34,906 bases of DNA, from assembly GCA_937897365.1 (NCBI GenBank), contig CALCOP010000155.1:1-34906 (forward strand). Direction: 5' to 3'. The stretch is from an uncultured euryarchaeote. Lineage in GTDB: Archaea; Thermoplasmatota; Poseidoniia; Poseidoniales; Poseidoniaceae. The position numbers were made by a program, and so were the translations under genes. Under the pieces are notes generated by a model, which was not told where the DNA came from, did no database searches, and saw nothing but the letters and a program-made list of their open reading frames with translations. Positions 1 through 34,906 of this stretch are shown here, piece by piece. How positions within the stretch are numbered: the stretch's first letter is position 1; each line of letters starts with the position of its first letter.

Positions 1-2163
1 AGAGATGTGCAACACATCATCGTACACACATCGCGTGTCAACGACGCCTCAGACAATTCATGGAACACCAATGGTGCAAATCATGATGTGAGTCATAAAT
101 ATGGATACGGAGTTATTGATGCCGGAGCAGCTGTTGCAATGGCAGAAACATGGATTTCTGTTGATGAAGAGACATATGTTTCATCTGGAACTCTTAACTG
201 CTTACAATGTGATATTCCTGATAACAGTCCAAACTTTGTTTCCGTAAACACGACGGTTACTGAACCAATTCGAGTAGAAAATGTGGATGTAATCGTCGAT
301 ATTACTCATGAATTTAGAGGGGATTTAGAAATGATATTGACAAGTCCTGATGGCACACGTAGTATTCTCAGCGAAAAGCATAGTGACGAAGGTCAAGATT
401 TCAGTAACTGGCGTTTTTCGACTGTTCACCACTGGGATGAGGACAGTCGCGGAGAATGGACGCTGACCGTCGAAGATCAGGGGAACAATGATGTTGGCTC
501 CCTTGACTCTTGGGAATTGATTGTCTATGGGACTGAAATCAATGTTGATACAGACGGTGATAATTTAACAAACTCCAACGAAACGGATATTTACGGAACC
601 GATCCTGAAGACTATGACACTGATGATGACACAATAAGCGATGGCGATGAAGTCCTCGTTTTTGGTACCAACCCGCTTCTCAGTGACACCGATGGTGATG
701 GATTGTCAGATGGAGTTGAAATCAATGTCAACGGAACTGACCCGTTGGACAACGATACAGATGGTGATTTGTTACTCGATGGAGAAGAGGTCTTACTCTA
801 TGGTACAAATCCATTGATACCCGACCCAGATGCGGATATCGACAATTTCTACTGGTTCGAGGATTGTAACGATACAAATGCGCAAATCTACCCCGGTGCT
901 GAAGAAATTTTGAATGGAGTGGATGACAACTGTGATGGACATTGGGATGAGAGTTTCAATGAAACTGATTCCGATGAGGATGGACTTTCAGATTTTGCAG
1001 AGTTCCATATCTATGGGACCAACCTCTCCCTCTCTGACACCGATGGAGATTTCCTAAGTGATGGAGATGAAATACTGATTCTCTTAACCGACCCTCTTGT
1101 CAAAGATAATGATTCTGATATGGACGGTTATTATTGGTTTGAGGACTGTAATGATACGAATGCCAGTATTGCTCCAAATATCGAAGAATTGCTGGACGGT
1201 ATCGATAACAATTGTGATGGCCTTATCGATGAAATTTTCAACGGAACCGATACAGACGAGGACGGTTTACTCGACCTTGAGGAATTTCTCGAAATTGGAA
1301 CAGATCCGTTTGATGCAGACACTGATGATGATGGTTTGACCGATGGAATAGAAGTATTATCCACCTTTACCAATCCATTTGTCCCTGACCTTGATGAAGA
1401 TCAAGATGGTTTTCGTTGGTTCTTGGATTGTAACGACAACGATTCAACTCAATCTCCGAACGCTGTAGAAATTTGGAACGGATTGGACGACGATTGCGAT
1501 AATTCAATCGATGAAGATGTTGAACGTGCAAGCCTGATAACGCCGATGCCGTTGTTGGCAGAAGTTAACCTCAACGCCACCAATGATTCACTTGAACTAT
1601 CTGTTTCACTCAACCTTGATTCTGATTCTATTGAGCGACTCAATATCACAGTCCAGTGGTATCGAAATCAGACCATGGTCGCTCAAGGACAAACGTTTTC
1701 TGAACAACCCCATAATTGCCAGCAACCCCTCAATGATTTTTCAATCGAGCTCTGCAATCTCAACGGAACCGTCGGGCCTTACGAGATCAGAGCAGTCGTG
1801 TTCGATGATGTAGGTTTCATTGAAGTAAAATGGTCAGTAACATACACTGTTTGGCAACCACCCGTTGTTGAACAAGATGAGGAAACAATCATCCAATCCA
1901 ATGAAAACGAGGAAGGCGTCGCTCTTCCTGAGAATCTACTGGTATGGGTCTTAGCAGGAATTGTCGTCATTCTAAGTGGAATCTTGGTCATGACTCGTCG
2001 ACAAAATGCACGTCCAATACAGCCAAACCGGCCAAAACAAGCCCCTGCAACATTTATTCCTTCACAGAAATATTCGAATGTACCGTCAGCACCTGACTTT
2101 TCCAAAATGGGAGAATATGTACCGCCCTCAAATAACGAATGGGACACGAACCGATGGAAGTAG
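1..2163 (+). CDS. Secreted subtilisin-like serine protease, C-terminal part (5' truncated by window): end of catalytic domain, proprotein convertase P-domain, TSP3-like Ca-binding repeats, three MopE-type modules, C-terminal TM segment
   Basis: Frame open to the window edge (RDVQHIIVHTS...GYGVIDAGAAV); P-domain-like VDVIVDITHEFRGDLEMILTSPDGTRSIL...GEWTLTVEDQGNNDVGSLDSWEL; repeated DTDGDGLSDGVE motifs; three DCNDTNAxxxPxxEExxxGxDxNCDG motifs; hydrophobic LLVWVLAGIVVILSGILVM near the C-terminus. Confidence 0.85.
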   Translation, partial: RDVQHIIVHTSRVNDASDNSWNTNGANHDVSHKYGYGVIDAGAAVAMAETWISVDEETYVSSGTLNCLQCDIPDNSPNFVSVNTTVTEPIRVENVDVIVDITHEFRGDLEMILTSPDGTRSILSEKHSDEGQDFSNWRFSTVHHWDEDSRGEWTLTVEDQGNNDVGSLDSWELIVYGTEINVDTDGDNLTNSNETDIYGTDPEDYDTDDDTISDGDEVLVFGTNPLLSDTDGDGLSDGVEINVNGTDPLDNDTDGDLLLDGEEVLLYGTNPLIPDPDADIDNFYWFEDCNDTNAQIYPGAEEILNGVDDNCDGHWDESFNETDSDEDGLSDFAEFHIYGTNLSLSDTDGDFLSDGDEILILLTDPLVKDNDSDMDGYYWFEDCNDTNASIAPNIEELLDGIDNNCDGLIDEIFNGTDTDEDGLLDLEEFLEIGTDPFDADTDDDGLTDGIEVLSTFTNPFVPDLDEDQDGFRWFLDCNDNDSTQSPNAVEIWNGLDDDCDNSIDEDVERASLITPMPLLAEVNLNATNDSLELSVSLNLDSDSIERLNITVQWYRNQTMVAQGQTFSEQPHNCQQPLNDFSIELCNLNGTVGPYEIRAVVFDDVGFIEVKWSVTYTVWQPPVVEQDEETIIQSNENEEGVALPENLLVWVLAGIVVILSGILVMTRRQNARPIQPNRPKQAPATFIPSQKYSNVPSAPDFSKMGEYVPPSNNEWDTNRWK
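829..1520 (+). repeat. Three tandem ~282-bp (94-aa) modules, each a MopE-like metal-binding motif plus TSP3-type repeats
   Basis: Equivalent DxDxD codons begin at 829, 1111 and 1393, a spacing of exactly 282 bp. Motifs: DADIDNFYWFEDCNDTNAQIYPGAEEILNGVDDNCDG / DSDMDGYYWFEDCNDTNASIAPNIEELLDGIDNNCDG / DEDQDGFRWFLDCNDNDSTQSPNAVEIWNGLDDDCDN. Confidence 0.85.
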
Positions 2164-4332
2164 TTACAATCGATTGGAAATAATACTCCAACCTACCAAT
2201 CGGCCCTCTTCAGCGTCTGCAAGAAGATTCAGTTGATGGTGTTCATCGTTTTCGTCCCAAGAACGAGAGATGTCCATGGTTACCGCTCCGTCTCCTCCAT
2301 CGCCAATTTGTGAAAGAAGTGAACCAATGTCATTGCCGGGGACTGCGATTAAGTAACCAACTTGGACATCGTCTTGATACTCACCAGAGGATGTAAAAAA
2401 GCGGTCATTTCCAAACAAGACATTGTAGCGAGATGAATCAGAAAATCGTGATTCAAGTTTGGTGATATTGAGGGTTTTTGGAATTGAATCACGGTTGTAC
2501 GAAGTTGAATCCAAATCTCCTCTTTTATCATAAACGCAATTGTCTTCATTTGGCGTCCCAGTCAAATTAAATTGCACCCATCCTGCTTGTTCGTCCGCCG
2601 CCACCCATGAGAGATTCCATTGTGAAGATGTTGAGGAAATTTGCGTTGTTGTTCCGCGCCAAATGTAACCGTTTTCTTCCAAAGCACGAGATGCTCCCGG
2701 AGCAATAGAATTTGGCCAGTGGTCAAAGCACGAAAGAGCGTCTTCAAAGGTATGCTGGCGAAGTGTCGAATCGTCTGGCATGTGAAGGTCATATTCGCCC
2801 CATGTTTCTAATTCACTGCTTGAAGGACCCAAGAGATTCGCTTGGGGTTTAGAATCATAGGAAAGGCCAAGGTCGAGTTGTTTTTCTCCACGTTGAAGAG
2901 TGAGTTTGGAAAACGTATGGCGTAACTCTAATTCCCCTTCTGGCAATACATAGTCGTTGAGTAATTGCGAGGTAGGAGAACAGCCGGATTGACTCGTCTG
3001 TGATTCAGAAATTAACACGTCAACTGTTTGTTTCGCGGCCCAAGGATTACCCTCTTCAACCCACAGATTCATGGTAGCTGAGCCCAAACAATACGCCTCG
3101 ATATCATGATGGGTAGCAACGATTTTCCAAACCATCTCACCACCAAACTCATCATTTCCAATAACGCGCCAATCCCAGCCAAGGTTACTGCCTGTAGCGC
3201 CATTATCGATTAAATCATTTGCGAAAAGGTGCTGCAGTTCTACCGGTTGCATCATTAACGCAAGACCGGGTGCAAGGGTCTCAAGTCCACCGAGTAGGCC
3301 GCCTACACCATAACTCATGGTTGTTCCATGGTATTTACCAATTGGAGAAGGCAAGTCAAATCCCCAATCCAACTGCGTTGCTTTCGTATCCTGGTTTCGT
3401 AACTCTGTATATGTTGTTGAGGTCAAGTCTGCTGTTCCTGAACCTGTAATGGCTCCGAACTCACAAACAGTGCCAAGTGAAAGATGTCGATTGACTCGGA
3501 AGGGGTCAAGGGAATTGGTATTTACAGTTTCAACTGATAACCATTCAGCGCCCATACCACCGACAATGCGAACCGCTCCTCGTCGGTCATTTGACCCTTC
3601 ATTGACTAATTCACTCGTACCACCTTCAGTGATAGAAAGCCCACCTATTCCACCAAAATCAATTGAAATCTTACAGATGTCGTCCTCAGTTTCTAATTGA
3701 TCCATAACCAATTCAACAAAACCCTCTGTAGCGATAAAGGTCGCTAAACCATCATTATCGCCATTGATTTCGTATTGCATACTGTCGCCATAACGTAACG
3801 ATTCAGCAGTAAAAGAATCGAGCTGGTTGCCAAGATAGTAATATCCGCCGGCGCCAAGGATGATGAGGGTGAGAAGTACTGCAGCAACCTGGGGTCTGCG
3901 AACAATATCAAGAAGCGTTGCTGGCCCATCGCTCACCGACTTTTTCTTTTCTTTCGGTTGGGTTTTCTTAGAGACCTTTGCAGGCTCTAAATCCATGATT
4001 TCGGCATCGAGAATCTCAGCATCAAGGACTTTGGATTCAGTTGGAGATTTTTGTTGCTCGACAATTTCAACGGTTTCAGAAGGCGTTATCGTTTCTTCAT
4101 CCTCGAGGGAAAGAACGATTTCCGATTTCGATTCCAGAACTGGTGTTTTCTCAGGCTCGGAGTCTGAGAGGAGGGTTTCTTCTTCGGGCAATCCAACCTC
4201 TTTATTTGTAAGGCCCGATTCAAGAAGACGTTCAACAAGATCTGACTTCTTGCCGGAGGTTGGTAAATCGTTGAGGATGCAAAGCGCTTTGAGTTTCGCA
4301 ACCGTCAAAGTCGATGTTTGCTCACCCGACAT
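2164..4332 (-). CDS. Membrane-anchored protein with N-terminal SAP-like domain, acidic linker, one TM segment and large extracytoplasmic domain
   Basis: N-terminus LTVAKLKALCILNDLPTSGKKSDLVERLLES matches the SAP helix-extended-helix pattern; TM VAAVLLTLIILGAGGYYYLG; 722-aa ORF. Confidence 0.75.
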   Translation of the reverse strand: MSGEQTSTLTVAKLKALCILNDLPTSGKKSDLVERLLESGLTNKEVGLPEEETLLSDSEPEKTPVLESKSEIVLSLEDEETITPSETVEIVEQQKSPTESKVLDAEILDAEIMDLEPAKVSKKTQPKEKKKSVSDGPATLLDIVRRPQVAAVLLTLIILGAGGYYYLGNQLDSFTAESLRYGDSMQYEINGDNDGLATFIATEGFVELVMDQLETEDDICKISIDFGGIGGLSITEGGTSELVNEGSNDRRGAVRIVGGMGAEWLSVETVNTNSLDPFRVNRHLSLGTVCEFGAITGSGTADLTSTTYTELRNQDTKATQLDWGFDLPSPIGKYHGTTMSYGVGGLLGGLETLAPGLALMMQPVELQHLFANDLIDNGATGSNLGWDWRVIGNDEFGGEMVWKIVATHHDIEAYCLGSATMNLWVEEGNPWAAKQTVDVLISESQTSQSGCSPTSQLLNDYVLPEGELELRHTFSKLTLQRGEKQLDLGLSYDSKPQANLLGPSSSELETWGEYDLHMPDDSTLRQHTFEDALSCFDHWPNSIAPGASRALEENGYIWRGTTTQISSTSSQWNLSWVAADEQAGWVQFNLTGTPNEDNCVYDKRGDLDSTSYNRDSIPKTLNITKLESRFSDSSRYNVLFGNDRFFTSSGEYQDDVQVGYLIAVPGNDIGSLLSQIGDGGDGAVTMDISRSWDENDEHHQLNLLADAEEGRLVGWSIISNRL

Positions 4333-4429
4333 TCCAAACCCTCATACATGCCTGTCGGCATCCCCTTTCAAGTATGACCCTCCATGCATGCTCCAAAGTG
4401 CAGGTTTTTACAACTCTTGAGACAGGGGA

Positions 4430-5488
4430 TTAGCCCTCATACGGAACATATGAACCTTCAGAGTTTTGCACATAAACGGTCTGCTCATAACTACCATCTG
4501 GTAATTTTTTGTAGAAATATCCGCCTTCAGCCGGTTCAAATGTTGCTTCAGAAGTTGGAGGTGATGGTGCAGTGACCGTATCCATTTCCTGTGACGGTTG
4601 TTCAACAGTAGTTTGCTGTTGTTCGGGAGGAGTGGATGGGGCTGGAGGGCCTGTTGGACCTGGTGCGGGGGGCCCGGTTGGACCAGGTGCAGGAGGACCT
4701 GTTGGACCAGGTGCGGGAGGGCCGCTTGGACCGGCTGCAACCCGAGCATCGGTAAGTGATGCCAAGACCTTCTGTTCAGTAGATTCATGTCCATTTTCAA
4801 GAATCTGTTTTACATGAGCCCCATGTTTTTGTGCCCCTATAAAGGCAAAAGCAGAGAGTGAGAGACAGATTAAACCGAATATTCCACCAATGACTTGGTT
4901 AGGCCAAACCTTGCCTTTAACTGTCATGTCGTTGTTGAATGTACCGTCAACCTCGCCGCTGGTTTCATTATAGTACTGGATGATTATACAATACTGACCC
5001 GGATCGACTGAGAACTTGAAGGTGTACTCCTCGCCTTCAATCAAGTCACCTATCGTTTGATACTGGTATGCGTGATTCCCTCCAAGTCTGGCTTCTTCTG
5101 TGAATATACCAAGATTCTGCTGACAGTTATTCATCTTGATAACATATGCGTTTATACTCGTGTTGGAATATGTTGGAGGGTTTACAGCAGTAACGTCGAG
5201 ATGGAGAGGTACATCAAACAAATCATCACCAGCCAGTGAAGGCCCCCACACAAGACCAATGTCCTTTTCTGTCGAATCTGTGAAATCATCGTAATCGGCA
5301 CTGAAAGGCATTGGGAAGAGGGCGAAAGTAAACATCAAAACAGCAATACCAAGCCATAGAAATACATTCCAGCGTGACTTTTTTAATTCATCTTTTCGCT
5401 GGTCAAGCGTCATCGGTTCTTCGGCTTCTTCTTGAGAAGAATCTATGGAATTTTCTTCCTCGTCCGCCACTACACCCGTATCGGTCAT
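4430..5488 (-). CDS. Hypothetical membrane protein with two TM segments and a collagen-like Pro/Gly repeat in the cytoplasmic tail
   Basis: 352-aa ORF; TMs NVFLWLGIAVLMFTFALFPM and VIGGIFGLICLSLSAFAFIG; repeat PGPTGPPA. Confidence 0.75.
   Translation of the reverse strand: MTDTGVVADEEENSIDSSQEEAEEPMTLDQRKDELKKSRWNVFLWLGIAVLMFTFALFPMPFSADYDDFTDSTEKDIGLVWGPSLAGDDLFDVPLHLDVTAVNPPTYSNTSINAYVIKMNNCQQNLGIFTEEARLGGNHAYQYQTIGDLIEGEEYTFKFSVDPGQYCIIIQYYNETSGEVDGTFNNDMTVKGKVWPNQVIGGIFGLICLSLSAFAFIGAQKHGAHVKQILENGHESTEQKVLASLTDARVAAGPSGPPAPGPTGPPAPGPTGPPAPGPTGPPAPSTPPEQQQTTVEQPSQEMDTVTAPSPPTSEATFEPAEGGYFYKKLPDGSYEQTVYVQNSEGSYVPYEG
4645..4735 (-). repeat. 24-bp tandem repeat encoding GPTGPPAP units
   Basis: ggtgcgggGGGCCCGGTTGGACCAGGTGCAGGAGGACCTGTTGGACCA...; translated GPSGPPAPGPTGPPAPGPTGPPAPGPTGPPAP. 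Confidence 0.8.
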
Positions 5489-5499
5489 GTTAACCCCGA

Positions 5500-5519
5500 T
5501 TTCAAGCGAGCACTTGAAA
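5500..5519. promoter_or_regulatory. 20-bp dyad TTTCAAG-N6-CTTGAAA between divergent genes
   Basis: Perfect 7-bp arms read directly; each arm presents CTTGAAA toward one of the divergent start codons. Confidence 0.55.
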
Positions 5520-5542
5520 GGCGCGACGGTTTCTCGACGAGC

Positions 5543-6784
5543 ATGGAGGAGTCTGGGATGAATCGCGACGAGGGGGCCGACAAAGTTGTCGACCTCCGCT
5601 TAGCAATTCTCTCTCGAGGACCACGCCTTTACAGCACAAGGAGGTTGGTTGAAGAGGCAAAGAAAAGGGGACTCAGCCCCTATGTTGCCGATCCAATGAA
5701 GTTCTCACTCTTCGTTGCTGACGGTCGCATCGACATACTTCATAACGGCGAACCGTTCAGTTATGATGCGGTTATTCCCCGAATTGGACATTCAATCACG
5801 AAACATGGGGTAGCGGTCTTGAGGCACCTTGAACAATTGGGCATTTGGACTGCAAATACCGGGGCTGGTATTCTGAAAAGTCGGGACAAACTCCATGCAT
5901 CACAGATTTTAGCAAGAAATCGTATACCTGTTCCGCGAACGACGTATGTTCGTGACATCATCGATGTTGAAACGGCTGTGGATTTTGTCGGAGGATTGCC
6001 AGTTGTGATTAAAGTCACACAGGGCACTCAAGGTCAAGGCGTGTTTTTACGACATACAATACGTGAGGCTCGTAACCTTGTTCAAGGATTGTTACTTACA
6101 GGTCGTTCAATTTTAATTCAAGAGTACATTGCTGAGTCACACGGAAAGGATATTCGGGCCTTGGTGGTTGGAGACAGAGTTGTTGCAAGCATGCGTAGGC
6201 GTGCACGTGGCCGAGAATTTCGCAGCAACTACCACTTGAATGGAACTGTTGAAAACGTTGATCTGCCAAAAGAATTTGAAGAGGCGGCATGTCGTGCTGC
6301 ACGTGTTCTCGGCCTGCATGTTGCCGGAGTAGACCTACTTGAATCGACCAATGGACCCTTGGTTTTGGAAGTCAATTCCTCTCCTGGACTTGAAGGAATT
6401 GAGAAAGCAAGTGGAGTCAATGTTGCTGGAGAAATTATCGACTATGTGACCAGTGAAACCGCTTTCTCTGAAGTTGACCTTGACCAGTTACTTCGAACCG
6501 TGCCCGGAGCAGGCGTACTTTCCCTGCAGATTCGAAACCATCCTGTGTTGGTCGGACAACCTCTTGCGAGATTATTCAAACCAAATGTCGAAATCCCCGT
6601 TTTCGCACTGTCACGTGACAACAGCTTACTGTGGAACCCCAGTGATGAACTGCAATTACGTTACGAAGATGTTCTCATCTGTTATGGTGAACTCACTGAA
6701 TTGAGAAGTTCCCTACGCCAGGCAATGCTTGAAGTCCCTCAGCAAGCGTTTGATATCCCTTCATCCGAAGAAACGAATGCTTGA
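5543..6784 (+). CDS. RimK-like ATP-grasp ligase with C-terminal RCK_C/TrkA-C-like domain
   Basis: ATP-grasp motifs RDKLHASQILARNRIPVPRT, LPVVIKVTQGTQGQGVFL, LIQEYI, DIRALVVGDRVVASMRR, LEVNSSPGLEGIE; C-terminal SLQIRNHPVLVGQPLARLFKPNVEIPVFALSRD...LRYEDVLICYGE resembles RCK_C. Start ATG 5543 or 5558; the tracked ORF extends to 5432. Confidence 0.85.
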   Translation: MEESGMNRDEGADKVVDLRLAILSRGPRLYSTRRLVEEAKKRGLSPYVADPMKFSLFVADGRIDILHNGEPFSYDAVIPRIGHSITKHGVAVLRHLEQLGIWTANTGAGILKSRDKLHASQILARNRIPVPRTTYVRDIIDVETAVDFVGGLPVVIKVTQGTQGQGVFLRHTIREARNLVQGLLLTGRSILIQEYIAESHGKDIRALVVGDRVVASMRRRARGREFRSNYHLNGTVENVDLPKEFEEAACRAARVLGLHVAGVDLLESTNGPLVLEVNSSPGLEGIEKASGVNVAGEIIDYVTSETAFSEVDLDQLLRTVPGAGVLSLQIRNHPVLVGQPLARLFKPNVEIPVFALSRDNSLLWNPSDELQLRYEDVLICYGELTELRSSLRQAMLEVPQQAFDIPSSEETNA

Positions 6785-6927
6785 CTCGGCGATGGAAAAA
6801 AGGGGTATTACTCGAATCCTCAAACGATAGAACGCGCGGTGGTTTGATATGGTAGTCCGTCTTCTTCCCTCTTGCTCTACGGAGCACGGGATGCACACTC
6901 GCCCTAGGCGGGAGGCGGTGAACGCCA

Positions 6928-8022
6928 ATGAATATGCGGAGAAGAGAGGAGCGAAATCGCAAGGCTTTGAGGCCAAGCCAAATGCGGCTTAACAACGCCT
7001 CAGTGGCGCTTCCACCGCGTTTGACACACATGCAAAATCTGCCCTGGTTTGAATGCTATATGCAGACCTTAAAAGCTGAAAATAAATCACAAAATACTCA
7101 GAAATCTTATGCCAGCGGACTTCGTGCTTTGATTGAGACTACGCTACCGAATGAAAATGTCCTTTCCGAAAGAGATTATCAAGAAATGACGGTCTTCGAA
7201 CTCGCAGAAAGAATGGAACCACTCAACGGCAGAATTGATCGATGGACGCACGGACTTTCCGATCTCCGTCCTACGACATATAACGCTCGCCTCGCAGCCG
7301 CACGTCATTTATTGAAATGGTTGGGGCATAGGTGGCCAGACCATTTGGTTCGGGCACGAACTGGAAAGCGACTTCCCCGAACTTTGAATCGAAGAGAAAT
7401 GACAATGGTTTTGGAAGCTTCTGCGAAAAGTGAAGACCCCGTTGCATCAATCGTGGTTACTATGATGCTCGACACGGGTTTGCGTGTGAGTGAAGTTTGT
7501 AATCTCAACCGAAATGACATCGACCTCGAGGATGGCTCTGCTCGTGTCTACGGCGGCAAGGGTGACAAGGATCGATTGGTACTCTTTACTCGGCGAACGC
7601 TTGAGCGAATCCATGCATGGATTCCCATTCGCGATGCTCGCGTGCGAGATGATGATTTTGCTTTCCTTTTGAATTCCGCTGGAAGACGCCTCCAACCTCG
7701 TGGAGTCCAACGATTGATGGACTCACTTGCCCAAGATGCTGGCCTTCCAAAAGGCAAATTGACACCTCACGTTTTGCGTCACAATTTTGCTACGGGACTC
7801 TTGGAAAGAGGAGCGGACTTAGTGACCATTCAACGACTACTCGGCCATTCGAGCATAGCAACGACGCGAGTATATCTTGAGATATCAGACCAAACATTGC
7901 GTGAAGTCTATCACCGAGCTCAAGCAACTCGCGAAACGCTTGAATCGGCTGCAGCACGTCCAGAAGATGAGCAGGAACTCATTGATACGACACCTTCAAC
8001 CAGTTCCATTGGAATCGAGTGA
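6928..8022 (+). CDS. xerA: Tyrosine recombinase, XerA/XerC/D family (start could be ATG 7030)
   Basis: Catalytic set DTGLRVSEVCNL (R), GGKGDKDRLV (K), HVLRHNFATGLL (HxxR), LLGHSSIATTRVYLEI (H and Y). Confidence 0.9.
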   Translation: MNMRRREERNRKALRPSQMRLNNASVALPPRLTHMQNLPWFECYMQTLKAENKSQNTQKSYASGLRALIETTLPNENVLSERDYQEMTVFELAERMEPLNGRIDRWTHGLSDLRPTTYNARLAAARHLLKWLGHRWPDHLVRARTGKRLPRTLNRREMTMVLEASAKSEDPVASIVVTMMLDTGLRVSEVCNLNRNDIDLEDGSARVYGGKGDKDRLVLFTRRTLERIHAWIPIRDARVRDDDFAFLLNSAGRRLQPRGVQRLMDSLAQDAGLPKGKLTPHVLRHNFATGLLERGADLVTIQRLLGHSSIATTRVYLEISDQTLREVYHRAQATRETLESAAARPEDEQELIDTTPSTSSIGIE

Positions 8023-8023
8023 G

Positions 8024-8206
8024 TCACTTTCGCTTTTTTTTCTGCTTTTTTATTGTTGCAGGGCCCGTCCATTCACGATGAGGGACGATTTCTTGACCGT
8101 TGTGGCCTTCAATTGGACAAAATTTTCCCGAGCGGCAACGCGAGCACTTCTCTTTTGAAGGCATCTCGACCGTTTTTCGTAAACGACCATACTTACGCCT
8201 TGGCAT
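8024..8206 (-). CDS. Small basic protein with Cys/His motif (possible zinc-binding), 60 aa
   Basis: MPRRKYGRLRKTVEMPSKEKCSRCRSGKFCPIEGHNGQEIVPHREWTGPATIKKQKKKRK; CxxC...C...H...H pattern; stop lies 1 nt from the convergent xerA stop; tandem downstream of the H1-like gene. Confidence 0.5.
   Translation of the reverse strand: MPRRKYGRLRKTVEMPSKEKCSRCRSGKFCPIEGHNGQEIVPHREWTGPATIKKQKKKRK
8030..8055 (+). terminator. Candidate T-tract terminator for xerA (T8 and T6 tracts)
   Basis: cgcTTTTTTTTctgcTTTTTTattg immediately downstream of the xerA stop; archaeal terminators are typically U-rich. Confidence 0.5.
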
Positions 8207-8247
8207 ATACTTCGATTCGAAAGAGGGTCTTTGAACAATTCGCGAAA

Positions 8248-8799
8248 TCACTTCTTCGCTTTCTTGAACCAAGACATTTTCGAAATGGGCATAGACTTTG
8301 ACGGACCAATTTTTCTGGTTTCCTTGGAATCTTCCTTCTTAGATTTCGCATCTTTGGATTTACTTGCTAAATTTTTCGCCTTTTCAGCAACCTTTTTTGC
8401 AGTTGTCTTGGCTTTGGTTGCGGCTGCTTTCGCCTTAGCAGGTGCCTCTTTCGCAGCTGATTTCGACTTGGAAGTCGCTTTTTTAGCTGCCGTCTTTGAA
8501 GTTGCGGCCGCTTTCTTAGCCGCACTTACAGATTTCTTAGCAGTAGATTTGGTTGCGCTTTTCGCCTTGGATGCAGCTTTTTTTGCTACGCCCGACGCTT
8601 TATCCGCGGCCTTCGCTGCAGCGCTAACTTTCTTAGCAACCGCTGCACTAAGACCTGCATCTTGGAGTTTTTTTGAACCGGCAGAAGCGACTTTGGAAAC
8701 AGTATCAATTTTAGCACTGATCAATTTTTTTGCAGTTGCAGCCCCAATTCCTGGGAGTGCAGTTAACTTTTCAATTTTTGAATTACCCTTTGCAGACAT
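8248..8799 (-). CDS. Helix-hairpin-helix protein with lysine/alanine-rich histone H1-like C-terminal tail
   Basis: MSAKGNSKIEKLTALPGIGAATAKKLISAKIDTVSKVASAGSKKLQDAGLS (HhH pattern) followed by a ~130-aa K/A/S-rich tail. The tracked ORF extends to 8850; ATG at 8799 is a likely start. Confidence 0.75.
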   Translation of the reverse strand: MSAKGNSKIEKLTALPGIGAATAKKLISAKIDTVSKVASAGSKKLQDAGLSAAVAKKVSAAAKAADKASGVAKKAASKAKSATKSTAKKSVSAAKKAAATSKTAAKKATSKSKSAAKEAPAKAKAAATKAKTTAKKVAEKAKNLASKSKDAKSKKEDSKETRKIGPSKSMPISKMSWFKKAKK

Positions 8800-8900
8800 A
8801 GGCTCACCGGTCACTCCATGAGGATGGAACACATCAATTCTTCTCTTCACTCATTTTGAGAAAGGGTTGACTTGATGAAGTTTAAACCAACCCGTAAGAC

Positions 8901-9767
8901 ATGGGCAACCAAAGGTATGGTGAAAGCATACTTGTCGTTTATGCCCAAGTAGGAAAAGCAAAAGCCAACCACCGGGTTGAAAACGATACTCATTTCCTAC
9001 GAGCCAAATCCTTTCGTTTACCGAGTAAAGTCGTGTATCTCGGGGATGTAGCAACCAATACTTTGGCCTACCTTGAACATCCTGAAACACCCTTTTTTTC
9101 AAAACCACCGCAATTCAACGAACAAAAATGGGCGTTTCAAACGCAGAGTGGAGGCCTTCACGTATCCATTTCTTCAGATTCCTATTGGGGTTTAGGATTG
9201 TTTAATTCTGGCTACTTGAACCGAATCGAACTCAAAGGCACTCCTTTAGAGTACAGTCGATTGTTGTTCGATCTTTCCGCATCTTTAGGACATAAACCAT
9301 GGGAATTCACCCACCTTTCTTCTGCAGAAAGGTACCTTGCCAAACATGATGAAAAGGTGTCTATTCAGTCAAATGAACAAACTTGGAAAGATGCATTAGA
9401 GACCGCAAGATCAATGTTTGGAGAGCAGATGTTCATGGTTCAAGAAAAAGCAACGGCGGTTCAAAAACGCATAGAAAAAGCTGCTGAATCCGATAATTGG
9501 AACAAGGTACATGCACAAATTTCTCTCGAGAATGGACTCTTTGACCTCGATATCGCAAAAGGTGCCCTCGCTGATGGGAATGCCCCCAGTTTCGAACGTG
9601 CTTTGGCTCGAGCTGAAGCGTATTTCATTGAAGCAGACCCTGACAATGAAAATGAAAACGGGAGAGATGGATTTTATGACTCGCCACAGGGAAAAATCCT
9701 CGACCAAAAGGAGGATACTGGGGAAGTTATGTTGGTAGATTTAACTTCAAACAGCGAAGAAGAGTAG
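8901..9767 (+). CDS. Hypothetical protein, 288 aa
   Basis: Long ORF with acidic C-terminus; no family recognised. Confidence 0.65.
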   Translation: MGNQRYGESILVVYAQVGKAKANHRVENDTHFLRAKSFRLPSKVVYLGDVATNTLAYLEHPETPFFSKPPQFNEQKWAFQTQSGGLHVSISSDSYWGLGLFNSGYLNRIELKGTPLEYSRLLFDLSASLGHKPWEFTHLSSAERYLAKHDEKVSIQSNEQTWKDALETARSMFGEQMFMVQEKATAVQKRIEKAAESDNWNKVHAQISLENGLFDLDIAKGALADGNAPSFERALARAEAYFIEADPDNENENGRDGFYDSPQGKILDQKEDTGEVMLVDLTSNSEEE

Positions 9768-9822
9768 AATTTTGGCCGCGTCGCGTTGATAAAGGGGTGG
9801 CAACTCGCACAGTTTGTTCCAC

Positions 9823-10014
9823 ATGGCTTCGAAGAAGAAATCCGACGGTAGCGGTATTCAACAGGCTGCAGGTCTTATTCGATATTTCGACGAAGAATCT
9901 GAAGACGCCTGGAAAATTACTCCATTCCAAGTTTATGCCGCATGTATCGGCGTTGGGACTTTTTTCTATCTTGTCAACCAAGGCGTTATTTCATGGATTC
10001 TTGGCCTGTTTTGA
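9823..10014 (+). CDS. Preprotein translocase subunit Sec61-beta (SecG, archaeal type)
   Basis: MASKKKSDGSGIQQAAGLIRYFDEESEDAWKITPFQVYAACIGVGTFFYLVNQ: basic N-terminus, G-x-AAGLxRYFDEE and a single C-terminal TM are characteristic of archaeal Sec61-beta. Confidence 0.85.
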   Translation: MASKKKSDGSGIQQAAGLIRYFDEESEDAWKITPFQVYAACIGVGTFFYLVNQGVISWILGLF

Positions 10015-10027
10015 AGTAAACTTCAAA
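10010..10027. promoter_or_regulatory. 18-bp inverted repeat TTTGAAGT-AA-ACTTCAAA spanning both convergent stop codons; possible bidirectional terminator
   Basis: Perfect 8-bp arms read directly; overlaps TGA 10012-10014 (+) and TGA 10025-10023 (-). Confidence 0.5.
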
Positions 10028-10379
10028 TTGGCTGAATCATGATAATTCGGTTTTCTTTCTGTGCCATGCATTGTGCAACTTTCATCGCAGTTCGCATGTC
10101 CGTCGTGCCACCGATTATTTTCTGGCCTTCAGCGTCGTGAAGAATGAGTTTGTGTGTAAGGTTGTAAAGAACACCTTCTTCGATTCTCTCAAAAACCCAG
10201 TGTTCATTTTCAATTCGAACCATAGCAGGAATTTCGACCAAAGGACCCATTTCAGATCCAATAACTTGCGTACGGGATTTTAATCCTTGAAGGTCTCGAA
10301 CTGGACTCCAGTTTCGCCGACGTATTGGTGCATGTATTCGTTTCTTTTTCTCAACGCCTTCTCTAAATGCTCTGCTCAT
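10023..10379 (-). CDS. Hypothetical protein, 118 aa
   Basis: ORF MSRAFREGVEKKKRIHAPIRRRNWSPVRDLQGLKSRTQVIGSEMGPLVEIPAMVRIENEHWVFERI...; no family recognised. Confidence 0.6.
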   Translation of the reverse strand: MSRAFREGVEKKKRIHAPIRRRNWSPVRDLQGLKSRTQVIGSEMGPLVEIPAMVRIENEHWVFERIEEGVLYNLTHKLILHDAEGQKIIGGTTDMRTAMKVAQCMAQKENRIIMIQPI

Positions 10380-10393
10380 GAGGGTCCCATCCC

Positions 10394-10413
10394 TTGAAGT
10401 CGCTCGACTTCAA
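10394..10413. promoter_or_regulatory. 20-bp near-perfect palindrome TTGAAGTCG-CT-CGACTTCAA, operator-like or leader hairpin
   Basis: 9-bp perfect arms with 2-nt centre, 14 nt upstream of the start of the minus-strand 118-aa ORF. Confidence 0.55.
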
Positions 10414-10584
10414 ACCGAAGCGAACTTGAACCGCTAATAAGAATCGCGACGCGAACAATGGCGTAAAAGGCGTTTTGAAGAATCATTTGGCGATGTCACA
10501 ATGACTCTGTCTAAAGATTTAGCAAATTTTACAATCGGTGGTTTCATCAAATGGTGACGATTCGATAATCCGGAGACGGGCAAG

Positions 10585-10968
10585 ATGAGCGACATTCCAG
10601 AAGGGCAATATTACACCAAAGAACACGAATGGCTACGCGTAGAAGGTGATGTAGTCGTCATTGGAATCACGGACCACGCTCAACATGCGTTAACCGATAT
10701 TGTCTACATCGAACTCCCTGGTGAAGGCGAGATTCTTGGCGATATGGATGAGTTTGCTATCGTCGAATCCGTCAAATCTGCTTCACCGATTTTTGCACCA
10801 TTCGCTGGAGAAATTACTGCTGTTAACGAAGCATTAGAAGATACTCCAGAACTCATGAATTCCGATCCTTATGGAGAAGGATGGATTGTAAAGATGGTTC
10901 TCGAAGACCCAAGTGCCGTTTCGTCTTTGATGGATGCAGCCGGTTACAAAGCTGAGATTGGCGAGTGA
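10585..10968 (+). CDS. gcvH: Glycine cleavage system H protein
   Basis: YYTKEHEWLRVEGDVVVIGITDHAQHALTDIVYIELPGEGE...AIVESVKSASPIFAPFAGEITAVN (lipoyl-Lys motif ESVKSAS). Confidence 0.95.
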   Translation: MSDIPEGQYYTKEHEWLRVEGDVVVIGITDHAQHALTDIVYIELPGEGEILGDMDEFAIVESVKSASPIFAPFAGEITAVNEALEDTPELMNSDPYGEGWIVKMVLEDPSAVSSLMDAAGYKAEIGE

Positions 10969-11510
10969 ATGGCGTGTCTGAGCGCAGATGGAGCCTCTAT
11001 GTTGACGGCTCTTGCCTCGGAAATCAAAATGTCGATGAAAATACGCCCGCCGCATGGGCCGTTGTTGTTGTCACCGGAGACAACGGTTTAGGAAAAGGAA
11101 GTGGAGAACTCTATGAAGAGTTCTCAGACATGGTCGTGACTGATGAAACTCACGAACATTTCATCGGTGCTGAAGTTGGCTCAAATAATACTGCAGAACT
11201 ATCGGGGTTTGCGGCAGCTTTGCGCTGGCTCCTTGTTGAAGGCAGTGATGAGCACGCAGTCATACGTGCCGATTCTCAATATGCGGGTAATTTAGCATCT
11301 GGTGCATGGAAAGCAAAAGCAAATCGCGAACTGGTCGCCCATGTTCAATCGTTATGGGATACAGTATCCAAACTTCGCCCTCTCAGTTGGGAGCATGTGC
11401 GAGCGCACAGGGGGCATCGTTGGAATGAGCGAGCAGACCATCTTGCGCTTCGTAAAGCCCAAGGAGAACTTCCAGTGCCACTCACTTTTTGGAAACCTGG
11501 TCAGCGTTAA
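10965..11510 (+). CDS. rnhA: Ribonuclease HI family protein (GTG start at 10965 or 10974)
   Basis: SLYVDGSCLGN, NNTAELSGFAAALRWLL, IRADSQYAGN, WEHVRAHRGHRWNERADHLA: D/E/D catalytic layout of RNase HI. Confidence 0.85.
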   Translation: MNGVSERRWSLYVDGSCLGNQNVDENTPAAWAVVVVTGDNGLGKGSGELYEEFSDMVVTDETHEHFIGAEVGSNNTAELSGFAAALRWLLVEGSDEHAVIRADSQYAGNLASGAWKAKANRELVAHVQSLWDTVSKLRPLSWEHVRAHRGHRWNERADHLALRKAQGELPVPLTFWKPGQR

Positions 11511-12373
11511 TCCTGAGCAAGACGGTCTTTCAACCACGCTGAAAATGACTCCGAAAGGTCGCTGCGACGGAGAGCATGATCAACTTGGGCCTGTAGCCAA
11601 GGCAAGGGTTTTCCTGAATCATACCACTGAAATTGAGCGAGCTCTACGCCAAGTAGACCGTCGTTCTCCATCCAGTGTTTTTGAACTGCGATTGACTGAA
11701 GTTCACCGTATGCCTCAACACTGTATTTTTGCAGTAATGCTCGACAATCAGAGGTGAACAAATATCGCCCGCACAGAACGAGATTGGAGGGCGCTTCTTC
11801 GATCGTTGGTTTCTCTACAATTTCAAGGATTCTTTCACCATCTTGGCGCACCACTCCATAATCGGAGACATCTTCAGGCATTACCTTCAGTAAGCCAACA
11901 CATGGCAAACCATTTTTATTGAAGTTTTCAACCAATTTTAAACTCGCAGTCGAAGGAGAAAACGAATCAGGTGAAGTATGTTTGTCGAGTAAAATATTAT
12001 CTCCAAGGAGAACTAAAAAAGGCCCGCTGATATCGGATAAAGCACACTCAATTGCATTTCCAAGACCGAGCGGTTCTTGTTGAATGTGAACATGAACTTC
12101 GATATCAGCAAAAGGTGAAAGAAGTTGTGAATCAATATCGGGACGTTTCGATTGTAGCCAAGCATTGTCGCCAAGTAAACCTGTCAAATCTTTTCGTGGA
12201 GAAGAAATAATATGAATTCGGCGAACACCTGCTGCAACTGCTTCGCGAGCAAGATGGTGGAGAGCAGGTATATCGACAAGCGGTAGGGCCTCTTTGGGAA
12301 CTGATGCGCTGGTTGGTAACATCCGAGTTCCAAGCCCACCCGCCACTAATAACGCGTCTTCAACCGCCGCCAT
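11507..12373 (-). CDS. UTP-glucose-1-phosphate uridylyltransferase-like nucleotidyltransferase
   Basis: ALLVAGGLGTRMLPTSASVPKEALPLVDIPALHHLAREAVAAGVRRIHIISSPRK; GPFLVLLGDNILL. Tracked ORF extends to 12403. Confidence 0.85.
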   Translation of the reverse strand: MAAVEDALLVAGGLGTRMLPTSASVPKEALPLVDIPALHHLAREAVAAGVRRIHIISSPRKDLTGLLGDNAWLQSKRPDIDSQLLSPFADIEVHVHIQQEPLGLGNAIECALSDISGPFLVLLGDNILLDKHTSPDSFSPSTASLKLVENFNKNGLPCVGLLKVMPEDVSDYGVVRQDGERILEIVEKPTIEEAPSNLVLCGRYLFTSDCRALLQKYSVEAYGELQSIAVQKHWMENDGLLGVELAQFQWYDSGKPLPWLQAQVDHALRRSDLSESFSAWLKDRLAQD

Positions 12374-12426
12374 GAGACTTGCTGGAGGGGCGTAGGCTTT
12401 CAAGCGTCGCCCACCTGCGTAGCACT

Positions 12427-12849
12427 ATGGGCAGAACTCACGAATGGCGTTGGTTCGCTGTTGCAGGAGTTCTTCTCGTGGCTCAATCCTTCGTTGATAT
12501 TACCCCTGAAGGCCCATGGAACTCACGATCGTTCTCGAGAGGGATGGTCGGCTTAGCTGGATTGTTATGCCTCTATATGGCGTGGTTTCGATGGGCGTTC
12601 GATAGAAAAGGAGTTGCTCCGACAACAAATTTGTGGAAAGAGCCTGAAGAGACATGGAGTACAGTGTTGGTGTTTGGGCTAAGTTGCTTACTCTTCGTCA
12701 AAATAATCGTTTGGTTGGATTATTCAAGATTCTTTCCTGAACCAGCCGGTATGATTGTCACATTGATTGGAAGTTTAGTGGTGCTCAATGCCCTGTATGT
12801 TGGCCTTATTACAGTAGGACCACTTGCGTCTTCATCTGAAGAAGAATGA
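12427..12849 (+). CDS. Hypothetical membrane protein
   Basis: MGRTHEWRWFAVAGVLLVAQSF... with several hydrophobic segments. Confidence 0.65.
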   Translation: MGRTHEWRWFAVAGVLLVAQSFVDITPEGPWNSRSFSRGMVGLAGLLCLYMAWFRWAFDRKGVAPTTNLWKEPEETWSTVLVFGLSCLLFVKIIVWLDYSRFFPEPAGMIVTLIGSLVVLNALYVGLITVGPLASSSEEE

Positions 12850-12850
12850 T

Positions 12851-14335
12851 TCAATCATTGGATTGTCCAGAATCATTGTCAAGAAGAGCACGTGCATCTT
12901 CAACTGATGGCATGGGGCCGGAATCATCCATGTCACTCTTAAGAACAGGAGATTGCTGTGGCAAAGTCGGTTGCTCACCTTCGCCGTTAAACCATGCTCG
13001 CCACAGAACACAGCGCTCGGGCTTACGGTGAGCAAATGCTTCCCAAAAGGGCTCGAGTGAGCAATGTTCCTCTTTGAAATTTTGAAGCCTTGAAGCAAAG
13101 TGTTCGGGGGATACCTCTTCTAATCGCATCAATAATTCGCGCATGCGTGTCCGGACAACTTCATCTCCATCCTGCCACAATGTCGTAAGTAAGCCGTGAT
13201 TATCGCCTGGAAATTGTTCGAGATAAAATCGCAGAAACGGCACCATGTTTCGACGAACAACAGGAAGAGGATGCTTGGACAATGTCATCATTGTATTGAC
13301 CCAGAGATCTACATCAAGGAACCGTAAATCGCCAACAGTCGAACTCGCTGCTGCCAAAACCCCTTCATCGTCGTCATCTAACATATCATTGAGGAATGGA
13401 ACTGCATCCCATTCAAGACGCCGAAACATTCGTGTGAGAATATCAGCCATTCCGCGTTTAATGAGAATTTCTTCACGTGCGTGGAGTCTTTTCGCAAGTC
13501 TGAGTCCCGTATCTCGATTAAACTCTATTGCTTTAGCAAGACAAAGCGTAACTCGTAGTGCAACTTCCTCGTCTGGGTCTGATGCACGGCGAAGAAGAAC
13601 GGCTTCAAGACCGAGAGGTCCAACCAGATTTGGGCGATGCAAAAGGAGGCGTATCCATTCCATCAACAGAAGCCTGCGTTGCGAACCACTGTTTTCGAGT
13701 TGCTCTATCATCCAACAAGCAGCCTTCACCCCAGCATCATGAACAACTACACCTGTATGGCGTGGGATGACTGCTTGAGGATTCCACTCCAACTGATGTG
13801 GCCCCACTTCAGGTTGGGTATGCCAAGTTCCGGGCCGTTCAGCCAGTGCAATCGATTCTACCAAGTGGTATCCTTGATGAACAGGTTGACCTTGAGGTAC
13901 GGTTGACAAGCCGTTGATGAGTGCAACAGCGAGCCACCACCGATCCGTATTTGGTGCGGATTTGTCAAATGCCTGTGCCAACCAATCAGTTGCAACATTG
14001 AAAAGAAGGCGTTCTGCTACTTTGCCGACGCGCCGATGGAGCCATTTTTGATGTACCTCAAATGGATCATCACTCAAATTCATTCGGTGAGGTACGATTA
14101 AGTCGACAACCGTGTTAAGATTCGATTCAAACATTGCCCTGTCAACTTGTAAGATACCATGACCTTGCTCAATAAGAGATTGAGGAGAGAGAGGCTGTAT
14201 CGGGGGAAAGTCGGGATCCGTCATTGGAGGCTGGGGGAGTGGCCATGAAAGCGTGCCGCGTTCCAATGCTTCAACCATGCCAGTGGCAACAGCCTCAAAC
14301 ACTCTATCTGACAGTTTCGTTCGTTCTCTACCCAT
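12851..14335 (-). CDS. Hypothetical HEAT-repeat-like protein
   Basis: Repeated helical units such as LEAVLLRRASDPDEEVALRVTLCLAKAIEF and PFLNDMLDDDDEGVLAAASSTVGDLRFL; tracked ORF extends to 14356, ATG at 14335 (MGRERTKLSD) is likely. Confidence 0.6.
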   Translation of the reverse strand: MGRERTKLSDRVFEAVATGMVEALERGTLSWPLPQPPMTDPDFPPIQPLSPQSLIEQGHGILQVDRAMFESNLNTVVDLIVPHRMNLSDDPFEVHQKWLHRRVGKVAERLLFNVATDWLAQAFDKSAPNTDRWWLAVALINGLSTVPQGQPVHQGYHLVESIALAERPGTWHTQPEVGPHQLEWNPQAVIPRHTGVVVHDAGVKAACWMIEQLENSGSQRRLLLMEWIRLLLHRPNLVGPLGLEAVLLRRASDPDEEVALRVTLCLAKAIEFNRDTGLRLAKRLHAREEILIKRGMADILTRMFRRLEWDAVPFLNDMLDDDDEGVLAAASSTVGDLRFLDVDLWVNTMMTLSKHPLPVVRRNMVPFLRFYLEQFPGDNHGLLTTLWQDGDEVVRTRMRELLMRLEEVSPEHFASRLQNFKEEHCSLEPFWEAFAHRKPERCVLWRAWFNGEGEQPTLPQQSPVLKSDMDDSGPMPSVEDARALLDNDSGQSND

Positions 14336-14368
14336 GGTGAGACCTCGAGGTTTCAACTGGCGAGTTCA

Positions 14369-15295
14369 TCAAATATCCAATTCAATATTGAGGTTTTGAA
14401 TGAGTTCCTTGTATCGGTTTCGAATGGTGACTTCAGTCACTCCTGCGACTTCAGCAACCTCGCGTTGTGTTCGGCGCTTACCACACAAAACCGATGCGAT
14501 GTAAATAATCGAGGCTGCGATACCGGTTGGGCCTCGACCACTCGTCAATTCTTTCTCCTGCGCCGCCTTAATTAATTCGTAAGCCTTTGCTTCAACTTCA
14601 GCGTCAAGTCCGAGACCGGAACAGAATCTGGAAATATAATCTTCAGGTCCAGTCGGCATAATTTTCATCTTCAATTCTCTGACCATAAATCGGTATGTTC
14701 GTCCGATTTCCTTACGACCAGTTCGAGAAGCCTGTCCAATTTCATCGAGTGTTCGAGGAACACCACATTGACGGCAGGCTGCATAAAGCGATGCTGCCGC
14801 AACACCTTCGATAGAGCGTCCACGAATGAGACGCTTGTCAACCGCTTTCTTGTAATTGACAGCAGCTGCTTCACGAACGGACTTTGGCAACTCCAAGCGA
14901 CTCGCCATACGGTCAAGTTCTGCTAAAGCCATTGCCAGGTTTCGCTCTGTAGCATTCGAGACTCGACTTCGCTTCTGCCACTTACGCATTCGATAAAATT
15001 GAGATCGGTAGCGTGAGTTGATGGTTTTTCCAGAGTAATCTTTGTTTTGCCAGTCAATATCTGTTGAGAGACCTTTGTCGTGAAGCATAACGGTCATTGG
15101 CGCTCCTGTTCGTGCACGTTGGTCGCCTTGCTCAGGAGAGAAAACACGCCATTCTGCGCCTTGATCGATAACATTGTCTTCTAAGACCAATCCACAGTCA
15201 TCACAAATGACTTCACCGCGAGTTTCGTCACGGGTTAAATTTCGACTGCCGCAGTCACTGCATTTTACGATATCTTCTACTTGTTGTTCATCCAT
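14369..15295 (-). CDS. tfb: Transcription initiation factor IIB (TFB)
   Basis: Zinc ribbon [42 protein letters not shown]-reader/linker; two cyclin-like repeats ([64 protein letters not shown]). Confidence 0.97.
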
Positions 15296-15334
15296 ATATA
15301 TTCCTCATTTTATCCCATGCCGAGCGCTATTGCT

Positions 15335-15346
15335 CTATTTTATAGG
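15335..15346 (-). promoter_or_regulatory. Candidate TATA box for tfb (CCTATAAAATAG on the minus strand)
   Basis: A/T-rich archaeal TATA-like element 40-50 nt upstream of the tfb ATG, implying a short leader. Confidence 0.45.
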
Positions 15347-15517
15347 GAACCTTATTATAGTCCGATAAGGGACACTATTTAAACTCAATGGAGAATATGC
15401 TTAAAGTTGTGGACACAGAAACGGTGCTTTTTTACCCGAAATTACTCTTTTACACCAATGCGTTGTTCCCGAACCCGTTATGAACACTGAGCGCTTGAAA
15501 GGAATTGAGGGGGAGGC

Positions 15518-17506
15518 ATGAGGGAAAACTGGCCGCCGGCAAAAATCTCTCTCAACCCTGAGAAAAGAGTATTATTCCTCACAAAAGATCTCAACTTAAT
15601 CAAACAACAATTGTATCATGGATTAAATCTAAGGATGGAAGATTTGACTGTTGACGACTTATTGGATGATATCAATACCGACGTCATGACTCCAGCATGG
15701 GTTTGTTTCGACCACGACCCCTCGGAAATCGCAAAAAACGCTTATGCTGGCTTAATGCATAACGGCATCCGTGTGTTCAATGAAAATGCGCTCAAAAACG
15801 GAAACTTCGAAGTCATCGTATCGGGGCAACGAAAAGGGACGGGTTCTTCGAGAGAAACTGCACCACAGTGTGAGAGATGGGCTGGAATTAACATTGTTAT
15901 CGCTGCGTCATTTGCTCCAATTCATGGGCAGAACAACATTAACCTCGGCCAGTTAATGGGTGACCACGCTATGCTCGAACGATTACAAAATGGCGAGAGT
16001 ATTGATTTAGAAGAATTTACCTCACGATACGATGAAGTGACTCAAATCATTTTGCAAAAGGGGGGGTTGTTTCCTTTTGCTAAAGCACTCAAAAAAGGGA
16101 ATGTTGAATTGCCTGCGATCAAAACTCCCTCACGTCCAATGACAATGGCTGAGAAAATTATCGCTCGCAATCTTGTCGGGCAGAAACAAGGACAGTGCGT
16201 CAAACCTCACGATCCCGTTATCGCTCAAGTGCAAGGCGGGTATTCTCACGAGTTTACGACTGCTCAAGTTCACACATTCCTCAAAGAGGAATATGGTGAA
16301 GATTATACTTTACCAAACCCGAGCAAATTCGCTGTTTTTGAAGATCATTTACTCTATGCACACCACAACCCAAAATTTGTCAAGCACATGGATAAAGTTC
16401 AGACGCTCCGTGATCTACAAGTCGCCTTTCAAAAGCACACTTCTGTTCGAGATTATTCGGCGAAAAATGGTGTTTCACCAGGTATTTGCCATCAAGTTGC
16501 ACGAGAAGAATTTATTGAAGTTGGAGATTTTATTCAAGCGACAGATTCTCACACATGCATGGGTGGAGCAACAAATGCGCTCACATGGGGAGTTGGTGCG
16601 ACTGAATATGCGAACCTCATCAGCGCTGGATTTACTTTTGTCAAAGTCCCGGAATCTATTCGGTTTGAACTCATAGGCGAACTCGCGCATGGATGTACAG
16701 CAAAAGACGTCATTTTGTTTATTCTCGCAGACCACGCAAGGAAGGAATTGACACTCAATCGTAGCATGGAATTTGGTGGCGTGGGGATGGCAAGTCTATC
16801 AGTGGACGAACGAGCAACTCTGTGTAATATGGCAACTGAGTGTTCCGGTCGTACTGGAATTTGCGAAGCGGATGATTTGTTGTTTGAATGGATTATGAAA
16901 GCTCAGCCACATTTAGATCTTGAAACCCAAAAGTCACTCTCGGTTCATCCCGATGAAGGTGCTCAATACCACGGCGGCGTGCACATCATTGACATGTCAC
17001 TTATTCAGCCAATGGTCGCACATCCAGGCAACCCGAACAAAGGAATTCCAAGTGACCCTACCAACGGTGCGAACATCTCAGATATTGGAAGTGTCGCTAT
17101 TGACATCGCATATGGTGGCTCATGCACTGCTGGAAAGGAAGACGACGTTTCCTATTATGCAGTGGTTTGCCAAGCAGCAGAAGATGCTGGTTTAGTCGTT
17201 AAAGACGGCGTGGAATTTTTCATCCAATACGGATCTGGTATTGTGAAGGATTTGGCTGTCCGAAAAGGTTGGCACGACTTGTTTAAGCGCGTTGGTGTCA
17301 AACTCATCGATCCAGGGTGTGGTGCTTGTATTGGGGCAGGTCCCGGCGTATCGATTACTCCTGACCAAGTCACTGTTTCTGCTATCAATCGTAATTTCCA
17401 AGGTAGGTCCGGCCCAGGTAAACTTTACCTGGCAAGTCCGTTAACCGTGGCAGCTTCTGCATTCACCGGAACAATTTCATCGTGGCACGCTGATTTGTTT
17501 AATTAA
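15518..17506 (+). CDS. Aconitase-family dehydratase with swivel (LeuD-like) domain N-terminal to LeuC-like catalytic domain in one chain
   Basis: Swivel motif GQRKGTGSSRETAPQCERWAGINIVIAASFAPIHGQNNINLGQL; catalytic TDSHTCMGGATNALTWGVGATEYA, GGSCTAGKEDD, LIDPGCGACIGAGPG. Confidence 0.85.
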   Translation: MRENWPPAKISLNPEKRVLFLTKDLNLIKQQLYHGLNLRMEDLTVDDLLDDINTDVMTPAWVCFDHDPSEIAKNAYAGLMHNGIRVFNENALKNGNFEVIVSGQRKGTGSSRETAPQCERWAGINIVIAASFAPIHGQNNINLGQLMGDHAMLERLQNGESIDLEEFTSRYDEVTQIILQKGGLFPFAKALKKGNVELPAIKTPSRPMTMAEKIIARNLVGQKQGQCVKPHDPVIAQVQGGYSHEFTTAQVHTFLKEEYGEDYTLPNPSKFAVFEDHLLYAHHNPKFVKHMDKVQTLRDLQVAFQKHTSVRDYSAKNGVSPGICHQVAREEFIEVGDFIQATDSHTCMGGATNALTWGVGATEYANLISAGFTFVKVPESIRFELIGELAHGCTAKDVILFILADHARKELTLNRSMEFGGVGMASLSVDERATLCNMATECSGRTGICEADDLLFEWIMKAQPHLDLETQKSLSVHPDEGAQYHGGVHIIDMSLIQPMVAHPGNPNKGIPSDPTNGANISDIGSVAIDIAYGGSCTAGKEDDVSYYAVVCQAAEDAGLVVKDGVEFFIQYGSGIVKDLAVRKGWHDLFKRVGVKLIDPGCGACIGAGPGVSITPDQVTVSAINRNFQGRSGPGKLYLASPLTVAASAFTGTISSWHADLFN

Positions 17507-17650
17507 AACGAAAAGTTTGACCACCGTTCAAAAAGCGAACGAACGATGACATTTGTCTTAGACATTTAAGAACCGTCGGTTTTGGTGGTTGCATACCACA
17601 TAGGCCCGATGTCATTCGGACAGAGGAGGACCTTTGCTGGAGGAATACCC

Positions 17651-19744
17651 ATGTCTGGCATCGCTCAAAAACTCGCCTCAAATCAAAAACAAGTTGCTAT
17701 CTCAGAGTTTTTTGAAAAGAATAAGCATTTTCTCGGATTTGATTCTCTTGCGCGTTCGCTTATTACAGCAGTAAAGGAAGCTGTCGACAATGCTTTAGAT
17801 GCATGCGAGGAAGCACGCATTTTACCTACAATCAAGATTCAAATTACGAAACTTGACACGAAAAAAGATATCATTCGCCTCGTTGTTGAAGATAATGGTC
17901 CAGGAATTCCTCAAAAAAGTATTGAGAAAGTATTCGGTCAACTTTTGTTCGGTTCTCGATTCCACGCTATACGACAATCACGTGGACAGCAGGGAATCGG
18001 TATCACCGGTGTGGTGATGTATTGTCAATTGACAACAGGGCGTACAACGCATGTCCGTTCAAAGATTGCAACAGAACCAACGGCTGCCTATGTCGACATC
18101 GGCCTTGACACCCGCAAAAATAAAGCTACAAAAGCCAATGCAGGACGAGAAATTTGGTACCACGAAGACGGAACTGGAAAGGAGCACGGTACAGAGATTA
18201 CCGCTGAAATGAAGGCGAAATATCAGAAAGGTCGGCAAAGTGTTTGGCAATATCTGCGAATGACAAGCATCGTTAATCCACATGCTGAGATTACTTTTGT
18301 CGACCCGGAGGGTGAAACACATCATTGGACTCGGGTCACTGAACGACTACCGACAAAGGTCGAAAGCATCAAACCCCATCCACATGGTATTGAACTGGGT
18401 CAACTTCAGAGAATGGTTGCAGAATCGAAAGACCTGAATCTCAACCATTTCTTACTCAATAATTTCTCAGGCGTCACCAACCGTGCTCGAAAAGAATTGT
18501 GTCAAGCGGCAGAGCTTGAAGGAACGCGAAAAATGAAGACGATTAAAGGCGATGATGTACGCGCCCTGTTGGAGGCTTTTCAGGGAGAACGGCACTTCAA
18601 TGCATTACCAGTTAAATTACTGAAACCACCAACAAACTGTCTCTCACCGATTGAAGAAATGTTGATCAAAAAAGGACTATCGAAAACTATCGACTCGCGA
18701 TTCGCTACCACTCTTACCCGCGTCCCTAGTGTAACACAAGGAAACCCGTTTCAAGTCGAAGTCGGATTAATCTTTGGAGGGACTATGGCGAGCGACAAAC
18801 CAGTCGAAATTCTTCGTTTTGCAAATCGAGTACCGTTGATGTATCAGCAGGGAGGTTGTTTACTCACGAAAGCGATTGAGAGTGTTGATTGGCGACAATA
18901 TGGATTGGAACAAGCAGGTGGAAAGGGCGTACCGAAAGGTCCAGCAGCAATTCTTGTACACTTAGCAAGCACCAACGTTCAGTTTACTTCTGAAGCAAAA
19001 GAAGCGTTGGCAGACAATGCCGAGGTGATGGAAGAAGCAAGAAAGGCAATGCTTGAGATGGGGCGCGGTTTAAGGAAACACTTAGAGAAGAAGAAGAAAA
19101 TGGCAAAAACCAAAGAAAAGTTTGAGCTCATCAATGATATTCTTCCAGCAATTGCTGAAAAATCCGCTCAAATTCTTGAACGTCCAATCCCCGAACTTTC
19201 TGGTTCTATTACCAAAATTATGTCCGCCGTTATTTCAGAATCAACAACTGAATGGAACAAAGAAACCAAACAAACCGATGTGGAAATTGTCTTGTTCAAT
19301 TACACGAGTCGTGTCCGGGCCTATACAATTCTTGCAACATGGCCTGAAAAATCTGGAGCCACCATGGAGAATAATGAAACTGGAGGGCGGAAGGAAGCAC
19401 TCGGAGTTTGGGCGTGGAAACTCGACTCTTTACAGCCAGGAGAGAAGACCACAATTTCCTACAGTTTAGGAGGGTTAGAACGCGGTGACTGGACGGATAC
19501 TGAAATCCTGTTTCGAGGTTCTCAAGACGTCATCGGTGCAACTAAAATGGATGAGAAATTCCTCCAAGAAATACGTCGTCAAGAGCAAATCATGGATGAA
19601 AACGGTGCTACAACCCCGCAAGAGACAAAGAACGAGGAAGCTGCGGAACCCCCGGAAAAGAAAGCTGAGTCTGTTGAAGAGAAAATTGAACCTACAGTAG
19701 CACCTCCAGAAGGCCAACGAACATTATTCGGAGGTGATGTCTGA
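17651..19744 (+). CDS. top6B: DNA topoisomerase VI subunit B
   Basis: GHKL ATPase motifs AVKEAVDNALDACEEA, VVEDNGPGIP, SRGQQGIGITGVVMYCQLTTG; transducer domain GGTMASDKPVEILRFANRVPLMYQQGGCLLTKAI. Confidence 0.97.
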   Translation: MSGIAQKLASNQKQVAISEFFEKNKHFLGFDSLARSLITAVKEAVDNALDACEEARILPTIKIQITKLDTKKDIIRLVVEDNGPGIPQKSIEKVFGQLLFGSRFHAIRQSRGQQGIGITGVVMYCQLTTGRTTHVRSKIATEPTAAYVDIGLDTRKNKATKANAGREIWYHEDGTGKEHGTEITAEMKAKYQKGRQSVWQYLRMTSIVNPHAEITFVDPEGETHHWTRVTERLPTKVESIKPHPHGIELGQLQRMVAESKDLNLNHFLLNNFSGVTNRARKELCQAAELEGTRKMKTIKGDDVRALLEAFQGERHFNALPVKLLKPPTNCLSPIEEMLIKKGLSKTIDSRFATTLTRVPSVTQGNPFQVEVGLIFGGTMASDKPVEILRFANRVPLMYQQGGCLLTKAIESVDWRQYGLEQAGGKGVPKGPAAILVHLASTNVQFTSEAKEALADNAEVMEEARKAMLEMGRGLRKHLEKKKKMAKTKEKFELINDILPAIAEKSAQILERPIPELSGSITKIMSAVISESTTEWNKETKQTDVEIVLFNYTSRVRAYTILATWPEKSGATMENNETGGRKEALGVWAWKLDSLQPGEKTTISYSLGGLERGDWTDTEILFRGSQDVIGATKMDEKFLQEIRRQEQIMDENGATTPQETKNEEAAEPPEKKAESVEEKIEPTVAPPEGQRTLFGGDV

Positions 19745-20841
19745 TGTCGAGAATGCGAACCCCAGAAGAAACGAAAACAGCAATGCATGAAGTTGTAGAA
19801 GAAATGTATGACCGTATTGTAAAGGGGGAACCTCCAACGATGACTCTACCTGTTCGAACAAAGAACAACATCGGTTTTGACAAGAAACTGGGCGTTTACA
19901 AATACGGTAAAAAGAAATCAGTTCGAGATGCGACGAGTCTTGGTTCTGCGAAACAATTGCTTCGTGCCTTGCATGTTGTAGAGTTTATTGAAGAGATGCT
20001 CGATGCAGGAAAATCCTCGACGTTAAGAGAAATGTACTATATTTCAGAAGCTTGGGGAATGGGTAAATTTGGTAGCCAAAATGAATCAAATAACCTTGCC
20101 GAAGATTTAGAAATTGTAACGAAATGTCTGCGTGAAGATTTCAAGTTACGTCCAGAAGAAGACGGAGCTCGTATGATAGGAAACCTCACCTTACGAGAGA
20201 GAAACCGTCGTGGAGAGTGGATGCGAATCAATGCACGAGACGATGTTGGAGATTCTGGATATGGTGTGCCATACAATGTGGAGTTAGAGAAAATTGAATT
20301 GCTTGAGCACGACATTGATTTCATCATGGCCATCGAGACCGGTGGTATGTTTGACCGCTTGATAGAAAACGGATTTGATGAGGCGTATCGATGCGGCCTC
20401 CTCCACCTCAAGGGCCAACCGGCACGTTCAACCCGCAGAATAATGAAAAGAATGAGTGAGGAATGGGATTTGCCTGTTGTCGTTTTCCTTGACGGCGACC
20501 CCTGGTCGTTCAGAATTTTCGCCTCAATAGCTTATGGAGCCATAAAAACGGCTCACATTTCAGAATATTTAGCGACACCATCTGCAACGTATCTCGGTAT
20601 TACCGCAGACGATATTGTCGCATATGATTTACCAAGTGATGACTTATCGAAAAAGGATATTGAAGCACTGAACGCCGAGTTATCTGACCCAAGATTTGCT
20701 GACAGTTGGTGGCAAGAGCAGATTAACATGATGCTTGAACTCAACAAAAAAGCTGAACAGCAATCCCTGGCAAAATACGGATTGGATTTCGTAACTGAAA
20801 CATATCTACCTGAAAAATTAGCTGAACTCGGATTGGCTTGA
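19744..20841 (+). CDS. top6A: DNA topoisomerase VI subunit A (Spo11-like)
   Basis: LREMYYISEAWG (catalytic Tyr region), IETGGMFDRLIENGF, GQPARSTRRIMKRM, VVVFLDGDPWSFRIFASIAYGAI (Toprim DxD); abuts top6B. Confidence 0.97.
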   Translation: MSRMRTPEETKTAMHEVVEEMYDRIVKGEPPTMTLPVRTKNNIGFDKKLGVYKYGKKKSVRDATSLGSAKQLLRALHVVEFIEEMLDAGKSSTLREMYYISEAWGMGKFGSQNESNNLAEDLEIVTKCLREDFKLRPEEDGARMIGNLTLRERNRRGEWMRINARDDVGDSGYGVPYNVELEKIELLEHDIDFIMAIETGGMFDRLIENGFDEAYRCGLLHLKGQPARSTRRIMKRMSEEWDLPVVVFLDGDPWSFRIFASIAYGAIKTAHISEYLATPSATYLGITADDIVAYDLPSDDLSKKDIEALNAELSDPRFADSWWQEQINMMLELNKKAEQQSLAKYGLDFVTETYLPEKLAELGLA

Positions 20842-20883
20842 CTCGCGCAAGGATTCATTGAGGATGAGGGCTGAGGGCTTACT

Positions 20884-21924
20884 ATGGCAGGAGAGGTTGC
20901 ACCACGGTCTCCTTGGGCCAAACGTTTAGCAATTGCAGGCGCACTTTTCCTCGTCTTCGGAGCGATTTTAATCAATTCGCAAAACGAAGCAATCGATTCC
21001 ATGTATGACCCAAGAGAGATGTCCCTGGCAGAACTCGGGGAGGGAAATGATCAAAACTTTGAGGTTGAAAAAGGGCAATGCTATATGGCAATCGTAAAAC
21101 AATCAAGTCCAGATGTCACCGTCAGTATAACACCCATCGTCGGTGGTTCAGATGCTGCAAGTGAACCTCTTGAACCAAAATCATGCTTCTCAGATTGGAC
21201 TCCGATGTCCAGTGATGGGACACGTTTCGTAATATTGGAACAGTGGGTGACTGAAGAAAAGAGCGAAATGACCGCCAGCAGTTCGTGTTCCGAAGATTCC
21301 TGTGAAGAATACACAGTTTGGATTACTCAAATAGAAGACACGTGGATGTTCGGTTTTTTTGAATTCCAGAATCTCGTTTTTGGCGTAGGAATCTGCTGCC
21401 TTGGCCTTGTTTTGTTGCCCTTAGCTGGACTGCTTGCTTATTCTGCGCGAAGTAACGCACTTCATGGTACAATCAAAGTTGTAGATAATGACGGGGTGTT
21501 GCTACAATCCTACGATAGCCAAGAAGATTTGATGGCTGCATTGAACGATTCGAACAGCCCGCTGTATCAGGGTGCGGCTACGAATGAACCCCAAGGCGGC
21601 ACTGAAGAGCAGGACGGCTTTGTCGACGGTTCAAGAGATGTTATGCAAGGAACCATGATGACCACAGAACAGGTCTACGGTTTCATGCGAGGGGAAATTC
21701 CCGAAACAACACAAAGGGTCGAGGACCCCTTTGCCGATTCACCCTCTCCTGTTCGGCAACCTGTCAAGAAAAAGGTCGCCAACACATCAGCTATATCTGA
21801 CTGGGACTCAGGTGGTGGAAGCGATGAACAGAACGAGCAAACTCGACCTAAAAAATCGAAACTCAAGGAAGCGAAAAAGGAAAAATCTGGAACAGATGAT
21901 TGGTCGCTTTGGGATGATATGTGA
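20884..21924 (+). CDS. Hypothetical membrane protein, 346 aa
   Basis: TMs LAIAGALFLVFGAILI and LVFGVGICCLGLVLLPLAGLLAY; charged cytoplasmic tail. Confidence 0.7.
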   Translation: MAGEVAPRSPWAKRLAIAGALFLVFGAILINSQNEAIDSMYDPREMSLAELGEGNDQNFEVEKGQCYMAIVKQSSPDVTVSITPIVGGSDAASEPLEPKSCFSDWTPMSSDGTRFVILEQWVTEEKSEMTASSSCSEDSCEEYTVWITQIEDTWMFGFFEFQNLVFGVGICCLGLVLLPLAGLLAYSARSNALHGTIKVVDNDGVLLQSYDSQEDLMAALNDSNSPLYQGAATNEPQGGTEEQDGFVDGSRDVMQGTMMTTEQVYGFMRGEIPETTQRVEDPFADSPSPVRQPVKKKVANTSAISDWDSGGGSDEQNEQTRPKKSKLKEAKKEKSGTDDWSLWDDM

Positions 21925-21933
21925 GGTTGAGAA

Positions 21934-22548
21934 ATGCGGGAAAGTTACTTTCGTTGGGGCGCTGGAATTCTCTGCTTACTGCTGTTAATTCTACCATCTG
22001 TTCTGCCACCACCAGTGATCGAAGACGGTGCTACAGAAAGTGCAATGCTCCCACCATGTGATGTTGATGAGGGACTGCCTTTCATTGAAAACGACGAGGT
22101 GACCTGCTATTGGGGGATGTCACAAGAAATTCTACCCCTGCCCGAAATTGTCGATGCTGTCGATGTGAAAGTTACAATTTCCTGGGAAAAAAGTGGCGTA
22201 TGGATAGGTATTGCAGAAGCAAGCGAAGCGAATAAATGTACGCTCCAGGATGGATATTATGAATGTGAGAAATACGCAGTAGAACTCGTGGATGGAGGGC
22301 CAAATTCAGGTAACAGTTTCACCTGGGACGCTTCAAGCGGTGATTACCGATTCGTTGCAGGTGGCGACGATACCCAAACATTGCAAGAGTTTGAAGTTGA
22401 ATGGGAATATGAAGCCTCATTTGAAATCTCTCCGGGTCTTTACTATGCCTTCGCCGTATTGCTTGGAATATATGCCAGCCTTGGAATCGCTGGTATCATG
22501 CACCTTATCTCAAAAATAGTCCCCACTGAAAAATCAAAAAACGAATGA
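21934..22548 (+). CDS. Hypothetical membrane protein, 204 aa
   Basis: Signal/TM GILCLLLLILPSVLPP; C-terminal TM YYAFAVLLGIYASLGIAGIMHLI. Confidence 0.7.
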   Translation: MRESYFRWGAGILCLLLLILPSVLPPPVIEDGATESAMLPPCDVDEGLPFIENDEVTCYWGMSQEILPLPEIVDAVDVKVTISWEKSGVWIGIAEASEANKCTLQDGYYECEKYAVELVDGGPNSGNSFTWDASSGDYRFVAGGDDTQTLQEFEVEWEYEASFEISPGLYYAFAVLLGIYASLGIAGIMHLISKIVPTEKSKNE

Positions 22549-22572
22549 AAAAATCCTTTTCATAGGTTTTGA

Positions 22573-22590
22573 TTGAAGCGACGCCTTCAA
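22573..22590. promoter_or_regulatory. Inverted repeat TTGAAG-N6-CTTCAA upstream of the winged-HTH gene
   Basis: 6-bp perfect arms, 28 nt upstream of the predicted TTG start at 22619. Confidence 0.45.
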
Positions 22591-22618
22591 AGAGTCCCAG
22601 CCTCTAGGTAACTTTGAG

Positions 22619-23383
22619 TTGAGCAGTGTGGAAGATATTGATACCGCCCTAACCTTGCTTCAAAACAAGTTACGTCGCCGAATTCTCGAACGGTTAGTTC
22701 GAGAGCCGCATTACCCAATGCAACTTGCGGAATTACTCGATGTAAGTCAGCAAGCAATCGTCAAACACTTGAAGGAATTAGAACGCGGTAATTTCGTTAC
22801 GAAGATGAAAGTGGCAAGTGAGAAAGGAGGCCCACCGAGAACAATCTACAGCGTTCAACAATCGCTTTCACTGCGAATTGACCTGGGACCGGACCTCTTT
22901 CTTTGTGAACAAAGACAATTGCCTGCCGGAGGCCCAATGCGGCTCTCAAATCGATTACCGAATGCAACTGAAAATGTCGTTCAATCCGTCAGTGGAAGGA
23001 AGAAAATCTCAGTAGGTGAAGGCATGGCTCATATTCAACACTTGAACAGCATTCTTGAAGATATTGATTCACAGCGCGATGCTGTAATCGCTTTACATCA
23101 ACACATCCGCAATCGAATTTCTGCTGGAGTAGATTCTGACTTCGAACATTATGAGCAGCGAACTATGGTTCACAGCCTCATTGAAGCTCCTGAACGGAAA
23201 TTAGACCTCACAAATTTAAGACGCGAATTGCAAATCGGTCAATCCGAAATGGCAAACCTACTCGATGAAGTTCGAAACCGTCTTGAGCGGCAACTCTCTG
23301 ATCGTGCAGGTCAAATCATCGCTGCTCCAAACAACTCAAATCTGCGATTCTGGCTCGGCTCACTCCCTCAAAAGAAGAAGTGA
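22619..23383 (+). CDS. ArsR-like winged helix-turn-helix transcriptional regulator
   Basis: LLQNKLRRRILERLVREPHYPMQLAELLDVSQQAIVKHLKELERGNFVTKMKVASEKGGPPRTIYSV; TTG (22619) or GTG (22628) start. Confidence 0.85.
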   Translation: MSSVEDIDTALTLLQNKLRRRILERLVREPHYPMQLAELLDVSQQAIVKHLKELERGNFVTKMKVASEKGGPPRTIYSVQQSLSLRIDLGPDLFLCEQRQLPAGGPMRLSNRLPNATENVVQSVSGRKKISVGEGMAHIQHLNSILEDIDSQRDAVIALHQHIRNRISAGVDSDFEHYEQRTMVHSLIEAPERKLDLTNLRRELQIGQSEMANLLDEVRNRLERQLSDRAGQIIAAPNNSNLRFWLGSLPQKKK

Positions 23384-23410
23384 TTCATCTCAACGAGAGT
23401 CTCACCCTCA

Positions 23411-26400
23411 TCAGTCTTCAGCGCCGGCCAAGACCGACACGAGGGATGATTGCTCAGCCTTTCGATCCAAGACATCCTGGCGGCGTCCACGACCAACGAG
23501 GTACACAACACCGAACAGAGCGAATGTCAACAGAATTACTGCAAATGGCAGAGCTGTCTTACCAACAACCTCGCCAGCGACATCTATTATGCCACCAGTT
23601 GATTTCAGTTCATTCTCAACAGGTTTGACGTTATCACTTTCTTGAGTCTCCACGATTTCATTGGATGGGTCGACGACCACATAAACGCCGTGACTTCCCG
23701 CAGATACTGGATAGAGAAGAACCAATTCGATTTCTTTGTAATCTTCAGAATCATCTGGAGCAAGGAGTGCACCAATGACTTGACGCATGACAATGCTTTC
23801 ATCATCGCAACCGTTCTTCTTGATTTCGTTAATCGTATCAGTATCGGAAGCATCCGAGTATTCACACAACACAATTTCAATGTCGGTCGCATGGGTATTT
23901 CCATCATTCCGCAGAACAACACGAACTGGAATCGTTGTATCAACGTCTCCCGTATCATCAGAAACGCTCACTTCAGCGAGAACCAAGTTCGGAGCACGCA
24001 ATCGAAGTGTAACGATGAATTCATTCGTATCAAGGCTTTCAGCAGCCCACGATGGTGAATCATCATGGTCTCCGCCTTCGGCCATATTACCCATCTTGGA
24101 AACCACCTTCAATCCAATACTGCGTGTATCAAGTACTGCAGACGGCGCAATCTTAACGATTGCAACAACCGGGTAAGTCGTGTAAGGATCCATCATTGGC
24201 ATGAAATATCGTTCATCGGATTCAAGGTAGACACAGCGATCACTCAAGTCGGCAAAGGCTGTTGCGGGGTCGATGGCTGCATCTTCATCACCATTGACCG
24301 TATCAAGAGAAGCAACTATTTCACACGGTTCTTCCGTAGTCAAATCTGTTCCAATTTGTTTGACTAAGCGCCATTCAACAGACCATCCATCAAGTGCGCC
24401 CATTCCAGGTAACTCGTTCCAAATCAACGCTTCACCATCACGGTTAGCGGTGTGGTTGTTGAGAGTTGGCCAGTCCGGGACGTTACCGTTGTTCGTAATG
24501 TTCAACTCGAAACGCACAATACGCCCTGGCGCTGAAGTCTTGATTGCATTATCAACAGTTGAATCCATGCTGATTTGCATATCGTAGAATTCCTGAACAT
24601 AGACGGGCATGCTTTGCGTAAAGCGCAAGCGTGTGAGCCGTCCACTTGCATCTGGGTAGGATTCTTCTGAGAAGGTCTGGAAGACAACCATATAGACGCC
24701 AGCTTCGACTTGGTCCGGGATATTCATGGTGATATCGAAGATTTGGTCCGTATCACGAGATAATTCCTTGAGTGTTTCACGTGGAATGTCGATATCCCAA
24801 AGAACGTCAACACCAGCAGGGTCCGTAACTCGAGCCAAACGATAATCGAAACGATCAGGTCCGTTACCAAGGTTGGTTACTGTGGTCGACACAATGATCT
24901 GCTGACCTGGATTTACCGGGAGTACTTCTTGCCCATCGAGTGTCATCATATCGACATCGTCGATATCTGCGTCTGCAACCAATGAGTAAACATGGTTAAC
25001 ATTCGTCGACAAAATCTTAGATGCTGAAATTCGCGGGTATCCATCAAGATATGCCTTCAAGATAACTGCTGGGCCAAGGCCTGCCGATGCACCGGTTGGC
25101 GCACATACTTCGACGCCTACTTCGTAAGTGATGTATTCAGCACCTGGCGGGATTGTCCACGCTCGAGGTTCGCTGACATCCACAGAGTTGCCTCCGGGAG
25201 CATTCGAGAAGTCAAGATTCACGACCCAATTGTCAACACGCCACGCATCCATGGAAATGGTGTCTGGCTTCGCTTCCGGCGCACCGGGGGTGACGAAGAC
25301 TAAACTTCCAGAATCAAAGTTCTTGGTTACATCAATCGGATAAGTGACACATTCTCCTGGGTCAACATACTCGCTGGTATCGAAGATTTCCATAACGATG
25401 TTACCTGTCGAACGAATTGATACGAATACGCCGAGTTCAAGAACATCGTATGTGCCCTTTTCAATTGACTTAATCGGCTCACCTTCAGACCAACCTTTGA
25501 GATAAATCACGAATGCACCGGGATCCTCAGATGTAGGAACCAGCACTTCCAAATTCTTCGTAACCGACTGTCCAGGGTCCAGTTCAACACTCGTTGGGAA
25601 ATTAACAGCCCAATTGAACGGCAACAACCATTCTTGCTGTCCTTCCAAGGTGTATGGATCCCAGAAAATGAAGCGATCATTAACGTTACCAGTATTGGTA
25701 ATTGTAATGGAGAATATCGCAGTTTGACCTTGCTCGACATCGGCCATACTGTGCGATGTATCGAGGTTAATTCCGTGTACGACATCCATCAAAGTACGGG
25801 TCACCAAGTCTGATTGAATAGCGGGGTCTTTGTAGGATTTCGCCGTCACTGAAATATCTGCAATTTGGTCTGCATCTGCTTGATAGACAGACGGAGCACG
25901 CACTCGCATGTAGAAGCGAATATCCTCTCCTCCTTCAAGGAAAATAGCGGTGTCTGGCATGATTGTCGTATGGTTATCTGCGAAGAACAAGGTTGCCGTC
26001 CAGTTTTGTGGTACGCCTGAAATGTTGAGGCCAAACGTATCTGCAACGAGGTCTTTAGGACCCGGTGTCGAGTTGTTCATCGACATGTTGTAGATGGTTT
26101 GCTGTCCTGGTTCAATGACGTGATAGAATGTTTCACCATCTTGGAAATCGACATCGACTTGGCCTGTTAGAACGTGCGAATAACAAATTGTGAAGCGATT
26201 GTTATTGGCTTCTTCACTGCACTTGTTGGTGTCAGACCAAGCTATGTGGGCACCACTTCCCAAATCATTTGAGAATGCTGGAGGCATCCCAATACTCGGC
26301 TGACTTCCAGAATTCGGACCGAGTTTATTGCTCGCCCAAGAAGTAACTGCTACAGTTTCCCAAGGGTCTAATGCAGTAAGTCCAGGTCCGGTGAGGTCAG

Positions 26401-28501
26401 TCGAGTTCAAACGGGTGTAGAGAATCTCTTCATCTGCAGTAGCGTTTCCTGAATCGACCCAAGCGATGTGGACATTGTTTTGATCATCGGTGAGGAGAGC
26501 TGGGAATACAGAGTTGCCACCGTATGGGCGGTTGCCTGGAAGTCCGGAATTACCTTCTACATTCGAGATTGGAGTGTCTTGAATTTTCTTAATTGCATAG
26601 GTAGAGAGGCCTTGGTCTGCTCCATCCCATGCACCTGCTCCTTGCAATCGTAGCTTGGTGTAGAAGACTTCGTAATTCACGCCCTTTTCGAATCCATAGT
26701 TTCGACCATCCATCCAAGCAATGTGGGTGTTGCCTTGCATATCGACACCAATTGATGGGTGGAATGAATAAGCGTCATCGATGGTTACTCGAGTGTCGTT
26801 AACGACAACAAGATGGCCGTCTGCTCCTGCGCCAGTATCTTCAGCGTAAGAGCCGCCGACAATGGAGTGACCAGTTGCACCAGGAACCCATGATTGATCG
26901 TTGTTCATCTTTCCGTAGGGGTCAAGAATTGACATGTAAATTTCACGGGAATTGTTGGTCGAGATGTAGACCATTGCTTCGACAAGAAGAGCCATTGCGT
27001 TTGCACCGCCGCTTCCGGATGGGAATTCGTATGCTTGGCCACCAGCGTCGGAGCTGCGTAGAGTATTACCCGGACAGTTTCGAGTTGAGGTGGATACAAC
27101 GCTGTTTGGACATTGAACCAAGTCCATGAAGTGAGACTGAATGTTTCCTGCTCCACCGTAACCCTGTCCATAGAGGCCGACTGGAATGACACCAGCGGTA
27201 ATACAGTTGTCGTGAGCCTCTTCTATCGAAGTGAGATCATCTGCTTGCTGAGACGGGTCGCCATCTTTCGGACCTTCATCTGAAACTGGAATAACAATCT
27301 TCGTTGCGTTCGGGTTCCAGCGGTGGTCGTCTTGGGTTGGAGGGTTTCCTGGAACGTTACCATTGGAATCTTTCCATGAGAGACAAGCCCAGTTACTTCC
27401 AGGACCCCAGTCTTCGCCGGAGTATCCAGAATAGGTATTACCGTTGTAAACAGTACCTGGTAACTTGCGGATACCACCAGAATCGTCACCTGGGAATTGC
27501 CCAAGGGGTGTTGTTCGTGGGCCGGTGTTTTGGTTCTTACCAGCACAGTTACCAGAACTTGCAGCACTTGGGAGTGTGTTACCCAAACCGTAGATGGTTT
27601 CGTAAACAGTCATGTTTGCTGTTTCAAGCATTGGCTTAATTCCTTGGAAGTATCCACCTGATGCAAAGTTTCCACCATAAACGACAGTGCATATGTCCGC
27701 CCATTCAGAATACATCGAACCAGAGGTATCGACGACGAAATTCAATTCGACCTTTCCGCCACGAGTATCATCCCAAGCGATTTGAACGTAATCGTTCGCA
27801 TCTACGACGACATCGGGATGACCCTTGTGACCAATGATTGGTGTGAGGAGGGTATCGTCGAAGTTCGTAATGACGGAACCTGTGGCGATGTCTGGGACAA
27901 GCATGGTGTAATAGATTTGAGGCTGATTAAAGAAACGACCGAGTTCGTCATAGGAATCTTCCCACACAATGTGAACTCCACCCTGGCTGTCGATATCGAT
28001 CGCAGGCCAATCACGGTTTTGAGCGCGACTTGAAACGACATAATCGTCAATTGCAGAAAGTGTTCCGTCATCGGACGCCGAACCATCCATTGCCGCTGCC
28101 CACGGATTAAGTACAGTGTAGACAATTTTGTGTTGAGCAGACTTATCTGCCCAAACGATGTGGATTTTGTCGTTTTCATCGACAACCATGTCGGGATGCC
28201 AAATCTTGTGAAGTCCTGGATTCGTGATTTGTGTAGTATCAATCAATGTCTCTCCACGAGGTGAAAGCATGGAGTAGTAGAGGTGGAGGTTATTTCGAGC
28301 CCAAACCACGTGAACATTTCCTTCACTATCAGAGCCAACTGCGGTCTGCGTGTCGGCAGCGGTTCCACCGTCAACAATCTGAATCGCTTCAGTGATAACA
28401 ACGGTGTTTGCTGTGGCAGTTAGAGTTGCTAAAAACAACGTCGAGAGGACGGAAAGCAACATAATCGATACAAGGCTGACTGACTTAATTTTTTGACCCA
28501 T
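23411..28501 (-). CDS. Giant secreted/cell-surface protein (1696 aa): signal peptide, propeller-like repeats with inserted vWA domain, CARDB/NEW3-like beta domains, C-terminal TM anchor
   Basis: N-terminal VSLVSIMLLSVLSTLFLATLTATA; repeats HVVWARN.../HIVWADK.../HIVWEDS.../HIAWMDGR.../HIAWVDSG...; vWA MIDAS-like LNFVVDTSGSMYSEW; C-terminal FAVILLTFALFGVVYLVGRGRR. Confidence 0.85.
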   Translation of the reverse strand: MGQKIKSVSLVSIMLLSVLSTLFLATLTATANTVVITEAIQIVDGGTAADTQTAVGSDSEGNVHVVWARNNLHLYYSMLSPRGETLIDTTQITNPGLHKIWHPDMVVDENDKIHIVWADKSAQHKIVYTVLNPWAAAMDGSASDDGTLSAIDDYVVSSRAQNRDWPAIDIDSQGGVHIVWEDSYDELGRFFNQPQIYYTMLVPDIATGSVITNFDDTLLTPIIGHKGHPDVVVDANDYVQIAWDDTRGGKVELNFVVDTSGSMYSEWADICTVVYGGNFASGGYFQGIKPMLETANMTVYETIYGLGNTLPSAASSGNCAGKNQNTGPRTTPLGQFPGDDSGGIRKLPGTVYNGNTYSGYSGEDWGPGSNWACLSWKDSNGNVPGNPPTQDDHRWNPNATKIVIPVSDEGPKDGDPSQQADDLTSIEEAHDNCITAGVIPVGLYGQGYGGAGNIQSHFMDLVQCPNSVVSTSTRNCPGNTLRSSDAGGQAYEFPSGSGGANAMALLVEAMVYISTNNSREIYMSILDPYGKMNNDQSWVPGATGHSIVGGSYAEDTGAGADGHLVVVNDTRVTIDDAYSFHPSIGVDMQGNTHIAWMDGRNYGFEKGVNYEVFYTKLRLQGAGAWDGADQGLSTYAIKKIQDTPISNVEGNSGLPGNRPYGGNSVFPALLTDDQNNVHIAWVDSGNATADEEILYTRLNSTDLTGPGLTALDPWETVAVTSWASNKLGPNSGSQPSIGMPPAFSNDLGSGAHIAWSDTNKCSEEANNNRFTICYSHVLTGQVDVDFQDGETFYHVIEPGQQTIYNMSMNNSTPGPKDLVADTFGLNISGVPQNWTATLFFADNHTTIMPDTAIFLEGGEDIRFYMRVRAPSVYQADADQIADISVTAKSYKDPAIQSDLVTRTLMDVVHGINLDTSHSMADVEQGQTAIFSITITNTGNVNDRFIFWDPYTLEGQQEWLLPFNWAVNFPTSVELDPGQSVTKNLEVLVPTSEDPGAFVIYLKGWSEGEPIKSIEKGTYDVLELGVFVSIRSTGNIVMEIFDTSEYVDPGECVTYPIDVTKNFDSGSLVFVTPGAPEAKPDTISMDAWRVDNWVVNLDFSNAPGGNSVDVSEPRAWTIPPGAEYITYEVGVEVCAPTGASAGLGPAVILKAYLDGYPRISASKILSTNVNHVYSLVADADIDDVDMMTLDGQEVLPVNPGQQIIVSTTVTNLGNGPDRFDYRLARVTDPAGVDVLWDIDIPRETLKELSRDTDQIFDITMNIPDQVEAGVYMVVFQTFSEESYPDASGRLTRLRFTQSMPVYVQEFYDMQISMDSTVDNAIKTSAPGRIVRFELNITNNGNVPDWPTLNNHTANRDGEALIWNELPGMGALDGWSVEWRLVKQIGTDLTTEEPCEIVASLDTVNGDEDAAIDPATAFADLSDRCVYLESDERYFMPMMDPYTTYPVVAIVKIAPSAVLDTRSIGLKVVSKMGNMAEGGDHDDSPSWAAESLDTNEFIVTLRLRAPNLVLAEVSVSDDTGDVDTTIPVRVVLRNDGNTHATDIEIVLCEYSDASDTDTINEIKKNGCDDESIVMRQVIGALLAPDDSEDYKEIELVLLYPVSAGSHGVYVVVDPSNEIVETQESDNVKPVENELKSTGGIIDVAGEVVGKTALPFAVILLTFALFGVVYLVGRGRRQDVLDRKAEQSSLVSVLAGAED

Positions 28502-28571
28502 AAATACACATCCAAGGCGAGCGTAAAGAAAAGCACAATCTCATGCTACTTAACCGCGCCTCTTACATGTC

Positions 28572-28596
28572 ATTTTTGAAAGAGGATTTTTGAAAG
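28572..28596. repeat. Two perfect 11-bp direct repeats ATTTTTGAAAG, 14 bp start to start
   Basis: 28572-28582 and 28586-28596 read directly; upstream of the giant surface protein gene. Confidence 0.7.
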
Positions 28597-28612
28597 GTCG
28601 AAAATGAATCTG

Positions 28613-29260
28613 TTAGGCCCATTCAGAAGGGTCAAATCCTGATCCAAAAGACATCTTTTCATCGAATTCAATCTCGTGATGTGTGGACTGATCCGGTTCG
28701 CTGTTCGTGGAAGAAGGAGTGCTCTTGCCCTCTTGTTTCGCTTTCACCCAATCATCGACGGGTCCTGGCTTTCCGATGCCTGGCCCGTGTGTGAATTTAA
28801 TTTCATGAATGATGCCGAGTTTTGCTAACCACAGTTTTCGTAGGGTGTGCATAAATTCATTTTTCGTTAATCCATCAAACCAAACAGGAAGGCTGACGTT
28901 GAATGCTTGAAGGGGTCCAACTTTTTGTTCACCCTCGTGCCCCATGTGAATGCCCCAATCAACGCTTGTTCGAATGAGTTGAAGACGAACATCATGAATC
29001 CATTCCAGCCATGCTTCTTTGTCCTCTTTCATGTGAGTAGCCATTTCTTTCTGTTGACCCTCATCCACTCGAGTCATGCTCGAAACGGCGACAAGGTCGC
29101 GACCCTTTGGAATGACAACAGCAAACATGTGCCCTTGAGGTCCTTGGGGATATCGTATCAAGAGATGCATCTCTGCGCGAGGGTCTTTTTGTTCTTTAAC
29201 CACGAGTCTTTCCTGTTGAACCCATTGTCGGATTCTGTGCATCGCATCCCTCTCTGCCAT
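28613..29260 (-). CDS. Hypothetical protein, possibly DUF2299-like
   Basis: ORF of 215 aa; N-terminal VRQERLVVKEQKDPRAEMHLLIRYPQGPQGHMFAVVIPKGRDL-type pattern resembles archaeal DUF2299 from memory (not searched). Confidence 0.5.
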   Translation of the reverse strand: MAERDAMHRIRQWVQQERLVVKEQKDPRAEMHLLIRYPQGPQGHMFAVVIPKGRDLVAVSSMTRVDEGQQKEMATHMKEDKEAWLEWIHDVRLQLIRTSVDWGIHMGHEGEQKVGPLQAFNVSLPVWFDGLTKNEFMHTLRKLWLAKLGIIHEIKFTHGPGIGKPGPVDDWVKAKQEGKSTPSSTNSEPDQSTHHEIEFDEKMSFGSGFDPSEWA

Positions 29261-29336
29261 GCATATGGCAAAACCTCCTCCCGTTTCAAGCGTACTGTTG
29301 AGGCAAACTCTCGTTCTGAGGGTTTAATTGCCGACA

Positions 29337-29579
29337 TCACTCGTTTTGAGTCGTTATTGGTGTGGGCTGCGCAATCGTTGTTAATCGCGGATTGTTCGGC
29401 TGTGACACGTATACTAGAAAGCCCAAAATCCCGCAAACCACAGGTGCGAAAAGGAGGGGCATTATTTCGGCTATAAATTGTTCAAACGCTAAAAGTGAAA
29501 GTCCCATTAAGCCAAGGATATACCTGACAACATTAGTGGTTGAAAACACTTTTTTGGTTAACGACATAAATCGGTTCAT
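29337..29579 (-). CDS. Small two-TM membrane protein, 80 aa
   Basis: MNRFMSLTKKVFSTTNVVRYILGLMGLSLLAFEQFIAEIMPLLFAPVVCGILGFLVYV; preceded by a TATA-like box at leaderless spacing. Confidence 0.55.
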   Translation of the reverse strand: MNRFMSLTKKVFSTTNVVRYILGLMGLSLLAFEQFIAEIMPLLFAPVVCGILGFLVYVSQPNNPRLTTIAQPTPITTQNE

Positions 29580-29601
29580 GAGAGCAATAGTTGAACAGGG
29601 G

Positions 29602-29610
29602 TCATATAAC
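29602..29610 (-). promoter_or_regulatory. Candidate TATA box (GTTATATGA on the minus strand) for the 80-aa ORF
   Basis: About 25-30 nt upstream of the ATG at 29579, consistent with leaderless transcription. Confidence 0.4.
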
Positions 29611-29708
29611 GCTGTGTTTTTCAGTCAAGAACCGCGAAATTGACGCGTATGGCCATCAGTTGAGCGTTTTTCAGTGACGAATGGGGGGTGAAATCTCAAT
29701 TTGCCAAA

Positions 29709-31331
29709 TCAAAGCTTATCCATCTCGTCATGCAAAATTTTGAGGGCTCCACGTAAATTCTGACGATTGGTCTTTTTGAAACGGAATCGTCGTAAAGTTC
29801 GAGTGAAATCACACCAGTCATCCCAGAAAAGAGCCGAGGTTCTGCCACTTAACCAGAAGCATGGCAACATTGCGAAGACAAACGTTGCCTTGGCTAAATT
29901 ATGATGCAATGAAGATGCCCCATACATTGAATACCAATCAAATCCAATCAATGATTCAACAGAGGAATGATACATGTTCTCAATCCCTAATAACCCAAAT
30001 GCCATGAAAGGCCAAAACATAAGAGAACCAAACATTGCTGCAAGGAAGTGATACGATGTCCGAGCATCAACACCCTCATCAGTAGAGTCGCCAAATAGCC
30101 TGCCTACAGCGATTTGTGGCGTGAAACAATAGAAAAACAGCGGCAGGAGTGCAAGTAGAAATGGAAGCCGAACTACCTTTGATGCTGCACGAATCGGGTT
30201 GATTCGACGTAAATCGGTACCCGAAGAATTCAAATCTCGTCCATCAAGTCTTTGCTCCTGCAGTAATCCTGATGCTGCTTTGGCTGGAGTCATCACAGGA
30301 TGTGTGATTGGCGGCAATTCTGCATTATTAACAACCTGTTCATCGGTCATTGGGGGTTGTAAGTGGTTTCTAAAAGCACGTGCAGATTCGACTTCCTCTC
30401 TCCAAGAAAGCGATGGTTGCTTTCTCCTCCGCGCCTCGACATGCCCCATAAGGAGAAGGGCATTGTATTCATCCCAATCTCGCGTATTCGGCGTCATCGG
30501 GACCAACTGAAGGCGCAAGGCATCCCTAAGAGCGAAAACGTGTTCAGCTTCTGGCTCAACCCAATTGCCTTGCGATACTGCTTGGACGAGTTCTTGAGAG
30601 ATATCTTCTTGTTGTATGTGCAGTGGTGCGCCATACTCAATCCAGACGTCCGTCCTAAAATGATCACGACGACGGAAATGAAGACCTATTGGAACAAGTG
30701 CTGGAATCGGTTTATTGTTTGCTTTAGCAATGGCTGCGGCTGCAAATACAGTGCGGAACGGCCCAGTACGGAAACGTAGCATTGAGGATTCATTATGGCT
30801 GGTTCCTTCGGGGAAAAGGACACAGCCAAACCCTGCTGAAATACCAGTTGCCAACATCATCAATGAGCGCCCATTCAATCGAGTTGCTTCTTCCTCAGAA
30901 CACCCCCCCCGAAGGAGCTCTGCTTTCCGAACGACGGGTTGAACCGCTAATTTGCGAGTCCACCAGCCAAGAAGAGGGCGTGTGACTAAATCGTGACGAC
31001 CTCCCATGACGAAATTCTTAGGGTGTTTGAGAACCATTTGCAAGGGGTCAATGAGGCCATTTGTATGCCAGGCACAACACAGATTCCCTCGGTCGATTGG
31101 AAGTGTATCAACACCGGTTACTTCACTGGTCCGAAACTGAACTGCAAGAATACGACGAGCAATCCAGAAAGCGACATTCGACCATAAATAAGAGCCAGGG
31201 ACTTGGCCATCAAACGATGGGATTGGAGTGGTCAGCAATCGATCCATCTTCATATTTTTAGCGGATTTGGAAAGGACTGGCAATTCTTCTCCGTGATGGT
31301 CTACGTTGGTTTGAGGTTCTTGGTCACTCAT
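29709..31331 (-). CDS. Glycerol(-3-phosphate) acyltransferase family protein (PlsC/GPAT-like) with C-terminal TM region
   Basis: Motifs CCAWHTNGLIDPLQM (H-x5-D), GCVLFPEGTSHNESSMLRFRTG; ATG at 31331 overlaps the HIT-gene stop by 4 nt (tracked ORF extends to 31412). Confidence 0.8.
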   Translation of the reverse strand: MSDQEPQTNVDHHGEELPVLSKSAKNMKMDRLLTTPIPSFDGQVPGSYLWSNVAFWIARRILAVQFRTSEVTGVDTLPIDRGNLCCAWHTNGLIDPLQMVLKHPKNFVMGGRHDLVTRPLLGWWTRKLAVQPVVRKAELLRGGCSEEEATRLNGRSLMMLATGISAGFGCVLFPEGTSHNESSMLRFRTGPFRTVFAAAAIAKANNKPIPALVPIGLHFRRRDHFRTDVWIEYGAPLHIQQEDISQELVQAVSQGNWVEPEAEHVFALRDALRLQLVPMTPNTRDWDEYNALLLMGHVEARRRKQPSLSWREEVESARAFRNHLQPPMTDEQVVNNAELPPITHPVMTPAKAASGLLQEQRLDGRDLNSSGTDLRRINPIRAASKVVRLPFLLALLPLFFYCFTPQIAVGRLFGDSTDEGVDARTSYHFLAAMFGSLMFWPFMAFGLLGIENMYHSSVESLIGFDWYSMYGASSLHHNLAKATFVFAMLPCFWLSGRTSALFWDDWCDFTRTLRRFRFKKTNRQNLRGALKILHDEMDKL

Positions 31332-31765
31332 AGGCACACCTCTTGCAATTGAGTCGAAAGGTGCGCAAGTGATTCGTGATCTGGTTCGCTTGAAGGATTT
31401 GCCTGTGGCCACATGGCATGAAGTGTAGAGCCTCCATCTCCATGTGTTCGAGGAATCACGTGCACGTGTACATGAGGAACTTCTTGACCTGCAAGTGGCC
31501 CGTCATGAATACAAACCGTGAAATCATCGGTTTCAAACTGTTGAGAGAGGATATTTTGAACGGTTGCGACGCCTTCAAACAGCGAATTTCTCGCCTCAGT
31601 TGATAATTCGGAGAGGCGCTGAACACTTTGCTTAGGAATAACAAGTGTATGCCCTAATCGGCGTGGAAAAATATCAAGGAATGCGTACCACATTTCACCC
31701 TCAGCAACCTTGTGAGATGGAATGGAGTTTTCCAAGATACGGTCGAAGATGGTCTTCTCGGCCAT
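31328..31765 (-). CDS. HIT family nucleotide-binding protein
   Basis: FLDIFPRRLGHTLVIPK and histidine triad EVPHVHVHVIPR. Confidence 0.93.
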   Translation of the reverse strand: MAEKTIFDRILENSIPSHKVAEGEMWYAFLDIFPRRLGHTLVIPKQSVQRLSELSTEARNSLFEGVATVQNILSQQFETDDFTVCIHDGPLAGQEVPHVHVHVIPRTHGDGGSTLHAMWPQANPSSEPDHESLAHLSTQLQEVCL

Positions 31766-31821
31766 AGCACTGCTACACGGTATCCCTTTTCAGTAGTTCA
31801 CCGGATTTTGATGAAGAGAGG

Positions 31822-33444
31822 TTATTGAGGAGGTAAAATCCAGTTTCCTGTTTTACTCTTGCGAAGAGCGAGCGTATTGACTGCTCCAGTTTGGTCTACT
31901 GTATAATGGTGCAAATGTTCTTCATCGGATTCGCTAAAGTCAGAACGATAGTGGCACCCTCGAGATTCCTTGCGAGCGAGAGCCGATTGTGCAGCGACGA
32001 GGGAAAGGCGTGCGGATGCTTGAGCACGAGCGATTTCTACAAGGTTCGTATTCGCAATTAAGGATGCTTGATCTACGTGTATTGATTCAGCAAGAACGCC
32101 CGCAGCCTCGAGTGATTCGATTGCCGATTGAAGTTCGCCTTCGCTACGATTGTATCCGAGAGCACTTTGCACTGTTTCGCGAACTTTCGTGACGACGTGC
32201 CCGATACGTACGACGCCTTCTTCAGAGGAGTCGGAAACTGCGGAATAGTCCGCTTGGGCTTCTTGTTCGGCTTCATGAGCAGCTTGTGCATTCGCAAACT
32301 TGCGGTGTTTGACCCACTCACCTGCATGTGCTCCAGCAGCAGCCCCCCCAAGTAATGCGTCGAGCATATGATTACCTGGCAAAAAATCTGCGCCATGGAA
32401 ACCAGAACACGAGGCTTCTCCAGCAGCATACAAACCTGTGAACCAACGAGACCATGTCGAGAGAATTGCACGGCCTGATTCATCGACCGTCACTCCACCA
32501 AGAGTCGTGTAAGGTCGTGCTTCAATTTCAATTGTTTGCCGAGTCATGTCGATACCTGTACGCTGTTTGATGCTACGGAATGTGGCTTTCCACCAGACAG
32601 ATGAATCACCCAAATCACGCGCATCAATGACGGGTCGAGAAGCGTTTGAGACTGCCTGACAAAGAGCATCCAATCCACCATCGCCAACTTCGATATCTGA
32701 GCCGTTTGCTTCATGTAAAGTAGCTCCATCATGGAGGAGTCCAAGAGGGAGTATCATGTTCGTATCCTTAATTCCGAGCGGCGTATGTGCAATAAATTCC
32801 ATGTTGCGCAAAGGAACTCCTGCCCGTAGGGCAAGGTCCAGCCCAAGTCCAACGGCTCCGTGGCTGAAGGCACCTGCAAACCCACCATCTGCAAGAATTA
32901 CTGCTTTTGCTTGCAAAGCAGCGATTCTACCGTTCACCAAGTCGACGACAGTGACTCCACTCACGGACTGATTGGTATGAATAAGAGAGAGGGGGAGATG
33001 GTCTCCACGACGAGTGACACCGTGTCGCATGCATTGCTCTTCAAGGACGCGTTGAATTTCACGGCCGGTCGCATCACCAGCATCCGCATTTCGAGCCATA
33101 CCATGACCAGGTGCCTTTCGAACCATGGGAATGCCGTGAGCGTCACGTCGAAAATTAACGCCCCATCGCTCAAGCAGGTCGACTTGGCGTACTGCATCAG
33201 CGGTTCGGGATGCAACAATGTCTTGGTCGTTGAGATAACAACCAGCACGGATTGCATCTTCACGATGATCACGATTATTTGATTCCAAGAGTGATGCAGC
33301 AAGTCCATCCAAGGCAAGATGCGTATCGCTGCCCAAGGCATTCACAGAAAGAACCAATGTCGAAGCCCCTTGCTTTGCAGATTCTGCTGCTGAACGAAGG
33401 GCTGCTGGCCCATCACCCAATACAATAACATCCCATGCTTCCAA
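31822..33444 (-). CDS. FAD-dependent oxidoreductase, SdhA/FrdA/NadB-like but divergent
   Basis: DVIVLGDGPAALRSAAESAKQGASTLVL (Rossmann), AKAVILADGGFAGAF, FTGLYAAGEASCSGFHGADFLPGNHMLDALLGGAAAGAHAG. Confidence 0.85.
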   Translation of the reverse strand: MEAWDVIVLGDGPAALRSAAESAKQGASTLVLSVNALGSDTHLALDGLAASLLESNNRDHREDAIRAGCYLNDQDIVASRTADAVRQVDLLERWGVNFRRDAHGIPMVRKAPGHGMARNADAGDATGREIQRVLEEQCMRHGVTRRGDHLPLSLIHTNQSVSGVTVVDLVNGRIAALQAKAVILADGGFAGAFSHGAVGLGLDLALRAGVPLRNMEFIAHTPLGIKDTNMILPLGLLHDGATLHEANGSDIEVGDGGLDALCQAVSNASRPVIDARDLGDSSVWWKATFRSIKQRTGIDMTRQTIEIEARPYTTLGGVTVDESGRAILSTWSRWFTGLYAAGEASCSGFHGADFLPGNHMLDALLGGAAAGAHAGEWVKHRKFANAQAAHEAEQEAQADYSAVSDSSEEGVVRIGHVVTKVRETVQSALGYNRSEGELQSAIESLEAAGVLAESIHVDQASLIANTNLVEIARAQASARLSLVAAQSALARKESRGCHYRSDFSESDEEHLHHYTVDQTGAVNTLALRKSKTGNWILPPQ

Positions 33445-33560
33445 GGTCTCACATCCGGTAATTTATCGCAAGTGGCTCTCATGCATAAGCAAAGCGCTTG
33501 AATGGCCTCGCATCTTATTCGAGTTGAACATAAAAATCATTCTGAGCCCAACTGTATTGG

Positions 33561-34906
33561 TTAAATCACCAACTTTGGCAAAGGTAACTCGCCTTGTACC
33601 CTTGCAGCCTCTAACATTCGAATTCTCTGTTTTGTTTGGCTACCAGCAGCTCGCTGAATTACCGTTCGTATCACTTGCGATTCCAAGACAATCCCCTCGT
33701 CGTCTCGAAGTATAATTTGGACGTCTGCGGCGCCGCGGAAAGAGCGAGGCCAAGCTACCCCAATCCAAAGAACAACACCGCGTTCAAGGTATCTGGGCAT
33801 CCAGTCCAATGCATCTTCTTCAGTCATGTGAGAGAGAAGGACGGCCTGTTGAGGTGGTGGGCAAGCTGTCAACTCAAACCGGTGATCTCTTGTTTCTGGT
33901 TCTCCATTCGGCGTTAGAACCTCGACACGGACGTGGCGGGACTCGAAGGTTTGGTTGTTCAAGACAATGAAGAGATTACCTGAACCCTCATAGCAATTGC
34001 CTGCCAAGGCGACGTCCATTCGCCACTCCGCCTGTAGCATGGAAGGTGTTCCTGCTAAGAGGTCGTTTTGCAGTCGGTCAAGCAGTAGAAATGCTTCGGG
34101 TTGCCAACCTCTCGAGTGGGCGATAAGGCGTTGAATCGTGCGCCAATTAAAACGAGCATCTTCATCGAGTAGAAGCGATTCAAATCGTTCCTCGATGATG
34201 AACGATTTGAGTTCTTGATATGCCATGTCCGTACCCAATTCTTCCTCCATGTGGAGGTGAAGAATGTAGAGAAGGCGTTCGAGCGCTTGTTTTGTAATAT
34301 GCCCGGGAATAAGTGCTTTTCTAAACTGCTTTTGCCATGCCTCCCATTCCAAGAACAGGTCGGGGTCAAGATGGGAAACCAGCAGATCTCCCAATACACT
34401 GGCTAACTGGGTCGGGTGATGTGTTGGGGCGTGAAAAGCGATCGAAGAAAATGGATCGCCGAGTTGTCGTATGAAACCATAGGAAAAAATACCGTGGAAG
34501 GATTGAGCAATTCCCAACGTCATTGCGACCAATAAAGCAAGATTCCATGCAAGGGAATTGGGAGCAACTGCAGAAGCAAGAATAAGCAGTGTTACGGTCG
34601 ACACCGACAGCACAACGAGCACGGCATTGTTACGACGTTGGTCTCTCAGACTCTCCATAATCCGATCCATACCAGGCTGAGCACGAAGAATGTGCTTTTT
34701 GCCGACGCGTACACCGCCCTGTTCTCGGAGAGAAATCCTTGCTTGCATCGCTTGCCAAGCAGATTCTCCTGCAATGACTGTTGGACTTGCTGCGACGAGA
34801 ATAAAGGGTATAAGAATGAAAATATATCCGTTTGCAGATTCAATAATCGGGGAATGTATAACACTTACAAAAGCGAATGTAGCAAGAGCAAAACCACTCA
34901 ATGTCC
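33561..34906 (-). CDS. Hypothetical membrane protein (5' end probably beyond the window)
   Basis: Frame open to the window edge; N-terminal TM segments FALATFAFVSVI, YIFILIPFILVAAS; internal TM LAWNLALLVAMTLGIAQSF. Confidence 0.65.
   Translation of the reverse strand, partial: TLSGFALATFAFVSVIHSPIIESANGYIFILIPFILVAASPTVIAGESAWQAMQARISLREQGGVRVGKKHILRAQPGMDRIMESLRDQRRNNAVLVVLSVSTVTLLILASAVAPNSLAWNLALLVAMTLGIAQSFHGIFSYGFIRQLGDPFSSIAFHAPTHHPTQLASVLGDLLVSHLDPDLFLEWEAWQKQFRKALIPGHITKQALERLLYILHLHMEEELGTDMAYQELKSFIIEERFESLLLDEDARFNWRTIQRLIAHSRGWQPEAFLLLDRLQNDLLAGTPSMLQAEWRMDVALAGNCYEGSGNLFIVLNNQTFESRHVRVEVLTPNGEPETRDHRFELTACPPPQQAVLLSHMTEEDALDWMPRYLERGVVLWIGVAWPRSFRGAADVQIILRDDEGIVLESQVIRTVIQRAAGSQTKQRIRMLEAARVQGELPLPKLVI

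Follow-up and report, generated by a model that had tools for sequence, protein, structure and literature searches.

The question raised by this locus is whether a von Willebrand A (vWA) domain can sit within a single blade of one continuous beta-propeller and, if so, what such an arrangement might do on the surface of an archaeal cell. The window (the whole stretch of DNA analysed, 34,906 nucleotides) comes from a genome of the Poseidoniales (Marine Group II, MGII), family f1. MGII archaea are uncultured, and the candidates put forward so far for the way in which they make contact with particles or with other cells are flotillins, thrombospondins and archaella (PMC6461757, PMC6336850). The gene of interest is called as an ORF with a product of 1696 aa, laid out as follows:

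23411..28501, minus strand: whole gene, with signal peptide, seven-bladed propeller split by a vWA domain, Ig-like domains, transmembrane (TM) segment and short tail; 58 of 60 close genomes contain a relative
28409..28501, minus strand: putative N-terminal signal peptide or hydrophobic segment, spanning roughly residues 1-31, with its hydropathy peak at 7-29
27749..28408, minus strand: propeller part 1, residues 32-251, running from the first strand(s) through blades 1-3 to strands A and B of blade 4 (repeats; AlphaFold strands mostly at pLDDT 70-91)
26948..27748, minus strand: inserted domain, residues 252-518, assigned as vWA from motif, conservation and profile comparison
26162..26947, minus strand: propeller part 2, residues 519-780, with the second half of blade 4 (strands C and D) and blades 5-7 (held-out strand test; repeats at 586, 671 and 745; model strands)
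23561..26161, minus strand: Ig-like stalk, residues 781-1647, with a choice-of-anchor T region, NEW3-like repeats (NTGN/NLGN/NNGN) and CARDB at 1504-1626 (Pfam and NCBIfam scans)
23495..23560, minus strand: C-terminal TM segment, about residues 1648-1669 (highest hydropathy of the protein)
23414..23494, minus strand: short tail of about 27 residues, basic at first (GRGRRQDVLDRK...; from the sequence)

The propeller is built from a repeat with the consensus P.(I/V).VD..(G/N).(V/I)HI(V/A)W.D......(I/V).Y(T/S).L, seven copies of which start at residues 52, 102, 165, 228, 581, 666 and 734. Six of the motif stretches are uninterrupted (starting at 57, 107, 170, 586, 671 and 745) and the seventh, at 233, is split; the HxxW-type repeats here are 50-85 aa long. 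Repeat 4 stops after WDDTRGGKV (residue 251) and picks up again at EIYMSILDPY (residue 520), with an insert of 267 aa lying between its second and third strands. To the left of the insert lies VQIAWDDTRGGKV (residues 239-251, window 27787-27749). The insert itself begins at residue 252, has LNFVVDTSGSM (residues 253-263), which holds the DxSGS MIDAS motif, at its start, and ends with ALLVEAMVYISTNNS (residues 504-518) at window position 26948, followed on the right by REIYMSILDPYG (residues 519-530, window 26947-26912). This confirms the central claim of a preliminary description of the DNA, namely that a vWA-type insert interrupts one repeat of the propeller, and its estimate of the span (26950-27755, about 260 aa) was right to within a few codons. 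The C-terminal TM anchor that it predicted is likewise present, as the most hydrophobic stretch of the protein, starting at residue 1651.

Several lines of evidence bear on the continuity of the propeller across the insert. Using a 10-residue matrix derived from the third strands of the six other blades, with repeat 4 left out, EIYMSILDPY ranked seventh of all 10-mers in the protein, right behind the six training strands. A score of this height has a chance of 7.7e-5 per position in shuffled sequence; within the insert, no 10-mer reached it. A blade HMM trained without repeat 4 gave a median of 20.9 bits for the joined flanks, versus 15.8 bits when the right half was shuffled and 12.8 bits for the uninterrupted sequence; since the left half alone reached 19.4 bits, most of this score derives from the left half. 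In an AlphaFold model of residues 27-800, generated from an alignment of 42 close relatives (mean pLDDT 53, pTM 0.61), propeller strands were found on both sides of the insert, with blades 1-3 mostly at 70-91, the strand after the insert at 62-70, the later blades patchy and the insert at about 30. When analysed by Foldseek, the whole model aligned across the insert with single PDB propellers over 767-778 columns (TM-scores by target length of 0.62 for 6fhy, 0.56 for 4irt and 0.55 for 5mvh). Furthermore, 58 of 60 relatives align with the whole arrangement from end to end, with identity falling to about 50%.

The same repeat exists without the insert in other Thermoplasmatota, and no vWA was found in the insert-free relatives inspected there. 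Once the insert had been removed from the MGII profile, the profile aligned straight over the junction to one of these proteins (L142; profile positions 60-239, i-E 1e-11), and a control profile with its halves swapped gave no junction-spanning match. Insert-free propellers with a related repeat are also present within the Poseidoniales. It is very improbable that the vWA lies not in a blade but between two separate small repeat domains, a reading favoured by the large share of the left half in the blade HMM score and by a few members whose joined score does not exceed that of the left half alone, and opposed by the rank of the post-insert strand in the held-out test, by the count of seven repeats with an N-terminal strand available for closing the ring, by structural matches that run continuously across the insert, and by the insert-free relative that aligns over the junction where the swapped-order control does not. 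The vWA-type domain sits inside blade 4 of one continuous seven-bladed propeller. The expectations of the preliminary description were supported by the model, by the joined flanks and by the homologues lacking the insert, and the flanks did not fall into separate, non-continuous domains.

The identity of the insert as a vWA had to be argued on sequence grounds, because the region was modelled poorly in both AlphaFold jobs. In the second job, performed on the vWA region alone with 42 close sequences, alternating strands and helices appeared at low confidence (pLDDT 42), in a model for which no Foldseek match was significant. Direct searches of the insert against Pfam, NCBIfam and PDB sequences returned no usable match. 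The Pfam VWA family (PF00092) gave weak matches in 5 of 31 members (best E 0.048) and matched none of 21 MGII genomes in a search that finds 11 of 14 control genomes; with membership defined by the curated Pfam cut-off (23.8 bits for VWA), the MGII insert falls below it. A profile of the MGII insert, however, matches vWA domains in another Thermoplasmatota family (6e-12 for genome G291 and 4.5e-12 for G297, per genome). One of the proteins matched in this way, L133, itself passes the Pfam VWA cut-off at 25.3 bits, and comparison of the MGII insert alignment with the Thermoplasmatota vWA alignment by hhalign gave 99.8% (E 1.5e-29).

The MIDAS-like DxSGS motif noted in the preliminary description is present, and the MIDAS positions are close to invariant among the 62-63 aligned proteins: D258 (62/62), S260 (62/62), S262 (60/62), S or T at 369 (60/63) and D408 (63/63). 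Alignment to L131 and L132 would place S/T369 in the MIDAS T loop. The Cys content noted earlier amounts to six residues (271, 319, 373, 433, 464 and 476), which are 98-100% conserved, suggesting three predicted disulfides. The vWA domains of the Thermoplasmatota proteins L131-L134 belong to the same subfamily, sharing IP[IV]SDE and, in L131 and L132, WGPG[ST]xW; they differ from the MGII domain in lying outside any propeller, in having no DSGGIR loop and in lacking most of the six Cys. L131, L132 and L134 are very large surface proteins (open frame up to 3040 aa) that carry this vWA among Ig-like domains. Taken together, these comparisons support the view that the insert is a divergent vWA domain, which would have the corresponding three-dimensional fold; the vWA identity proposed earlier is thus upheld by the insert profile, the Pfam score of L133 and the hhalign result, but not by a confident fold in either AlphaFold job.

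In a class-wide sample the insert was found in 167 of 195 genomes. The insert-bearing genomes listed all belong to the Poseidoniales families f1 and f2, and none comes from the sister family f3; when 21 f3 genomes were searched with the whole head, only two weak, short matches were obtained, both outside the insert. Viral contigs and plasmids held no relatives. In both f1 and f2, genes for DUF2299, an acyltransferase and HIT occupy conserved positions upstream, and because of this synteny the gene looks like a vertically inherited core gene of the Poseidoniales. As a candidate adhesin, the protein is encoded across the order in a conserved gene neighbourhood, and its vWA goes unrecognised by Pfam. 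The DUF2299 gene (window 28613-29260, minus strand) is the immediate upstream neighbour on the same strand, separated by 111 bases, and stays close to the adhesin gene in f1 and f2; the two may be co-transcribed. An ArsR-like winged-helix regulator gene (window 22619-23383, plus strand) is convergent with the adhesin gene and was found in flanking DNA at 43 of the 47 named loci from close relatives.

In most comparisons, among them those with every paralogue compared, conservation within the protein is highest in the vWA. Its identity is 94.8% to L012 (79-86% for the other parts), 81% to L018 (63-78%) and 40-55% to the paralogues (11-36%), and in the distant orthologues L047 and L049 its conservation is level with that of the propeller.

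How does this architecture compare with known systems? About half of human integrin alpha chains carry a vWA within a propeller. The overall layout of such chains, a seven-bladed propeller with an inserted MIDAS vWA, then beta-sandwich domains, one TM and a short tail, is that of the MGII protein. The integrin alpha-I domain, however, is inserted between blades 2 and 3 (PMC3192720), whereas the MGII insert separates strands B and C of blade 4. A Pfam scan found no FG-GAP match at E<=1 in the MGII protein, which also has no DxDxDG-like calcium loop motif. Membership of the integrin alpha family is rejected on these three counts, and the MGII protein is an analogue in layout only. As regards a beta-subunit partner with a beta-I domain, the PF00092 search brought up no recognisable vWA in the MGII genomes. 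Since reports of alpha-I begin with the urochordates (PMC4237329), the likeness points to convergence rather than descent, and indicates that the insertion of a MIDAS vWA into a propeller, known from chordate integrins, evolved a second time.

The PilC/PilY1 type IV pilus tip adhesins also combine a vWA and a beta-propeller in one surface protein, but in these adhesins the vWA precedes the propeller in the chain (PMC8179133) instead of lying inside it. An assignment to this group was rejected, as no PilC propeller family was matched in Pfam and NCBIfam scans. PilB of Streptococcus sanguinis and RrgA resemble the MGII protein in presenting a MIDAS vWA, with additions (arms) around the MIDAS, on a carrier module, which in their case is a pilin or pilus subunit (PMC8179133) and here a propeller. 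The RIVW-type repeats of archaeal surface proteins (PMC2447325) are likewise tandem surface repeats, and their name motif resembles HIVW; they are 42 aa long, versus 50-85 aa here. The choice-of-anchor T family (NF041740) is matched by a marginal pass (70.3 bits, cut-off 70), the best matching stretch being residues 843-992 of the stalk and not the propeller/vWA head. A search of the openly available literature found no description of this protein and no report of a vWA inside a prokaryotic propeller blade, the latter not being proof of absence.

On balance, we lean towards the protein being a secreted, membrane-anchored surface adhesin or receptor of the Poseidoniales that presents its MIDAS vWA from the propeller. 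The signal peptide would direct secretion, the C-terminal TM would anchor the protein in the membrane, and the Ig-like stalk would hold the propeller head off it; because these three elements occur together, an outward-facing MIDAS module is the simplest reading. The B-C loops of propellers share a face with the inter-blade loops, usually the ligand-binding face, and the integrin alpha-I domain emerges there too, so the vWA, carried by the B-C loop in blade 4, would be expected to project from this face. The putative MIDAS (D258-x-S260-x-S262, S/T369, D408) would then face the environment, where its divalent cation could coordinate an acidic group of a protein or polysaccharide ligand, carried perhaps by particles, phytoplankton detritus or neighbouring cells. 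The vWA fold in three dimensions, the binding of metal, the disulfides and the adhesive role are what we infer. Of the metal-dependent adhesion module on a propeller platform envisaged in the preliminary description, the near-invariant MIDAS, the platform and the TM have held up, and adhesion is still a matter of interpretation. Against an adhesin stand the many vWA proteins of prokaryotes that do not act as adhesins and a microscopy study in which coastal MGII cells were mostly free-living (PMC6864105). Moreover, since the PilB pilin binds fibronectin and fibrinogen in vitro without needing its MIDAS metal (PMC8179133), an intact MIDAS is no proof of metal-dependent adhesion.

The main rival, possible though unlikely, is a structural, S-layer-like protein of the cell envelope, in which the vWA would make metal-dependent protein-protein contacts inside the coat. 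The protein is large and single-pass with many Ig-like domains, its gene is a syntenic core gene almost throughout the order, it has a weak, sub-threshold match (E 0.05) to a putative S-layer family, and the title of a paper cited in PMC2447325 reports propellers in the surface-layer proteins of archaea. It has, however, only 14 N-glycosylation sequons in 1696 aa, and the extra, more diverged paralogues with vWA inserts fit the diversification of a receptor better than a lattice. We regard it as rather improbable that the vWA assembles or regulates a surface enzyme or uptake complex, for instance in peptide or polysaccharide capture, with a catalytic or carbohydrate-binding propeller: the best Foldseek propeller matches are indeed sialidases, glycoside hydrolases and propeller lectins, but these are matches at the level of fold, with 5-14% identity, no Asp-box was found in the protein, and no enzyme family was recognised in Pfam and NCBIfam scans.

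A more specific version of the adhesin or receptor reading, and a distinctly speculative one, is a convergent integrin-alpha-like archaeal receptor, in which ligand binding at the MIDAS would be relayed via the alpha-7 end of the vWA into the propeller, the Ig-like legs and the short cytoplasmic tail. If true, this would be a regulated particle- or cell-contact sensor in the most abundant archaea of the surface ocean.

It is at the alpha-7 end that paralogues carry further inserted domains, so that the same vWA has gone on receiving nested inserts. In ten f2 paralogues (L054-L062 and L067), a second insert of 150-152 or 260-268 residues lies inside the vWA, between the GG..(F/Y)P segment and the last vWA helix (L054 2384-3166 and L056 2950-3405, with equivalents in L055-L062 and L067). 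Neither part of this nested insert matched any family at a meaningful E-value; it may resemble MAM/cleaved-adhesin jelly rolls. The long form is apparently the short form with about 110 residues inserted within it, i.e. a third insert; if so, the nesting of domains reaches depths of three and four.

Two further proteins were seen alongside these. A diverged f1 paralogue, L135 (G092:C1, 1437-aa ORF), combines a strongly conserved vWA with a diverged propeller and has aspartate-rich DxDxDG-type repeats ahead of its C-terminal TM. L064 (1069-5619, plus strand), in the same genome, was set aside as an insert-free relative, being a more distant many-repeat propeller with a weak match only; it is a propeller-type surface protein without the insert, and has many HISY repeats, a TM and a C-terminal SEC-C-like cysteine motif.
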